NCBI RefSeq assembly: GCF_001721685.1
Contig: NZ_CP012502.1
Span: 1,550,001 to 1,614,000, forward strand
From: Salisediminibacterium beveridgei
GTDB lineage: Bacteria; Bacillota; Bacilli; Bacillales; Salisediminibacteriaceae
Direction of reading: 5' to 3'
DNA: 64,000 nucleotides
Part shown: positions 1 through 64,000 of the stretch, piece after piece
How the letters are laid out: every line of letters starts with the position of its first letter
How positions within the stretch are numbered: the first letter of the stretch is position 1
Made by a program: the position numbers and the translations under genes
Notes under the pieces: generated by a model
What the model saw: the letters and a program-made list of their open reading frames with translations, nothing else
Databases searched by the model: none
Told to the model about the DNA's origin: nothing

Positions 1-1593
1 GTGATTCAAGCTCATGGAACAGAAGAGTTGGCTGTATTAAAACAAGTGAAAGAACGAACAAACAAACTGATTTTCAAAACGATCCATCATTCTGATCAAG
101 GTATCGATCTGATGAAAAAATATGAAATCATCTCTGATGGCTATATTATTGATACATTATCCCAGGATGGTTGGGGAGGAACCGGACAATCCTTCAATTG
201 GAATTCGGTCCCGGCTTATGAAACACTGGCTTCACAACAAGGGAAGGTGTGCCTGATTGCAGGCGGTGTAACACCTGATAATATCAAAGAATTGATAGCT
301 TGCGGCGCAAGAGGTGTTGATGTATCATCCGGAACAGAAACTGATGGGATTAAAGACGAAAGGAAGTTGAAAAGTATGATGGATTCAACGAAAGGAAAAT
401 ACAACGCTCCGGATTCTTTCGGACGATATGGTGAATTCGGCGGGAAATATGTCCCCGAGACGTTAATGTACGCTCTGGAAGAATTGGAAGCAGCTTTTTT
501 GGATGCGAAAGAAGACCCGGCATTCCAGGAAAAGCTGACAAGTGAACTGGAACGATTTTCAGGCAGGCCCACGGCATTGACATATGCACCTCAGCTGACT
601 GAACATTATGGCGGAGCGAAAATCTATTTAAAACGTGAGGATTTAAATCATACCGGAGCCCACAAGATCAATAATGCACTTGCTCAAGGGTTACTGGCAA
701 TGCGGATGGGTAAAAAAGAGATTATTGCTGAGACCGGTGCTGGACAACACGGTGTAGCAACGGCCACAATGGCTGCACGATTCGGATTGAAATGTAAAGT
801 GTTTATGGGAAAAGAAGACATCAGAAGACAGGAGCTAAACGTATTTCGAATGAAGCTTATGGGTGCTGAGGTTATTGAAGTAACCTCCGGAGGTCATACG
901 TTGAAGGATGCTACCAATGAAGCGATCCGCCACTGGGTAGCCCATGTAGAGGATACGTTTTATATCATTGGCAGTGTCGTGGGACCTCATCCATATCCAA
1001 TGATGGTACGGGATTTCCAGCGGATCATCGGTGATGAAAGCAAGCAGCAGATGATCGAAGAAACCGGGAAATTACCTGATGAGGTCGTAGCATGTGTCGG
1101 AGGCGGCAGTAATGCCATGGGCATGTTCTACCCATTTCTCGATGATGATGTGCGTTTAACGGGTGCAGAAGCAGCCGGGAAAGGTGTTGAAACCACGGAA
1201 CACGCTGCGACACTGTTTAAAGGACGTAAAGGTGTTCTGCATGGATCTCTCAGCTATTTGATCCAGGATGTTGACGGAAATATTACCGAACCTTATTCAA
1301 TTTCTGCAGGTCTGGATTATCCTGGTATAGGACCGGAACATGCCCATCTTCGTGATACAAAACGTGTTCAATACGTCCCAATCACTGATGATGAAGCAAT
1401 GGATGCATTGAAGGATTTAGCTGAGCTCGAGGGGATCCTCCCTGCGATAGAAACAGCCCATGCACTGGCTTATGTAAAGCAAAAAGCTCCTGAAATGGAT
1501 GAAGATGAGGTACTGCTCGTTTGTCTGTCAGGGCGCGGTGATAAAGATGTGCAGACCATACAGGCAAAAGTGGAAGGGGATGTCCAGTCATGA
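1..1593 (+). CDS. trpFB: Phosphoribosylanthranilate isomerase / tryptophan synthase beta fusion (5' end cut off)
   Basis: One uninterrupted frame carries the C-terminal part of TrpF followed by a complete TrpB. TrpF makes CdRP from phosphoribosylanthranilate; TrpB condenses indole with serine using PLP. Residues 1-125 are TrpF-like, with the catalytic aspartate in IIDT (D51) followed by GGTG, then GGVTPDNI and GVDVSSG. Residues about 135-530 are Trp[19 protein letters not shown] lysine K222 in [10 protein letters not shown], the phosphate loop GGGSNAMG, and the C-terminal CLSGRGDKD. The window starts inside TrpF, so the first GTG is an internal codon. No stop separates the domains. An AAAGGAAG sequence at about 359-366 before in-frame ATGs at 376 and 379 could allow separate TrpB synthesis. 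The 3' end overlaps trpA by ATGA. Confidence 0.93.
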
Positions 1594-2390
1594 ACCGCTT
1601 AAATAACGAAGCATTCACGAAAGCAACCAAGCGATTTGTACCTTATATGATGAGTTCTGACCCTTCTCCGGAAGTATCGGTGGATATTGCGTTAACTTTA
1701 CAGGAAGCAGGGGTTGAAGCGCTCGAATGGGGCGTACCTTTCTCAGATCCATTAGCAGATGGTCCTGTTATCCAGGAAGCAGGACAGCGTGCTTTGAAAA
1801 GAGGCGGCAGCCTGACTAAAGCCTTATCCACCATGAAGGATGCCAGAGAACGTGGTTTGACACTTCCGACCGTACTGTTCACCTATGTGAATCCAGTGCT
1901 GAGTTTCGGTTTTGAGAAACTTGTTCAAGAAATGGGCGAAGCAGGCTTTGACGGACTATTGATTCCGGACTTACCCTATGAGGAAAGTCACTCATACCGG
2001 GAATACTGTCAGAAGCACGATCTCTCTTTGATACCATTAGTTGCACCGAGTTCAAGGTCCCGTGTCGAAAAAATCTGTAAAGATGCGGATGGATTCGTTT
2101 ATTATGTAACTTCATTAGGCGTAACAGGTACGAGACAGGAGTTCTCAGAGACATTGAAAGCAGAAATTGAAACCGTGAAGTCATTCAGTCGTGTACCAGT
2201 CTTGGCCGGGTTTGGTATTTCCACGCCTGAACACGTTTCTTTTTTTCAAAAAATTGCCGATGGGGCAATTGTCGGCAGTGCCCTCGTTAGAAAAATCGGT
2301 TCGCTTGAAGAAGACTTGCTCGATCCCGAAAGAAAACACGGAGCATTGAATGAGATTAAAGGATTTGTACAAGAACTGATTTCGTACTAA
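1590..2390 (+). CDS. trpA: Tryptophan synthase alpha subunit
   Basis: Splits indole-3-glycerol phosphate into indole and glyceraldehyde 3-phosphate and passes indole to TrpB through the alpha-beta channel. The 266-aa TIM barrel has the normal length. Catalytic residues are visible as E46 in EWGVP and D57 in [19 protein letters not shown] and the phosphate-binding region ([21 protein letters not shown]) follow. The ATG overlaps the trpB stop (ATGA), so the two subunits are probably translationally coupled. Residues 20-24 read MMSSD where many homologues have a VAGDP-like sequence, a small variation in the first loop. Confidence 0.95.
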
Positions 2391-2427
2391 TATAGAGTCA
2401 TAGGAAGTCTGAGTGGAGGCGATGGAT

Positions 2428-3528
2428 ATGAAAATCAAACAATCGATGGTAGGACTCGTTCCCTACCAGCCAGGTAAACCGATCGAAGAAGTGAAACGGG
2501 AGTTGGGACTCAAGGAAGTCATCAAGCTTGCCTCCAATGAAAATCCATATGGTGCATCTCCGGATGTGAAAGAGGCCATCATGGAAGCTTACCAGGATAT
2601 TGCTGTGTATCCGGACGGGTATGCTCGAGAACTAAGAGAAGCTGTGGCAAGTCATGTGAATGTTTTACCGGAACAGCTGATTTTTGGGAACGGTTCAGAT
2701 GATGTGATTTTGATTTTATGCCGATCATTTTTAACGCCAGCAGATAATATTGTCACTGCAAATCCTACATTCTCACAATACCGGCATAACGCCGTCATTG
2801 AAGGTGCAGAAGTAAAAGAGATCCCTTTGAAAGAAGGCGTACATGATCTCGATGCCATGCTTGATGCGATAGATGAACAAACGAAAATGGTTTTTGTCTG
2901 TAATCCGAATAACCCGACAGGAACTTATAACAGTTCTCGGGAATTTATGAACTTCATCAAACAGGTACCTGAAGATGTGCTTGTGATCAGTGATGAAGCT
3001 TATATTGAATATGTGACTGCAGAGGATTATCCGGAAACGATTCCTTTGATTAAGGACTATCCGAATCTGATGATCTTACGAACTTTTTCAAAAGCATATG
3101 GATTGGCAGCGCTCAGAGTCGGTTTCGGAATAGCCAATGAAGAACTGATTCGTGTAATTGATCCCGGGAGAGAACCGTTTAATACGAATACAATGGGGCA
3201 AAAAGCTGCGGTCGCTGCTTTGAAGGATCAGGATTTTATTCAAAGCTGCACAAAGCAGAATCATCAGGAAATGAAGAAATACGAAGAATTTTGTCGGGAA
3301 TCAGGTTTTCACTACTTCCCATCCCAAACAAACTTCATCTTGATGGATTTAAAAAAACCAGGGAGTGAAATCTTTGATTACCTTCTGCGAAGAGGATTTA
3401 TTACCCGAAACGGTGAAGCGCTGGGTTTCCCTACAGGCATCCGAATTACATTAGGTTCACCGGAACAGAATGACCTGATTATCAGTGAGTTGAAGAAGTG
3501 GCTGACTGCGGAGGTGCACCCCACATGA
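2428..3528 (+). CDS. hisC: Histidinol-phosphate / aromatic aminotransferase
   Basis: PLP-dependent fold-type I aminotransferase. In Bacillus, HisC in this location works in histidine synthesis and also transaminates prephenate-pathway products to tyrosine and phenylalanine. Visible motifs are LASNENPYG near the N-terminus, CNPNNPTGT, ISDEAYIEY and the PLP lysine in TFSKAYGLAALRVG. I chose ATG 2428, giving 366 aa, because GGAGG at 2415-2419 sits 8 nt upstream; an upstream GTG (2413) and ATG (2422) are too close to it. The gene follows trpA by 37 bp and overlaps tyrA by ATGA, matching the B. subtilis trp-hisC-tyrA-aroA order. Confidence 0.94.
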   Translation: MKIKQSMVGLVPYQPGKPIEEVKRELGLKEVIKLASNENPYGASPDVKEAIMEAYQDIAVYPDGYARELREAVASHVNVLPEQLIFGNGSDDVILILCRSFLTPADNIVTANPTFSQYRHNAVIEGAEVKEIPLKEGVHDLDAMLDAIDEQTKMVFVCNPNNPTGTYNSSREFMNFIKQVPEDVLVISDEAYIEYVTAEDYPETIPLIKDYPNLMILRTFSKAYGLAALRVGFGIANEELIRVIDPGREPFNTNTMGQKAAVAALKDQDFIQSCTKQNHQEMKKYEEFCRESGFHYFPSQTNFILMDLKKPGSEIFDYLLRRGFITRNGEALGFPTGIRITLGSPEQNDLIISELKKWLTAEVHPT

Positions 3529-4625
3529 AGCGCGTTTTTATCATCGGACTTGGTTTAATCGGTGGTTCGCTTGCCCTTGCGATCCGTAAAGGTCAGCCGA
3601 ATATTACGATCACCGGGTTTGACACAGATCCCTCCACAATGAGATTGGCAAGCAGTCTTCAAGTAATTGATGAAGCGGCGGCGTCTGTTGCAGATGCCGC
3701 CCTTACAAGTGATGTCATCATCCTCGCAACACCTGTTGCAACATCGCTGAAACTTGTTGATGAACTGAGCGGACTGCCGCTCAAAAAAGGTACAATTGTA
3801 ACAGACGTCGGGAGCACAAAGGCATCGATTGTAAAACACGGGAAGAAATTGACGGATAAAGGGGTTTGTTTCATTGGTGGACATCCTATGGCCGGATCGC
3901 ACAAATCCGGTGTGGAAGCATCGAATGAACGCTTGTTTGAAAATGCATTTTATGTCTTATCCCCTAATGGACAAGCAAGTGACTCAGAACGGATCAAACT
4001 GCAAAATTTATTAAAAGGAACCCGCGCTAAATTTATTGAATTACATGCAGAAGAACACGATCGCTTTGCGGGTCTCATCAGTCATTTACCGCATATGATT
4101 GCTTCAGGACTGGTGCATCAACTTGCGGAGGCTGAAGAAAATCACCCTGTTATTTCTCAATTGGCCGCCGGCGGATTTCGGGATTTGACGAGGATAGCTT
4201 CGGCATCTCCGGATATGTGGCGGGATATTTTACTGCATAACCGTGAAGTCCTGTTATCACTTTTAGATGATTGGAAAACTCAGGTGAATAAAATGGAAAC
4301 CATTCTTACGGATGGCGATCCGCAAGAGATTTATAATTTCTTTTCCAAGGCAAAAGCGTCGCGGGATCAGTTACCATCCAGAAAAAAAGGCGCAATGCTG
4401 CCGTTTTATGATCTGTTTGTTGATATACCGGACCATCCGGGCGTGATTTCAGATGTGACAGCGATTCTTGCTCGAGCGGGAATCAGTATTACCAATATTC
4501 AAATCATTGAAGCGCGAAATGACATGCTTGGTGTCCTTCGGCTCAGTTTTCGCTCGGGTGAAGATTTGGAACTGGCCCAGGCGAAACTGGCGGAACATCT
4601 GTACGATACATATGAAGCGCCATAA
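3525..4625 (+). CDS. tyrA: Prephenate dehydrogenase with C-terminal ACT domain
   Basis: Oxidatively decarboxylates prephenate to 4-hydroxyphenylpyruvate with NAD. The 366-aa protein opens with a Rossmann motif ([13 protein letters not shown]), followed by ATPV, GSTK and the active-site region [12 protein letters not shown]. The last 75 or so residues ([19 protein letters not shown]... onward) form an ACT domain, the usual site of tyrosine feedback inhibition. ATG 3525 overlaps the hisC stop and has GGAG about 10 nt upstream. The 3' end is followed after 19 nt by aroA. Confidence 0.94.
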
Positions 4626-4644
4626 TTCGAAAGGGGAAATCAAT

Positions 4645-5940
4645 GTGGGATCAATGGAAATCGGTAAAACGAACCATGGCTTGAGGGGCACTGTCAAAAT
4701 ACCTGGAGATAAATCCATCAGTCACAGGGCAGTGTTGTTTGCTTCTTTGGCAAAAGGTGTATCTCAAATTGACGGTTTCCTTGAGGGGGAAGACTGTCTC
4801 AGTACGATTGCCTGCATGAGGCAATTAGGTGTGGAAATCGATCAGAACAATGATCAAGTGACTGTTTACGGCAATGGCCTGGATGCTTTGCAGGAACCGG
4901 CGCGTGTACTTGATATTGGAAACTCTGGAACAACGATTCGATTATTAATGGGTGTTCTTGCGGGTAGACCTTTTTCTTCGGTTCTTCAAGGTGATGATTC
5001 GATTGCCAGACGTCCAATGGCTAGAGTGACAGGGCCGTTGAAGATGATGAACGCGAGGATTGATGGCCGTCAACTGGGAGATTTAACGCCTCTGCACATT
5101 CGGGGAGGAGAACTAAGAGGGATTCGTTACCATTCACCAGTGGCCAGTGCTCAGGTGAAATCAGCTATACTTCTGGCAGGACTGCAGGCAGAAGGCGTCA
5201 CAACGGTTGTGGAACCTCATAAATCAAGAGATCATACAGAACGGATGTTAAAAAGTTTTGGCATCTCGGTCCGTTCTGATGAACATTCAGCTTCTGTTCA
5301 GGGTGGACAAATGCTTCACCCGGTTCAAATCCATGTCCCTGGAGATATCTCTTCAGCGGCATTCATGCTGACGGCGGCTTCCATTGTAAAAGGAAGTGAT
5401 TGTGTTCTTGAGAATGTTGGATTGAACCCAACCAGAAATGGTGTAATTGAAGTCTTGGAAAAGATGGGAGCGGATATGACTTTTCTCAATGAACGAATGG
5501 CTGGAGATGAACCCGTTGCAGATATCCGTGTCCGATTTGCTCCACTGAAGGCCATAACGATCGAGGGTGGCCTGATTCCTAGACTGATCGATGAAATTCC
5601 GGCTATAGCTGTTCTTGCGACGCAGGCAGAAGGGACCACCATCATAAAAGACGCTGAAGAACTGAAGGTCAAAGAAACCAATCGCATTGATACCGTTGTG
5701 AACCAGTTGAAAGAATTAGGTGCTGAAGTTGTAGCTACGGAAGATGGTATGATGATTCACGGCCCGGTGAGGTTAAGAGGCGGGGAGGCAGACAGCTTCG
5801 GAGACCATCGGATTGGAATGGCAATGGCCTTGTGCGGACTGATCAGTGATCAACCCGTTTCAGTGAATGGCACTGAGGCAATTGCTGTCTCATACCCCAA
5901 TTTTTTTGAGCAGTTGGAAGAGTTAAAGATGAATGATTGA
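4645..5940 (+). CDS. aroA: 3-phosphoshikimate 1-carboxyvinyltransferase (EPSP synthase)
   Basis: Joins PEP and shikimate 3-phosphate in the sixth step of the shikimate pathway. Hallmarks are PGDKSISHR near the N-terminus, [10 protein letters not shown], the RRPM loop, RDHTERML and [10 protein letters not shown] near the end. At 431 aa it has normal length. The start is probably GTG 4645, 8 nt after AAAGGGG (4630-4636); ATG 4654 is the alternative. The frame is open further upstream into tyrA, but that part is not AroA-like. It is called aroE in older B. subtilis nomenclature. Confidence 0.94.
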
Positions 5941-5957
5941 AAGTTAGGTGAATGATG

Positions 5958-7229
5958 ATGAACGAAGTACTTGCCCAGGCAATCCAGCAAATTGAACAAG
6001 GGCACCATGAGGAAGGACTTAAGGCTGTGGAGGGTTTGATCCCAAAAGCAGATGATGAGACGAAAAGAACAATTGCTGAACTTTATTTTGAATTGGGACT
6101 GGTGGATCAATCGCTGATTCTCCTGGAGGAATTAATGTTTCAATATCCGGACCAAGGTGAATTGTTTGCCTTTGCTGCCGAATGTTACAGTGAATTAGGA
6201 AAAGAAGATGAAGCGATTGATATGCTGACTGAAGTTAAAAAAGGGGACCCTGCTTTTATTCAGGCAAGGCTTTTGCTTGCTGATCTTTACGAATCAGATG
6301 GATTGGAAGAAGTCGCTGAAAAAAAACTGCTTGAAGCATTAGAAGAAGAACCTGATGATGCGGTTCTTCAATTAGGCCTTGGCGAATTCTATCTGAACCG
6401 GGGAGAATTTCAAAAAGCAATCTCTTATTATAAACAAGTCATTCTTCAACAGAAATTACCTGAAGAATTTCCGGTTCACCCTGAGCTCCGTTTGGCTGAA
6501 GCCTACAGTGCAATCGGTGAATTTGAAGATGCCCTTGCTCATTATAAGTTAGGTCTCGGGGACGAAGAGCCGCCTGATGCACTGTTTGGCTATGCAGTTA
6601 CGGCAATGCAACTTGATGACGTTGAAACGGCGCTCAGTGCCTTTGAACGTTTACTGGAAGCAGACCCGGACTATACGACGGCTTATCCACTTTTAGCGAA
6701 GGCTTTAATTGCTGAACAGCGCTATGATGAAGCCGTGTCTGTTCTTGAAGATGGCATTAAAAAAGATGAGTTTAATGAAGATCTTTACCTGGAAATGGCA
6801 CGCTTGCAGGTCGCTAAAGGTGAACAAGCTGAAGGCATCAGTTTTTTACAAAAGGTGATCGCATTAAATCCATCGAATTTGACAGCTGTAAAAGATCTTT
6901 TAGCGATTCACGATGAACAGTCTAATTTTGATGAAATAAAAGATCTCCTTTCTTTTCTTGATGAATATAAAGAATACGATCCATTATTTGAGCGTTACCG
7001 TGGTAAAATCCTGCTTGAAGACGATGATGTTTCCGGAGCATCAGAGGCTTATCTTCAAGCCATTGACGGGTTGTCTGAAGATGAGCGTCTGCTTGAAGAA
7101 GCACTGGAAGCATTCTTATCAGCAGGGTGGATCAATCAATCCATCACCGTATTGAAACTCCTCACAGAAAAGCAGCCACACAGGGAAGATTTGCAGGATC
7201 AATTAAACAGGCTGACAAATTCAAACTAA
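5958..7229 (+). CDS. ypiA: Tetratricopeptide repeat protein, YpiA-like
   Basis: Cytoplasmic protein of about 423 aa made almost entirely of degenerate TPR helical pairs, rich in Glu, Asp, Leu and Ala (for example ELYFELGLVDQSLILLEEL, LRLAEAYSAIGEFEDALAHYKLGL, LLAKALIAEQRYDEAVSVLEDGI). TPRs act as protein-binding scaffolds. The position between aroA and reoY matches B. subtilis ypiA. Three consecutive ATGs occur at 5952-5960; AGGTG at 5946-5950 best fits the third. The protein is strongly acidic. Its partner cannot be told from sequence. Confidence 0.88.
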   Translation: MNEVLAQAIQQIEQGHHEEGLKAVEGLIPKADDETKRTIAELYFELGLVDQSLILLEELMFQYPDQGELFAFAAECYSELGKEDEAIDMLTEVKKGDPAFIQARLLLADLYESDGLEEVAEKKLLEALEEEPDDAVLQLGLGEFYLNRGEFQKAISYYKQVILQQKLPEEFPVHPELRLAEAYSAIGEFEDALAHYKLGLGDEEPPDALFGYAVTAMQLDDVETALSAFERLLEADPDYTTAYPLLAKALIAEQRYDEAVSVLEDGIKKDEFNEDLYLEMARLQVAKGEQAEGISFLQKVIALNPSNLTAVKDLLAIHDEQSNFDEIKDLLSFLDEYKEYDPLFERYRGKILLEDDDVSGASEAYLQAIDGLSEDERLLEEALEAFLSAGWINQSITVLKLLTEKQPHREDLQDQLNRLTNSN

Positions 7230-7233
7230 CTAT

Positions 7234-7270
7234 CTGAAAAAAGCCGGAATATCAATCCGGTTTTTTTCAG
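7234..7270 (+). terminator. Intrinsic terminator after ypiA
   Basis: A GCCGGA/TCCGG stem framed by an A run on the left and seven T on the right (CTGAAAAAA ... TTTTTTTCAG) lies 5 nt after the ypiA stop. The A/T frame makes it potentially bidirectional. It marks the end of the trp-aro transcript. Confidence 0.85.
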
Positions 7271-7403
7271 TTTGAATGAATATTGGGAAAAATAAATCGT
7301 TTTGGCAGGAAAAATAGAAAATTTGTCGAATTAATTAATATAGGCAAAATGCTTTGTTGATTGCCTGTTTTTCTGGAAAATTTTGATAAAGGAGGGATTC
7401 CAG

Positions 7404-7955
7404 GTGACGAATTCAGTTCCAGTGATCGAAAAAAGAGATTTTCTGAAATGGTTTCTTGAACACCATCAATTAAAGCGACGGGAATGTGCGTGGCTTTTGA
7501 ATTTTCTGATGAGTGATGACCTCCTGATGGAAAGAGTTCATTTTGTTGATGAAGCTGAACACTGCCCAAAGGCCTTGTTGATTTCTGCAAATGATGTTGA
7601 GAACGTCCCATTTGCATTTCATAAAAATCAGCATATTACTATGGACGCTGAAAAAGCTTTTCATGATATCCGTTTGAATCGAAATGAAGAAATATATATT
7701 CAGTTAAACTTCAAAGATAAATTATTGCTCAGTGAATATATGAGTGTACTAGAAGAGAATCCTTATCTTCCAGTCAATGAGGAAGAAGCAAATCTGAATG
7801 CGCTGCTTGCAGAAATGGTTGCAGATGAATCAATCAGGCAACAAAAATTGAGAGCGCTTAATTCGAAAATTGATGTTGCATTATCCAATCGGGATGAAGA
7901 AACGTTCAGTGAACTGGCAAAAGAATATGCCAATTTGAAAGCTCTCGAAACTTGA
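7404..7955 (+). CDS. reoY: UPF0302 protein ReoY (YpiB)
   Basis: Small cytoplasmic protein of 183 aa. The family, studied in Listeria and Bacillus as ReoY/YpiB, promotes ClpCP-dependent turnover of MurA and so limits peptidoglycan synthesis. Typical features are the FLKWFLEHHQLKRREC(A/V)WLLNFL N-terminal block and an internal IYIQLNF segment; the C-terminal third is helical with a DEETFSELAKEYANLK end. Start GTG 7404 has GGAGG 8 nt upstream (7391-7395). It has its own terminator and lies in the same ypiA-ypiB-ypiF order as B. subtilis. Confidence 0.88.
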   Translation: MTNSVPVIEKRDFLKWFLEHHQLKRRECAWLLNFLMSDDLLMERVHFVDEAEHCPKALLISANDVENVPFAFHKNQHITMDAEKAFHDIRLNRNEEIYIQLNFKDKLLLSEYMSVLEENPYLPVNEEEANLNALLAEMVADESIRQQKLRALNSKIDVALSNRDEETFSELAKEYANLKALET

Positions 7956-7967
7956 GGGCTTTTTTTC
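7938..7967 (+). terminator. Intrinsic terminator overlapping the reoY stop
   Basis: Inverted repeat AAAGCTCTC / GAGGGCTTT (one G.T pair) followed by a T run. The left arm is coding sequence and the stop codon is within the loop/right arm, so coding and termination share bases. Confidence 0.8.
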
Positions 7968-8235
7968 TCGTGATAAAGGGCATAAATGATGAGGATGTTG
8001 TTATAAGAGCTGCAATGAAATCATCAATGATCAATGAATGTACGAAAATTAATGCTGTTATTTGAAGAAGCTCTGGTTTAAATTCATCGAAAAATCAGGA
8101 TCATATCGCCAAACTATAAAAAAGTATATTTTAAAAAATTCCGGAAATCGATCTATTTTTTTTTATTTTCTAAGTTATTTATGGTAGTGTTAGAATATAA
8201 ATGTGAATGATTTGTGAACGAAGGAGAATAGTATT
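7968..8235. other. AT-rich intergenic region upstream of ypiF
   Basis: This 268-bp stretch holds no credible gene. It becomes very AT-rich from about 8110 (runs of A and T at 8119-8175) and ends in a TAGAATATAA box (8191-8200) that could be a -10 region, then the TGTGAA-type motif listed separately. It probably contains the promoter for ypiF and, by read-through, qcrABC. Confidence 0.5.
8202..8218 (+). promoter_or_regulatory. Tandem TGTGAA motif upstream of ypiF
   Basis: TGTGAATGATTTGTGAA contains two TGTGAA half-sites 11 bp apart, about one helical turn. The same 17-mer with one change occurs upstream of qcrA (8803-8819). The half-site resembles the TTTGTGAAT consensus reported for the ResD response regulator, which controls qcr genes in B. 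subtilis. It lies just ahead of the ribosome-binding site, so the mode of action is unclear. Confidence 0.45.
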
Positions 8236-8709
8236 GTGAAATGGAATAGTCAAAGCATTGAAACATTTGTCTCAGCCAAGGAGTTTGTTGATACTGCGTT
8301 GATTCCACTCATCCCCCTCGATTTGCAACTAGATCCCTCAAAAGCGGCGCTTCAAGGCGAGTACATTGCCATACTTGCTGATGAAGTGGAAAAGCAATTG
8401 ACTGGAAGAGTTATGCTGGTACCACCTTACCCATATAAACAGAACAAAGGGAAGAGTGACACGCTCATTCACGAATTGAATGAATGGAACTCTTATTATT
8501 ACAATGCTGGTATGGTTAACACGATTTGTTTAACGTGCGATGAAGAATTGGTTGAGTTGAACGCGTTATCAAAAGCGCGGGTGATCTGGATGCCAATGAT
8601 CCCGTTGGATCACCTTGAAGCTAGACAAGCCAAGGAAATGGTGAGGGAACAAGCTTCTCAGGTCCTGCCAAAAATCATGAAAATATGGCAAGGGAAAGGC
8701 ACGGAATAA
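8236..8709 (+). CDS. ypiF: DUF2487 protein YpiF
   Basis: Protein of 157 aa without signal peptide or membrane segment. N-terminal MKWNSQSIETFV, the LIPLDL stretch, PPYPY and the C-terminal KIMKIW fit the YpiF/DUF2487 family found directly upstream of qcrA in Bacillus. Its role is unknown; conserved linkage to the cytochrome bc genes suggests a part in their expression or assembly (inference). Start GTG 8236 follows AAGGAG by about 9 nt. Confidence 0.82.
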   Translation: MKWNSQSIETFVSAKEFVDTALIPLIPLDLQLDPSKAALQGEYIAILADEVEKQLTGRVMLVPPYPYKQNKGKSDTLIHELNEWNSYYYNAGMVNTICLTCDEELVELNALSKARVIWMPMIPLDHLEARQAKEMVREQASQVLPKIMKIWQGKGTE

Positions 8710-8721
8710 TAATCATTATTT
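8707..8721. promoter_or_regulatory. Fur-family-like 7-1-7 dyad at the ypiF stop
   Basis: TAATAAT-C-ATTATTT overlaps the ypiF stop codon and lies about 25 bp upstream of the candidate qcrA -35 box. The 7-1-7 layout recalls Fur/PerR/Zur operators (core ATAATNATTAT), but outer positions deviate and AT-rich DNA gives such matches by chance. Confidence 0.3.
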
Positions 8722-8746
8722 CTCTAAAATAATTCTACTCTACTAA

Positions 8747-8776
8747 TTGACATTGAATGCAATTGTGGAATATCAT
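8747..8776 (+). promoter_or_regulatory. Candidate sigma-A promoter for qcrABC
   Basis: TTGACA at 8747-8752 and TATCAT at 8771-8776 are 18 bp apart, about 70 bp upstream of qcrA. This would give qcrABC a promoter independent of ypiF. Confidence 0.5.
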
Positions 8777-8802
8777 ATAATTATATTTATCTGTTTTCAA
8801 AA

Positions 8803-8819
8803 TGTGAATGTTTTGTGAA
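8803..8819 (+). promoter_or_regulatory. Tandem TGTGAA motif upstream of qcrA
   Basis: TGTGAATGTTTTGTGAA differs at one position from the motif at 8202-8218. It is 25 bp before the qcrA start, downstream of the candidate promoter at 8747-8776, and again consists of two TGTGAA half-sites one helical turn apart. Confidence 0.45.
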
Positions 8820-8844
8820 AAATGAGATGTGAGGAGGGAAGGTC

Positions 8845-9348
8845 GTGAGCGAAAAAAAACATAAAGTGTCCAGACGTCAGTTTCTCACATATACACTGAC
8901 CGGAGTTGGTGGTTTTATGGCTGCAACGATCATCAGTCCAATGGCAAGAATGGCACTGGATCCTGCACTGGAAGTCGGTGAGGAAGGTGATTTTGTTTCC
9001 GTTGGATTAAGTGAAGATGACTTAACTGATGAACCCCAGCGCGTGGATTTTGTCGTGGAGATCGAAGACGGTTGGTATGAAGATGAGCAGAACCGCTCTG
9101 CTTATGTGTATCGTAACGGTGATGAAATATTAGCTATGTCGCCAACATGTACTCATTTAGGTTGTACGGTTGGCTGGGATACAAACGATGATCACCCGGA
9201 TCAATTTTTCTGCCCTTGTCACCTGGGCCGTTTCGAAAGAGACGGTACGAATATCGAGGGAACTCCGCCGACGCGTCCGCTCGACGTTTATGACGTCGAA
9301 GTCCGTGATGGCATGATTTATTTGGGGCAGATCAGACAGCGTGGGTAA
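8845..9348 (+). CDS. qcrA: Menaquinol:cytochrome c reductase Rieske iron-sulfur subunit
   Basis: Rieske [2Fe-2S] subunit of the bc-type complex. The 167-aa protein has a twin-arginine signal (SRRQFL at residues 9-14) before a hydrophobic segment (residues 15-32), which acts as signal anchor with the domain outside. Cluster ligands are C102 and H104 in CTHLGC and C123 and H126 in CPCH; C107 and C125 would form the stabilising disulfide. GTG start with a GAGGAGG box. Export would need the Tat system, and tatAC lie at 49.6 kb. Followed by qcrB after 15 nt. Confidence 0.95.
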   Translation: MSEKKHKVSRRQFLTYTLTGVGGFMAATIISPMARMALDPALEVGEEGDFVSVGLSEDDLTDEPQRVDFVVEIEDGWYEDEQNRSAYVYRNGDEILAMSPTCTHLGCTVGWDTNDDHPDQFFCPCHLGRFERDGTNIEGTPPTRPLDVYDVEVRDGMIYLGQIRQRG

Positions 9349-9363
9349 AAGGGGGCGTATTTG

Positions 9364-10035
9364 ATGTTACAGAAAGTCTATGACTGGATAGACGAGCGAG
9401 TTGATATCACGCCAATGTGGCGAGATATTGCAGATCATGAAGTGCCGGAACACGTGAACCCGGCGCATCATTTCTCAGCATTTGTGTATTGTTTTGGAGG
9501 TTTGACATTTTTTGTTGTTGTGATTCAAATATTGTCCGGCATGTTTTTAACGATGTATTATGTACCGGATATTGTGAATGCCTATGAATCAGTTTATTAT
9601 CTGCAGAATGAAGTCACTCATGGCATGATTGTCAGAGGAATGCACCATTGGGGAGCAAGTCTTGTCATTGTGATGATGTTCTTACACACACTACGGGTAT
9701 TTTTCACTGGTTCTTACAAAAAACCCCGTGAGCTAAACTGGGTAGTTGGTGTGCTTTTATTCTTCGTTGTACTTGGATTGGGTTTTACAGGATACTTGTT
9801 ACCTTGGGATATGAAAGCGTATTTTGCAACCGTGGTAGGGTTGGAAATTGCGGAGGCGGCTCCAATCATCGGTCCGTTTATGAAGACACTGCTTGCCGGG
9901 GGCGAATTGATTGGTGCACAAACACTGACTCGTTTCTTTGCGATCCATGTTTTCTTCCTGCCAGGTGCATTACTTGGGCTGTTGGGTGCCCATTTCATTA
10001 TGATTCGTAAACAAGGTATATCAGGTCCGTTATAA
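9364..10035 (+). CDS. qcrB: Menaquinol:cytochrome c reductase cytochrome b subunit
   Basis: N-terminal-half type cytochrome b (223 aa), with four main transmembrane helices carrying the b hemes. It starts LQKVYDWIDER...WRDIADHEVPEHVNPAHHFSAFVY, nearly identical to the Bacillus protein. Heme-ligand histidines lie in MHHWGAS and in FFAIHVFFLPGALLGLL; LPWDMKAYFAT is the quinol-site region. ATG 9364 is 8 nt after GGGGG; TTG 9361 is the less likely alternative. The complex b-type subunit is split between QcrB and QcrC as in other Firmicutes. Confidence 0.95.
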   Translation: MLQKVYDWIDERVDITPMWRDIADHEVPEHVNPAHHFSAFVYCFGGLTFFVVVIQILSGMFLTMYYVPDIVNAYESVYYLQNEVTHGMIVRGMHHWGASLVIVMMFLHTLRVFFTGSYKKPRELNWVVGVLLFFVVLGLGFTGYLLPWDMKAYFATVVGLEIAEAAPIIGPFMKTLLAGGELIGAQTLTRFFAIHVFFLPGALLGLLGAHFIMIRKQGISGPL

Positions 10036-10064
10036 AATCCGGACGAAGAAGAGGAGGTTAAGCT

Positions 10065-10898
10065 ATGAAACGCGGGAAAGGTATGAAATTCGTCACTGAT
10101 TCACGAGTCACGGCGAATAGAACACCAAATATACCTAAAGATTATTCCGAATATCCGGGTAAAACGGAAGCATTTTGGCCAAACTATTTACTGAAAGAGT
10201 GGATGGTCGGCTCAGTCTTTCTGATCGGGTTTATGGTCCTGGCGATGTCACACCCTGCTCCTTTGGAACGGATTGCAGATCCTACGGATTCAGGTTATAT
10301 ACCGTTACCGGACTGGTATTTTCTTTTTCTATATCAACTGTTGAAATATGAATTTGCAGCTGGTGCCTATACTGTTATGGGAGCTGTTGTCATACCTGGT
10401 GTTGCATTTGGTGCATTGTTACTCGTCCCTTGGCTTGACGGAGGTAAAGAACGTCGACCTTATAAACGGCCTATCGCCAGTGGCTTGATGCTTTTTGCGA
10501 TCGTCGCGATTATTTTTCTTACTTGGGAAGCGGTAGATGATCACGACTGGGAAGCAGCTGCTGAACAAGGCCAAATTGTTGATGATATCGAAATCGATGA
10601 ATCAGCCGCGGGTTATGAAATTTATCAAAGCCAAGACTCTTGTATCTCATGTCACGGTGGTGATATGCTCGGTGGCGCTGCAGGTCCAAGCATGTTCGAA
10701 AGTGATTATGACAAGGATGAAGTCATGGATATTATCATTAACGGATTGAATGATATGCCGGCTGATCAGTTTGAAGGAACAGATGAGGAACTTGAAATCC
10801 TTGCAGCATTTATTGCCAATGATGGACAGGATCCTGACAATGGTGATAACGGTGAAGATGAGGATGATAATAACGACGCAAATGAAAATAATGAATAA
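10065..10898 (+). CDS. qcrC: Menaquinol:cytochrome c reductase cytochrome b/c subunit
   Basis: Fusion of the subunit-IV-like part of cytochrome b with a C-terminal cytochrome c domain. Residues 35-155 hold three transmembrane helices with the quinol-site PEWY equivalent PDWY (LPDWYFLFLYQLLKYEF). Covalent heme binding is at C193-I-S-C-H197, with MPADQF near residue 230 as the likely methionine ligand. The 277-aa protein ends in an acidic, Asn-rich tail (GEDEDDNNDANENNE) longer than in B. subtilis, suggesting adaptation of the outer face to high salt or pH. A strong terminator follows. Confidence 0.95.
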   Translation: MKRGKGMKFVTDSRVTANRTPNIPKDYSEYPGKTEAFWPNYLLKEWMVGSVFLIGFMVLAMSHPAPLERIADPTDSGYIPLPDWYFLFLYQLLKYEFAAGAYTVMGAVVIPGVAFGALLLVPWLDGGKERRPYKRPIASGLMLFAIVAIIFLTWEAVDDHDWEAAAEQGQIVDDIEIDESAAGYEIYQSQDSCISCHGGDMLGGAAGPSMFESDYDKDEVMDIIINGLNDMPADQFEGTDEELEILAAFIANDGQDPDNGDNGEDEDDNNDANENNE

Positions 10899-10906
10899 AC
10901 TTTTTA

Positions 10907-10935
10907 CCGGCCCTTCTGTTTTGGGCCGGTTTTTC
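10907..10935 (+). terminator. Intrinsic terminator after qcrC
   Basis: ACCGGCCC / GGGCCGGT stem with a TTCTGTTTT-type loop, followed by TTTTCTTTTC. Ends the qcrABC transcript 9 bp after the stop. Confidence 0.92.
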
Positions 10936-11003
10936 TTTTCTTTTCACTTATATTTTCGATATAATTGAAGCTATGAATTAAGATAAGGCGGTGTGTTTTT
11001 CTT

Positions 11004-11594
11004 ATGTTGTCATTTATTTTTTCGATTATCAGGGAACGGTGGTTTCTTTGGGTTCTGCTCATCATAAATCTCCCTGGGACAGTATATGGATATATCTGGT
11101 ACGACGCTCAATTACAACAGACACCGGCAATCTTTTTGCCCTTTGTACCAGACAGTCCTACAGCCAGCCTGTTTTTTGTGATTGTCCTGATTGCTTTTTT
11201 AATGGGGCGTAATATCCCAATAATAGAGGCACTTGCAGCGGTAACGCTTTTTAAATATGGCATATGGGCTGTATCGATGATTGTTGCAGCAGGAGCAATG
11301 GGCAGTATGATCACATTATTGGATTTTATGTTGATTTTCTCCCATTTGGGTATGGCAATCCAGGGACTCTTGTATATGCCTTATTACCGGATAAAAGCAT
11401 GGCACATCGTCGCAGTGGGTATCTGGACGTTACATAACGATGTAATCGATTATGTCTACGGGATGCATCCATGGGTCAAATCTCCTTTGATACCTCACAT
11501 ATCAGAGGTAGCCTATTTCACCTTCTGGTTGAGCATTGCTTCGCTTCTCCTTGTTTATTATTTGAATAAATCATGGGAAAAGCGGGAATTATGA
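11004..11594 (+). CDS. ypjA: DUF1405 membrane protein YpjA
   Basis: Polytopic membrane protein of 196 aa with about six hydrophobic segments. RERWFLWVLLIINLPGTVYGYIWY and FVPDSPTASLFFVIVL are characteristic of the YpjA/DUF1405 family, and the gene follows qcrC as in B. subtilis. Function is unknown. AAGGCGGTG lies about 10 nt before ATG 11004. No enzymatic motif is visible. Confidence 0.85.
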   Translation: MLSFIFSIIRERWFLWVLLIINLPGTVYGYIWYDAQLQQTPAIFLPFVPDSPTASLFFVIVLIAFLMGRNIPIIEALAAVTLFKYGIWAVSMIVAAGAMGSMITLLDFMLIFSHLGMAIQGLLYMPYYRIKAWHIVAVGIWTLHNDVIDYVYGMHPWVKSPLIPHISEVAYFTFWLSIASLLLVYYLNKSWEKREL

Positions 11595-11672
11595 TAGCAG
11601 TTCATCTGAATTGACACTTTGACCTTCTTTGACTAAAATAATAAATAGATAGACTGAAAGGAGAGATGCACC

Positions 11673-12359
11673 ATGTTTGGATCACTTGGTGGATTTATCA
11701 TTTATATTGCTTTGTTGCTTATTATTCCAATTTGGGCACAAAGCAGAGTGAAAAGTGCTTATCGGAAATATTCCAAGATTCGTTCATCATCAGGTATGAC
11801 CGGTGCTCAGGTTGCAAGGAAAATACTTAATGATAATGGTCTATTTGATGTTTCCATTGAACCCGTCAAAGGGACGTTGTCCGATCATTATGATCCCCGT
11901 TCCAAGACAGTGCGTCTGTCTGAACACAATTATTACGGGAATTCGATCGCAGGCGCTGCCGTTGCGGCACATGAAGTAGGCCACGCGATGCAGGATGAGG
12001 AGAACTATGCTTTTCTCCAATTCAGGCATGCCTTGGTCCCTGTAGCCAATCTCGGGTCCAATATGTCCTTTATCTTCATCATCGCAGGGATTATTTTATC
12101 GTCACAAGGCATGTTTTTGACCGGGATCATCTTCATGAGTTTTGCTGTGTTGTTTCAGCTGGTCACGCTCCCGGTTGAATTTGATGCGTCCAACCGGGCG
12201 ATGTCAAATATCGTATCAGCTGGTGTAATCCGTAATGATGAGGAACGTGACACAAAGAAAGTTCTGAACGCTGCAGCTTTAACCTATGTTGCTGCTGCTC
12301 TTGTAGCGATGATGGAATTGATTCGATTCATTCTGCTGTATATCGGCATGGACGATTAA
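11673..12359 (+). CDS. YugP-type membrane zinc metallopeptidase
   Basis: Neutral zinc metallopeptidase of the YugP family (228 aa). An N-terminal membrane helix (residues about 4-20) precedes the zinc motif HEVGHA (AAVAAHEVGHAMQD, near residue 100), and three further hydrophobic segments follow. The EFDASNRAM segment supplies the third zinc ligand region seen in the family. It has AAAGGAGAG before ATG 11673. In B. subtilis the gene ypjB sits between ypjA and ypjC; here this peptidase occupies the slot. Confidence 0.88.
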   Translation: MFGSLGGFIIYIALLLIIPIWAQSRVKSAYRKYSKIRSSSGMTGAQVARKILNDNGLFDVSIEPVKGTLSDHYDPRSKTVRLSEHNYYGNSIAGAAVAAHEVGHAMQDEENYAFLQFRHALVPVANLGSNMSFIFIIAGIILSSQGMFLTGIIFMSFAVLFQLVTLPVEFDASNRAMSNIVSAGVIRNDEERDTKKVLNAAALTYVAAALVAMMELIRFILLYIGMDD

Positions 12360-12381
12360 ATTGATGGTAACTCAGATAAAC

Positions 12382-12419
12382 AATACTCCCAACAGGTTAT
12401 AAGACCGGTTGGGAGTATT
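12382..12419. terminator. Bidirectional terminator between convergent genes
   Basis: AATACTCCCAAC / GTTGGGAGTATT stem (12 bp, with further AGG/ACC-type pairing inside) between the peptidase gene and the minus-strand yitT-family gene. The 120 bp that follow to 12539 contain nothing I recognise. Confidence 0.75.
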
Positions 12420-12539
12420 TAAACGTTATCGTGAGCGGATGTTTAACTCGAGTGCTTGTATTCAATCGTTTTCGCCACTCTCTTGCACGAAGGAATGAGC
12501 AGTACCTGTGCGACAATCAAAAATTTTAGAGTTTAAGAG

Positions 12540-13409
12540 CTATATTTCCAGAGGACGCTTGTATTCATCCAGCGTAAAACCTTCACCCATGACATCCTGT
12601 GCATCTGTCATACTGACAAAGGCGTGAGGATCGACGCTCTTTATAACGGATTTCAATTTGCCCATTTCATGGTGGCCTACGACGCAGTACAATACATCTT
12701 TACGGTCTCCCGTGAAAGTACCTTCTCCTTTTAATGTCGTTGCCCCACGTTCCATGTCCTTCATAATAGCTTTTGCAATTTTGGTGGAATGATTAGAAAT
12801 GATGATGGCTGCTTTACCTGAGTAAGCCCCTTGCTGAATGAAATCGATCACTTTAGCAGCAATGAAGACTGCAACCAGTGTATACATCGCTTCACGGTAG
12901 TTAAGATAAAATAATGAAGAGGAGATGACTGCTGCGTCAAAAACAAACATTGTTCTTCCAATACTCCAGTTCATGTATTTATAACCGAGCTTCGCGATAA
13001 TATCGACTCCACCTGTGGTCCCGCCAGCTCTGAATACCAGACCCAGACCGGTGCCAACTGTTATTCCTGAAAATAATGCAGCGAGCATTAAATCATCATG
13101 CAGTGGTAAATCAAGAAATTTGTAGCGTTGAAAAAACCAAAGGAATAGGGACAACGACAGTGTTCCCAAAATGGTATATAAAAAAACGAGTTTGCCGAGA
13201 ATTTTATAACCGATGATAAAGAGCGGAATATTTAACAAGAGATTGGAATAGGCTGGATCGAACTGCAGTGTGAAATACAAAATCAGTGTAACACCCGTAA
13301 ATCCTCCATCTACCAGGTTGTTTTCCATATTGAAATAAACAAGGCCGAAAGCCATGAGTGCGGAACCGATCAAAATCCAGAAGATACTTTTCGTTATGGA
13401 TGGTTTCAT
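12540..13409 (-). CDS. ypjC: YitT/YpjC family membrane protein (DUF2179)
   Basis: Protein of 289 aa with five to six transmembrane helices in residues 1-180, including the family signature GGFTGV, FRAGGTTGGVDIIAK and QGAYSGKAAIIIS. The C-terminal DUF2179 domain (about residues 200-289) ends DAQDVMGEGFTLDEYKRPLEI. Biochemical function is not established. ATG 13409 is preceded by AAAGGGTG; the frame is open further upstream but that part is not conserved. Position next to ypjD and dapB matches ypjC of B. subtilis, transcribed here opposite to its neighbours. Confidence 0.85.
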   Translation of the reverse strand: MKPSITKSIFWILIGSALMAFGLVYFNMENNLVDGGFTGVTLILYFTLQFDPAYSNLLLNIPLFIIGYKILGKLVFLYTILGTLSLSLFLWFFQRYKFLDLPLHDDLMLAALFSGITVGTGLGLVFRAGGTTGGVDIIAKLGYKYMNWSIGRTMFVFDAAVISSSLFYLNYREAMYTLVAVFIAAKVIDFIQQGAYSGKAAIIISNHSTKIAKAIMKDMERGATTLKGEGTFTGDRKDVLYCVVGHHEMGKLKSVIKSVDPHAFVSMTDAQDVMGEGFTLDEYKRPLEI

Positions 13410-13558
13410 TCTGTCTGTCACCCTTTCTGTTTGATAACCTGCTTCATTATAATGGAAACAACCATCATGTTCAACATGAATAAATGATTTGTCAAAACAG
13501 TCGGATTCCATTACCATTAGCATGTATACTTAATTCTGAGCCCAATAGGAGGTAAATG

Positions 13559-13897
13559 ATGAGTGAACGATCCATGAAAGAGATGCAGGAAGAAGTGGAT
13601 ACATATATTTCACAATTTAAGGAAGGTTATTTCTCTCCGCTTGCCATGATGGCCAGAATGACTGAAGAAATCGGGGAACTTGCCCGTGAAGTGAATCATT
13701 CTTATGGTGAGAAACCTAAAAAAGATGAAGAAGAAGCGAAATCAATGGAACAGGAAATTGGTGATGTGTTGTTTGTCATGATTTGCCTGGCGAATTCATT
13801 GAACATTGATCTCGACGAGGCTTTTGATCTGGTTATGCATAAATTCAAGACAAGAGATAAAAATCGATGGACACCAATTGAGGAGGCGGACAAATGA
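13559..13897 (+). CDS. ypjD: MazG-like nucleotide pyrophosphohydrolase YpjD
   Basis: Short all-alpha NTP pyrophosphohydrolase (112 aa), the type that removes pyrophosphate from (d)NTPs. The metal-binding signature is present as EEIGELAREV followed by EQEIGDVLFVMICLANSLNID. AGGAGG (13547-13552) favours the second ATG (13559) over that at 13556. It overlaps dapB by ATGA. Confidence 0.88.
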   Translation: MSERSMKEMQEEVDTYISQFKEGYFSPLAMMARMTEEIGELAREVNHSYGEKPKKDEEEAKSMEQEIGDVLFVMICLANSLNIDLDEAFDLVMHKFKTRDKNRWTPIEEADK

Positions 13898-14688
13898 TTA
13901 AAATTGTCGTAGCAGGTGCAAGAGGAAAAATGGGCAGTGAGGCAGTGCAGATGGTGCTGAACGAACCGGATTTTGAACTGGTCGGAGCTGTAGACCTTCA
14001 TGATAATCGTAAAATGATGTCTGATATCGATGGTATGCCTGATGTGAAGGTGATGCTTTTTGAAGATATGGGCGAATGTCTTCAGGAAACAAAGCCGGAT
14101 GTGCTGGTCGATCTTACCGCCCCGGAAGTTGGTAAGCGCCATATGAAAATCGCCCTTGAACATGGTGTAAGACCTGTTGTAGGAACGACAGGATTTACTG
14201 CTGAAGACGTAAAGGAATTGACCATGCTTGCAGAAAACGAGGCGACAGGAGCGATCATTGCACCTAATTTTGCTATTGGTGCCGTGCTGTTGATGAAATT
14301 TTCACAAACTGCAGCGAAATATTTATCCGACGTGGAGATTATTGAACAGCATCACGACCGTAAATTGGATGCCCCATCAGGAACGGCAGTGAAAACTGCT
14401 CAGATGATCAGCGAAGTCCGGGAATCGCGAAAGCAGGGCCACCCGGATGAAGAAGAAACAATGCCAGGAGCGAGAGGGGCTGAAGTCGATGGCATGCATA
14501 TTCACAGCGTGAGACTTCCGGGACTGATTGCGCACCAGGAAGTAATTTTTGGAGGCGAAGGTCAATCATTGACCATGAGGCATGATTCTTATCACAGATC
14601 CTCATTCATGCCGGGAATCAAATTGGCAGTAAATCATGTTATGGGTATCAATACGCTGATCTACGGATTGGACCAAATCATTCAGTAA
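13894..14688 (+). CDS. dapB: 4-hydroxy-tetrahydrodipicolinate reductase
   Basis: Second enzyme of the diaminopimelate/lysine branch; reduces HTPA with NAD(P)H. Rossmann GARGKMGSE at the N-terminus, GTTGFT, APNFAIGA, the catalytic EQHHDRKLDAPSGTA block and the RHDSYHRSSFMPG C-terminal region are all present. At 264 aa it has normal length. Translationally coupled to ypjD and followed after 15 nt by mgsA. Confidence 0.95.
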   Translation: MIKIVVAGARGKMGSEAVQMVLNEPDFELVGAVDLHDNRKMMSDIDGMPDVKVMLFEDMGECLQETKPDVLVDLTAPEVGKRHMKIALEHGVRPVVGTTGFTAEDVKELTMLAENEATGAIIAPNFAIGAVLLMKFSQTAAKYLSDVEIIEQHHDRKLDAPSGTAVKTAQMISEVRESRKQGHPDEEETMPGARGAEVDGMHIHSVRLPGLIAHQEVIFGGEGQSLTMRHDSYHRSSFMPGIKLAVNHVMGINTLIYGLDQIIQ

Positions 14689-14703
14689 AAAGGGGAAACA
14701 TAA

Positions 14704-15135
14704 ATGAATATTGCATTTATTGCTCACGATAAAAAGAAAGAGGATCTGGTATCCTTTGCTATGGCCTATGAACAAGTACTTCTTAATCATGCTCTGTATT
14801 CAACGGGAACCACGGGAAAACGCATCATGGAATCGACAAATCTGGATCTTCATTTATTTGCTTCAGGCCCTCTTGGAGGCGATCAGCAAATCGGTGCGAT
14901 GATTGCTGAAAATGAAATGGATCTCGTGATTTTCTTTAAAGATCCATTAACAGCACAGCCACATGAACCGGATATCAACGCATTAATCCGGCTATGTGAT
15001 GTGTACAGTATTCCGTTAGCAACCAACATGGCCACTGCCGAGATCCTTCTTTCCGGTTTAAAGCGTGGGGAATTCAAGTGGCGTGAAATTCTCAAATCGG
15101 GAAATCAACGTAAAGGAAATCAAGATGACGCTTGA
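14704..15135 (+). CDS. mgsA: Methylglyoxal synthase
   Basis: Converts dihydroxyacetone phosphate to methylglyoxal and phosphate. The 143-aa protein shows [10 protein letters not shown] at the N-terminus, STGTTGKR (phosphate binding), [12 protein letters not shown] and the FFKDPL-T-QPHEPDI block with the catalytic aspartates. The C-terminal end, where mgsA overlaps bshB1 by 11 bp, is extended by a basic stretch ([10 protein letters not shown]... RKGNQ). Methylglyoxal detoxification uses bacillithiol, whose biosynthesis genes follow directly. Confidence 0.94.
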
Positions 15136-15826
15136 TGTTCTTGCGATTGGTGCACACCCGGATGATGTGGAAATCGGCGCTGGGGGGACGATTGCAAAGA
15201 CAGTTGCTGCTGGGGGAAAAGCCGGAATGGTCAGTTTAACGGAAGCTGAGTTATCATCCAACGGTACTGTTGAAAATCGCTTAATCGAAGCTGATAAGGC
15301 TGCAAAGCTTCTTAAAGCTGATCCTGTGATCACATTGAAGTTTCCGGATCGTCACCTTGAAGACCATCGCTCAAATATTATTGCAGAACTATGCAGGCTG
15401 ATTCGACTGCATCGACCGAGAATCGTACTTGCTCCATGGCATAACGATCGTCACCCGGATCACGGTCATTGCGGGCGTTTAACGAGAGAAGCGGTCTTTA
15501 ACGCGGGAATCGTAAAATATTTGCCGGAGATTGAGCCATGGAAACCGCAACGCTTATATTTTTACGCCATTAACAGCAATGATAGACCGCATTTTGCAGT
15601 GGATATCAGTTCTCAACTTGATCTTAAATATAAAGCTCTCCAGGCTTTTCAGTCTCAATTCATAAAAAGCGGCAAGGAAAAAGACACGCCCCTTAATAAT
15701 GGTTTTCTCGAACGACTCCATGCCAGAGATGTTCAACTCGGGACTCAGACAGGGACTTATGCAGCTGAAGGTTTTTTTGCAGAAGAACCTGTATTACTGC
15801 AGTCGATAACGGAGGAAGATTTATGA
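15125..15826 (+). CDS. bshB1: Bacillithiol biosynthesis deacetylase BshB1
   Basis: Zinc-dependent LmbE-family deacetylase that removes the acetyl group of GlcNAc-malate to give GlcN-malate. The 233-aa protein has the metal motif [12 protein letters not shown] at the N-terminus and [11 protein letters not shown] further on; LDVLAIG opens the fold. ATG 15125 follows GTAAAGGAAAT. It overlaps the mgsA end and, by ATGA, the bshA start, so the three genes are probably co-translated. Confidence 0.93.
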
Positions 15827-16959
15827 CACTCAAAATTGGTATCACCTGCTATCCAACGGTCGGTGGATCAGGCGTTGTCGCGACAGAATTAGGGAAAGCA
15901 TTGGCCATCAAGGGACATGAAATACACTTCATCAGTTCAAGTATGCCATTTCGTCTCGGAGATGATTCGGCTAATACTTTTTTCCATGAAGTTGAAGTCA
16001 ATCAATACAGCGTGTTTCGCTTTCCGCCATATGATTTGGCATTGGCCAATAAAATGGCTGAGGTCATCGTCAGAGAGGAATTGGACATCCTCCATGTTCA
16101 CTATGCCATCCCTCATGCCATTAGTGCCTACCTGGCTAAACAGATGGTCAATCGGGATGTGAAGGTGATTACCACCCTTCATGGCACGGATATTACAGTA
16201 CTGGGTTATGACCCGAGTCTTTCTGATATGATACGGTTTGGCATCGAACAATCAGATGCAGTGACCGCTGTTTCTGATGATCTGGTGAGTCAGACGAGAG
16301 AATTGCTGTCCATCACATGTCCGATTGAGACAGTATATAATTTTGTCGACCATGAGATTTATTACCCTCGATATGAAAAAGAAATGGAAGAGAAAATCGG
16401 TTTGACAGGGAAAGAACTGGTAATCAGTCACGTCTCCAATTTCCGGAAAGTTAAACGTGTGGATGATGTCGTAAGGACATTTGCCTTGATTCAAGCTGAA
16501 TGTGACGCAGTTTTGATGCTGATTGGTGAAGGCCCGGAACTCCCGGTAATCAGAAAGCTTGTTCATGAACTCGGGATTGAAGAGCACGTTCGTTTTCTTG
16601 GGAATCAGCGAAAAATTGCTGAACTGCTCTCGTTGAGTCACGTCAGTCTGCTTCTTTCTGAAAAAGAGAGCTTCGGTCTTGTTATCCTCGAGGCAATGGC
16701 GTGCGGAGTGCCTGTTGTAGGATCAAACATTGGGGGTATCCCTGAAGTCATAGAAGAAGGTGTCAGTGGCTATATCTGTGAACTTGGTGATTTGACCAGT
16801 GTTCGAGATGCTGTTTTTGCCATAACAAAAGACCCTCTTAAACATGCATCTATGCGCCAGGCTGCGATTCAACGGGCAGGAACTGTATTTCACAAAGATC
16901 GAATTGTCGCTCATTATGAAGATGTATATTACCGCACATTGGCTGAAGGGGCGAACTAA
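15823..16959 (+). CDS. bshA: N-acetyl-alpha-D-glucosaminyl L-malate synthase BshA
   Basis: GT4 glycosyltransferase catalysing the first step of bacillithiol synthesis (UDP-GlcNAc plus L-malate). The 378-aa protein shows [19 protein letters not shown], the [10 protein letters not shown] and [12 protein letters not shown] blocks of the acceptor domain, and the donor-site [29 protein letters not shown] region. GGAGGAAG precedes ATG 15823. cca follows after 3 nt. Confidence 0.95.
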
Positions 16960-16962
16960 AAG

Positions 16963-18117
16963 ATGAATCATTGGGAGATTGCACTGTCCATTCAAAAAAC
17001 GTTGATTCAACATGGTTACCCCACCTACATCACAGGTGGGGCTGTTCGCGATCGTTTCATGGACAAAGACTCCGCGGACATTGATCTTGCGACATTTGCT
17101 GAAGCTGAAACAATACAGCAGCTGTTTAGCAGAACGGAGCCAGTGGGAGCTGCTTTTGGAACTGTACTTGTGATTGAACAGGGTGTGCCATTTGAAGTGA
17201 CATCGGTTCGTGGTGATTCGATCGAGGACGATCTCGGGAGTCGGGATTTTTCCATCAACGCAATGGCTTTAGATGCAGATGAGAATCTCATTGATCCGTT
17301 CCAAGGTAAACGTGACATTCAACAAAAAATGATCGAAACTGTTAAAAATCCGGATATTACGTTACGTGACGACCCGCTGAGAATGCTTCGGGCACTTCGT
17401 TTTTCGTTGCAGTTTTCATTTGAAGCGTCGGAAAGGATTCTTTCTTGGACAAAAATGAATCATCATTTGATGAAGGATGTCGCTATAGAGAGGATTGTGA
17501 AGGAGTGGGAAAAGGTAGCTTTTATCGACTGGGATCGGTTGAAAGTAAATAATCTGCTGCTTCACCCGTTGACTGTACATGATGCAAAACTATTTCCAGA
17601 TCGCGAATTGAAAAATGCTCTCATGATGTCCGGGTTCCCTGTTGCATCTCTGACAAGAGAGCAGTGGTGGATGTTTACCTTATTCGATAAAGACAACTTG
17701 GATCAATCAATTGCCAGACTGAAGACAATGAAACTTCCGAACGCCATCGCTGATCAAGTTAAAAAAACCTGGAAGCTGGTGATATCCTTTTTTCAGTCAG
17801 AGTGTCTCTGGACAAATCGTCAGCTTTTCAATGCAGGTGAGCAGTCGATTTATGATGCTTGTCTTTTGATTCAAGTGTACCGAAATGATGACAGTTGTTT
17901 CAGTTTTTTATCCTGTTATCAACGACTTCCCATCCACTCGAGAAATGATCTGCAAGTGAATGGCGATGATTTGATCCAATATTTCCCCACAGTGCCTAAG
18001 AGAAGCTACAAACAGTTATTTTCAAAGATGATTGATGCTGTGTTAGCCGGTCGTATATACAATGAACGTGAGGCCCTCTTGAATTGGGTGAAGGAGTATG
18101 ATGATAATGAAAACTGA
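16963..18117 (+). CDS. cca: CCA tRNA nucleotidyltransferase
   Basis: Adds or repairs the 3' CCA of tRNAs. The class II nucleotidyltransferase head has GGAVRDRF with the metal-binding acidic pair in DSADIDLAT, then RDFSINAMALD, IDPFQGKRDI and DDPLRMLRALRF. The 384-aa length and absence of an HD phosphohydrolase motif fit Gram-positive Cca proteins. It overlaps birA in the order seen in B. subtilis. Confidence 0.94.
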   Translation: MNHWEIALSIQKTLIQHGYPTYITGGAVRDRFMDKDSADIDLATFAEAETIQQLFSRTEPVGAAFGTVLVIEQGVPFEVTSVRGDSIEDDLGSRDFSINAMALDADENLIDPFQGKRDIQQKMIETVKNPDITLRDDPLRMLRALRFSLQFSFEASERILSWTKMNHHLMKDVAIERIVKEWEKVAFIDWDRLKVNNLLLHPLTVHDAKLFPDRELKNALMMSGFPVASLTREQWWMFTLFDKDNLDQSIARLKTMKLPNAIADQVKKTWKLVISFFQSECLWTNRQLFNAGEQSIYDACLLIQVYRNDDSCFSFLSCYQRLPIHSRNDLQVNGDDLIQYFPTVPKRSYKQLFSKMIDAVLAGRIYNEREALLNWVKEYDDNEN

Positions 18118-19090
18118 ACTGTTACGGTTATTATTCGACAAGTTGGAGCATCAGGAGTATTTGTCGGGTCAGGAAATCAGTGAGCTTCTTCAATGCAGTA
18201 GAACAGCAATTTGGAAACATATCAATCAATTAAAAGATGCGGGCTTTGAGATTGAATCCATACGAAACAGAGGGTACAGATTAATTCGGGAACCAGATCA
18301 GATCAGTCAGCATGCTGTGTTGGCAAGGTTGAAAACAGACACAATGTTTCAAAGAATTATACATAAGGAAGTAACCTCTTCCACGCAGGACGATGCAATG
18401 GAGTTAATCCAATCAGGAGCTGCAAATGGTACGGTGGTTATTTCAGACGCTCAAACCAAAGGAAGAGGCAGACTGGGAAGGGATTGGCATTCCGGACCCG
18501 ACGGTGGTCTTTGGTTCAGCATGATTGTTAAGCCTGAAATCCCAGTGCATCGTGCTCCTCAGCTGACTCTCATCACTGGAGTGGCACTGGTCAGGGTATT
18601 GAATCGATTAACGGAACAATCAGGTACTTTCAGGATAAAATGGCCGAATGACATCCTTGCTGATCATTTGAAAACTGCTGGTATACTTACCGAAATGCAC
18701 GCCGATCCTGATCGCGTCAGAGCATTAATGATCGGCGTTGGCATCAATGTCAATCAAGTTGCTTTTCCGGATTGGCTTGCAGGTCAGGCTGAATCACTTG
18801 CTGGTCTTACAGGTGAAACATTAAATCGTAATGTTGTCTTAAGTCACTTTCTGACAGAGTTCGAGTATTGGTATCAGCTGTTTTTAGCTGAAGGAATTTC
18901 ATCGATTAAGACCATTTGGGAAGCTAATGCTCTGCCAACAGGGCATAAGGTATCAATGTATTCCGGACAAACAATGATCACGGGGAAAACACTGGGAATC
19001 ACTGATGAGGGAGTCATGCAACTGATTGATGACGACGGGAAAGTGCATGAGCTTTATTCTGCCAATCTGGAGTGGAATGACATGCGATGA
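18107..19090 (+). CDS. birA: Bifunctional biotin protein ligase / biotin operon repressor
   Basis: Activates biotin to biotinyl-AMP, transfers it to carboxylase subunits, and represses biotin genes. An N-terminal winged helix-turn-helix (LSGQEISELLQCSRTAIWKHINQL) is followed by the ligase domain: TSSTQ, the biotinyl-AMP loop KGRGRLGRDW, GLWFS, and KWPNDI. A C-terminal SH3-like domain ends the 327-aa protein. ATG 18107 lies 10 nt after AAGGAG (18091-18096); ATGs at 18098 and 18101 are alternatives. It overlaps cca. Confidence 0.93.
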   Translation: MKTELLRLLFDKLEHQEYLSGQEISELLQCSRTAIWKHINQLKDAGFEIESIRNRGYRLIREPDQISQHAVLARLKTDTMFQRIIHKEVTSSTQDDAMELIQSGAANGTVVISDAQTKGRGRLGRDWHSGPDGGLWFSMIVKPEIPVHRAPQLTLITGVALVRVLNRLTEQSGTFRIKWPNDILADHLKTAGILTEMHADPDRVRALMIGVGINVNQVAFPDWLAGQAESLAGLTGETLNRNVVLSHFLTEFEYWYQLFLAEGISSIKTIWEANALPTGHKVSMYSGQTMITGKTLGITDEGVMQLIDDDGKVHELYSANLEWNDMR

Positions 19091-19115
19091 CTTTTCATTG
19101 AAGTTTTGTTATACT
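19087..19115 (+). promoter_or_regulatory. Promoter of the panBCD operon
   Basis: ATGACT (19087-19092) and TATACT (19110-19115) are separated by exactly 17 bp. The -35 overlaps the birA stop. Transcription would begin near 19121-19123, exactly where the first pan-type stem-loop starts, giving a leader of about 247 nt. Confidence 0.6.
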
Positions 19116-19121
19116 TGCAGA

Positions 19122-19147
19122 GGACGGTATCCACTTGGAACCGTACC
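19122..19147 (+). ncRNA. pan-type RNA stem-loop, copy 1
   Basis: The stem reads GG-ACGGT-[A]-TCC-loop ACTT-GGA-ACCGT-[A]-CC, with one unpaired adenine on each strand (19129 and 19145). A stem with two bulged adenines upstream of pantothenate genes, often in tandem, is the description of the candidate cis-regulatory pan RNA motif. Its ligand is not known to me. Confidence 0.65.
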
Positions 19148-19198
19148 CATTCAGAATCAAAACACTCAAGAATTCTTACTAAACTACTGATCATCAGC

Positions 19199-19227
19199 CT
19201 GCCTTGATCCGTGCTGGACAGGGACAG
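19199..19227 (+). ncRNA. pan-type RNA stem-loop, copy 2
   Basis: CTG-CCTTG-[A]-TCC-loop GTGCT-GGA-CAGGG-[A]-CAG repeats copy 1's layout: the same TCC/GGA closing pairs, the same 5-bp spacing between the bulged adenines (19207 and 19224). The 5-bp helix has a different sequence on both arms (CCTTG/CAGGG with one T.G pair versus ACGGT/ACCGT), which is covariation between copies. Confidence 0.65.
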
Positions 19228-19253
19228 AAGGATGTTGTATGCATAAGCAGATC

Positions 19254-19347
19254 ACTGTCTTTTCGGACAGTTGTATTAAGTATGCTTGATTACACCCTTC
19301 TCCTTGTCATGTGGAGAGGGGTCTTTTCCGTCTCAGGGGGCTGAGAC
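19254..19347 (+). terminator. Three hairpins in the panB leader, including a terminator-like one
   Basis: After the two pan-type stems come three perfect or near-perfect hairpins: ACTGTC/GACAGT (19254-19271); ACCCTTCTCC/GGAGAGGGGT (19294-19322, 10 bp with one T.G pair) followed by CTTTTCC, which looks like an attenuator-type terminator; and GTCTCAG-GGGG-CTGAGAC (19330-19347) ending 7 nt before the ribosome-binding site. This arrangement fits control by premature termination, though no alternative antiterminator pairing was proven. Confidence 0.55.
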
Positions 19348-19368
19348 TATCGACAGGAGGAATAGGTT

Positions 19369-20217
19369 GTGAAGACAACGAAAGATTTCCGTAAAATGAA
19401 AGCTGAAGGACAGCCGATCGTCATGTTAACGGCGTACGATGCTCCAGGAGCCGTGTTTGCAGAGAATGCCGGAGTCGATACGATACTCGTTGGTGATTCT
19501 TTGGGTATGGTCGTTCTTGGTTATGAGTCGACTGTTCCTGTAACAATGGACGATATGATTCATCACACAAAGGCTGTAAAACGCGGGGCGAAGAATACCT
19601 TTATCATAACGGATATGCCCTTCATGTCTTATCACGCAAGTAAGGAAGAGACAGTCACCAACGCACGAAGAATCATGCAGGAAGCCGGCGCAGACGCTGT
19701 CAAGCTTGAAGGGAATCAAGAAGTTTTTAAAATGGCTGAAGTCCTCATCAATGGCGGAATTCCAGTTGTTTGTCACCTCGGTTTAACACCACAATCCGTA
19801 GGTGTTCTAGGGGGTTATAACGTGCAGGGAAAGACAGATAAGCAAAAAGATCAGCTCATGCAAGATGCCAAGGAAGTTGACCGGATTGGCGCATCCATGC
19901 TTGTACTGGAATGTGTTCCTGAAGGCCTTGCTGAAGAGATCAGTCTGTCGATTGAAGCACCTGTAATCGGAATCGGAGCAGGCAGATATACGGATGGTCA
20001 AGTCCTCGTTTATCATGATTTGATCGGTGGCGGCACGGGAGATCATTATCCGAAATTCGTGAAATCATATGCTTCTGTAAAAAATGATATCAGTCAAGCT
20101 ATCAAACATTATGTAGACGATGTGAAGAAGAGAACATTCCCGGAAGAAAAGCATGTGTTTTTTGCAAAAGAACCTTCAACGGAACAGAAACCTTATGGAG
20201 GGAATTCAGAATCATGA
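19369..20217 (+). CDS. panB: 3-methyl-2-oxobutanoate hydroxymethyltransferase
   Basis: First committed step of pantothenate synthesis: adds a hydroxymethyl group from methylene-THF to alpha-ketoisovalerate. The 282-aa TIM barrel shows [26 protein letters not shown] with metal-binding Asp, [19 protein letters not shown] and [14 protein letters not shown]. Start GTG 19369 is 8 nt after AGGAGG. First gene of panBCD; the 3' end overlaps panC by ATGA. Confidence 0.95.
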
Positions 20218-21074
20218 ACGTGATCTATTCCATCTCCGACTTAAAAAAATCAATCCTTGCACAAAAACGCGCGCATCGATCGATCGCTTTTGTGCCAACA
20301 ATGGGGTATCTGCACGACGGGCATTTATCATTGGTTAAAGATGCAAAGGAAGCTGGTGATACGATTGTGATGTCGATTTTTGTGAATCCTTTGCAGTTTG
20401 GTCCGGGTGAAGACTTTGATACGTATCCGCGTGATCATGAACGTGATATCGCATTAGCAAAAGAAAACGGCGTGGATATTTTATTTTTACCAAACCAAGA
20501 TGAACTGTATCCCCGTAATATGAGTGCTACGATAAAAGTTCATGAAGGGACAGATGTTTTATGTGGCCGTTCCCGTCCAGGCCATTTTGATGGCGTTGCT
20601 ACGGTAGTTATGAAGCTGTTTCAGCTTGTTGAACCTGATGTTGCTTGTTTCGGCATGAAGGATGCACAGCAGGTGGCTATCATTGAACGACTTGTGGAAG
20701 ATTTTCATCTGTCAGTGGAAATTAATCGAGGAGATATTGTCAGAGAGAGTGACGGCCTCGCCATGAGTTCAAGAAATGTCCGGCTGATAGATGCTGAACG
20801 GAATGAAGCACCGCTGATCAGTACAATTTTAAAGGAAACAGTTGATTTCATTCATAGAGGACGCTATTCGTCACCACAAGAAGCGGCCAATGATGCTTGT
20901 CAAAGATTATCGAAAGAGCTGTCGGCAGATGTGGAATATGTGGAATTACTCACCTTTCCTGATTTGTCTGAACCCGATACGTTTTCAACACAAGAGATGT
21001 TGCTCGCAACAGCAGTGAAATACAGTGAAGTCAGATTAATTGATAATCAGCTGATTACAAAGGAGACTACATGA
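20214..21074 (+). CDS. panC: Pantothenate synthetase
   Basis: ATP-dependent condensation of pantoate and beta-alanine. The 286-aa protein has the nucleotidyltransferase signature [14 protein letters not shown] (HIGH-like), [26 protein letters not shown] and the KMSKS-like MSSRNVRL. Coupled to panB by ATGA overlap and followed after one base by panD, so all three pantothenate enzymes are made from one message. Confidence 0.95.
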
Positions 21075-21075
21075 T

Positions 21076-21459
21076 ATGTTCAGAGAAATGATGAGTGGAA
21101 AATTACACCGTGCAACGGTGACGGAAGCTAATTTAAATTATGTCGGGAGCATTACGATCGATCCTCAGTTACTAGAGGCAGTCGATATGTATGAGAATGA
21201 GAAAGTCCAGGTGGTGAATAATAATAATGGTGCAAGGCTTGAAACGTATATCATCCCGGGTACGCCGGGCAGCAGAACGATTTGTCTGAACGGTGCTGCA
21301 GCAAGACTTGTGCAACCAGGGGATCATGTGATCATTATCAGTTATAAATGGATGGCAGAGGAAGATGCCAAACAACATAATCCTAAAGTGGCGATTATGG
21401 ATCATCAAAATGATATTGTCGAAATGATGGGAACTGAACCCCAATCCACTTTTCGTTAA
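21076..21459 (+). CDS. panD: Aspartate 1-decarboxylase
   Basis: Pyruvoyl enzyme that makes beta-alanine from aspartate. The 127-aa proenzyme has the self-cleavage site between G24 and S25 in YVGSITID; S25 becomes the pyruvoyl group. [23 protein letters not shown] and the [19 protein letters not shown] core are typical. Last gene of the operon; a terminator follows. Confidence 0.96.
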
Positions 21460-21469
21460 TTCTATAACT

Positions 21470-21507
21470 GAGTCCGATTTCGGCAGTGACCGAAACGGGC
21501 TCTTTTT
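21470..21507 (+). terminator. Terminator of panBCD
   Basis: GAGTCCGATTTCGG / CCGAAACGGGCTC stem with one bulged A and one T.G pair, then five T. A TATACT box for dinG (21510-21515, with TGACCG 17 bp upstream inside the hairpin) directly follows. Confidence 0.85.
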
Positions 21508-21563
21508 GCTATACTGTAACGGTAGCACTTAATGCAGGGCATCACAGAAAGTAGGACTCCATT

Positions 21564-24386
21564 ATGAAACGTTTCGTAATTTTAGATCTGGAAACAACAG
21601 GCGTATCCTATTCAAAAGGAGATCGCATAATTCAGGTGGCTTATCAAGTCATCGAAGACAATGAAACAGTCAAACAATTCAACAGCTTTATACATAGTAA
21701 TAAAGATATCCCATCCTTTATCGGGACACTTACGGGTATTTCAAGAACTGATTTGACTGACGCACCGGCGTTTGACGAAGTGGCCCCGGAAATCCTGAAA
21801 GATCTTGAACAGGCCTATTTTGTAGCGCACAATGTAGAATTTGATTTAAATTTTTTGAATGCTGCTCTTGAAGATGCCGGATATATGGCCTTTCAGGGTC
21901 CGGTTTTGGATACGGTTGAACTCGCAAGAATTTGTTTTCCTACAGAGGAAAGTTACAGGCTTGTTGATTTAGCAGATAAATTCAGTGCAGTCCATTTACA
22001 ACCTCATCAGGCAGACAGTGACGTAGAAGCGACCAGAGTACTATTCAATGCTGTAATGGATCGATTAAAAGGGCTGCCTGAAGAAACACTTCAGCATTTA
22101 ATTACGCTTTCCACTTTTTTTAAAAGTGATGTGACAGGATTATTGGAAACTTATGCAGATCAAACCCAGGCGTTTGGTTATGAACGCCACAGAGGTCTTG
22201 CTTTGAAACTTATCGATACGTCTACAAATTCCTCAATCGAAAGAAATATCGGTGCAGATGAGTCCTCTTTGAGTTTTCTGGACAATGAAGCACAGATGTC
22301 CAAGGTGATGACTGACTTTGAAATACGAAGCAGTCAATATGATATGATGACGTTTGTGGAGAACACTTTTCAGAACAATCAGATTGGACTGGTGGAAGCA
22401 GGAACTGGAACAGGTAAAACCCTGGCATACTTGATCCCTGCAGTGATTCAAGCGGTGAAAAATGAAAAGCCTACGGTTATCAGTACAGAAACCATTCAAC
22501 TTCAATCTCAAATGCTGAATAAAGAATGGCCGGTGATTCAAGCCTTATTCCCTTTCCCGGTTCGCGCAGCGCTGTTAAAAGGACGCAGTCATTATCTATG
22601 TCTGCAAAAATTCGAAAATTTGTTACGAGAAGACCCTAACGCAAATTACGACAGATCGATTGCAAAAGCTCAACTGCTGATCTGGCTGTTGGATACTGAC
22701 ACAGGAGATGTGGAGGAAGTCAACCTGGCATCAACCCATTACAGATTCTGGATGGATGTATCCAGTGACGGGGTCTCCTGTACGACACCGAAATGTCCAT
22801 GGTTTTCAAGGGACTACTACCAGAGAGCCAGAAAAAATGCCAGAACAGCAGATATTATTATCACTAATCATTCGCTTTTACTGACAGATATCCGCCTAAG
22901 TCATCAAATTATCCCCTCCTATGAAACGCTGGTTTTGGATGAAGCCCATCATCTGGAAGACACTGCGACAAGACAATTTGGAGTGCAACTGGACTATCTT
23001 GCTGTCATTCAATTGATTAATTCATTAAATGAAAAAGAGCAGCATGGTTTTTTATCTCCAGAATTGAAGAAGAGACTCAGTAACGAAATAATGTCTGAAT
23101 ATCAGGAAGTGCAACAGACTGCTGAACGCCTGTATGACGATTGGAACACCTTGTTCATCGAACTTCATCAGTACGGGAAAAAGGGACAGGGCGATAAAAT
23201 TGATACACCAAAACGCTCAAAAATTATCCAAAAGGAAGACGAACACTGGATGCCTGTTCAAAAAATGGCGCAAGAGGTGGACGTTATCTATCGCCGACTG
23301 ATAAGCACTTTCCGGCGCATTCTGGTCACAATCGAAGAAGAGGCACTCGATCAAGGGTTTTTAACCTCCAACGAACGGGATATTGAAAACTTGACCACTG
23401 CCTTTCACGCTGTTGAAGAGCAATACAGTGCATTCCATGATCTACTGATCATTCAGGATGAAAATCATGTCATTTGGCTTGAGACAGAAGATAAAGGGAA
23501 ACGTCATGCGATCACTCTTCGCTCGGCCCCGGTGGATGTCAGTGATACATTGGCTGATGAATTATTTGCGAAGAATAAGCGAATGATTTTGACATCGGCG
23601 ACCATGACTGTGAAGTCTTCTTTTGGTTTTATGATCGATCGATTGGGCTTGGAGGATTTTGATGTCACAACATTGCAGCTCCCATCCCCGTTTGATTATG
23701 AAAAACAGGCGGCACTTTTCGTGCCGACGGATATGCCAATGATTCAGGGGACTGGAGAAAGAGCTTATATTGACGCCTGTGCATATCATCTCTACAGAAT
23801 TTCAGAGGTTACTGAAGGTCGTATGCTCGTTTTGTTCACCTCTTATGATATGCTTCGAAAAACGTATTATACATTACGTAATATGCTTGATGAATCGTAT
23901 ATGCTGATTGCCCAAGGAGTTCAATCGGCAAGTCGCCAAAAACTGACCAAGAATTTCCAACAGTTTGACAGAGCCATTCTTTTTGGAACGAGCAGTTTTT
24001 GGGAGGGGGTAGATATTCCCGGTGATCACTTGAGTGCTATTGTGATGGTCAGATTGCCTTTTTCACCACCGAATGATCCAGTTTTTAAAGCCCGTTCGGA
24101 TGCCTTAAAAGATAAGGGAGGAAATCCCTTTATGCATCTGGCCTTGCCCCAGGCAGTACTTCGCTTCAAACAAGGATTTGGCCGATTGATCCGAAAGTCT
24201 ACGGATCGAGGAGCGGTTATTGTTCTTGACCGGAGAATTGTAACAACGAGATATGGTCATTTCTTTGCAAAATCTCTTCAAGGTATCCAAGTGCGTGAAG
24301 AATCGATGGATATCATCGAAGAGCAATTACCGAAATGGATCAATCCTGTTAAAAACGAGCAAAAAATTGAGGAGGAGCCCGGGTGA
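21564..24386 (+). CDS. dinG: ATP-dependent helicase/exonuclease DinG
   Basis: Long Gram-positive type DinG of 940 aa. Residues 1-170 are a DnaQ-like DEDD 3'-5' exonuclease (ILDLETTGVSYSKGDRIIQVAY, AHNVEFDLNFLNAAL, HQADSDVEAT). The XPD-like superfamily 2 helicase follows, with Walker A EAGTGTGKTLAY, DEAH box VLDEAHHLED, and the late motifs FGTSSFWEGVDIPG and QGFGRLIRKSTDRG. The four-cysteine iron-sulfur signature of E. coli DinG is not complete. The stop overlaps the GTG of the next gene (GTGA). Confidence 0.94.
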   Translation: MKRFVILDLETTGVSYSKGDRIIQVAYQVIEDNETVKQFNSFIHSNKDIPSFIGTLTGISRTDLTDAPAFDEVAPEILKDLEQAYFVAHNVEFDLNFLNAALEDAGYMAFQGPVLDTVELARICFPTEESYRLVDLADKFSAVHLQPHQADSDVEATRVLFNAVMDRLKGLPEETLQHLITLSTFFKSDVTGLLETYADQTQAFGYERHRGLALKLIDTSTNSSIERNIGADESSLSFLDNEAQMSKVMTDFEIRSSQYDMMTFVENTFQNNQIGLVEAGTGTGKTLAYLIPAVIQAVKNEKPTVISTETIQLQSQMLNKEWPVIQALFPFPVRAALLKGRSHYLCLQKFENLLREDPNANYDRSIAKAQLLIWLLDTDTGDVEEVNLASTHYRFWMDVSSDGVSCTTPKCPWFSRDYYQRARKNARTADIIITNHSLLLTDIRLSHQIIPSYETLVLDEAHHLEDTATRQFGVQLDYLAVIQLINSLNEKEQHGFLSPELKKRLSNEIMSEYQEVQQTAERLYDDWNTLFIELHQYGKKGQGDKIDTPKRSKIIQKEDEHWMPVQKMAQEVDVIYRRLISTFRRILVTIEEEALDQGFLTSNERDIENLTTAFHAVEEQYSAFHDLLIIQDENHVIWLETEDKGKRHAITLRSAPVDVSDTLADELFAKNKRMILTSATMTVKSSFGFMIDRLGLEDFDVTTLQLPSPFDYEKQAALFVPTDMPMIQGTGERAYIDACAYHLYRISEVTEGRMLVLFTSYDMLRKTYYTLRNMLDESYMLIAQGVQSASRQKLTKNFQQFDRAILFGTSSFWEGVDIPGDHLSAIVMVRLPFSPPNDPVFKARSDALKDKGGNPFMHLALPQAVLRFKQGFGRLIRKSTDRGAVIVLDRRIVTTRYGHFFAKSLQGIQVREESMDIIEEQLPKWINPVKNEQKIEEEPG

Positions 24387-25693
24387 AAGAAATTATTCAG
24401 AATGCATGGATCATCAGAACCGGTGGTGTTATTAAAAAAATTCCTTTTAACGGATATGTTGTCATTGAACATGGGAAGATAACAGGAATCCATGAAGGTG
24501 TTCCATCACCGGCGCAGATCGCAGAGAGTGATGAAGTGACAAATGCTTCCGGCAAATGGCTTATGCCTGGACTCGTGAATACTCATGGTCATCTTGGAAG
24601 CAGCCTGCTGAGAGGTCACGGAGATGATCTGAAGCTTGATACGTGGCTTAAGACCGTGATGTGGCCAAATGAACAGAAATTCGACTCAAAACTTGTCCGG
24701 ACTGCAGCAGAATTAGCCATTTCTGAGATGATTCGATCAGGCACAACCACTTATCTTGATATGTATCACCTGTCCATGCCAGAGCTAGCTGAAATGGCAC
24801 TCAAAAGAGGTTTTCGAGCAGTATTATGCAGGGGAATGATTGCATTCGGATCAAGTGAAGAACAGGAAGCCAAACTGCAGGAGTCGATCGACCTTTCGAA
24901 ACACTATCATAATCAAGGGGAAGGGCGCATACGTGTTATGTTGTCTCCACACGCTCCTTACACATGCCCGCCTTCATTTTATGAACGCACAGCTGAACTG
25001 GCCTCTGAACATGGATTGATGATTCATACACACGCCTCAGAGACGGCTTCAGAGACTGCTAAGCATTTCGAAGAATATGGCATGCGGCCTGTAGAGCATT
25101 TATATCAGCTCGGGGTATTGCATCAGGATGTTTTATTGGCTCATGCAGTACACTTGAATGAGGCAGAATTGGATTTTCTCAAAGAGACAAATACAGCTGT
25201 TTCTCATAATCCGATGAGTAATTTAAAACTCGGTTCAGGCATTGCGGATATTCCATCAATGCAGCAAAAAGGTATTCGTATTGCAATTGGAACGGATTCC
25301 ACCGCCAGTAATAATTCATTGGATCTTTTTGAAGAAATGCGGTTTGCCGCAATGATTCATAAAGGAATGTATCAAGATCCTACGGTGACAAAAGCCGAAG
25401 AGATCTTACGAATGGGAACAAGTGAGGGAGCAAATATACTCGGTTATCAGAAAACAGGTGATATTCGTGAGGGATTTGATGCAGATCTAATATTGATTGA
25501 TCCTGATCAGCCCCATTTAACACCGTGGACGCCAGAGCGGATTCATTCACATCTGATTTACGCTGTGAAAGGTTCAGATGTGACGGATGTATGGATTCAA
25601 GGCAAGCGTCAGATGAATAAAAAAGAATTGTTAATGATTGATGAAGAGAAAATTCTTTATGAATCGAACGAATTGGTGAAATATTTCGAATGA
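24383..25693 (+). CDS. mtaD: Amidohydrolase, MTA/S-adenosylhomocysteine deaminase type
   Basis: Metal-dependent hydrolase of the TRZ/ATZ group, 436 aa. The metal motif is NTHGHLGSSLLRG; further signatures are TTYLDMY, LSPHAPYTCPP, IHTHASET, HAVHL and GTDSTASNNSLDLFEEMR. This pattern best fits deaminases of 5'-methylthioadenosine/S-adenosylhomocysteine, but chlorohydrolase-type paralogues cannot be excluded. It is translationally coupled to dinG and occupies the position of ypmA in B. subtilis. Confidence 0.8.
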   Translation: MKEIIQNAWIIRTGGVIKKIPFNGYVVIEHGKITGIHEGVPSPAQIAESDEVTNASGKWLMPGLVNTHGHLGSSLLRGHGDDLKLDTWLKTVMWPNEQKFDSKLVRTAAELAISEMIRSGTTTYLDMYHLSMPELAEMALKRGFRAVLCRGMIAFGSSEEQEAKLQESIDLSKHYHNQGEGRIRVMLSPHAPYTCPPSFYERTAELASEHGLMIHTHASETASETAKHFEEYGMRPVEHLYQLGVLHQDVLLAHAVHLNEAELDFLKETNTAVSHNPMSNLKLGSGIADIPSMQQKGIRIAIGTDSTASNNSLDLFEEMRFAAMIHKGMYQDPTVTKAEEILRMGTSEGANILGYQKTGDIREGFDADLILIDPDQPHLTPWTPERIHSHLIYAVKGSDVTDVWIQGKRQMNKKELLMIDEEKILYESNELVKYFE

Positions 25694-25776
25694 TAGGAAT
25701 AAGCATAGAAATAGTGTGATAAACTGATTGACATATGCGTAAATCAAAGAATGAAGTGAAATGGTGGAGGATACCC

Positions 25777-26316
25777 ATGAGAGGCTGGATCACCGCAGTT
25801 TTAGTAATTGTTTTTATGGCAGGAATGACCACTTTTTATCTGTTATTTACTTCTGCACAAAGTCCACTGGAGGAACGGGAGATCGAGGCGATTGAATTTG
25901 CAAGGCAACATACAACGTTTCAGGAAATAGAACAAATGGAACATTTCCATGGTACCCGTTCATACCAGGTAATTGATACACAAAATGAACAAGGTGAAGA
26001 CATATTCATTTGGGTTGAAGAGCGATTCGAAGTAGATGAGCCGGTCATTAATGATGACTTCGAACCAGATATCGAACAAGATGATGAAGAACCACGGCGA
26101 TTGATTATCCGCAGGCATTCTGAAGGCATTTCAAAAGAGGATGTAAACGCACATATACGCGATCATCTGGAAATCGATCGATTAAATCATGTGAAACTGG
26201 GCATGATTGGTCGTACCCCTATTTATGAAGTGAATTATATTTCAACCGAGGGAAGACAATCCTACTATTACGTAACATTTGAAGATGGCCGTTACATCCG
26301 GCACTACCAGTTTTAG
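25777..26316 (+). CDS. ypmB: YpmB-like membrane-anchored protein (DUF5590)
   Basis: 179 aa: a short cytoplasmic N-terminus, one membrane helix (WITAVLVIVFMAGMTTFYLL) and an extracytoplasmic domain resembling PepSY-like YpmB proteins (GISKEDVNAHIRDH... IYEVNYISTEGRQSYYYVTFEDGRYI). An acidic insert (DDFEPDIEQDDEEP) lies in the middle. ATG 25777 is preceded by GGTGGAGG (25763-25770); ATG 25735 is open in frame but lacks a good box. It precedes aspB as in B. subtilis. Function unknown. Confidence 0.75.
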   Translation: MRGWITAVLVIVFMAGMTTFYLLFTSAQSPLEEREIEAIEFARQHTTFQEIEQMEHFHGTRSYQVIDTQNEQGEDIFIWVEERFEVDEPVINDDFEPDIEQDDEEPRRLIIRRHSEGISKEDVNAHIRDHLEIDRLNHVKLGMIGRTPIYEVNYISTEGRQSYYYVTFEDGRYIRHYQF

Positions 26317-26369
26317 AATGACCCGTGCACTGCGCGGTTAAATAATCTATTCACAGAGGAGCGATTTTT

Positions 26370-27551
26370 ATGGCATTTTCACCAAAAGTTACATCCATCA
26401 CACCATCATCGACATTGGCTATCACTGCAAAGGCAAAAGAACTCCGTGCCGCGGGCCATGATGTTATTGGACTTGGCGCAGGAGAGCCTGACTTCAACAC
26501 ACCGGATTTCATTATTGAAGCAGCGTATCAATCAATGAAGGATGGTCATACAAAGTATACACCTGCCGCAGGAATGCCTGCACTAAAAGAGGCGATTGCT
26601 GCCAAACTTAAGCGTGACCAGGGCCTGGAGTACAAACCATCCCAAATTGTTGTGTCGTGCGGAGCAAAACATGCATTATCAACCTTGTTTCAAACGATTC
26701 TGCAGGATAATGATGAAGTGATTATCCCGACACCTTACTGGGTCAGCTATCCGGAACAAGTGAAAATTTCCGGAGGAAAACCAGTTTTTGTGGATGGAAA
26801 AGAGAGTAATCAGTTTAAACTGACCCCTGAGGATCTTGAAGCAGCTATAACGGATCGGACCCGGGCGGTTATTCTTAATTCGCCAAGTAATCCAACGGGA
26901 GTAATGTATGAAAAAGAAGAGCTTCAAAAACTCGGTGATGTTTGCTTGAAACATGATTTGTTCATCGTTTCAGATGAAATCTATGAAAAACTGATTTATG
27001 GGAACAAATCACATGTATCCATTGCGGAATTGTCGCCACAATTAAAAGAGAAAACGTTTATTGTTAATGGCGTGTCCAAATCGCATTCAATGACTGGATG
27101 GCGTATTGGATTCACTGCAGGCAATGAAGAGGTCATTAAGCTGATGGGTAACCTTGCCTCTCATACTACTTCAAACCCTGCTACTGTGGCTCAATACGGG
27201 GCGCTGGCTGCCTATGAGAATGATGAGAGCTCCGTTTCTATGATGCGGGATGCATTTGAAGAACGACTTGGAAAAGTATTGCCGAGATTAAATGCAATTC
27301 CTGGTTTTTCCTGCGTAAAACCACAAGGGGCTTTCTATTTATTTCCCAACGTGCAGAATGCAGTTGATGCTAGTCCGTATGAAACGACTGATGAGTGGGT
27401 AGAGGCACTTTTGGAAGAAGAAAAAGTGGCAGTCGTACCAGGAAGCGGTTTTGGTGCACCTGAGAATATTCGATTATCTTATGCAACGAGCCTCGATCAA
27501 TTTGAAATCGCTTTGGAGCGGATTGAACGCTTTGTTGAAAAACATCAATAA
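26370..27551 (+). CDS. aspB: Aspartate aminotransferase (class I, AspB type)
   Basis: PLP enzyme interconverting aspartate and oxaloacetate. The 393-aa protein has GLGAGEPDFNTPDF, PTPYWVSYPEQ, NSPSNPTG, VSDEIYEKLIYG, the PLP lysine in GVSKSHSMTGWRIG, and a C-terminal NIRLSYATS substrate arginine. The Gly-rich start and the MTGWRIG loop fit the I-gamma subgroup of Bacillus AspB. asnS follows behind its own promoter. Confidence 0.93.
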   Translation: MAFSPKVTSITPSSTLAITAKAKELRAAGHDVIGLGAGEPDFNTPDFIIEAAYQSMKDGHTKYTPAAGMPALKEAIAAKLKRDQGLEYKPSQIVVSCGAKHALSTLFQTILQDNDEVIIPTPYWVSYPEQVKISGGKPVFVDGKESNQFKLTPEDLEAAITDRTRAVILNSPSNPTGVMYEKEELQKLGDVCLKHDLFIVSDEIYEKLIYGNKSHVSIAELSPQLKEKTFIVNGVSKSHSMTGWRIGFTAGNEEVIKLMGNLASHTTSNPATVAQYGALAAYENDESSVSMMRDAFEERLGKVLPRLNAIPGFSCVKPQGAFYLFPNVQNAVDASPYETTDEWVEALLEEEKVAVVPGSGFGAPENIRLSYATSLDQFEIALERIERFVEKHQ

Positions 27552-27567
27552 AGCTTTGTAAGATCAA

Positions 27568-27596
27568 TTGAAAGTTCTATTTTAGAACGGTATAAT
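27568..27596 (+). promoter_or_regulatory. asnS promoter with a dyad filling the spacer
   Basis: TTGAAA (27568-27573) and a perfect TATAAT (27591-27596) are 17 bp apart. The spacer begins with the perfect dyad GTTCTA-TTT-TAGAAC (27574-27588), which would place a bound dimer across the promoter. No T-box leader follows; the ribosome-binding site is 32 bp after the -10. Confidence 0.75.
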
Positions 27597-27638
27597 GGAT
27601 TGCGTTGAGCGATTGATTTTACCGTTGGAGGGGAAAAT

Positions 27639-28928
27639 GTGAAGACAACAATTTCAGAAGCAGGTAAATATGTGGAACAAACCGTAACAATGGGTTCTTG
27701 GCTTGCAAATAAACGATCGAGTGGTAAGATTGTTTTTCTGCAACTTCGTGATGGGACTGGATTTATTCAGGGTGTCGTTGTGAAAGCAGAAGTAGGCGAA
27801 GAGATCTTTGCAAGAGCAAAAGAATTAACCCAGGAAAGCTCATTATTTGTCACAGGAACTGTCAGAGAAGATGAACGGGCTCCATCAGGTTATGAACTGA
27901 CTGTAACGGATATTGACGTTATTCAATTAGCGGAAGATTATCCGATCACACCTAAGGAACATGGTACAGAATTTTTGATGGATCATCGCCATCTTTGGCT
28001 ACGATCAAAAAAACAGCATGCGATCATGAAAATTCGTAATGAAATCATTCGTGCTACGTATGAATTTTTTAACGAACAAGGTTTTACGAAAGTGGATCCA
28101 CCAATCTTGACTGGCAGCTCTGCTGAAGGGACTACGAATCTTTTTCATACGAAGTATTTCGATGAGGACGCTTACCTCTCCCAGAGCGGTCAATTGTATA
28201 TGGAAGCTGCTGCAATGGCATTTGGTAAAGTATTTTCTTTCGGTCCTACGTTTCGAGCAGAGAAGTCTAAAACAAGGCGGCATTTGATTGAATTCTGGAT
28301 GATAGAGCCGGAAATGGCTTTTATGGACCATGAAGAGAGCCTGGTCGTCCAGGAAAACTATGTGAGCTTTGTGATACAGGCTGTCCTGAAAAACTGTCCT
28401 CTTGAATTAAAGGTATTAGACAGGGATACAGAAAAACTTGAAAAAATGTCTGCACCATTTCCACGTATCACATATGATGAAGCGATTGAATTCCTTCAAA
28501 ATGAAGGCCATGAGATTGAATGGGGTGAAGATTTCGGTGCTCCACACGAAACAGCGATTGCTGAATCTTATAATCAGCCGGTCTTTATCATCAATTATCC
28601 GAAAGACATCAAGGCTTTTTATATGAAACCGCACCCTGATCGTGAGGACATTGTCCTCTGTGCGGACTTAATTGCTCCTGAAGGTTATGGAGAAATCATT
28701 GGCGGGAGTCAACGTATTGATGATCAGGAACTGATGAAACAGCGTTATGATGAACACAATTTATCATTGGAATCGTATCAATGGTATCTTGACCTGCGAA
28801 AGTATGGTTCGGTACCGCACTCAGGATTTGGATTAGGGCTCGAGCGAACGGTTGCCTGGATATCTGGTACAGAGCATGTTCGTGAAACGATTCCATTTCC
28901 TCGATTGCTAAACCGTCTGTATCCATAA
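27639..28928 (+). CDS. asnS: Asparaginyl-tRNA synthetase
   Basis: Class IIb aminoacyl-tRNA synthetase of 429 aa. The N-terminal OB anticodon-binding fold (residues about 15-105, [25 protein letters not shown]) is followed by class II motifs: motif 2 [21 protein letters not shown] and motif 3 [13 protein letters not shown]. Start GTG 27639 follows GGAGGGG; the overlapping ATG at 27637 is immediately closed by TGA. Confidence 0.95.
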
Positions 28929-28940
28929 TCAGACGATGTT

Positions 28941-28976
28941 GAAGGACCTCAATCGTTTTAGAGGTCCTTCTTTTTT
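28941..28976 (+). terminator. Terminator of asnS
   Basis: Perfect 10-bp stem GAAGGACCTC / GAGGTCCTTC with a 10-nt loop and six T. Confidence 0.95.
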
Positions 28977-29017
28977 CCGAATCAATCATGAAAGTGAAAG
29001 AAGGAGAGTGTAGCTTG

Positions 29018-29731
29018 ATGAATGATGAACAGTTAATGGAAATACTGGCAACTGAACCATTCTCCATTCCGGGTTTACTTTTTGATCACTATCACGAGAT
29101 CGGATTGACGGATATCCAGATGATGGTCTTGATGCAGATCATGAAGCGAAAAGGTGAAGGCGCAGATTTTGTATCACCTGACTTGCTTGCACCGCGAATG
29201 TCTATGGATGAACAACAATGTGCCAAGATTCTTCAACAACTGTTGCAAGGACATTTGATTGAGATTGTCGAAACCAAACAGTCTGATGGAAAGATCGGTG
29301 AATCTGTAAGTTTACTGCCGGTATATCGAAAACTCTCCCATTGGCTGCTTACTCAGCAGCAAAATCATGAAGAAAATGACGAGAAAGCTGAAGTAGGGAA
29401 GTTATACGAACGGTTTGAGGAGGAGTTTGCCAGACCCCTTTCGCCAATGGAGTTGGAAATGATTTCAATGTGGCTCGATGACGATGAACATAAGCCTTTT
29501 ATGATTGAGGCTGCTCTTCGGGAATCGGTTGTATCTGCAAGAGTGAATTTCAGATATATTGATCGGATTTTATATGATTGGAAGAAAAAAGGCATCCGTA
29601 CATTGGACGAGGCGAGGACACAGGGTGAGAAAGTCAGAGGAGCAAAACGTTCTATTCCACAACCTTCCTCTAATCAGTCTAAACCGTCCAAACAGCAGCA
29701 TCCTGGTTATGATTGGCTGAAGGGGGAATGA
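29018..29731 (+). CDS. dnaD: DNA replication initiation protein DnaD
   Basis: Primosome protein that works with DnaB/DnaI to load the helicase and remodels DNA. The 237-aa protein has an N-terminal winged-helix domain (residues about 15-100) and a C-terminal DnaB_2/YxxxIL-type domain, with FEEEFARPLSPMELEMISMWL and FRYIDRILYDWKKKGIRTLDEA visible. ATG 29018 is chosen because it places the conserved IPGLL at residue 17, as in B. subtilis; the TTG at 29015 has better spacing to AAGGAG. nth follows after 6 nt. Confidence 0.93.
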   Translation: MNDEQLMEILATEPFSIPGLLFDHYHEIGLTDIQMMVLMQIMKRKGEGADFVSPDLLAPRMSMDEQQCAKILQQLLQGHLIEIVETKQSDGKIGESVSLLPVYRKLSHWLLTQQQNHEENDEKAEVGKLYERFEEEFARPLSPMELEMISMWLDDDEHKPFMIEAALRESVVSARVNFRYIDRILYDWKKKGIRTLDEARTQGEKVRGAKRSIPQPSSNQSKPSKQQHPGYDWLKGE

Positions 29732-29737
29732 TGATCT

Positions 29738-30397
29738 ATGCTGACCAAAGATGAACTATCCCGTATTCGGAATACATGGGCAGAGATGTTTCCTGATGCA
29801 CAATGTGAACTGACGCATCGGAATCCATTGGAGTTAACCGTCGCTGTCGTGCTCTCTGCACAGGCAACGGATGCACTGGTAAATAAAGTAACTCCCGCAT
29901 TGTTTGAAAAATATCAAACCCCGGAAGACTACGTTCAAGTGTCATTGGAACAATTGGAGCAGGATATTCGTTCGATCGGGTTGTTTCGCAGTAAAGCAAA
30001 AAACATCAAAAAGCTGGCTCAGTCCGTTATTGAAGAGTATGACGGTGAGATCCCCCGATCAAAAGAAGATCTGGAGAAACTGGCGGGGGTTGGTCGTAAA
30101 ACGGCGAACGTTGTAGCATCGGTAGCTTTCGATGAACCCGCAATTGCCGTCGATACCCATGTTGAAAGAGTCAGTAAGCGCTTAGGAATCTGTCGCTGGA
30201 AAGATTCGGTCCTTCAGGTAGAAAAAACATTAATGAAGAAAATACCAAAAGACGAGTGGTCTGTGACTCATCACCGGATGATCTTTTTTGGCCGCTACCA
30301 CTGCAAAGCACAATCCCCGAAATGTGCAGAGTGTCCGTTGGTGGACATCTGCAGGGAAGGGAAAAAACGCATGAAAAAGCAGGGGCGACAAGATTAG
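29738..30397 (+). CDS. nth: Endonuclease III
   Basis: Base-excision DNA glycosylase/AP lyase for oxidised pyrimidines, 219 aa. The helix-hairpin-helix motif LEKLAGVGRKTANVV contains catalytic K121; D139 in AVDTHV is the second catalytic residue. The [4Fe-4S] cluster motif C-x6-C-x2-C-x5-C is complete at C189, C196, C199 and C205. In B. subtilis ypoC follows nth; here there is only a shared terminator before convergent ponA. Confidence 0.96.
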   Translation: MLTKDELSRIRNTWAEMFPDAQCELTHRNPLELTVAVVLSAQATDALVNKVTPALFEKYQTPEDYVQVSLEQLEQDIRSIGLFRSKAKNIKKLAQSVIEEYDGEIPRSKEDLEKLAGVGRKTANVVASVAFDEPAIAVDTHVERVSKRLGICRWKDSVLQVEKTLMKKIPKDEWSVTHHRMIFFGRYHCKAQSPKCAECPLVDICREGKKRMKKQGRQD

Positions 30398-30420
30398 AGT
30401 AAAGAGCATGACGACCATAT

Positions 30421-30462
30421 AAAAAACAATCTCCGAATCATGATGATTCGGAGATTGTTTTC
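30421..30462. terminator. Bidirectional terminator shared by nth and ponA
   Basis: A perfect 14-bp stem (CAATCTCCGAATCA and its complement) with a TGA loop, flanked by AAAAAA on the left and TTTT on the right, so it works for both convergent transcripts. Confidence 0.92.
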
Positions 30463-30473
30463 TGCCTCGGTCT

Positions 30474-33101
30474 TCAGTTATTATCTGCTTCTTCCGCAGC
30501 TTCATTATTTGATTCACTGGTTTCAACTGTTTCATTTTCTTCATCAGAATCGTTTTCTTCTTCATTATTTTGATTGTTACCCTGATTATTGTTTGGCTGG
30601 TTTCCATTGTTATTGTTTCCGTTATTGTTTTCATTATTATTTTCATTATCGTTGTTCCCGTTATTGTTTTCGTTTTCTCCGTTCTCTTCTTCGTCTTCTT
30701 CCTCGTCCTCTTCAGGTTCTTCTTCAGGAATTGTCACTTGTACCGATTGCGGTTCGCTCTCAATGTCATCAAATTCATCTGAAAGAGCAGTCACGCGAAT
30801 CGCATACGTTTCACCAGGCTCAGGACCGCTGAGTTGGTACTGAAGATCTTTCATGGTGTCAATTTCCCTGAAATCATCTTCACCGGGCTCCTGAACTTCG
30901 AGGCGGAAACTGACGTCATCAATTAACTCTTCGGGATATTGCCATTCTGTGAAAATCAGGTCCTCGTCTTCGATGTATTCAGCCGTCAAACCGGACACTG
31001 GCTCCACTTCAAAGAATTCTTCGGACTCATCTGTGGGTTCCGTTCCGCGAACAAAGAGTTCCTGAATGATTTCACTGTCGGGTGTAAATTCACTTGGCAA
31101 AAGTCCAGTTGATTTTTCCACACCCACGCGGACGACTGAATCCGGCCGGTTGAAGTCGGAGGGCGAAAGACCTTCATGCGCCTGACGCATAACTTGACCA
31201 AAAATTGTTCTGGAGTAATGATAATTGATATTGATCCAATCAATATCCGGGTCACTGATACGGTCATAGCCTGTCCAGACAGCGGCAGTCAGTTCCGTGG
31301 AATAGCCGATAAACCAGCTGTCTTTTATGCCTCGGGCTTCGGAAGGAATATTGATTTGTTCACGTGTATCTGAATCGATTCCTTGGGAACCGGTTTTACC
31401 GGCTATCGGCACACCGGAAACATCGGCTAAACCGTCTGTTGCTGTTCCTCTGGTTAATACGTCTTTGAGCATATCTGTCACCATATACGCTGTATAATCT
31501 TCCATGGCCTGACTGGTATCCGGTGTTAAATCAATCTCCTGACCATCTGTAAATTCAACTTTTCTGACAGTGTACGGTTCTGTATAGTCGCCACCGTTTC
31601 CGAAGGCTGCATAGGCTGCTGCAGCGTCATAAGTTGATACATCGTTTGTGCCCAATGCGTAGGATTCAGTTACATATTCGGATTCGATCCCAAGACCTTC
31701 AGCAAAGGACTGTGAACGGTCTGTGCCAATATCCTGAATCGCTTTAACAGCCGGAATATTTTGGGATTTGTAAAGTGCTTCACGCATTGTTATATTACCC
31801 AAAAATTGAGAGTCGAAGTTACTGAATGACCCCCCCCCGTCGGAGTATTCGTGTGGTGAATCATCAAATTGATGCCAGGTTGACCATTGTTCGTATTCGA
31901 TACCAGGTCCATATGCATAGATTGGTTTGGCAGTTGAACCGAGTTGTTTTGGTTCGTTTGCAAAACTGAGTTCCCTCATTCCGGTGGAACCGCCTCGTTT
32001 ACCACCAATGGCGTATACTTGACTGCTTTTGGTGTCGAGAATCGTCAACCCACCTTGCATGATGTCATCATTGAAGTTGGATGAGTCGTTCATGACATCT
32101 TCCACGTACTGTTGAATATTTGTATTCAGGTTCGTATGAATGGTCATACCACTTGTGTAGATATCGCTGGATTCAATTCCATCAATATTTTCAACTTCTT
32201 TAACAACCTGATCAATGTAAGCCTGATAGCGGTAACCGTTGTCCGATGAACTGGTATTGACATTCAATGATTCCTCGACAGAAATATTTCTTGCTTGTTC
32301 CGCTTCTTCTTCAGAAATGAAACCGGCAGAAAACATACGGTTAATGACCGTATTCCGGCGATTCTCAGAAGTTTCAGGGTTTACAATTGGATTGTGGGCG
32401 GTCGGGCGTTGAGGAATACCAGCTAAAAGGGCCGCCTCATTAATGGTTAACTCATCGAGATTTTTACTGTAAAAATGATCTGCAGCCGTGGCTACACCGT
32501 ATTTACCATCTCCGAAGTATATGGCGTTCAGATACATTTCCAATATTTGATCCTTTGTAAATTGACGCTCGAGTTGAACTGCCATGTATTGTTCCTGGAG
32601 TTTACGAGTGATGCTTTTATCAAAATCCAGATATAAATTTTTGACCAGCTGCTGGGTAATCGTGCTGGCCCCTTCTGCACCAAATCCGTCACTGATATTG
32701 GCGAGAACTGCGCCACCAATTCTTCTCAGATCCACGCCAAAATGGTCATAAAAGCGAACATCTTCTACGGCAATAAACGCTTCTCTGACCATAGGTGGAA
32801 TTTCGTCAAGAGAGACGTACTCCCGGTCTTCTGAACCTTGCAAACTCGTTTCGACTTCTTCACCGTTGACATCCACAATGGTTGGATTTTGTCCAATCAC
32901 TAATTGATCCCTGTCGATTTCGGGTGCATCGCGCATGATCGCAAACACTGAAATCGCTCCTGCAATCAGAAGTACGACCATGAATACCGATAAAGCGATC
33001 ATCACTTTTTTCCAAATCCCTTTTCGGTTTTTCTTTATTTTTCCTGAATTTTTTTGTGATTGTTTTTTACGGTCTTGTCTTGAATAACGTTCATCCGTCA
33101 T
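30474..33101 (-). CDS. ponA: Class A penicillin-binding protein 1A/1B
   Basis: Bifunctional glycosyltransferase/transpeptidase of 875 aa. A basic cytoplasmic N-terminus and membrane helix (about 33-56) precede the GT51 domain with catalytic E113 ([16 protein letters not shown]) and GASTITQQL. The transpeptidase has S389-T-A-K392, S446-Q-N448 and K569-T-G. A fibronectin III-like module (about 700-790) is followed by an 84-residue Glu/Asn-rich tail with long Asn runs. A G9 tract encodes three glycines (422-424, bases 31830-31838). ATG overlaps the recU stop. Confidence 0.95.
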
Positions 33102-33733
33102 TCTTCATCTTCCTTTCTTGTTTCACGTTGTACTTCGATTAAATTACTGACTGCTTTTAAATAATCAATTCTTGGCATATAACCTTGAGGAATCGAATAT
33201 CCAAAAGAATCAATGACATCTTTCGGGATAGATTTTCGGTCTTCAGCATCACTGACATAGCGAATGATGACTGACGCATCAAGCAGGTAGAGTTCATCCG
33301 TTATGGCAAAGCGAAGTATTGCAAAACAGATGCCACCATGAGACAAGACATCTTTCATATGATCAATTTGGTGCGAATGAAAATTTTTCAAAGGAAAACT
33401 TTTTTTATTGCGTGTTTCCTTTGCCTCAAAATCGATGTAATGACCCTTGAAGATCCCGTTATAATCTGTTGTGGAGGCTTTTTGGAAATAAGCTTCGGTA
33501 ATGACTGCTGCACTTCTGCTCGGATAATGCACATTGACAATTTGGACAGGGGTCGGTTTTTTGTGTATATTCGCAATCCCATTTGCCAGATAATATTGAT
33601 TTGATTCATTGATTTCCTCTTCAAGGCTCATACCTCGATTACTGAATCGATTATCTTTATTTATGACGCTTTTTCCACGCTGAGGGATTCGCTTTTCTGA
33701 AAATTTTTTTCCGTTCGGATAGCGGATTGCCAT
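33098..33733 (-). CDS. recU: Holliday junction resolvase RecU
   Basis: Resolves Holliday junctions during recombination and chromosome segregation. Of 211 aa, with [10 protein letters not shown] at the N-terminus, [24 protein letters not shown], the nuclease core [21 protein letters not shown] (with D and E-x-K metal-site residues) and [14 protein letters not shown]. The frame is open seven codons further upstream, but ATG 33733 matches family starts and follows AAAGGAG. Operon with ponA, as in B. subtilis. Confidence 0.95.
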
Positions 33734-33766
33734 TGGATAGCTCCTTTCAAACAAGTGTTTCCAATC

Positions 33767-33793
33767 TGTATTCTATCACAGAATACATGTCAA
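33767..33793 (-). promoter_or_regulatory. recU-ponA promoter region with an 8-5-8 dyad
   Basis: On the minus strand TTGACA (33793-33788) is immediately followed by the perfect dyad TGTATTCT-N5-AGAATACA (33767-33787), which fills the space to a weak -10 box. The region is shared with the divergent yppE, whose candidate boxes TTGTAA (33819-33824) and GATACA (33841-33846) are 16 bp apart. No LexA-type CGAAC/GTTCG box is present. Confidence 0.5.
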
Positions 33794-33873
33794 CAGCACA
33801 CTGCAAAAGCAAAATACGTTGTAACAGTATGTAATCATTTGATACACTTCATCTATGAAACGAGGTGACTTTA

Positions 33874-34245
33874 GTGAATTTAAATAAATTATTGGATGAG
33901 ACACAACAACTTCGATTGTTGAATCAGAAAACAGAAGAACACTTTCATGAGTACAAAGGTGATGACGCGATGCCGTCGTTTGAATCAGTTATCAAACCAT
34001 TTGCTGATGACGTATCCACTGTACTGAATGAATGGTACCCGAAAGTGACTTCATTTATAAACCAATACGAAACGAGATACCTTTATGTTGAGCAAATTGA
34101 CCAGATGGAAGAGCATCTTGAAGTGATATCAGTCAAAGCTTTTGTTCCTGATACAAAGGAAAAACAATTTATGGAACAGGTGAAATCGATTGAATATACG
34201 TTATCGGTAGTCTATGAGGAGTTAAATCGCTATGTTGAGAACTGA
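33874..34245 (+). CDS. yppE: DUF1798 protein YppE
   Basis: Helical cytoplasmic protein of 123 aa. Sequence features (LLDETQQLRLLNQ, FHEYKGDDAMPSFESVIKPFADDV, EWYPKVTSFINQYETRYLYVEQIDQM) and position next to recU fit the YppE four-helix-bundle family of unknown role. GTG 33874 lies 6 nt after GAGGTG; the earlier in-frame GTG (33865) is part of that box. Overlaps the next gene by 14 bp. Confidence 0.82.
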   Translation: MNLNKLLDETQQLRLLNQKTEEHFHEYKGDDAMPSFESVIKPFADDVSTVLNEWYPKVTSFINQYETRYLYVEQIDQMEEHLEVISVKAFVPDTKEKQFMEQVKSIEYTLSVVYEELNRYVEN

Positions 34246-34702
34246 CCGGGTAATGATTTTATTCATTGCTGCAAGTGCAATGGTTCTGATATCGGCATGT
34301 AATGACGATGAGAATGACTGGTCAATCGTTGACGATGATGAAAAAAGTTCAGAACTAGTTGAATTTTTGGTCGACTATAAAGAACAGTGGGAAAATAGTT
34401 TACAGGCAGGAACATTTTCAACAGTAGAACCATATTTTGTCTCAAACAGTCAAGTTTACCATATGGAAAGAAGACAACACCAACAAATATCAGGCAGACG
34501 TGAAGTGGAACAATTTCTCAGTTATGAAGATTTGAGCATTCAAGCAAACAGTCACGGAGAATATCGCATTACATGGAAAGAATCGGTTGAAATTTCTGGA
34601 ACTGATGAAGATAGGAAGATCAATCGAACTCGAAGTTACACGATCAATGAACGAAGTGATGGCTCATACAGGATTATCTCGGTTGAACGTGAAGACGATT
34701 GA
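34232..34702 (+). CDS. Predicted lipoprotein with NTF2-like TcaA/YvbJ-type domain
   Basis: 156 aa with a lipoprotein signal peptide: basic N-terminus, hydrophobic core, lipobox ISAC with C23 as the lipidated residue. The mature part (FLVDYKEQWENSLQAGTFSTVEPYFVSNSQVYHMERRQH... TRSYTINERSDGSYRI) resembles the NTF2-like domain at the C-terminus of TcaA/YvbJ proteins. It is probably anchored to the outer face of the membrane; function unknown. It overlaps yppE, suggesting joint expression. Confidence 0.65.
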   Translation: MLRTDRVMILFIAASAMVLISACNDDENDWSIVDDDEKSSELVEFLVDYKEQWENSLQAGTFSTVEPYFVSNSQVYHMERRQHQQISGRREVEQFLSYEDLSIQANSHGEYRITWKESVEISGTDEDRKINRTRSYTINERSDGSYRIISVEREDD

Positions 34703-34710
34703 TCTGTAAA

Positions 34711-34745
34711 TGCCCTCTCCAAAAGCTTTTGGAGAGGGCATTTTT
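34711..34745 (+). terminator. Terminator between convergent genes
   Basis: A perfect 30-bp palindrome (TGCCCTCTCCAAAAG and its complement) followed by TTTTT on the plus strand. On the minus strand only TTT follows, so it mainly serves the lipoprotein transcript. Confidence 0.9.
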
Positions 34746-34761
34746 CTGATGTGATCAGACA

Positions 34762-35391
34762 TCAAATCTTTTCAATATCAAATACTCTGAATCCTTGATT
34801 TTCCAGTTGTTTCACTGTCTTTTTCATGGTCTCTTCGTTAGCGTCTGAAGGTAAGGTCAAAATGATACGCCGGAAGAACGTACTCTCATTATCGATAGAC
34901 ATGAGACTTTGCAGATTTGTGTATTTTTTCACGGCATCGACAATGGTGCTTAATGCGCCTTGATATTCGTGAGTTGAAACGGTCATCGTATAACTTCCGG
35001 TTTTTACCCCCCATGAATCTTCAAGAATGGACATTACATTGGCATGAGTCAGAATACCTGTAAACTGTTTATTTTCGTCCGTGACGGCTAAGTATGGATA
35101 TTTTTTGATGTTTGTGAAGATACGAAAAAACGAAGCGGTCTCTGAAATATAGATGTCTTCATCTTCTATTAATTTCGTTACAGGGTCATCCCAGTTGACT
35201 GTCTCTTTAACAATGCCCCTGTAAACTTCCTGAATATAAATATTTCCTTTGAAATAGATCCCTGTAGTATCCAATACCGGGACGCAGCGATATCCGCTTT
35301 TTTCGAGTGTTTCCTGCGCTTCTTTGATTGTGAAATCTTCTTTACAACAGACAACCTGTTGTTTGGGTATGACATTATACTTGATTTTCAT
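34762..35391 (-). CDS. cbpA: CBS-CBS-ACT protein, CbpA-type c-di-AMP binding
   Basis: 209 aa with two CBS motifs (residues about 10-65, DFTIKEAQETLEKSGYRCVPVLD; about 75-130, YPYLAVTDENKQFTGILTHANVMSIL) and a C-terminal ACT-like segment (about 135-209). This architecture matches the c-di-AMP-binding CbpA family known from Listeria. Such proteins sense c-di-AMP and influence osmotic or stringent responses. ATG 35391 follows GGAAGGTGAT. Assignment to CbpA rather than another CBS/ACT protein is moderately sure; nucleotide binding is inferred. Confidence 0.65.
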   Translation of the reverse strand: MKIKYNVIPKQQVVCCKEDFTIKEAQETLEKSGYRCVPVLDTTGIYFKGNIYIQEVYRGIVKETVNWDDPVTKLIEDEDIYISETASFFRIFTNIKKYPYLAVTDENKQFTGILTHANVMSILEDSWGVKTGSYTMTVSTHEYQGALSTIVDAVKKYTNLQSLMSIDNESTFFRRIILTLPSDANEETMKKTVKQLENQGFRVFDIEKI

Positions 35392-35567
35392 CGGATCACC
35401 TTCCATAACTGTAGGATAGTTCTATTATAGCTTAATCAGTATGGAATCAAAAGGAAAACCCGCATTCGGATCATCGATGATCCGTGATTGAAAAGAAGAG
35501 TTAAATTTTTGATGAAAGCATCAAAATGATATACTATGAACAGGATTCTAAAAGAGGAGGGATTTTC

Positions 35568-36122
35568 ATGAAAGCATTGATCGTTATTGATTATACGAAT
35601 GATTTTGTAGCAGACGGGGGAAGGTTAACCTGCGGGGAACGAGGTCAATCAATCGAAGAAAAGATTACAGCGATTACGAATGAGTTCATTCAAAATGGTG
35701 ATTATGTTGTGTTCGCTGTGGATGGTCACCGACCTGGAGACAGCTATCACCCTGAATATCCTTTGTTTCCGGAACACAATGTTTTAGGTACTGAAGGCCG
35801 GGCATTGTATGGGAAACTGGGAGAACTTTACGAATCAGAAAAAGAACGTCATGTGAATACCGTCTACTGGATGGATAAAACGAGATACAGTGCATTTGCT
35901 GGCACCGATCTGGAGTTAAAACTCAGGGAGCGGCAGATTAATGAAGTGCATCTGGTGGGCGTATGCACAGATATTTGTGTATTGCATACAGCTGTAGATG
36001 CATTTAATAAAGGATACTCATTGAATGTTCATGCCAATGCCGTGGAGAGCTTTGATCCTGAAGGACACAGTTGGGCTTTACGTCATTTTAAACAGACCCT
36101 TGGTGCGGAAATCTCGGAATAA
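35568..36122 (+). CDS. Isochorismatase-family cysteine hydrolase (nicotinamidase-like)
   Basis: 184 aa. The catalytic triad of the family is visible: D8 (VIDYTNDF), K104 (WMDKTRYSAF) and nucleophile C137 (LVGVCTDICVLHT). DGHRPGDSYHPEYPLFPEHN resembles the metal-binding loop of nicotinamidases (D-x-H...H), so YueJ/PncA-type nicotinamide deamidation to nicotinic acid in NAD salvage is the best guess. ATG 35568 follows AGAGGAGGG. Monocistronic by appearance. Confidence 0.82.
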   Translation: MKALIVIDYTNDFVADGGRLTCGERGQSIEEKITAITNEFIQNGDYVVFAVDGHRPGDSYHPEYPLFPEHNVLGTEGRALYGKLGELYESEKERHVNTVYWMDKTRYSAFAGTDLELKLRERQINEVHLVGVCTDICVLHTAVDAFNKGYSLNVHANAVESFDPEGHSWALRHFKQTLGAEISE

Positions 36123-36247
36123 GAGCATTGTTTTAATCGATCACGTTCTTTTGGATTATCGCATCAATAAAGCCTTTTTTCTTCTCATTTTCTTCTGGTT
36201 TTGATAAGCTGATCGGTAAAATGGTTAAGAAATAAGGAGTGTTTAAT

Positions 36248-36559
36248 ATGATCGATATACAGAGAGAAGATGAACTCTTCAAAATATCTTCAGGATTTGT
36301 TTATTTTTATACGCCAATGTGTGGTACGTGTAAATTGGCAAATGAATTTTTGCGCATCACGGAACACTTGGATCAAACACCTCAAATAATAAAAATGGAC
36401 TTGAATTTTGCTAATCAGGCTGCGATGGACTGGCAGATTCAGAGTGTTCCGTGTTTAGTGAGTCTTTATGAAGGCGAAGTACAAGATAAGTTATATGCAT
36501 TTAAATCAGTTCCGGATGTTACCGCATTTATTAATCGCATGCAGGAGGATCAATCATGA
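36248..36559 (+). CDS. Thioredoxin-like protein with CGTC motif
   Basis: 103-aa cytoplasmic thioredoxin fold. The redox pair is C25-G-T-C28 (FYTPMCGTCKLA), and the cis-proline follows in SVPCLVSL, preceded by IQ. An extra cysteine sits beside the cis-proline. Most similar in style to YusE-type small thioredoxins of Bacillus. ATG 36248 lies 8 nt after AAGGAG. Overlaps the next redox gene by ATGA, so the two may act together. Confidence 0.8.
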   Translation: MIDIQREDELFKISSGFVYFYTPMCGTCKLANEFLRITEHLDQTPQIIKMDLNFANQAAMDWQIQSVPCLVSLYEGEVQDKLYAFKSVPDVTAFINRMQEDQS

Positions 36560-36990
36560 ACCGAAACCTTAGTAGGATGCCGTCATTTGAACTGAAAGAT
36601 ATATTCAGTGAAAAGAAATTCCGGTTGGATGATTTTAAAGGGAAGCCGTTAGTTTTAACATTCTGGGTATCATGGTGTCCGGATTGTCAAAGAGATTTGG
36701 CTTTGAAAGATGCGCTTATAAAAAAAATGAGTGATCAGCATCTTCAATTTTTGATGATTCACGTGCCCGGAAGAGAAAGCGATCCTGAAGCAGGATTGAT
36801 GTTTATGGAACAGCAAAATTACTCTTTTTTGACCGTTCAGGATGATGGAATGCAATATTTTGACAAATGCCGCTGTATGAGTCTGCCTACTACATTTATT
36901 TTAAATAAGGAGTTACAGATCACAGCAAGCCTGAACGATAAGAGCAGTTTTGAGGATTTGATGTCAGCGATCGGAAACGTGGTGCCGTAA
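36556..36990 (+). CDS. TlpA/ResA-like thiol-disulfide protein without signal peptide
   Basis: 144 aa with the peroxiredoxin/TlpA-type fold: PSFELKDIFSEKKFRLDDFKGKPLVLTFWVSWCPDCQRDL, redox pair C41-P-D-C44, and a SLPTTFILNKE cis-proline region. Unlike ResA or TlpA it has no signal or membrane anchor, so it should be cytoplasmic. Coupled to the preceding thioredoxin gene. Its stop codon is inside the terminator stem. Confidence 0.8.
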   Translation: MNRNLSRMPSFELKDIFSEKKFRLDDFKGKPLVLTFWVSWCPDCQRDLALKDALIKKMSDQHLQFLMIHVPGRESDPEAGLMFMEQQNYSFLTVQDDGMQYFDKCRCMSLPTTFILNKELQITASLNDKSSFEDLMSAIGNVVP

Positions 36991-37020
36991 CCCAGATGAA
37001 AAAGGGCTTACGGCTTTTTT
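36984..37020. terminator. Terminator containing both stop codons of a convergent pair
   Basis: GCCGTAACCC / GGG-c-TTACGGC stem followed by TTTTTT. The TAA of the TlpA-like gene (36988-36990) is in the left arm and the TAA of the minus-strand phosphoesterase (37008-37010) is in the right arm. Confidence 0.8.
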
Positions 37021-37739
37021 GCATTCCGGTAAACAGCTTCCACAATTTCTTTTCCTTCAGACGGATAATCCGAGTTTGTCATGTCAAATACAGCTTTCTC
37101 CACATCATAGGGAACACGATGAAAAGTTGTACTGATTGTATCATTCATTCTCTCAAGCATGACGTAAGAAGCTTTAGCCTGTCCGTCAAACGGTAAACCG
37201 ACACTTCCTGTATTTAAAATGCTCTTGCCTTGAAATTGTCGAAGGTGCGGGATGTGAATATGACCATATGCATAAAAATCGGCCCTCGGATTGGCTTCGA
37301 AGAACGAATTGAACGTTTTGTTAGGGGCATCCTCCGGAATAACATTGAATAGATTACCAGGTACAGCATGAGTAATATAAAGCTGTATACGGTTAGTTAA
37401 AGGTAATTCCAACTCTTCTGGAAGTTCTTGTAAATGTCGGAGTGATTCCTCGGTCATTCGGCTGTGTGCCCAAGCCTGTTCTTTCTTCATGATTTCCAGA
37501 GCCTGATCTGGAACTTCACCTTTTTTAATCCCCCGGGTGAGCCATTCATCCGCATTACCTTTAATTACTTTGCCGTGGAGTTCTCTTACCAGGTCCAGAC
37601 ATTCTTTAGGCTTAGGGCCTCTGAATGAGATATCTCCCAGCACAGCAACATGTGAAGCATTTTTAGCGGATAAATCATCGAGTACGGCTCGTAATGCAGT
37701 TTCGTTTCCATGGATATCTGATATTAATGCCAGTTTCAA
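37008..37739 (-). CDS. Metallophosphoesterase family protein
   Basis: 243-aa calcineurin-like phosphoesterase of the YfcE/MJ0936 type. Metal-binding motifs: D8-I-H10-G-N, GDISFRGPKP, GNADEW, THAVPG and GHIHIPHL. Substrate unknown, probably a phosphodiester or small phosphomonoester. The start is probably TTG 37739, with GGGAGGG about 9 nt upstream and immediately followed by KLALISDIHGN; the longer open frame is not family-like. Confidence 0.82.
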   Translation of the reverse strand: MKLALISDIHGNETALRAVLDDLSAKNASHVAVLGDISFRGPKPKECLDLVRELHGKVIKGNADEWLTRGIKKGEVPDQALEIMKKEQAWAHSRMTEESLRHLQELPEELELPLTNRIQLYITHAVPGNLFNVIPEDAPNKTFNSFFEANPRADFYAYGHIHIPHLRQFQGKSILNTGSVGLPFDGQAKASYVMLERMNDTISTTFHRVPYDVEKAVFDMTNSDYPSEGKEIVEAVYRNAKKP

Positions 37740-37898
37740 ATGAATCCCTCCCAATAAACCATTAGTACACTTTCTTTGTCTATTCCTTTTCAGAACTAAA
37801 ACAAAACGTATGTGGAAGTACTGCCGTTGGGAAATGAACAGGATTGTGATAGGATTTAGTAAGATTGATTTGAAGATATCATTCAAGGAGGTTTTAGT

Positions 37899-39038
37899 GT
37901 GAAAATTAAGGGAATTGAGCCTACACCAAGCCCAAACACGATGAAAGTTAATTTAAGCGAATCCCTGCCAGCTGGCAGCGCGAATAATTACAAGAAAGAT
38001 CAAATGGAAGATGCACCGGATGAAATTCGTCAAGTGCTTGAAATTGAAGGTGTGACAGGTGTTTATCATGTTGCTGATTTCATAGCTGTTGAAAGACATC
38101 CACGAACTGACTGGAAACAGATTCTGCATGACCTAAGAATCGTATTTGGAGAAGATAATGAAAAAATGACTGATTCTTCTGTTCAACTTGATGAGCATTT
38201 TGGTGAAGTGAAAGTCCAGATTCAGGAATTCAAAGGAATTCCCATGCAAGTGAAAGTACAATCGGCCGACGAGGAGCATCGCACCGGCCTTTCAGAGAGA
38301 TTTATACAATCGGTGGCAAATGCAACACTTCCGGATGATAATGTTGTCATGGAGCGGAAATGGAAAGATCAACGTGCGCGTTATGGTGATCTTGAAGCCG
38401 TATCCAAAGAAGTTGCTGAAGAACTCGAAGCAACTTTTACAGAAAAACGGTTAAATGATCTTGTTGAACAGGCTGTCAATCCAGAACAGGAGTCAAAAAA
38501 CGTTCATTCGAAATGGATTAAAGTGACAGCAGATATGCTTCAAACAGATGATTGGCGAGAACGTTTCGCCGTCCTTGATAAATTGAATCCGACCCTTGAT
38601 GATCTTGAAGTACTCGAAATCGCTCTTGAAGATGAGAAAGCTTCCATACGAAGATTAGCAGTTATATACCTTGGTATGATCGAGGATGAGAGGGTTATTC
38701 CTTACCTGGAACGTGCTATGACAGACCGTTCTGTTTCTGTCAGGCGGACTGCTGGTGATGGATTCAGTGATATTGGCAGTACAAAAGGCATTCCGGCCAT
38801 GGTTGAAGCATTGTCGGATAAAAGTAAACTTGTCAGATGGCGTGCGGCGATGTTTCTCTATGAATTGGGAGATGAAACTGCAATTAGTGCCTTGAAAGAA
38901 ACGGAGCATGATTCTGAATTCGAGGTTGCTTTACAGGCAAAAATGGCGCGCGCCAGAATTGAACAGGGAGAAGAAGCACAAGGATCTGTTTGGAAACAGA
39001 TGACGGATGCAATGGATAAGCACTCCACGGATCACTGA
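37899..39038 (+). CDS. cvfC: Conserved virulence factor C-like protein (YpgR)
   Basis: 379 aa. An N-terminal NifU_N/scaffold-like domain (EPTPSPNTMKVNL, EIEGVTGVYHVADFIAVER) is followed by a middle region and C-terminal HEAT-like repeats (IRRLAVIYLGMIEDERVIPYLERAMTD, SVRRTAGDGFSDIGSTKGIPAMVEAL). This matches YpgR of B. subtilis and CvfC of Staphylococcus aureus, where loss lowers virulence; molecular function is unresolved. GTG 37899 follows AAGGAGG. Confidence 0.85.
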   Translation: MKIKGIEPTPSPNTMKVNLSESLPAGSANNYKKDQMEDAPDEIRQVLEIEGVTGVYHVADFIAVERHPRTDWKQILHDLRIVFGEDNEKMTDSSVQLDEHFGEVKVQIQEFKGIPMQVKVQSADEEHRTGLSERFIQSVANATLPDDNVVMERKWKDQRARYGDLEAVSKEVAEELEATFTEKRLNDLVEQAVNPEQESKNVHSKWIKVTADMLQTDDWRERFAVLDKLNPTLDDLEVLEIALEDEKASIRRLAVIYLGMIEDERVIPYLERAMTDRSVSVRRTAGDGFSDIGSTKGIPAMVEALSDKSKLVRWRAAMFLYELGDETAISALKETEHDSEFEVALQAKMARARIEQGEEAQGSVWKQMTDAMDKHSTDH

Positions 39039-39124
39039 ATAAGACGATTCGATTGTGAGATACTGGTCAAGTTTCCTGACTTCCGGTAAGATGATAGTTA
39101 GATTATGTAAGGGGAGGTCTTGTA

Positions 39125-39337
39125 ATGACAAACGAAGAACTGCTTAAGCAATTGAGAGAAAAGGGATTTGAAGAAGTGCTGGAGCTGATCGAAGATGCAC
39201 AAAGAGGGAATCTTGAGGAGCTGGAGCTTGTAAAGTCTCTTGGGTTATTACGTGATGAGGCATTAAATCAACAGGTATTACAACTTTTGGAAAATGAAGG
39301 TGTGAGCATTATCTATGTATCGGAGGATGACGTCTGA
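39125..39337 (+). CDS. Small acidic protein, unknown
   Basis: 70-aa helical, acidic protein (MTNEELLKQLREKGFEEVLELIEDAQRG... at the start, ending LENEGVSIIYVSEDDV). The end resembles region 1.1 of primary sigma factors only loosely; I do not assign a function. AGGGGAGG precedes ATG 39125. Its stop overlaps the start of ydbS (TGATG), which argues it belongs to the ydbST transcript. Confidence 0.7.
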   Translation: MTNEELLKQLREKGFEEVLELIEDAQRGNLEELELVKSLGLLRDEALNQQVLQLLENEGVSIIYVSEDDV

Positions 39338-40065
39338 TGCATTTTCAAGAAGAAAAAGAATCACCGGACGAAAAGAAAGAAGAGACTGAATTATCAACCA
39401 CAGATTATGATCATCCTGATAATGACACAGATCCAAATGAAATCCGCCAAAATAGTGAGGGCAATATATTTAACAACGATGAATTCCGGGAAACAGATGA
39501 AACTTCGAATGATACAGAAGATAAAACAGACCCGGTTAAGGCGAAAGACCTTTATGAATCCGCTCCTTCTTACTTACATGGTGAACACAGACAGCTTCCG
39601 GAGCATTCACTCGCCTATAAAACACTCCATGCATGGCGCTTTGGTGCTGTAATTGAAGCGATATTTTTGTTTGTCTTTCCTGCCGCGTATTGGGGAGCAT
39701 CACAATTTACGGCGTTGCCCACTTGGGGTTTTTATGCGCTTATCGGAATAACAATCGTCTGGGGCGTGTTCCATGTTTTTATATGGCAATCACTCAGCTG
39801 GTCTAGATGGAAATATCAAGTCTATGAAGATGAAGTTGAATTGATGTTCGGTGTCATCATTAAAAGACGGATAATTATTCCGATGATCAGAGTGCAGCAT
39901 GTCGATACCAGACAGGGGCCAGTTCTTCGTTATCTTGGTTTGGCAAGTGTGACGATTTCAACTGCTGCGACGGTACATGAAGTACCAGGACTGACGATAG
40001 AGCGCGCAGATCAACTGAGAGATCAGATCGCTGAATTAGCACGGGAAGCTGATCCGGATGAATAA
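39337..40065 (+). CDS. ydbS: PH domain membrane protein YdbS with acidic N-terminal extension
   Basis: 242 aa. Residues 1-80 are an acidic, Asn/Asp/Thr-rich tail without structure cues, absent from typical YdbS. Then YKTLHAWRFGAVIEAIFLFVF begins two membrane helices and a bacterial PH (bPH2) domain: YQVYEDEVELMFGVIIKRRIIIPMIRVQHVDTRQGPVLRYLGLASVTISTAA. In B. subtilis ydbST belongs to the sigma-W stress regulon and contributes to resistance against an antimicrobial made by a related Bacillus. Overlaps ydbT by 8 bp. Confidence 0.88.
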   Translation: MHFQEEKESPDEKKEETELSTTDYDHPDNDTDPNEIRQNSEGNIFNNDEFRETDETSNDTEDKTDPVKAKDLYESAPSYLHGEHRQLPEHSLAYKTLHAWRFGAVIEAIFLFVFPAAYWGASQFTALPTWGFYALIGITIVWGVFHVFIWQSLSWSRWKYQVYEDEVELMFGVIIKRRIIIPMIRVQHVDTRQGPVLRYLGLASVTISTAATVHEVPGLTIERADQLRDQIAELAREADPDE

Positions 40066-41614
40066 TTGGAAAAGACAACATCCCGTTACGATTCTGGTTA
40101 ATTTTTTTAATGCATTGAAACAAATGATTATTACACTTGTTGCTGTAGTGGTTATTGGCACATCTACTGAGTTCATAGTGCTGTTTTTCTTTTTGATACT
40201 GTTCTTCAGTGCGGTATCTGCAACGATCAGCTGGTGGAAATTTGAATACACACTGTTTCCTGAAGAACTGCAAGTCAAACAGGGGCTGATTTTTCGGAAA
40301 AATCGTTTCATCCGCAAAGAGCGTGTTCAAAGTATTGATTTAAATGCTCATTTAGTTCAACGATTATTTGGTCTTGTTGAAGTTCGTATTGAAACCGCGG
40401 GAGGAGGCAGTGAACCAGAATTCCGGCTTGTTGCATTGAAAAGGGACGAAGCTTTACAAATCAAAAAAGAATTACGGGAAAAAGGCCATTCTATTGACAA
40501 GTATGAAGAAACTGGAGTTGCTTCTGAGAAATCCAGTGACGAAAAGGTATTCGAAACAGGTGGCAAGGAGGAAAGTGACGACGGATTGATGGTCCCTTCC
40601 TGGGTGAAAAACTATTATGACGCTGAGGAAGAGGAAATTGATTACGACTGGGATGACTTGGATGAGGAAGAAATTAAAGCCGACTTTGAATGGAAGCTTA
40701 CTTCTTCAAGATTAATTATCGCGGCCATGACCGCAAGTGGTGTAGGGTTGGCCGCAACGTTTGTTGCTGCAATTTCTTCACAGGCACCTCAGTTCCTCCC
40801 TGTTTGGATGTTTGATGCTGCTATCAGCTGGTTTTTAGCTTCCAGTGTGCTTTTTATTCTATCCATTATCTTTATGATTCTTCTTATTGCCTGGGTGTTT
40901 ACAACCATTGGTGCAATTATTCGGTATGGGAAATTTACATTAAGACGATGGGGCAATGAAATCCATATGTCTCGTGGATTATTAGAGAAACGTCAACTGA
41001 CGATCAAAGCGAATCGCGTAACCGCAGTCCGGATTGTACAAAATCCAATCAGACAGATGTTCGGGTTCTATTCAATTTATATTGAGAGCGCTGGTGGTGG
41101 TACAAAAGAAGAGGATTTGTCAACGATCCTGGTACCATTATGCCGTAAGCAGGAGGCAGCGGAAATATTGACTCAAACGCTTCCTGAATTCGCTTACGAA
41201 AGAACGTTTGAAGGACTTCCGGGTAAAAGTTTACGGAGGTATATTATTAAATTGTCGATCCCAGCACTGATTTTGGCAATTGTTGCAGCATACTATGTTC
41301 CATATGGGTGGCTGGCTTTTGCGCTCCCGATATTCGGCGCACTTCTGGGCTTTGTTCAGTACAAAGCTGCAGGAATCGGTTATCGAAACGATCATTTGCT
41401 TTTAAGGTACCGTATTATTGATAAAACAGAGATTCTTGTACCCAGGTTTCGAATTCAGGCAATGCAATCCAATCAAAATCCACTTCAGAAACTAGACGAT
41501 CTATTTACCATACAAGTATCAGTTTTAAGCAGTATTATGGGAAAGAGCTTTTCTCTCCGACACATTCATTTCACACAACGAGAACGTGCTTTTTACTGGT
41601 ACACTGATAAGTAA
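40058..41614 (+). CDS. ydbT: Triple PH domain membrane protein YdbT
   Basis: 518 aa with pairs of membrane helices (about 10-55, 225-290, 395-425) alternating with three bPH2 domains, each starting YTLFPEELQVKQGLI / WGNEIHMSRGLLEKRQ / RNDHLLLRYRIIDKTEI. The LxxxRVQSI and V-R-I-V-Q-N-P-I-R-Q-M-F-G motifs are typical. An acidic linker (about 160-215) with EEEEIDYDWDDLDEEEIKADFEW is longer than usual. Partner of YdbS. Confidence 0.88.
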   Translation: MNNWKRQHPVTILVNFFNALKQMIITLVAVVVIGTSTEFIVLFFFLILFFSAVSATISWWKFEYTLFPEELQVKQGLIFRKNRFIRKERVQSIDLNAHLVQRLFGLVEVRIETAGGGSEPEFRLVALKRDEALQIKKELREKGHSIDKYEETGVASEKSSDEKVFETGGKEESDDGLMVPSWVKNYYDAEEEEIDYDWDDLDEEEIKADFEWKLTSSRLIIAAMTASGVGLAATFVAAISSQAPQFLPVWMFDAAISWFLASSVLFILSIIFMILLIAWVFTTIGAIIRYGKFTLRRWGNEIHMSRGLLEKRQLTIKANRVTAVRIVQNPIRQMFGFYSIYIESAGGGTKEEDLSTILVPLCRKQEAAEILTQTLPEFAYERTFEGLPGKSLRRYIIKLSIPALILAIVAAYYVPYGWLAFALPIFGALLGFVQYKAAGIGYRNDHLLLRYRIIDKTEILVPRFRIQAMQSNQNPLQKLDDLFTIQVSVLSSIMGKSFSLRHIHFTQRERAFYWYTDK

Positions 41615-41694
41615 TTATCATCACCTCAAAATAAACATTTCGTTGCACTTATACTCTAATCCTTTCAAGAGCTTAAACACTCCTGAAGTACAGG

Positions 41695-42049
41695 AAAGAG
41701 GCTGGGACAAAAAGATTTAGTCTAAATGAAAACACAAACGGTTATAAAATAATTAATTTACGTGTCAATCGAACACGAGACGCCTGTGGCGAATGTAGAC
41801 TGGACACAGTGAGGTACAAACTGAAGTCGCCCAGATACCTTCAAATGGAAAACAAGAGCTGAAAAATCCACCGTCGGTGCTTTTTTGACGGTTCGTTAAG
41901 CTCCTCATGCGACGAGCATTGCGCAGGAGCAGAAGCCTTGCCCTCGGGAAGCGAAGTGTTCAATGGACACGGTTATAAGAAAATCCGGACAATATCATCA
42001 TAATTGTCCGGATTTCTATTGCTTGTTATGCTTTTGTCTCATCCTCTTT
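41695..42049. mobile_element. 355-bp non-autonomous element with IS1182-type ends
   Basis: Fills most of the 460-bp gap between ydbT and the next gene. The ends, AAAGAGGCTGGGACAAAAA on the left and the complement of AAAGAGGATGAGACAAAAG on the right, match each other at 17 of 19 positions and match the inverted repeats of the complete element at 54303-56275. There is no transposase. Inside are the structured core (41762-41970) and a terminator-type hairpin AATCCGGACAAT/ATTGTCCGGATT (41982-42014), in the same order as in the full element. The remaining flanks hold nothing recognisable. Confidence 0.75.
41762..41970. repeat. Structured core repeat, copy B
   Basis: The outer arms GTGTCAATCGAACAC and GTGTTCAATGGACAC are complementary except at two positions. 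Between them lie blocks shared with copy A (56076-56202): GAGACGCCTG[T]GG, ACAAGAGCTGAA, ATCCACCG[T]CGGTG, GACGGTT, then GAAGCCTTGCCC[T]CGG[G]AAGCGA. Relative to A it carries an insert of about 60 bp after the first block and a second that is itself a hairpin (GCTCCT...AGGAGC). Outer arms differ completely from copy A but still pair. Confidence 0.7.
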
Positions 42050-42074
42050 CTGCACATTGGTTCTCAAGTTCAAG

Positions 42075-43058
42075 TTATGTTCTGAATGAATCAGAATGAG
42101 CTTCAGAGGAGTAAATAGTGACGATTCGTCCACCATTGTTATCGGTTAATTCGAAACGGTCATATGCAAAAGAGGGTGAACCATTTTGCTCTTTTCGTTC
42201 GTAAAAATGCTGTAAAACCGCGAGTTTATTATGACTGATAAATTTATAAAAACTCGTGCCGGTAAATTCTTTTTTGCGGTCATTCATGTCTACCATGCCA
42301 AGCATGGTATTATCAGGCATTTCAATATCAGAATGTTTAATCTGCAATGATGATAATGCTTTTTCAAGTGCTTTTTTTGCCAAAGGATCAAGTTCATTTC
42401 TGAATAGGACATAAAGGTTGAATTGATCATCTTTGATTCGAACCGTAGCACCTTCTTTTAAAGAAATATAATCGCCTTCATGTGTTTTGAATGTAAAGCC
42501 ATCTTCATGCATAGCTGGTATATCTCGATCACGTTTCGGTATCAGAAATTCGAAAAACGAATTTTTCAGGTGAATAAATTCGTTCGTTGTACTGTGTACT
42601 AGCCCGTGATGACCATTCTTTTCTTTTAAAACAAAGTTATGCACTGCGTCTCGGTCTTCAAAAGGCCGTGTCACTTCCAGTTGATCATATCTCGACGAGA
42701 GCTCTTCCATTAAACGGCCGAAAAACAATTGTCTTGATTTCAAATGGTCATATAGCGCATCAACTGCGTTTAATAATGATTCATTATAGGAGCGTGATGC
42801 ATTAAAATCTTCAGGAATCATGGTAATTTTCGTTCCTGAAACTTCTGCCATCTCATTCTCCCGGTACAAAGGTTCTCCAATGCGTTTGAAAGTAGATATG
42901 TCAGGGTATGTTTCGACAGTTTTTATGGCAAGATGACCGATCCAGGGCTGGTTTTCCCTCGGCTCTATTTTTTCAAGAATTCCTGAGTAGGTCCCTTTTG
43001 AACCTTCGTTAAGGATGACGCGCTGTTTCAGTAGATTTTTTGCTTCTTTTTTATTCAT
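42075..43058 (-). CDS. Uncharacterised protein in the TelA cluster
   Basis: 327 aa, no signal peptide or membrane helix. I do not recognise the family. Residues 10-70 (RVILNEGSKGTYSGILEKIEPRENQPWIGHLAIKTV) look like a small beta-barrel; the rest is mixed, with an EFTGTSFYKFISHNKLAVLQHFYERK segment near the C-terminus. It lies downstream of the XpaC-like gene and telA on the same strand, 94 bp away, and may act with them. An RBS-like AGTGAGG precedes ATG 43058. Confidence 0.7.
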   Translation of the reverse strand: MNKKEAKNLLKQRVILNEGSKGTYSGILEKIEPRENQPWIGHLAIKTVETYPDISTFKRIGEPLYRENEMAEVSGTKITMIPEDFNASRSYNESLLNAVDALYDHLKSRQLFFGRLMEELSSRYDQLEVTRPFEDRDAVHNFVLKEKNGHHGLVHSTTNEFIHLKNSFFEFLIPKRDRDIPAMHEDGFTFKTHEGDYISLKEGATVRIKDDQFNLYVLFRNELDPLAKKALEKALSSLQIKHSDIEMPDNTMLGMVDMNDRKKEFTGTSFYKFISHNKLAVLQHFYERKEQNGSPSFAYDRFELTDNNGGRIVTIYSSEAHSDSFRT

Positions 43059-43151
43059 TCTATTACCTCACTTTATTTCTTTCAGAATCCAGTTTTCGAA
43101 AGCACTTTCGTTAGTATATCATTTATTTGTAATAGGTGTGTATCAGTTTTT

Positions 43152-44096
43152 TTATTCTTGATGATCGCTGTATTGATTATTCTCGTAACGAATACTGGTC
43201 AGTCTGAGCAGGTGATTCATCCGATCTACACGAGTAGACTGTAAATCATTTGCTTGTTCTTTTAAAAAAGAGTTCATGTTTTGAAGCGCATTGATTAATT
43301 CTCTCTGCTTTTCTTGACGCTGTGTTTCTGTTAATGAATAGTATGTTTGAATCAGATTAGGCAAATCATGCTGGGCCATCCGCTTTATATGATGTTTTTC
43401 TTCGATATCCAGAAGATGAAATTCTTCCAGGCACCTGTTGAATTCTCCAGCCAGTTTGTCAAGTTCACTTTGCAGAGCGGGATCATATTTTGAAAAGGCT
43501 CTTTGTGTATGATAGATAGACTGCTTAAGAGAATCGACCTGCTCATTATCTGTGCCGGGTGTTTGAACAGACTCTATTTCATTTTGATTTTCATGTTTTT
43601 TGTTTAATTCATCGAATGACTGAAGTGATTCACCGGACAGTGAGAGGTCAAGACGATGTAAATGGTGAAAAAGGGGCAGGAAATAGGAATGCCTGCGAAT
43701 ATTCCGGACATACGTGTTCCCGCTAAGTTGGTAATATATTGATGAATCGATCACTTTACCAAAGCCATTTTCCATTCGGACATGTTTTCTGAAGATAGTG
43801 ATGAACACTTTCTTTTTAATTGCTGATGATGACTTGTTGGTATCAGCAAGCTCCAGGTGAATTTTTTTGGGTTTGATTTTTATTTTATACGAAAGACCAT
43901 GGACGCTTCGTTTAAATGTTTTGTTCATTCTCGGTAATTCAGAAAGCGCAGCGAGGTCAGAAATGAACTCTTCAGCTTCATAGACGAATTCCCTTGTGTG
44001 CTGGTTCAGCAGGGCTGGTTCATCCAGTGGCTTCATATAATTTGGAAGGATGGGAAGCAGCCATTTTTGTTCCCAAAGTCTTTCTTGCCAGTTCAT
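43152..44096 (-). CDS. XpaC-like partner of TelA
   Basis: About 314 aa, helical and basic in the first half, with no clear membrane span. The C-terminal region (HDLPNLIQTYYSLTETQRQEKQRELINALQNMNSFLKEQ) resembles XpaC, and in Bacillus xpaC lies next to the TelA homologue yaaN, as here. ATG 44096 is taken because GAGGTG lies 5-6 nt upstream; GTG 44105 is an alternative. Family assignment is tentative, and the reported phosphatase-like activity of XpaC cannot be read from sequence. Confidence 0.6.
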   Translation of the reverse strand: MNWQERLWEQKWLLPILPNYMKPLDEPALLNQHTREFVYEAEEFISDLAALSELPRMNKTFKRSVHGLSYKIKIKPKKIHLELADTNKSSSAIKKKVFITIFRKHVRMENGFGKVIDSSIYYQLSGNTYVRNIRRHSYFLPLFHHLHRLDLSLSGESLQSFDELNKKHENQNEIESVQTPGTDNEQVDSLKQSIYHTQRAFSKYDPALQSELDKLAGEFNRCLEEFHLLDIEEKHHIKRMAQHDLPNLIQTYYSLTETQRQEKQRELINALQNMNSFLKEQANDLQSTRVDRMNHLLRLTSIRYENNQYSDHQE

Positions 44097-44147
44097 TGCT
44101 GTCACCTCAGTTTTCCGTGGATTCGCAAGAGCAGTATAAAATATGAA

Positions 44148-45137
44148 TTAATTAAGCAGCTTTTGATCCATTTCTTTATTTAATTCATCCATTTCAGTGA
44201 TGAATTTTTTACTGGATTCGATAATGCGTGTATTTGATTCTTCTGTCATCTGAATCGCAGCATATACATCTTCATATGCTTTTCTGAATGATTCCATTGC
44301 GATGGCAGGTTCTTCAAGTGTTTTCAAGGTTTCTTCGGTGTTCGATTTCAGCATTTCAGCATTTTTCAACAGCATATTTTCGGTTGACTTGTTAACATTT
44401 TGCACAGCATCGATGACTCTTCGCTGGTTGCTCAATGATAATTGAATCGATGCGGATACTGTAATGATATTTTTGGTCATCGTGATCGCGTTAAAGATCG
44501 CTTCCTCAAGTTTTTCGTTGTTTTCGACAATGATGTCTACACTGGCAAGAGACTGCTGGAGAACGAGAACAGTCTGTTGCATATTCTTAACCCTGGTCAG
44601 GACTTTCTGTTGGCCTTTTTGAACTGGGGATGGATCATCTTGCCATTCAGGTTTTTCCAACTCTTGCTCAAGCATGGTATGCAATTCTTTTCCGGACTCG
44701 ATTTGACTGTTCAGTGCACTGATACGATCTTTTGCAACATCTTTAAGCTGATACATCATAACGGTGTCTTCTTGCAGCCGGTCTTTACCGTGAAGAAGAG
44801 CCTGAATAATAGTTTCTACTTCTGACTCAATGGTTTCATAGCGTTGTACATATTTCTCGAGGGGACTTTTCCGGGTGATCTTACTGAGAAACTGTTTAAA
44901 TTTACCTTGTTGAAGGTAATTCGGTTCCAGGTCTGCAACGACTTCCTTTAATTTTCCGAGTTGATCCGGCAGGTCATTATTCTGGTCTTTCATCATGTCA
45001 TTGACAGGTCTTTTCAGACTCTCGAGTGTTTCCCCTGCTTTTTCCTGTTCTTTCGTACCGAGTTCACCGATCGACCTTAGAATGTCCTGTATATCCCTCT
45101 CTTGACCGTGTTCATTGTTGTTTTGGTTGTCGGTCAT
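44148..45137 (-). CDS. telA: TelA-family toxic anion resistance protein
   Basis: 329-aa, long coiled-coil protein. Features of the TelA family (PF05816) include SPLEKYVQRYETIESEVETIIQALLHGKDRLQEDTVMM, the central KVLTRVKNMQQTVLVLQQSLASVDIIVENNEKLEEA and NVNKSTENMLLKNAEML. First named for tellurite resistance, family members also affect resistance to cell-envelope antimicrobials. First gene of the minus-strand trio; AGGCGTT-type leader before ATG 45137. Confidence 0.85.
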   Translation of the reverse strand: MTDNQNNNEHGQERDIQDILRSIGELGTKEQEKAGETLESLKRPVNDMMKDQNNDLPDQLGKLKEVVADLEPNYLQQGKFKQFLSKITRKSPLEKYVQRYETIESEVETIIQALLHGKDRLQEDTVMMYQLKDVAKDRISALNSQIESGKELHTMLEQELEKPEWQDDPSPVQKGQQKVLTRVKNMQQTVLVLQQSLASVDIIVENNEKLEEAIFNAITMTKNIITVSASIQLSLSNQRRVIDAVQNVNKSTENMLLKNAEMLKSNTEETLKTLEEPAIAMESFRKAYEDVYAAIQMTEESNTRIIESSKKFITEMDELNKEMDQKLLN

Positions 45138-45283
45138 TTATAACGCCTCCCATTCATGTTATTCTCTCAAGATGTAATTCTCACTTCATTATACAAGTAA
45201 GAATGTACCATCACAATGCAAAGGAGTTTTAACACACAAAGATCCTCCTCAGGACGTAGAAGTTATGCTAATATGGATGTAGA

Positions 45284-45297
45284 TGAAAACGTTTGCG
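45284..45297 (+). promoter_or_regulatory. cre-like site upstream of the diguanylate cyclase gene
   Basis: TGAAAACGTTTGCG matches the catabolite-responsive element consensus TGWAARCGYTWNCW at 13 of 14 positions. It lies 51 bp upstream of the coding start, so CcpA could block transcription. No experimental support is implied. Confidence 0.45.
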
Positions 45298-45347
45298 CTA
45301 TCTGTTTATTTTGAATCACTGTTTATTACTGTTCAGGAGGCTGCGGC

Positions 45348-46901
45348 ATGTCGATTCTTATTGCATTATCCATCATATTTTTTATTTTCATTTTTATTCA
45401 TGCCATACGCTTTCTGTTACCAGAAAAGCTTGGCCGATTACTTTTTATTGCAAATTATCTTTTGTTTACACTCAGTTTGTCTTACTGGCTCGGTTTTGAA
45501 TCTTTGATTTGGACTTCCTTTTTGATTTCATTTGCCTTGATCTCGTCATTCGTCTGGAAGGGTGCTTTACTGTCACTGATTATTCTTTTTGCAATTTTTA
45601 CAATTGGTGATTTCCATCTGACTTATAATCCGTTCTTTTTATACGGTACTCATATTCTTTATACGCTGATCCTAGTCACTTTGTTTCATTACATGAATCA
45701 TCAGACTAAGAGCAGAAGGAACATGAGGAGCTTTTTTTATCGTCAATCAAAAAACCTGCATGTCTTGCGAGAAGTATCGCTGGCATTACAAAGCACTTTA
45801 CAACAGCATAAACTGATGCATATTTTTTTAACTGCTGTTACTGCAGGGTATGGTTTGGGTTTTAACCGTGCCATGATTTTTATTCGAAGTGAATCTGATC
45901 CTGATCGATTTTCAGGTAGAGCTGCCATTGGTCCTTTATCCATTGAAGAAGGACATGTCATTTGGGAAAATGTTGTATCACAGCGGCTGACTTTGCGCGA
46001 TTTTATAAAACTGCAAAAAGAAGCCGAGGAAAATGACCAGGCATTAAATGCAAAAGTGAGGGAAACCCTTCTTCAGTTATCTGATAAAAGTGAAGGATTG
46101 CAGCACGTTGTTGAAAAGCGGGATCCTATGATTTTGAATGAAACTGATCACTATGACAGCTGCTCCATGATGAGAATGATGAAAAGTCAGTTTGGCGTCA
46201 CTGAAATGGCTGCAGTCCCTTTGTTGACGAGAGGAAAAGTGATTGGCATCATGCTGATTGATAATATCGTAGATAGGAAATCTTTTACATATGAAGATCT
46301 TGATAACATCATGCCGCTCGCAACGCAGGGGGCGATGGCTGTTGAAAATGCCATGCTTTATGAACAAACGCAGGATCTCGTGATGACAGATGGTTTAACG
46401 GGACTTCGTAATAAAAGGTACTTGGAAGATGCAATTCCACTGCTGTTTGAAAGATCCGTTAAACAGAATACTTCAATCAGTGTGTTGATGATTGATTTGG
46501 ATTATTTCAAGTCTTTCAATGATACACATGGTCATCTGATGGGCGATGAGATCCTGATTCAAGTTGCGCGTATCTTATCTGATCATACGCCAATACAAGG
46601 TGTATGTGTCAGGTTTGGTGGGGAAGAATTCGCAATGATTTTACCCGGAACAGGAGATAAAGAGGCAAATATCCTGGCGGAGTCAATCAGACAGGACATT
46701 GCAAACCACCCATTTGAAGGAGCAGAACAGCAACCGTTGGGACATCTCTCAACCAGTATCGGAATTTGTACTTATCCTGGCGTTTCGAATAGCCTGGATG
46801 ACCTGATTGATAAAGCTGATCAGGCAGTTTATCGATCAAAAGATCGTGGCAGAAATTGTGTAACAATTTATGGAGACGATCGGGGGGAGGAAGATCTATG
46901 A
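45348..46901 (+). CDS. Membrane GAF-GGDEF diguanylate cyclase
   Basis: 517 aa. Five or so membrane helices (1-115), a GAF-like domain (about 135-335) and a GGDEF domain (about 345-512) with the active motif GGEEF at 424-428 and the metal-site Asp in MIDLDYFKSFND. It should make cyclic di-GMP. The product-inhibition I-site is absent: residues 415-418 read PIQG instead of RxxD. ATG 45348 is preceded by AGGAGG. Overlaps the next gene by ATGA. Confidence 0.9.
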   Translation: MSILIALSIIFFIFIFIHAIRFLLPEKLGRLLFIANYLLFTLSLSYWLGFESLIWTSFLISFALISSFVWKGALLSLIILFAIFTIGDFHLTYNPFFLYGTHILYTLILVTLFHYMNHQTKSRRNMRSFFYRQSKNLHVLREVSLALQSTLQQHKLMHIFLTAVTAGYGLGFNRAMIFIRSESDPDRFSGRAAIGPLSIEEGHVIWENVVSQRLTLRDFIKLQKEAEENDQALNAKVRETLLQLSDKSEGLQHVVEKRDPMILNETDHYDSCSMMRMMKSQFGVTEMAAVPLLTRGKVIGIMLIDNIVDRKSFTYEDLDNIMPLATQGAMAVENAMLYEQTQDLVMTDGLTGLRNKRYLEDAIPLLFERSVKQNTSISVLMIDLDYFKSFNDTHGHLMGDEILIQVARILSDHTPIQGVCVRFGGEEFAMILPGTGDKEANILAESIRQDIANHPFEGAEQQPLGHLSTSIGICTYPGVSNSLDDLIDKADQAVYRSKDRGRNCVTIYGDDRGEEDL

Positions 46902-47413
46902 TACCTTATGGTTTGATTCTCGTCATGCTGGCCTTAATAATCAGTATTGTTCTGAGCAGGGTGACACAAAAAATTGTTCTTATGAAAAAATGCGAGCGAT
47001 TATTAAAACAGATATCTGTTCAGATTGAATCTATTCACTTCTCCTTCGAGGAAATGACATACTTTATTTCCCTGCCCAATCGAAATCCCGAGATATACGA
47101 TGCAGAGGCAATTCAATACAGGACACATGTGGAATATGATGGTCTTATTTTCCCGGAAATCAGAGGATTAATGATAGAATTGAATATTGATGGGGAAGAC
47201 CATCAGATTGCTTATATGTCATTGGACCTGTTGAGAATTCCTATACTCGAACGATGGCAATATGAAAAAAGAATTTCAAGTCAGGAATATCATGAACTCA
47301 GAGCTGCAGTATTGATGCACAGCAACACGTCAAAACTTTTTGTTCAGGAAGTAATCAGACAGATTCAACGGGATGATCGGATTCTGTTCCTTGATGAAGA
47401 CCTAGTCAAGTAA
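46898..47413 (+). CDS. Single-pass membrane protein, unknown
   Basis: 171 aa with one N-terminal membrane helix (YGLILVMLALIISIVL) and a mixed cytoplasmic or external domain containing VEYDGLIFPEIRGLMIEL and LRIPILERWQYEKRI. Not recognised. GGGGGAGG precedes ATG 46898, which overlaps the stop of the diguanylate cyclase gene, suggesting a linked function in signalling. Confidence 0.7.
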   Translation: MIPYGLILVMLALIISIVLSRVTQKIVLMKKCERLLKQISVQIESIHFSFEEMTYFISLPNRNPEIYDAEAIQYRTHVEYDGLIFPEIRGLMIELNIDGEDHQIAYMSLDLLRIPILERWQYEKRISSQEYHELRAAVLMHSNTSKLFVQEVIRQIQRDDRILFLDEDLVK

Positions 47414-47435
47414 TTTTGTAAAAGAGGTGAGGTTT

Positions 47436-48188
47436 GTGTGCATTATAGGGCTTTCAATTAATGAATCTTCACGTTTCCCTTTCGTCTTATGGGCAAATCG
47501 GGATGAATTGTATCAAAGGCCATCTACAGAAATTTATTACCGGCCGTCAGAACCCAGGTATATCGGTGGAAAAGACCTTGAAAGAGGAGGAAGCTGGCTG
47601 GGTGTTCATCCTCACACGGGGGACATTGCTGTCGTAACCAATATACGAGAAGGTTTAACCGAAAAAAAAAGCGCCCTCTCAAGAGGGCAGTTAATTGACA
47701 GGTTCATGGAAAACAAAATGGAATCGTTCAGTATCTCTGATCGTGAACAGTTTAACGGCTTCAATCTCATCTTTGGCAACATCAGGACTGGTTTATTTCA
47801 TACTTCAAGCCGAATGCGAACTAATATAGCAATCTCGGATGGGATACAGGGGATAAGTAATGGAGACCTGAACGAACCATGGCCGAAAACCGAGCGATTA
47901 AAATCTTTGATGAGACAGGTTGATCCCAAGTGGTCAGCGCTTGAAATGATCCAGACAGGATTCAGCGTTTTAGGTGACACATCAGAAGCTCCCTTGAAAG
48001 ATCTACCTGATACCGGAATCGATGAATCACTCGAGAAAAAACTGTCACCTATCAGAATTAATATTGATCAATATGGTACAGTTTGCAGTACAATTATCTT
48101 TATTGACGATACAGGCACACTTCATATTTGCGAATACCGCTATACAGATCATAAGTGCATGTATTATGCGTCCCCATTTCAACTATAA
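47436..48188 (+). CDS. NRDE family protein (TANGO2-like)
   Basis: 250 aa. The family name comes from the N-R-D-E motif, seen here in LWANRDELYQRPS. MCII at the N-terminus with Cys2 is characteristic and supports GTG 47436 rather than GTG 47427. GGKDLERGGSWLGVHPHTGDIAVVTNIRE is the second conserved block. The fold is related to N-terminal nucleophile hydrolases; the bacterial role is unknown. Its 3' end overlaps the convergent lipid kinase gene by 10 bp. Confidence 0.85.
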   Translation: MCIIGLSINESSRFPFVLWANRDELYQRPSTEIYYRPSEPRYIGGKDLERGGSWLGVHPHTGDIAVVTNIREGLTEKKSALSRGQLIDRFMENKMESFSISDREQFNGFNLIFGNIRTGLFHTSSRMRTNIAISDGIQGISNGDLNEPWPKTERLKSLMRQVDPKWSALEMIQTGFSVLGDTSEAPLKDLPDTGIDESLEKKLSPIRINIDQYGTVCSTIIFIDDTGTLHICEYRYTDHKCMYYASPFQL

Positions 48189-49075
48189 AAGAGTATTTTT
48201 TTACCGATAATCTGAACAGTTTGGGCAGATCCATGTTTTAAAGCTTCACCATCACCTTGCCATTCAACGTTCCGGTCGGGTTCCGCTGTTAATTGATCAC
48301 TGTTGAACGTATCGACAAACGAAATCGATGTATGGGCCTTGATAAATACCGAAGGAACCGCAATGATCAATTTTTTTAATGTGATTCCATGAACAACGAC
48401 AACATTCATTTGCCCATCGTCTGGTTTCGCTGAGGGACAAATAGGAATACCTCCACCATAATAGCTTGTGTTACCAAAAGCTGTGAGCCAAACATTCTTG
48501 TATTCTCTGATTGTTCCCATGTGGTCGACAATTTTCAAATTAAAAGGTTTAAATGACCTCACTTCCTGGAAAAAAGTTATGATATAAATAAATTTACCTA
48601 AAAACATTCGATTTAACCATTGTTTAATTCCCGATTCCCCAGTGCGAATTGCTGTTGAAGCATCAATACCGACACTTACGATGGTGGCTGTAAACTGATC
48701 TCCGGTTTTAATCAGGTCAATTGACTTTGCATCATTATTCAGAATTGTTTTCATTGCTTCAACTGGTTTTGAGGAGATGTTTAATCCTCTTGCAAGATCG
48801 TTGCCGGAGCCGGTTGGGATCAATCCAAAGGGAATAGTAAGATCGATGAATTCATTAATGACTGAGTGGATTGTTCCATCGCCTCCGATGACAATGATTC
48901 CTTTAATTTGTCCATGATAATGAGTACATGTTTCCTTAATTTGAGCCCATAGTATTGCTAAAGAGTCATCCATGTAAAATGGAATATCTTCAAAATTGCA
49001 TGATGCTTTGAGCCTTTCATAAATGCGGATGTTTTTCCGCCTTCCGGACCGGGTATTTATTATCATGATATACAT
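48179..49075 (-). CDS. Diacylglycerol kinase-family lipid kinase (YegS/YtlR type)
   Basis: 298 aa, with the DAGK catalytic domain: nucleotide motif VIGGDGTIHSVINE and IPTGSGNDLARGL, then SVGIDASTAI and FGNTSYYGGGIPICP-KPDDGQMNV. It probably phosphorylates a lipid such as diacylglycerol; the exact substrate is not readable. ATG 49075 follows AAGGAG by 6-7 nt. Convergent overlap with the NRDE gene. Confidence 0.87.
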   Translation of the reverse strand: MYIMIINTRSGRRKNIRIYERLKASCNFEDIPFYMDDSLAILWAQIKETCTHYHGQIKGIIVIGGDGTIHSVINEFIDLTIPFGLIPTGSGNDLARGLNISSKPVEAMKTILNNDAKSIDLIKTGDQFTATIVSVGIDASTAIRTGESGIKQWLNRMFLGKFIYIITFFQEVRSFKPFNLKIVDHMGTIREYKNVWLTAFGNTSYYGGGIPICPSAKPDDGQMNVVVVHGITLKKLIIAVPSVFIKAHTSISFVDTFNSDQLTAEPDRNVEWQGDGEALKHGSAQTVQIIGKKILFYS

Positions 49076-49167
49076 TAACTTCTCCTTAGCTTATTCATCT
49101 TGTAATACTCGTGACTATAGTATATCATTATTGGCGGATATAGAGGAAAAATGGAGGTAAATTGTAC

Positions 49168-49530
49168 ATGAAAGCAGCATTTGCAATAGCGACAGCAGGT
49201 ATCTTAATGATCAGTGTATGGGGAACATTTTTATTTATGTTTTTTTCAGAACCTGACCATGCATCCTGGGCGGATAATCAACCTGAACGTTATCAGACAG
49301 AGTATGTGCGCGAAATCGGAAATATAAACACTTATTTAACGGACTCAGTTTCAACTGATGGTAAAGTTGAAGTTCGGAATGAATCGGAATCTTCGGATAT
49401 TGTGAATTATCGCACAAATACATTGAAACCTTCAGATTATCCTGTAGTTAAGGAAGGAGATGGGATCGGTTACGGCGATGGCGTTTCAGTAGATGACCTT
49501 TTAGAAGTTCCAGAAAGCTTTGATAATTAA
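49168..49530 (+). CDS. Small membrane-anchored protein, unknown
   Basis: About 120 aa: one N-terminal membrane helix (AAFAIATAGILMISVWGTFLFMFF) then an acidic external part (SEPDHASWADNQPERYQTEYV... GDGIGYGDGVSVDDLLEVPESF). No family recognised. GGAGG (49153-49157) is 10 nt from ATG 49168; TTG 49162 is an alternative start. Located just before tatA. Confidence 0.7.
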   Translation: MKAAFAIATAGILMISVWGTFLFMFFSEPDHASWADNQPERYQTEYVREIGNINTYLTDSVSTDGKVEVRNESESSDIVNYRTNTLKPSDYPVVKEGDGIGYGDGVSVDDLLEVPESFDN

Positions 49531-49639
49531 AATATGAACTTTATATGATAATTACGTCGTGCATGTAGTTTTCTTGGTCAAAGATGACTATAATGTATGT
49601 AGAAGGTCGATTCAACGGCCTGTTACGAGGAGGGACACT

Positions 49640-49876
49640 ATGCTATCAAATATCGGTATTCCCGGGTTGATTTTGATTCTGGTCATTGCCTTAATCATTT
49701 TTGGACCGAAAAAATTGCCTGAAATCGGCAAAGCGATGGGTCAGACCTTAAAAGAATTCAAAAATTCGACTAAAGAGCTTACGTCGGAAGATGATGAAGA
49801 AACAAAACAATCGTCTAAAAAAGAAGAAACAGAAGAAGTTGAAGAAAGCGAAAAAAAATCCGATTCACAACTTTAA
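49640..49876 (+). CDS. tatA: Sec-independent protein translocase TatA
   Basis: 78 aa: N-terminal membrane helix ([15 protein letters not shown]), the [22 protein letters not shown] hinge and amphipathic helix, and an acidic/basic charged tail. TatA oligomers form the pore of the twin-arginine pathway. ATG 49640 follows GAGGAGGGAC; the frame is open upstream but not TatA-like. Pairs with tatC. Confidence 0.95.
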
Positions 49877-49959
49877 TGAGACGAACTTGAAAAAGGTGTG
49901 AAGTGCAGCTTGCACGTCACATCTTTTTACTCTTTAATGCAATGAAGGAGCGACGTGCT

Positions 49960-50706
49960 ATGGCAGATCAGGATCAAAGTATGAATCTATTGGATCATCT
50001 TGATGAATTAAGAAAACGTCTGATGATCGTCGTTGGAGCTTTTTTACTCTTTTTTATAGGGATTTTTATTTTTGTCAGAGATATCTATGACTGGTTCACA
50101 AAGGATCTTGAGATGACATTAGCAGTTCTTGGTCCACTGGATATCATTATTATTTATTTTATGCTTGCTGCAGTTTTAGCACTTGCTTTGACTGTTCCAG
50201 TGCTGATTCTTCAGATCTGGTTGTTTGTGAAACCGGCTTTAACTAAAAAAGAACAAAAAGCAACAATCATATACATACCTGCTTCCTTCGTATTGTTTGC
50301 AGGTGGACTGGCTTTTGGTTATTTTGTCGTAATGCCTATCGTTTTAAGTTTCCTTCTGGAATTAGGTGCAGGTACTTTTCAAACCATGTTTACTGCCGAT
50401 AAATATTTCCAATTTATTCTTCGGATGACATTACCATTCAGTATTTTGTTTGAAATGCCATTGGTGGTCATGTTTCTCACAAGTATTGGTGTGATTACTC
50501 CACAAGGAATGCGTGCTAATCGAAAGTATGCTTATTTTGCATTGATTGTTGTCAGTGTGCTGATTTCTCCACCCGACTTTGTTTCTGATATTCTTGTAAT
50601 TGTGCCATTATTGTTTCTCTATGAGGTCAGTATCAATATGTCTGTCCTGGTATTCAGAAGAAAAAAGAAAAAAGAACGAGAGCGGGAAAAGGAATTGGAG
50701 TCCTGA
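49960..50706 (+). CDS. tatC: Sec-independent protein translocase TatC
   Basis: 248-aa, six-helix membrane receptor for twin-arginine signals. SMNLLDHLDELRKRL is the conserved N-terminal motif; FVMPIVLSFLLELG and the LPFSILFEMPLVVMFL region with the conserved FE pair are present. The C-terminus is highly charged (RRKKKKERERE). ATG 49960 is 9 nt after AAGGAG. A likely client in this window is the Rieske protein QcrA. Confidence 0.94.
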   Translation: MADQDQSMNLLDHLDELRKRLMIVVGAFLLFFIGIFIFVRDIYDWFTKDLEMTLAVLGPLDIIIIYFMLAAVLALALTVPVLILQIWLFVKPALTKKEQKATIIYIPASFVLFAGGLAFGYFVVMPIVLSFLLELGAGTFQTMFTADKYFQFILRMTLPFSILFEMPLVVMFLTSIGVITPQGMRANRKYAYFALIVVSVLISPPDFVSDILVIVPLLFLYEVSINMSVLVFRRKKKKEREREKELES

Positions 50707-50740
50707 TGATCCTGTAGAAGTGCCTTGAATTAAATAATAA

Positions 50741-50780
50741 ACAGGAGGGAACATCCTGATCGGAGGATGTTCCCTCCTGT
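50741..50780. terminator. Long perfect hairpin after tatC
   Basis: A 17-bp perfect stem (ACAGGAGGGAACATCCT and its complement) with loop GATCGG. It lacks a long T run (TATTAATG follows), so it may be a terminator of reduced strength or an mRNA-stabilising structure. From 50781 to 50927 I see no gene. Confidence 0.6.
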
Positions 50781-50927
50781 TATTAATGATAACTATTGGA
50801 CTTCACTGCAAATTAACAGTGAAGTTCGTTAAATGTCCACAATATTTTCATAAGATATACACCTTCAGCGGCTAATTTTAGTGCACAATAAGATATAGGA
50901 TGTCATTGGAAAATGAGGTGAGGATTC

Positions 50928-51815
50928 ATGTTTACCAAATGGGTTGATATAAAGCGAATACTAATCAGTATAATTATCACTGCAATTGCTGGAGCAACTG
51001 CGTTTTTCTACTGCCATACTTTTGGAATCGGTTATGTGGCATTTCAAAATGACCTTTGGACGTGGATGACATTTTTGTGCTTTACTGCTGCTGTCTACTT
51101 TGTCAGTATCCTGTTTGCAAAATTGCATTTATCCCTTATGGCTAAACTGATTTCGATGTTCTTTTATTTTTTCCTGCTTATCTGGAGTGCACAAGGATTG
51201 ATTCATGCAATTTTTCTAACTGAGCTGGCAGGGTCTGAAGCACTGTTTGTCCCGTTGTTGCTGGCAGTTGTGTTATCTATTTTGATTACGTTGCTTTTAC
51301 CGGATTCAGGTCGTGAGAATACCCCTGTATTGGAATCATTTAAAGCTTATTTTGAAAGCAGAACAACACTTCAATGGGTGATGAGAATTGTAACTGCAAC
51401 AGTCTTGTTATTTACTACTTATTTTTTGTTGAATTATTTAATGTTTCCATTTATTGAACCCTATTATTCAATGAGTTCCTCGGCATTCATTCTTTCTGAG
51501 AATAGTTTCATGATTTCAAGCGCAGGTATGTTTGTACACGCATTATTAATGTTGATTGTCTTTTTACCGTTGTTTGCTTTGTGGAAAGGTTCAAAATCAA
51601 GTTTGTTATTCTGGTTAGGATTTCCATTATTTCTTTTGATTGCAATGCAATCATTTGTGCTTTACAGCGAATGGCCACTTGGTTTTCGATTTCCATTATT
51701 CGTCCATTTAACATTAACAATGTATATCCAGGCGATTATACTGGTTCAATTATTTTATAAACCCAAAGGAGAGGAAATTGAAGATCAACTTCTTCCGGCA
51801 ATATGGTCTTGGTAA
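50928..51815 (+). CDS. Polytopic membrane protein, unknown
   Basis: 295 aa with about eight hydrophobic helices, and very few charged residues except a central loop (LLPDSGRENTPVLESFKAYFESR) and the C-terminus. No family is recognised and no transport or catalytic motif is visible. AATGAGGTGAGG precedes ATG 50928. It stands alone between the tatC hairpin and its own terminator. Confidence 0.7.
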   Translation: MFTKWVDIKRILISIIITAIAGATAFFYCHTFGIGYVAFQNDLWTWMTFLCFTAAVYFVSILFAKLHLSLMAKLISMFFYFFLLIWSAQGLIHAIFLTELAGSEALFVPLLLAVVLSILITLLLPDSGRENTPVLESFKAYFESRTTLQWVMRIVTATVLLFTTYFLLNYLMFPFIEPYYSMSSSAFILSENSFMISSAGMFVHALLMLIVFLPLFALWKGSKSSLLFWLGFPLFLLIAMQSFVLYSEWPLGFRFPLFVHLTLTMYIQAIILVQLFYKPKGEEIEDQLLPAIWSW

Positions 51816-51830
51816 TCCAATACAAATAAA

Positions 51831-51866
51831 AATCCGAACCGGAAATGGAATCGGTTCGGATTTTTT
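51831..51866. terminator. Terminator between convergent genes
   Basis: AATCCGAACCG / CGGTTCGGATT stem with a 10-nt loop and a T run on the plus side; an A run on the other side makes it usable by the minus-strand dck gene. Confidence 0.92.
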
Positions 51867-51873
51867 ATGATCA

Positions 51874-52560
51874 TCAGACTTTATGTTCAGAGAGATTCAA
51901 ATAACGGATTTCGGGATTGGCCATCATTGTTTCCAATGCTTTGACGATTTGCTCAACTGATTTCTGGTTTTGGCAGTCGTAATAATCGATATCCAGATGA
52001 AGAATAGGGCATTCCGTAAAAGAGTGAATCCAATGCTGGTAGCGCTGGTAGAGGTCAAACCAGTATGATTCAGGTGTATTAATCTCCATTTCACGGCCTC
52101 TCTTATGAATGCGGTCGATAATACTTTCAAATTTCCCATCGATGAAGATCAAAACGTCCGGTTTAGGGAAGTAAGGGTTCATTACCATGGCTTCAAATAG
52201 AGAGTGATACGTATTAAAATCGCGATCAGACATATTACCCTGATCGTATTGTAACTTTGCAAAGATGCCAACGTCCTCATAAATACTGCGATCCTGCACA
52301 TATCCTGTATTTTCTTCATGCATGTTTTTTTGTTGCTTAAATCGTTCTGCAAGAAAGTACATTTGCAGATGAAAAGACCATTTTTTGAAATCATGATAAT
52401 AGTCTTCAAGATATGGGTTTCCATCGACTTTTTCAAAAGCGGGCTTGAATGATAAAGCTTCTGAGAGAACATTTGTCAGGCTTGATTTACCGGCACCAAC
52501 TGTTCCGGCTAATGTAATCAAGGCATTCGATTTCAATTGATGATTTACAGGGTTAATCAT
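51874..52560 (-). CDS. dck: Deoxyadenosine/deoxycytidine kinase
   Basis: Salvage kinase of 228 aa with P-loop GTVGAGKSS, FEKVDGNPYLEDYYHDFKKWSFHLQMYFLAERF, the DRS motif (VQDRSIYED) and lid region RIHKRGREMEI. This closely follows B. subtilis Dck. ATG 52560 is chosen because GGAG lies 9 nt upstream. The neighbouring gene is a paralogue, the usual dgk-dck pair. Confidence 0.92.
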   Translation of the reverse strand: MINPVNHQLKSNALITLAGTVGAGKSSLTNVLSEALSFKPAFEKVDGNPYLEDYYHDFKKWSFHLQMYFLAERFKQQKNMHEENTGYVQDRSIYEDVGIFAKLQYDQGNMSDRDFNTYHSLFEAMVMNPYFPKPDVLIFIDGKFESIIDRIHKRGREMEINTPESYWFDLYQRYQHWIHSFTECPILHLDIDYYDCQNQKSVEQIVKALETMMANPEIRYLNLSEHKV

Positions 52561-52582
52561 TGTGGACAACTCCATTTCATGT

Positions 52583-53233
52583 TCAGAAGAGGTTAGTATT
52601 TGTCTTCAAGGCATCATCAATTAAATCAGTGATGCGCTTAAAATCTTCCGTATTTTTGACAAAGTCAATCTCATCACCATTAAAAGATAGCACAGGAACA
52701 TGAGGGTAGACTCTTTGGTGATCTTTCATAAACTGTTGATAATCTGAGGATAATTGAGCCAAATAATCCGGATCCATGGATTGTTCCATAGAACGTCCGC
52801 GTTTTTTAATCCGGTCGAGCAGCGTAGGTAAGCTGGCATTTAAATATACAATCAGATTAGGTGTAGGCAATCCATCTGTCAGTATACTGTAAATGCGATC
52901 GTATTTTTCAAAATGGCGCTGTTTGAGCGTTTGTTTAGCAAACAGATGATTTTTAAAAATATGATAATCACTGACGACAGCTTGACCATTTTGGAGCAGT
53001 TTTTCATTGGTATCTTCAAGTTGTTTAAAACGATTGCAAAGGAAAAACATTTCCGTTTGGAAGCTCCATTCATTGTTATCTTCGTAGAATTTACTTAAAA
53101 AAGGGTTCTCATCGACGATCTCTTTTAATAATTCATACTGGTAGTGTTCTGCGATTTTGGTGGCGAGGGATGTTTTCCCCACACCGATTGGACCTTCTAC
53201 AGCGATAAATGGTGCATCGAAATGATTCGACAA
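52583..53233 (-). CDS. dgk: Deoxyguanosine kinase
   Basis: 216-aa paralogue of Dck, with P-loop EGPIGVGKTS, IVDENPFLSKFYEDNNEWSFQTEMFFLCNRFKQLED, SDYHIFKNHLFA (DYH in place of the DRS motif, typical of Dgk) and RIKKRGRSME. TTG 53233 is 8 nt after GGAGG; GTG 53242 would overlap that box. dck follows 22 bp downstream. Confidence 0.92.
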   Translation of the reverse strand: MSNHFDAPFIAVEGPIGVGKTSLATKIAEHYQYELLKEIVDENPFLSKFYEDNNEWSFQTEMFFLCNRFKQLEDTNEKLLQNGQAVVSDYHIFKNHLFAKQTLKQRHFEKYDRIYSILTDGLPTPNLIVYLNASLPTLLDRIKKRGRSMEQSMDPDYLAQLSSDYQQFMKDHQRVYPHVPVLSFNGDEIDFVKNTEDFKRITDLIDDALKTNTNLF

Positions 53234-53395
53234 CGATTCCACCTCCGGGTCAAGTGTTGTTCAAGCGTTTTTCATTCTATCACAGGTAGACCATGAAATC
53301 CTAGCTATTTTTAGCGACAGTCGGTTTCTTAACAAGAAGGGAATCTTGTAGTATGATAGAGGTATATGTTTGACATGAAGGGAAGGAGTGATAAC

Positions 53396-54247
53396 ATGAA
53401 TAAAGTCAAAATTGTAACAGATTCAACATCGGATCTTCCATCAGAAGAAATCAAAGAACTTGGCGTGACAGTCGTCCCGTTAACTATTACGATCGATGGG
53501 ACTTCCTACAAAGATGGTGTGGATATTACATCAAGCGAATTTGCTTCCATGCTCGTTAATGCAAAGGATATTCCGCAAAGTTCTCAGCCAGCCACGGGCG
53601 ACTTTTTGAGCGTGTATTCAGATCTGTCGGAACAAGGATTTGATATTCTTTCGATCCACATGTCGAGTGGCATGAGCGGAACATTTCAGTCAGCGCAGAC
53701 TGCTGCAGGGATGTCGGATGCAAATGTCACAGTGATTGATTCCGAATTTATTTCTGTTGCTCTTGGTTTCCAAATAAGGGAAGCGGCTGCCATGGCGAAT
53801 AAGGGAAGTTCAGTTGATGAAATTGTTGATCGATTACAGAAAGTCAAAACGAATACATCTCTTTTTTTAATGGTCGACACACTGGATTATTTATTGAAAG
53901 GTGGAAGAATTGGCCGTGGTCGAGCCCTGGTCGGTTCTCTGTTGAAAATTAAACCTGTTGCGTCCCTTGATGACGGTGTATATACGCCAGTCACCAAAGT
54001 TCGTACATATTCGCAACTGGTTAAATTTTTCAAGGAAACCTACCAGAAAGAGGCGGAGGGAAGAGTCGTCAAAGGTATAGGAATTGCGCATATCGAAGCA
54101 GTTCAGCTTGCGCAACAGGTGAGGGACGCTTTGGCTGAACTATCCGGTTTTACAGATGTTTCAATTATCGAAACGACCCCCATTGTTAGCACCCACACAG
54201 GTCCCGGTGCGCTTGCGTTGATGTATTATTTTGAAGACGAATCCTGA
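53396..54247 (+). CDS. degV: DegV family fatty-acid-binding protein
   Basis: 283 aa. KIVTDSTSDLPSEEIKELGVTVVPL is the DegV signature; IDGTSYKDGVDI, PQSSQPATGDFL, HMSSGMSGTFQSA and LDYLLKGGRIG follow. Firmicute DegV/FakB proteins bind a fatty acid for phosphorylation by FakA. ATG 53396 follows GAAGGAGTG. The IS element begins 55 bp after the stop, and no terminator is left between. Confidence 0.92.
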   Translation: MNKVKIVTDSTSDLPSEEIKELGVTVVPLTITIDGTSYKDGVDITSSEFASMLVNAKDIPQSSQPATGDFLSVYSDLSEQGFDILSIHMSSGMSGTFQSAQTAAGMSDANVTVIDSEFISVALGFQIREAAAMANKGSSVDEIVDRLQKVKTNTSLFLMVDTLDYLLKGGRIGRGRALVGSLLKIKPVASLDDGVYTPVTKVRTYSQLVKFFKETYQKEAEGRVVKGIGIAHIEAVQLAQQVRDALAELSGFTDVSIIETTPIVSTHTGPGALALMYYFEDES

Positions 54248-54257
54248 AGTTGTGAAA

Positions 54258-55976
54258 TCAATTTAAAATGATTGAGATAAATTCAGTCGAATATAAAGAA
54301 AGTAAAAGAGGCTGGGACAAAAAGCCTTGAATGATCAAAATACGCTTCCGATTATCATAAATTGATAGTCGGAAGCGTTTTGTCTGTTGATACAAATATA
54401 AAAAACAGTATAACGCAGTGTACTTTCTCAAGTTCACTGCCATGAGTGCAAAACCCATTTCTTTTTTCACTTTGTCTTTGCCTCTCACCGACATTCTGGT
54501 GAAATGCAAATTGGCCTTCAGAAATCCAAAAACTGGTTCGACATCGACTTTACGTCTGCCATAAATCGCGCCAGTTTCTTCTTCCAAAAGCAGTTGACGA
54601 ATATGCTCTTTTTGCAGCTCCCATTTTTCATTGTAATAAACCTTACGGTTTTTGCCTTCTTTCGCTTTTGTGCAACTGGCCCGTAAGGGACAGCCCGTGC
54701 AGTCTTCACTTTCATAGACCTTGAATGTTCGTTCGAATCCTGCGCGATCGGTTCGTTTGGATACATAGCGAAAGGTGACTTTTTTGCCGTTTGGACAGAG
54801 AAAATAGTCTTGATCCTGATTGTAATTCCAATTCATCACATGGTAGCGATCGGTTTTGAATGACCGTTTCTTTTCTTTTCGGTACATACTATACGTGATC
54901 AGTGGTGTGCTTGATAGACGGTTCAAAAAAATATCCTCATAATTTTGTTCGCTTCCGTATCCGGCGTCCCCAACAATATAGTCAGGCAGTGAAAAGTACC
55001 GTCTCTCGATGGTATCCAGAAATGGAATCAGGGTTCGTGTGTCAGTCGGATTTGGATAGATGTCATAAGCGAGCGTATATTGTCCTTCCGTTGCAATCTG
55101 GAGATTGTAACCGGCTTTCAGTTGGCCATTTTTCATATAGTCATCTTTCATTCTCATAAACGTGGCATCATGATCGGTTTTCGAGTAACTGTTACGATCA
55201 CCCAGGATCGCGAGATCCTTCTCATAACGTGCTTTACGTTCGATGAAATCCTGAAATTTTTTACGCTTTTCTTTCGGCTTTTTCCGCTCTGATCTCAGTC
55301 TTTTTCTTTCCTTCGCATCATCATTCTCTTCGATTTGCTTGTCGTAATCCTGAACGGTCTGGTCCAACTCTTCATGAACTTTATTCAGCTCATCATCCGT
55401 TAAGGCTTCCTGATCTTCCAGTTCAATCGCAGGAATGATTTCCTGTTCAATCAGTTCATCATAGATCGCATTTGATTTCGTAACGATATCATGATGATAC
55501 CGTTGCACGGATTTTTTCCATACGAACGTGAATTTATTCGCGTTGGCTTCGATCTTTGTACCATCAATAAAAATTGCTTCGTTATCAATTGCTTCTTCCT
55601 GAACCAGTCGGCTTCTGAATTGCACAAAACACTGACGTAAGAGCTCTTCAACGTCGGGATGTACTCTGAATCGATTGATCGTCCGGTAGGTCGGCGCGTG
55701 TCCTTGTGCCAGCCACATCATTCGAATACTGTCCTGCAATAAGGCTTCAATTTTCCGTCCAGAAAAAGTCGATTGAGTATACGCACAGAGAATCACCTTC
55801 ATCATCATTTTCGGATGATAAGAAGGGCGACCCTGACTTTTATAAAAAGCTTCAAAAGCTTCTTCAGGTATCGATTCAACCAGGTCATTCACTGCAAAAG
55901 CGACATCATTTTTTTGTAATTGAAGCGATAAATCCATCGGCAAAACGAGCTGATTCATGTTATAATCGAGAAACAT
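54258..55976 (-). CDS. IS1182-family transposase
   Basis: 572-aa DDE transposase. N-terminal DUF772-type domain (LVESIPEEAFEAFYKSQGRPSYHPKMMMKVILCAY), first Asp in FIDGTKIEANANKFTF, a long charged insert, second Asp in IVGDAGYGSEQNYE, a Cys cluster CTGCPLRASCTK and the catalytic Glu in VEPVFGFLKANLHF. ATG 55976 has GGAGG upstream. The frame does not close inside the element: it runs through the terminator hairpin and the left inverted repeat and stops in flanking DNA, so the last 15 or so residues come from outside. No internal stop or frameshift, so it may be active. Confidence 0.92.
   Translation of the reverse strand: MFLDYNMNQLVLPMDLSLQLQKNDVAFAVNDLVESIPEEAFEAFYKSQGRPSYHPKMMMKVILCAYTQSTFSGRKIEALLQDSIRMMWLAQGHAPTYRTINRFRVHPDVEELLRQCFVQFRSRLVQEEAIDNEAIFIDGTKIEANANKFTFVWKKSVQRYHHDIVTKSNAIYDELIEQEIIPAIELEDQEALTDDELNKVHEELDQTVQDYDKQIEENDDAKERKRLRSERKKPKEKRKKFQDFIERKARYEKDLAILGDRNSYSKTDHDATFMRMKDDYMKNGQLKAGYNLQIATEGQYTLAYDIYPNPTDTRTLIPFLDTIERRYFSLPDYIVGDAGYGSEQNYEDIFLNRLSSTPLITYSMYRKEKKRSFKTDRYHVMNWNYNQDQDYFLCPNGKKVTFRYVSKRTDRAGFERTFKVYESEDCTGCPLRASCTKAKEGKNRKVYYNEKWELQKEHIRQLLLEEETGAIYGRRKVDVEPVFGFLKANLHFTRMSVRGKDKVKKEMGFALMAVNLRKYTALYCFLYLYQQTKRFRLSIYDNRKRILIIQGFLSQPLLLSLYSTEFISIILN
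54303..54322 (+). repeat. Left terminal inverted repeat of the IS
   Basis: TAAAAGAGGCTGGGACAAAA, identical to the complement of 56256-56275. It is also read as the C-terminal codons of the transposase frame. Confidence 0.92.
54342..54378. terminator. Hairpin at the 3' end of the transposase gene
   Basis: ACGCTTCCGA / TCGGAAGCGT stem extended inward by TTATCA/TGATAG-type pairs, flanked by AAAA and TTTT; it can end transposase transcription on the minus strand and block read-through from degV. Confidence 0.75.
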
Positions 55977-56075
55977 AAGGATACCTCCGGTTTTGTTATG
56001 ACTTGGTCGTTCTAACTTAATCCGAAGGTATCCTTTTTTTATGTAAAAATCAAGACCTGACGGTCTTTCAATGCA

Positions 56076-56202
56076 GTTGATTGTCAAAAATACATGAGAC
56101 GCCTGCGGGAAAAGCAAGAGCTGAAGATCCACCGGCGGTGGTTTTCCGACGGTTAGCTGAAGCCTTGCCCGCGGCAAGCGATTGTATTTTTGCACAATCA
56201 AC
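56076..56202. repeat. Structured core repeat, copy A
   Basis: The outer arms GTTGATTGTCAAAAATAC (56076-56093) and GTATTTTTGCACAATCAAC (56184-56202) pair with one bulge. Next inside, GCC[T]GCGGG pairs with CCCGCGGC, then CAAG/CTTG and AGCT/AGCT, with an apical CCACC-GGC-GGTGG hairpin. It lies in the 311-bp stretch between the transposase start and the right inverted repeat. It could be a leader RNA structure or a DNA site for transposition; see copies B and C. Confidence 0.75.
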
Positions 56203-56218
56203 CCTTCTATACAGAAAA

Positions 56219-56238
56219 CCCACACCGTTTGGTGTGGG
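56219..56238 (-). terminator. Insulating terminator at the right end of the IS
   Basis: CCCACACC-GTTT-GGTGTGGG. Read on the minus strand the stem is followed by TTTTCTG, so it can stop transcripts entering from fdhF. The 355-bp relative has a hairpin of unrelated sequence in the same place. Confidence 0.75.
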
Positions 56239-56255
56239 CCTCTTTATTTACTGGG

Positions 56256-56275
56256 TTTTGTCCCAGCCTCTTTTA
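56256..56275 (-). repeat. Right terminal inverted repeat of the IS
   Basis: On the minus strand it reads TAAAAGAGGCTGGGACAAAA, identical over 20 bp to the left end. The fdhF stop codon lies 13 bp further. Confidence 0.92.
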
Positions 56276-56287
56276 ATGATGGAGGCG

Positions 56288-58339
56288 TTACAATTTTTCT
56301 ATTTTCACTGCACACGCTTTGTATTCTGCAGTCCCGGAGATCGGATCAAATTCATTAATCGTCAATACGTTCGTTGGTACTTCTTTCCAATGAAAACTCA
56401 TAAAGACGAGCTTCTCTTGAACTTCTTCGGTGATTCGTGCTTTCACTTTTACAGCTCCTCTTCTTGAAGAAACCGTGACATATTCACCTTCAGAAATATT
56501 CATCCGTTCTGCATCGGACGGATGCATATCCACCGTTTCCTCGGTATGTTTCCGTTTAAGTGAATCCGGATAATACCGGGTTTGGGTATTCGTATTATAA
56601 GGTTCGTAACGTCTGCCAGTAGTCAATGTCAATGGATAGTCGGAATCGGGTAATTCAACTGGTTCTGTATATATAACAGGTGTAAATGGTGCAGGCTCTC
56701 TGCCCTCATGATGAAATTCCTGATGCAACAGGGCCGTACCTGGATGGTCTTCGGAAGGGCAAGGGTACTGTAATGTCTGCCCGTTTGTCAGCCTGTTATA
56801 GTTCATACCACCAAACATATGCGGAGCAACCTCACGTACTTCATTCCAAATGTCCTCTGATTGTTTATAATGAAGTGGGTAGTCCATTTGTGTTGCGAGC
56901 TTTGATAGAATTTCCCAATCGTCCCATGCTTCACCTGGCGCCTCAACGGCAGGATTAACCTTTTGAACCCGTCGATCTGTGTTTGTATAAGTTCCCTCGA
57001 CTTCAGCCCAGCCCTTTGCAGGAAGGACAACGTCTGCAAGTTCTGCTGTTTCTGTCAAAAACAGATCTTGAACGATCAGGAAATCAAGATTTTTAAACAA
57101 TTCAGTAGTGTGATTCCGATGGACATCAGCAACAATTGGATTTTCTCCAATCACATACAGAGATTTCATCTCCCCGGTTTCCATTCGCTCGAGCATACCG
57201 GTTTGTGTTTGGCCGACATTCGGGTTTAATGGGACCCCCCAGGATCTTTCTAGTTGATTGCGGAACGCTTCATTATCAACTGGCACAGCTCCAGGGAGCA
57301 TATTCGGCAAACAGCCCATATCACCAGCACCTTGAACATTATTTTGCCCTCTCAGCGGCATAATACCTGTTCCTTCACGTCCGATATGGCCGGTCAATAA
57401 CACAAGATTGGCGATATCAAAAACATTATTTACCCCGCAATGATGTTCTGTGATTCCAAGTGTATAAGCGATCATCGAACGGTCCGCAGTGGCAAACATT
57501 CTTGCTGCTGAAGTGATCTCTTCTGGTTTCAGTCCAGTGATGGAGGCTGTTTTTTCAAGTGTGTATTCACTCACTCGGTCGTATAGGCTGTCGAAGTTTA
57601 CTGCATTTTTTGCAACAAATGATTTATTGTATATGCCTTCATCAATCATGACTTTCATCATACCGTTCATCAAGGCAATATCCGAACCGACTTTGATCTG
57701 CAAATGATGGTCTGCAAATTTAGTCATAGCAATTTTCCGAGGATCCACAACAATGATTTTCAACCCTTTTTTAACAGCTTTTTTCATTCGGTTGGCAATA
57801 ATCGGGTGGGCTTCAGATGTATTCGACCCCATCAACAGCAGTACATCGGATTTTTCAACGTCCATAATCGAACTCGTCGGTGCACCATTTCCAAATACAG
57901 TCGCCAGACCGGCGACGGATGGAGCGTGTCAAGTCCTGTTACAGCCGTCGATATTATTTGTTCCCATTACAGCACGAGTGAATTTTTGAGTGACGTAATT
58001 CGTTTCATTGGTCGCTCTTGCACAGGCAAACATCGAGAAGGCATCAGGACCAAAAGTGGTTTTAATGTCAGTTAATTTTTCAGCAATATACGTCAATGTT
58101 TCATCCCAAGTCGATTCTGTCAAAACTCCTTCTTTTCGGATCAACGGCTTCTTCAGGCGATCTTCCGAATGAATGTAGTGATATCCTAAAGATCCCTTAA
58201 TGCACGTTTGGCCTTCGTTAACCGGTGCATTTTTATTCCCTTTGATTTTAACGATTCGGTTATCTTCTACCTCAACGAGCAAACCGCAGCCTGTTCCACA
58301 ATAGGCACAGGTGGTTTCAACTGTTTTCACATTTGTCAT
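56288..58339 (-). CDS. fdhF: Selenocysteine-containing formate dehydrogenase (FdhF type)
   Basis: Molybdopterin formate dehydrogenase, 683 aa when the in-frame TGA at 57931-57929 is read as Sec137. The [4Fe-4S] ligands are C11, C14, C18 and C46. The Sec lies in GCNRT-U-HAPSVAGL, matching the active-site position of Sec140 in E. coli FdhF, and the reading frame continues without gap into the molybdopterin and C-terminal MGD-binding domains (LMGSNTSEAHPI, GENPIVADVHRNHT, TTGRRYEPYNTNTQTRY). It lacks the N-terminal ferredoxin-like extension of long Bacillus enzymes. ATG 58339 follows AAAGGG. No hydrogenase or fdhD is nearby. Confidence 0.92.
57900..57931 (-). promoter_or_regulatory. Bacterial SECIS element in fdhF
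   Basis: On the minus strand, 18 nt after the TGA comes GGTCT, flanked by the perfect 6-bp stem GTCGCC / GGCGAC. E. coli fdhF has the same 18-nt distance and a GGUCU apical loop, the SelB-binding determinant. The hairpin is wholly inside coding sequence. Confidence 0.9.
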
Positions 58340-58388
58340 GTTGTACACCCTTTCTATTTGATATGAATACGTTCATTTTACCATGCAT

Positions 58389-58402
58389 TCTAAGCGCTTA
58401 CA
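58389..58402 (-). promoter_or_regulatory. cre-like site upstream of fdhF
   Basis: On the minus strand TGTAAGCGCTTAGA matches the CcpA site consensus TGWAARCGYTWNCW at 13 of 14 positions and has a palindromic TAAGCGCTTA core. It is 50 bp upstream of the fdhF start. A TAAAAT box lies 9 bp downstream, so the site would overlap the promoter and allow catabolite repression. The rest of the 194-bp divergent gap (58340-58533) shows no gene. Confidence 0.55.
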
Positions 58403-58533
58403 GAAAGAGAAGGGAACATTTGATGACAATTTCAATATGGATATTCATAATTATAATTCCGTAATAGTCATCTCGAAACGTTTGTAAGAACGCAAATGAT
58501 TCGGTAAAATGGTCGAAGAAGGAGTGGAATATA

Positions 58534-59388
58534 GTGAATCAAACAGGACTGGTACTCGAAGGTGGCGGATTAAGAGGAGTTTATACTGCGGGTATACTGG
58601 AGTATTTTTTAAAGAGCGGACTGTCATTCCCTTCGGTGGTCGGTGTTTCCGCAGGTGCATGCAATGCATCCTCTTATATATCCAGACAGGAAAAAAGAAA
58701 TTATGCGGTTACAGTGGGATATGCTGGACATCCGGATTACATATCATTCAAACGATTCTTCAGTCATGGGGAACTGTTTAATATGGACTTGATATTTGAT
58801 AAGATTCCGCATCAAGAGCACCCGTTTGACTATGATCGCTTTTACAACAGTGATCAGTTATTATATACAGGGGTTACCGACTGTGTGACTGGAGAGACTG
58901 TTTATTATGAGAAAAATGAAGTAAAAGGAGATATCATAACCATTTTAAGGGCATCCTCATCATTGCCTATGATTGCTCCGATCGTTCGTTATGATGGCAG
59001 AGATTATTTGGACGGGGGAATATCAGATCCTATTCCGATAAATCAATCCATTAAAACGGGAAACCAAAAACACGTCATAGTCCTCACCCAGGAAAAAGGA
59101 TATCAAAAGCAGCAGACCAAAAGGGGAATGCTCTATTTTTCAAGGAAATACCGTGATTATCCAGGCCTTGTAGATGTAGTTAAAAGACGTTACCAAATCT
59201 ATAACGGGCTTTTAAGACAGGTCGAACGCATGGAGGAAGAAGGTAGCGCATTTGTTTTCAGGCCGGATAATCTTCAAGGAGTTAAGCGCCTTGAAAAAGA
59301 TGCCGCTAAATTGGATGAATTGTATCAGCATGGGATGGAACATGCTAAAGCCCGAAGTGAAGAATTACAGCGTTTTATTAACTCGTGA
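58534..59388 (+). CDS. Patatin-like phospholipase
   Basis: 284-aa serine acyl hydrolase. The oxyanion-hole motif GGGLRG (residues 10-15), nucleophile elbow GVSAG and the DGG of the Ser-Asp dyad (DYLDGGISDPIP) are all present. No signal peptide, so probably cytoplasmic, like YjjU-type proteins. GTG 58534 follows GAAGGAG. It precedes a small membrane protein gene with which it overlaps or nearly so. Confidence 0.88.
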   Translation: MNQTGLVLEGGGLRGVYTAGILEYFLKSGLSFPSVVGVSAGACNASSYISRQEKRNYAVTVGYAGHPDYISFKRFFSHGELFNMDLIFDKIPHQEHPFDYDRFYNSDQLLYTGVTDCVTGETVYYEKNEVKGDIITILRASSSLPMIAPIVRYDGRDYLDGGISDPIPINQSIKTGNQKHVIVLTQEKGYQKQQTKRGMLYFSRKYRDYPGLVDVVKRRYQIYNGLLRQVERMEEEGSAFVFRPDNLQGVKRLEKDAAKLDELYQHGMEHAKARSEELQRFINS

Positions 59389-59420
59389 ACCGGTTTATTT
59401 CTGAGAGATGGGGACTTATA

Positions 59421-59846
59421 ATGAATCGACCTAAAAGTTACAGACTGCTTCTTGTTGTTTTATTTATCGTGTTTGTCAGTATGATTTCAAGATCCATTCT
59501 TTATCTCGTTATATCCATGACGGTAGCTGTAATTATTATTTTTCTGCTGAGTAAGGACATGAAATCAAAAACAAGTGATCGATCTGACGATCGAAGGAGT
59601 CCAAACACTTCAGCTGAAACCTATCAAGATACGATAGATAAAGGAATATTTCCTATGGCGCTTACGCTTTTGGGAGCCGTTGCAATTTTTTATGGCTTTT
59701 CCGGCATTTTCACGACTGAAAGCCTGTTTCATGCGACAGATCTGATGACAAACGATGTTTTTGTGCAATACTTTTTCTTTATTTTGGGATTAACTTTATT
59801 TATTTATGGATCAAGCCTTATGCTAAAACGATATTTGTCAAAATAA
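59421..59846 (+). CDS. Small four-helix membrane protein, unknown
   Basis: 141 aa. Two N-terminal membrane helices (residues about 8-48), a polar linker rich in Ser/Asp/Arg, then two more helices (about 78-97 and 113-136). Not recognised. The frame is open from GTG 59385, which overlaps the patatin stop; ATG 59421 has a weak GATGGGG box. Start uncertain. Confidence 0.6.
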   Translation: MNRPKSYRLLLVVLFIVFVSMISRSILYLVISMTVAVIIIFLLSKDMKSKTSDRSDDRRSPNTSAETYQDTIDKGIFPMALTLLGAVAIFYGFSGIFTTESLFHATDLMTNDVFVQYFFFILGLTLFIYGSSLMLKRYLSK

Positions 59847-59877
59847 TCGAACCCTGTCCTGGAAAGCGAGCGAAACG

Positions 59878-61074
59878 ATGGCCTTAAAACGAAACCTCTC
59901 TATCATGTGGACAGCTAATTTTTTTGTCGCAGCAAGTGCAACAATGGTGCTTCCGTTTTTATCTCTTTATATCGAATCGTTCGGAACATACTCTGATGCA
60001 TTTGTTCAGCGCTGGAGTGGCATAATTTTCGGAGTGACCTTCCTGGTCGCTTTTTTCGTATCGCCTTTTTGGGGAAGGTTTGGTGATCGATTTGGGCGAA
60101 AGAAAATTCTGCTGATCACAGGATTTGGTATTGCATTTTCAATTGTGATGATGAGCTTTGTTTCTTCCGTATGGGAATTGTTCATTTTAAGATTGTTTAT
60201 GGGCGTAGTAACTGGATTTATACCGACTTCGATTGCCTTGATATCTGCTATAACCCCAAAAGAAGAGGCGGGAAAAATATTAGGAACATTGCAAATGGGT
60301 ACCGTTTCAGGTGGACTCATCGGACCACTTCTGGGTGGATTGCTTGCAGATGCGTTCGGTTTTACCTATACTTTTTTGATAACAGGTATTGTAATTATAC
60401 TGGCGACGATCCTCGTTTGGGTTGGTATTGATGAAAAAGTAAAGGGCTTGACTAAACAAGAACAACAAGAGCAGCAGGAATCGATGGTTCAAGTCATAAT
60501 GGGAATCATTCGTCATCCGGTCCTGCTGGGAACCATGCTGATTTCTTTAATGGTGCAATTAGGTAATTTCTCAATCCAACCTCAATTGGCTCTTTATACA
60601 GCAGATCTTGTTGACACGAATCAAATTGCTTTTCTTGCAGGTCTGGCATTTTCAGTAACGGGTTTGGGGAATTTTATTTCCACTCGTTTTTGGGGTATTC
60701 AGGGAGATCGTTTTGGACATCATTGGATTTTATTGATTACACTGGTTCTTGCTGGATTATTTTTCATTCCGCAAGGCTATGTATCATCGATTGAAATGCT
60801 GATCGTTTTCAGGTTTCTCTTCGGCATTGCACTCGGGGGAATTATTCCATGTGTGACGGCTTACATCAGACAAGTTGTACCCATTCACCGGCAAGGAGAA
60901 GTTCTCGGTTACAACCAAAGCTTTCGCTTTCTCGGGAATGTAATTGGTCCGGTTATGGGAGGATTGATTGCTGGCAGTTTTGGAATCAGTACAGTATTTA
61001 CTGTTTCAGGTATACTTTTTTTCGTGACGGCAACCGGCTTCTTTTGGGTTGTTCGAGTCAAGTCGACATCATAA
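59878..61074 (+). CDS. MFS transporter, drug efflux type
   Basis: 398 aa, 12 predicted membrane helices. The MFS motif A is visible after helix 2 as GRFGDRFGRKKIL, with the matching loop in the second half (RFWGIQGDRFG), and motif C-like glycines in helix 5 (GTVSGGLIGPLLGGLLADAFG). This resembles MdtG/YttB-type multidrug exporters. The substrate cannot be inferred. ATG 59878 with a weak GGAAAG box. Confidence 0.82.
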   Translation: MALKRNLSIMWTANFFVAASATMVLPFLSLYIESFGTYSDAFVQRWSGIIFGVTFLVAFFVSPFWGRFGDRFGRKKILLITGFGIAFSIVMMSFVSSVWELFILRLFMGVVTGFIPTSIALISAITPKEEAGKILGTLQMGTVSGGLIGPLLGGLLADAFGFTYTFLITGIVIILATILVWVGIDEKVKGLTKQEQQEQQESMVQVIMGIIRHPVLLGTMLISLMVQLGNFSIQPQLALYTADLVDTNQIAFLAGLAFSVTGLGNFISTRFWGIQGDRFGHHWILLITLVLAGLFFIPQGYVSSIEMLIVFRFLFGIALGGIIPCVTAYIRQVVPIHRQGEVLGYNQSFRFLGNVIGPVMGGLIAGSFGISTVFTVSGILFFVTATGFFWVVRVKSTS

Positions 61075-61115
61075 ATTTAGAAGCTGCGTGAAAACCGAGG
61101 AAAGGAATGAATTTT

Positions 61116-61286
61116 GTGGTACTAACAGCGAAAGAAAAAAAAATGTTATTGAAACTTTTAAAAAAAGAGCGTCGAAAAAGGTTGATTACGAAAAATAACC
61201 GACGTGATATTGATAATTTGATTAATAATTTCGAACAGAATATTAGAAATGAGAAAGTTAACGAAACAAAACCATCTAAGCTCTGA
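61116..61286 (+). CDS. Small basic protein, unknown
   Basis: 56 aa (or 59 aa from ATG 61107). Highly basic and helical: VLTAKEKKMLLKLLKKERRKRL, then KNNRRDIDNLINNFEQNI. GTG 61116 is 9 nt after AAAGGA; ATG 61107 has GAGG 6 nt upstream. Composition suggests nucleic-acid or membrane association, but I assign no function. A real gene is likely because box, start and reading frame fit between two well-defined genes. Confidence 0.55.
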   Translation: MVLTAKEKKMLLKLLKKERRKRLITKNNRRDIDNLINNFEQNIRNEKVNETKPSKL

Positions 61287-61416
61287 TTAATCGTTCATAA
61301 ATTTGTAATAAGATTTCGTAATTTTTGTGAATTATTGATCATAAATTCCACCTTAATCTTTGAATAGTGTACATTGAATATAGATTATTGAATGAATTGA
61401 AGGGTGGCTTTTGATT

Positions 61417-62673
61417 ATGAAAACAAAAAATCGTTGGCTGATTGCGTTGTCTGCAGTCGCTATCCATTTATCTATCGGTTCGGCTTACGCATACAGCGTA
61501 TTCCAACTACCAATTGCAAATGAACTGGGGTGGGCAACATCGCAGGTTTCTCTTGCTTTTACAATTGCAATCTTTTTTCTTGGAATTTCCGCAGCCTTTT
61601 TCGGGCCGTTTGTTGAAAAACGTGGCCCCCGTGCAGCAGCCAGTCTTGCAGCTGTATTGTTCTCCTCCGGGCTCTTGATCTCAGGTGTTTCGATCATGCT
61701 CGAATCACTGCCATTATTCCTGCTCGGATACGGTGCAATTGGCGGTATGGGTCTTGGCCTTGGCTATATTTCACCGGTATCCACATTAGTGAAATGGTTT
61801 CCCGACAGGCGGGGACTCGCAACAGGTATGGCAGTATTCGGTTTCGGTGCAGGTGCGCTTTTAGCAGGGCCTGTCGCTGCAAGTTTAATTAATATGATCG
61901 GTATTGCCAACACGTTCTTTACTCTTGGTGTGACATTCTTCGTGTTAATGATTTCGGGTGCATTATATATTGCCAGACCGCCCGAAGGATGGCAGCCTGC
62001 TTCTATGATCGAATCCGCATCAGGTCCGGCAAAAAAGAAAATGAAAGAAGATCTTGCGCAATTAACGGCGAAAGAGGCTAGGAAAACAGCGCGTTTCTGG
62101 ATGCTGTGGCTCATGATGTTCATTAATATCACAGTAGGGATCATGATTATTTCCGTTGCATCTCCAATGGCACAGGAGAAAGTCGGTATGTCAATAATTG
62201 CTGCTGGAACAATGGTTGGTATAATGGGCTTATTTAATGGCGGCGGCCGAATTGTATGGGCCACTGCATCTGATTATATTGGAAGACAACGAATATTTGC
62301 CATTTTTTTCGGGGTCCAATTTGCAGCGTTTATGATCTTACCTTCTATAACCAACGTAATCGTGTTTCAAATATTGATTTTCCTTGTCATTTCCATGTAC
62401 GGTGGCGGTTTCGCCTCTTTACCGGCTTTTATCGGAGATCTCTTCGGTACAAAAGAACTTGGCGCAATACACGGACTGCTGCTCACTTCCTGGTCAATGG
62501 CTGGTGTGGTGGGTCCGATGACGGTTTCATACATCAGAGAATCAACTGGAACGTATGACTCAGTCTTTTATATCTTCTCGGTACTTTTGCTTGTGGCATT
62601 CGTAACATCTATTCTAATGATAAAGAATATCAATAAAGTAAAAGCGGCTAAAAAAAACGCTGAAGCAGCATGA
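61417..62673 (+). CDS. OFA-family MFS transporter (oxalate/formate type)
   Basis: 418 aa with 12 helices. The N-terminal HLSIGSAYAYSVFQLPIANELGW and GGMGLGLGYISPVSTLVKWFPDRRGLATGMAVFGFGAGAL blocks are typical of the OFA (oxalate:formate antiporter, YhjX-like) family. PPEGWQP follows helix 6. ATG 61417 is 9 nt after AGGGTGG. Formate transport would fit the nearby formate dehydrogenase, but OFA members also carry other monocarboxylates, so the substrate is open. Confidence 0.85.
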   Translation: MKTKNRWLIALSAVAIHLSIGSAYAYSVFQLPIANELGWATSQVSLAFTIAIFFLGISAAFFGPFVEKRGPRAAASLAAVLFSSGLLISGVSIMLESLPLFLLGYGAIGGMGLGLGYISPVSTLVKWFPDRRGLATGMAVFGFGAGALLAGPVAASLINMIGIANTFFTLGVTFFVLMISGALYIARPPEGWQPASMIESASGPAKKKMKEDLAQLTAKEARKTARFWMLWLMMFINITVGIMIISVASPMAQEKVGMSIIAAGTMVGIMGLFNGGGRIVWATASDYIGRQRIFAIFFGVQFAAFMILPSITNVIVFQILIFLVISMYGGGFASLPAFIGDLFGTKELGAIHGLLLTSWSMAGVVGPMTVSYIRESTGTYDSVFYIFSVLLLVAFVTSILMIKNINKVKAAKKNAEAA

Positions 62674-62692
62674 GAGATTTTAACAGAGGCTT

Positions 62693-62722
62693 AGCGCCGG
62701 GGGTTATACCTCGGCGTTTTTT
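62693..62722 (+). terminator. Terminator of the OFA transporter gene
   Basis: GCGCCGGGGGT / ACCTCGGCG stem (one G.T pair) with a TTAT loop and six T. Confidence 0.85.
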
Positions 62723-62764
62723 CATGTTTGTTTCTTATTCTTTATCGTTGCTGTGACTATCGTG

Positions 62765-62787
62765 TATAATGTAGTCGTCTAACTACA
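62765..62787 (+). promoter_or_regulatory. ctaM -10 box with overlapping dyad
   Basis: Perfect TATAAT (62765-62770) joined to the perfect dyad TGTAGT-N6-ACTACA (62770-62787), which would cover the transcription start. A -35 box is poor (TTATCG at 17 bp), which may mean activator dependence or a weak promoter. Confidence 0.45.
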
Positions 62788-62835
62788 CCTAATAAAAACC
62801 CTGTCTCTTAAACAGGCCTGGAAGGAATTTTGATT

Positions 62836-63372
62836 ATGTGGAAAAGTATGGTGAATCATCACGTAAAAACTGTTGTAATTTTATCGATTATTCTTAATGG
62901 CGCAATTATCGTACTTTCGGGGATTCCTGGATACCAGGGTACTCTACCGGCTTTTGTTACCTATTTACCGATGATGAACGCAATTTTTAATACATTTACG
63001 TTTCTCTTTTTGACTGGAGCATTGATCAGTATTTTGAGAGGAAATGAACGCCTTCATCAACGTTTTATTTATGGAGCATTTACCACAACAGCATTATTTC
63101 TCATTTCGTATGTTGTATTTCATTTTATGGCTGAGTCTACACCTTATGGTGGCACCGGCTTCTCAGCGATCAGTTATTATATCATATTGATTTCACATAT
63201 TATTCTCGCTGCTGCCATTGTCCCTTTGGCATTAATGAGTTTTTTCACGGGATACAAAGGACTCAGGGACCGTCACAAAAAATGGGTCAGATGGACAATG
63301 CCACTTTGGCTCTATGTCAGTGCAACCGGTGTGATCGTGTACTTGATGATTTCTCCTTATTATTCATTTTAA
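62836..63372 (+). CDS. ctaM: DUF420 membrane protein, CtaM/YozB-like
   Basis: 178 aa with five helices. Conserved polar residues of the DUF420 family are present: LPAFVTYLPMMNAIFNTFTF, HQRFIYGAFTTTALFLISYVVFHF, ILISHIILA and HKKWVRWTMPLWLYVSATGVIVYLM, with several helix histidines. In S. aureus CtaM is needed for a functional aa3-type quinol oxidase, so a heme-copper oxidase maturation role is likely. ATG 62836 is 8 nt after AAGGAA; TTG 62830 is too close. Confidence 0.82.
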   Translation: MWKSMVNHHVKTVVILSIILNGAIIVLSGIPGYQGTLPAFVTYLPMMNAIFNTFTFLFLTGALISILRGNERLHQRFIYGAFTTTALFLISYVVFHFMAESTPYGGTGFSAISYYIILISHIILAAAIVPLALMSFFTGYKGLRDRHKKWVRWTMPLWLYVSATGVIVYLMISPYYSF

Positions 63373-63386
63373 GGATTTGCTCTGTG

Positions 63387-63443
63387 ATTCAAGTTTGCCA
63401 GGCGTGGACGTCCAGAGCAAGCGGCCGCCGTAAGCGATTGAAT
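63387..63443. repeat. Possible eroded copy C of the structured core
   Basis: Arms ATTCAA and TTGAAT enclose a GC-rich 45-bp segment ending GCCGTAAGCGATTG, close to GCGGCAAGCGATTG at the end of copy A. The left block is not convincingly alignable and no inverted repeats of the IS type flank it. The surrounding gap (63373-63638) otherwise contains only a TAAAAT box near 63601 that may serve the next gene. Confidence 0.35.
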
Positions 63444-63638
63444 AATAACAATAAACTTTAACAGAGATGCTCATGCTAGATGATTTAACACCTATCCGAA
63501 TAATGTGTAAACTTATTTTCTCGGTAGCTAAAGGTTTAGGCAATATGACGAAGATTCTAATTATTACGGAAAACCGCTTTCTTTTTATAGTTCATTAGGC
63601 TAAAATGATAGTGGATACCATGTTGAGGAGGTAATTTA

Positions 63639-64000
63639 ATGAGCAAACTTGAAGCCGTTTTATTTGATTTAGACGGTGTTATTGTTGACACGGCAAAACA
63701 TCATTACAGAGCATGGAAAGAGTTGGCAAACGAGTTGGGTTTTGATTTTACCGAAGAAGATAACGAACGTTTAAAAGGTGTCAGCAGGGTGGAATCGCTG
63801 AATATCTTGTTGGAGATTGGCCAAGTGGAAAAAACAGAAAAAGAAAAAGAAGAATTGGCAGCTCGAAAAAATCAGCGCTATGTTGAGGCAATCTCAACAA
63901 TGGATGAATCTGAAATTCTTCCAGGAGTAATTGACTTTTTACAAGAATTAAAAAATGAGAATGTTCCATTTGCATTGGGCTCTGCAAGTAAAAATGCGCC
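63639..64000 (+). CDS. pgmB: Beta-phosphoglucomutase (3' end beyond the window)
   Basis: HAD-superfamily sugar phosphomutase converting beta-glucose 1-phosphate to glucose 6-phosphate, usually after maltose or trehalose phosphorylase. The first 120 residues show the nucleophile D-L-D motif (LFDLDGVIVDTAKHHYRAWKELA), the cap signature ERLKGVSRVESLNILL, EILPGVIDFLQEL and motif II GSASKNA. ATG 63639 follows GAGGAGG. The frame is open to the window end. Confidence 0.9.
   Translation, partial: MSKLEAVLFDLDGVIVDTAKHHYRAWKELANELGFDFTEEDNERLKGVSRVESLNILLEIGQVEKTEKEKEELAARKNQRYVEAISTMDESEILPGVIDFLQELKNENVPFALGSASKNA

Follow-up and report, generated by a model that had tools for sequence, protein, structure and literature searches.

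An in-frame TGA in a formate dehydrogenase gene of Salisediminibacterium beveridgei is very probably read as selenocysteine

Formate dehydrogenases of the FdhF type oxidize formate or reduce CO2 at a molybdenum or tungsten centre that is bound by selenocysteine (Sec), and the mechanism by which SelA, SelD and SelB bring about the decoding of UGA as Sec is established in Escherichia coli. Among the Bacillales, ForC of the Bacillus subtilis ForCE1 and ForCE2 is described, in the cited part of the study, with a Cys-Gln active site and a DUF1641 partner (PMC8808070). The relevant section of a 2006 survey counts three selenoproteins of three families in Bacillales (PMC1794560), and the Bacillales passage of a 2016 paper deals with the selenouridine trait (PMC5029168). 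The portions considered of three further papers (PMC9312934, PMC7331816 and PMC12013277) contain nothing on a selenocysteine formate dehydrogenase in Bacillales, and the titles and abstract openings of the open-access literature yielded no study of such an enzyme in Bacillaceae among the matches listed.

We analysed a stretch of 64,000 nucleotides from Salisediminibacterium beveridgei (contig NZ_CP012502.1, positions 1,550,001 to 1,614,000; hereafter the window), in which direct reading and translation of the minus strand gave one frame of 683 residues whose sole internal stop is a TGA (Table 1). This bears out the first-pass annotation, which had described two same-frame pieces split by that one codon. 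Translation table 11 breaks the frame into two ORFs, one of 139 aa that starts at a GTG further upstream and one of 525 aa, and the first ATG past the TGA lies at 57865, 22 codons on. The intervening codons had been said to read as conserved protein, and they do: residues 138-158, the ATG-free stretch after the TGA, match at 15-21 of 21 positions in each of 13 relatives.

Table 1. Features of the locus, in window coordinates
Feature	Position	Strand	Basis
fdhF-type formate dehydrogenase alpha subunit gene, TGA read as Sec (predicted)	56288..58339	-	TIGR01591; FdhF 1aa6 and 7qv7 matches
In-frame TGA, codon 137, predicted selenocysteine	57929..57931	-	aligned with E. coli FdhF Sec140; kept in relatives
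SECIS-like hairpin, 6-bp stem GTCGCC/GGCGAC, loop GGTCT (57906-57910)	57900..57916	-	direct read; pairing kept in relatives
Transposase gene immediately downstream of the enzyme gene, outside the mechanism	54258..56225	-	Pfam DDE_Tnp_1_6, DDE_Tnp_1, DUF772

The predicted product belongs to the family TIGR01591 (formate dehydrogenase subunit alpha), which it matched with 795.7 bits against a cut-off of 666.25. Relatives of solved structure include 7qv7, the FdhF of a hydrogen-dependent CO2 reductase (E 7.9e-202); 1aa6, E. coli FdhF (2.2e-155); and 8rqz, YjgC (2.6e-148). The full-length alignment with E. coli FdhF comprises 678 aligned residues, of which 260 were identical, and Cys8, Cys11, Cys15, Cys42, Lys44, Sec140, His141 and Arg333 of that enzyme, the roles of which we assume here, were all matched. 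At the metal-ligand site U137, H138 and R330 take the places of E. coli Sec140, His141 and Arg333, while C11, C14, C18 and C46 correspond to the [4Fe-4S] cluster residues C8, C11, C15 and C42. The cluster cysteines are present in 13 of 14 aligned rows; the remaining row (L028) begins later and lacks the N-terminal residues, since a TAA interrupts its reading frame. Apart from the N-terminal ones in that row, the catalytic residues are kept in all 13 relatives.

At the level of the gene, comparison with the fetched K-12 fdhF confirmed the earlier statement that E. coli has its Sec at the same place with the same spacing and loop: the TGA there stands at the aligned codon, number 140, and likewise precedes a GGTCT by 18 nt. 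The two differ in that the predicted E. coli fold contains a bulge, whereas the stem found here is a perfect 6 bp. YjgC and YrhE (ForC) of B. subtilis belong to the same catalytic superfamily. The ForC site is Cys-Gln where the present one is Sec-His (U137-H138), and the N-terminal Fe-S extension of YjgC is absent here: of the 985-aa chain, the first residue matched is 258. In addition, a search of the genome for DUF1641 (PF07849) returned no match, with the B. subtilis control positive. The Sec-His pair and the lack of a DUF1641 gene in the genome thus place the enzyme in another class than ForCE1 and ForCE2.

Immediately behind the TGA, 12 nt lead into the GTCGCC arm (57916-57911), which pairs with GGCGAC (57905-57900); 18 nt separate the TGA from the loop, exactly as first proposed. 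The combination of a TGA, 15-23 nt and perfect 6-bp arms around GGTCT occurred once in the two strands of the window together and three times in 20 Mb of a random single strand of the same composition, under a mononucleotide model only. An Rfam scan of the window at gathering thresholds gave no SECIS, its sole match being a pan motif, and the identification of the hairpin behind the TGA as a bacterial SECIS therefore rests on comparison and not on Rfam. We examined pairing in 18 distinct sequences at six stem pairs, with 500 shuffles, and all 108 of the 108 cells form standard pairs. Two of the six pairs change on both sides (seven cells), although related rows may share one event. None of the 500 shuffles reached the observed percentage paired, number of both-side-changed cells or covariation score, while the number of pairs changed on both sides (reached by 87 of 500) and of further pair types (500 of 500) showed no excess over shuffles.

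The orthologues taken by themselves give 13 distinct rows, and among these a single pair shows change on both sides, in five rows; one of 500 shuffles reached three of the measures, and 481 and 500 reached the other two. Both members of the pair in question fall on third codon positions (GTC/GTT and GCG/GCA), and its double change may reflect one inherited event. Codons 143-145 are invariant in 14 of 14 loci. Of the 243 invariant degenerate residues only five have a codon that never varies, and these three are among the five. When 83 windows of six residues were compared, those over the loop ranked highest in codon conservation.

In a scan of named genomes we found 16 loci, 13 from Bacillales at 63-74% identity and three from distant organisms at 36%, 31% and 31%. 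The TGA and the hairpin are kept in all 13 Bacillales relatives. As for the distant loci, a Coriobacteriaceae relative (36%) has the TGA and a GGTCT that is predicted to pair differently, in a cyanobacterial one (31%) a Cys stands within another active-site motif, and a Chloroflexi one (31%) shows a gap at the Sec position. We also searched 35 genomes of the GTDB family at E <= 1e-150, a threshold that leaves distant paralogues outside the count, and obtained 14 enzyme matches in 12 genomes; each of the 14 carries the TGA and a paired hairpin, including two paralogues of 49-51% identity in which the hairpin is varied but paired. Close relatives with a sense codon and a disrupted hairpin, which the first-pass annotation had named as the mark of a decayed gene, were thus absent from the 13 relatives and from the 14 family matches alike. 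One copy, in Evansella vedderi (L028/L048; the same gene as G022:C9), carries another in-frame stop as well, the TAA at L028 10112, which lies 97 codons before the TGA. This copy looks decayed, with TGA and hairpin still present, and a sequencing error is possible. In Salipaludibacillus aurantiacus (L019, about 15.7 kb, minus strand), a gene for an 853-aa protein that groups with the formate dehydrogenase family in the clustering is located close to the enzyme gene.

The machinery for Sec insertion was sought in the whole genome, a single contig of 3,582,268 bases that includes the window. A tRNA-Sec lies at 1846763-1846855 (63.4 bits, cut-off 47; the other 15 matches in the genome fall below the cut-off) and is also called by ARAGORN, with anticodon tca. 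SelB (347.6 bits, cut-off 242.25), SelA (533.5, cut-off 267.9) and SelD (395.4, cut-off 125) were likewise detected. SelA, SelB, SelC and SelD therefore all belong to this genome, and the want of selB or selC that would have spoken against a selenoprotein did not appear.

The uninterrupted remainder of the frame, the conserved UGA with its hairpin, the conserved active-site residues and the whole machinery are observed in this genome, and from the sequence we are highly confident that the gene encodes a functional selenoprotein, an FdhF-type formate dehydrogenase in which UGA is read as Sec137. SelA would convert Ser-tRNA-Sec with selenophosphate supplied by SelD, and SelB would bring the Sec-tRNA to the ribosome and bind the GGTCT-loop hairpin just behind the UGA. 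The residue so inserted would be the Mo/W ligand of a cytoplasmic enzyme with one [4Fe-4S] cluster. We infer that the cell inserts Sec here, that the metal is Mo or W, and that the enzyme oxidizes formate or reduces CO2. The split of the frame by table 11, the transposase gene directly downstream and the additional TAA of the E. vedderi copy would all suit a pseudogene in which a sense codon has mutated to TGA and decay has set in. Such a gene would hardly be expected to have no other stop in 683 codons, to share its TGA at the same codon with 13 of 13 relatives and to keep every cell of the hairpin paired. The part after the TGA is, moreover, still slow-changing, with 140-202 of 541-547 codons differing in residue and 188-216 silently in comparison with each of the 13 relatives, and we consider decay very improbable.

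The same listing of two pieces, together with the database entries that start after the TGA (120 listed of 7798), could instead be taken to mean that translation terminates there and that two polypeptides are made. We give this next to no credence: the metal-ligand position would be lost, the residues ahead of the next ATG are conserved, and a start at the first listed ATG, with starts judged from the ORF listing, would remove His138, the residue after Sec. A reading of the TGA as some other residue, for instance Cys or Trp, through a suppressor tRNA or near-cognate read-through found no support and appears scarcely credible, given that tRNA-Sec with anticodon tca and SelB are encoded in the genome and that E. 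coli fdhF has its TGA for Sec at this very position. We rejected all three of these readings.

Two further genes of the genome, both from known selenoprotein families, contain a TGA of this kind and lend support to the selenoprotein reading. The selD gene (C1:3203246-3204172; L034) has its own in-frame TGA within the motif KAG-TGA-GCKIG. Between selA and selB lies a SelT/SelW/SelH-like gene of 83 codons with the motif CMQ-TGA (C1:1844378-1844626; L016:6627-6379, minus strand). With C put for the TGA, its product matched TIGR02174 at 65.5 bits (cut-off 34.2) and Pfam Rdx at 75.6 bits (cut-off 22.6). A SelW-like gene with TGA was found in the sel loci of all 20 genomes examined (21 stretches), the sole stretch without one being a second stretch of one genome.

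In the databases, the formate dehydrogenase and the SelW-like gene are represented by fragments. A protein search with the formate dehydrogenase scored 7999 candidates, 7798 of them at E <= 1e-100, and the best 120 of the 7798 are all 481-541 aa long and correspond to the post-TGA piece. That automatic annotation would mis-split the gene had been anticipated, and it is seen in these 120 listed matches, all of which are without the part before the TGA. A case in point is a protein of Mesobacillus subterraneus (P0061), which aligns with the C-terminal 78% of the query at 62% identity. It is named 'formate dehydrogenase H subunit alpha, selenocysteine-containing', yet its entry (539 aa) begins after the TGA. 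Entries for the SelW-like protein are 54 aa long here and 53 aa in Bacillus selenitireducens MLS10. Since the formate dehydrogenase and the SelW-like gene stand in the databases as post-TGA pieces, formate metabolism and the need for selenium are likely under-reported in these organisms. What the locus exposes is a gap in annotation rather than new biology; in both chemistry and decoding it follows the textbook example of E. coli, and the enzyme adds a case to a well-known kind.

Within the GTDB family, tRNA-Sec was found in 29 of 35 genomes, 26 of them at E <= 1e-10 and three more at 1e-7; for these three, ARAGORN confirmed the call (tca) and sel genes lie nearby. On this count, the earlier statement that Bacillaceae seldom use selenocysteine is not valid for the family. 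SelD was present in 28 of the 35 genomes, 27 times with one TGA and once without, and the SelW-like gene in 27, each time with a TGA. In four of these 27, stops other than the TGA (TAA or TAG) also occur, possibly the genes' own ends. The six genomes without tRNA-Sec have neither SelD nor SelW-like matches. By comparison, the formate dehydrogenase (E <= 1e-150) occurs in 11 of the 29 genomes with tRNA-Sec and in one of the six without; the latter genome (G018), the only one of the 12 enzyme-bearing genomes in which tRNA-Sec was not matched, is 76% complete. Sec is therefore common in the family and is kept in many genomes that have no match to the enzyme at this threshold. In another genome (G015; L082, C18:143000-158000), tRNA-Sec, SelA and SelB are kept while SelD has Cys and there is no SelW-like match; either the Sec trait is being lost there or another selenoprotein is present. 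In a class-wide sample, at most 80 of 299 genomes pass the tRNA-Sec cut-off, an upper bound because the Rfam model is nonspecific at loose thresholds (14 of 14 controls match at E <= 1e-3, and five even exceed the cut-off; B. subtilis is not among the controls above it), and 68 of 299 reach E <= 1e-10.

Finally, we considered the neighbourhood of the gene and a possible electron partner. Upstream in the window lie genes for a patatin-like protein, a protein without Pfam match, two MFS transporters and a DUF420 protein; each of the five has counterparts in 6-8 of the 14 loci under comparison, and the transposase gene has none in the other 13. No known electron carrier is found among the annotated window neighbours. 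Neighbour clustering of the 14 loci, family scans of seven window ORFs (one of them the C-terminal formate dehydrogenase piece) and of ten neighbour ORFs of L025 and L026, and searches of the genome itself for DUF1641 and Complex1_49kDa gave no candidate partner. The single Complex1_49kDa match in the genome falls within an 11-gene cluster (L085:6761-17005; C1:203000-222000) which, with subunit names that we presume, resembles complex I without its NADH module. Searched for in this way, E. coli formate hydrogenlyase has no candidate counterpart in this genome, the sole match being the one in the complex I-like cluster.

As neither a DUF1641 gene nor a candidate for formate hydrogenlyase was found, electrons may go to a general carrier (ferredoxin or flavodoxin) or to the enzyme of the complex I-like 11-gene cluster. 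That this is an FdhF-type selenoenzyme which works in such a way, without a gene-linked electron-transfer subunit, is a speculative proposal that we think unlikely; to our knowledge, neither route for formate is known from Bacillales. Elsewhere in the window, at 19121-19231 on the plus strand, a pan motif RNA (RF01749) scored 55.8 bits against a gathering threshold of 36.2.
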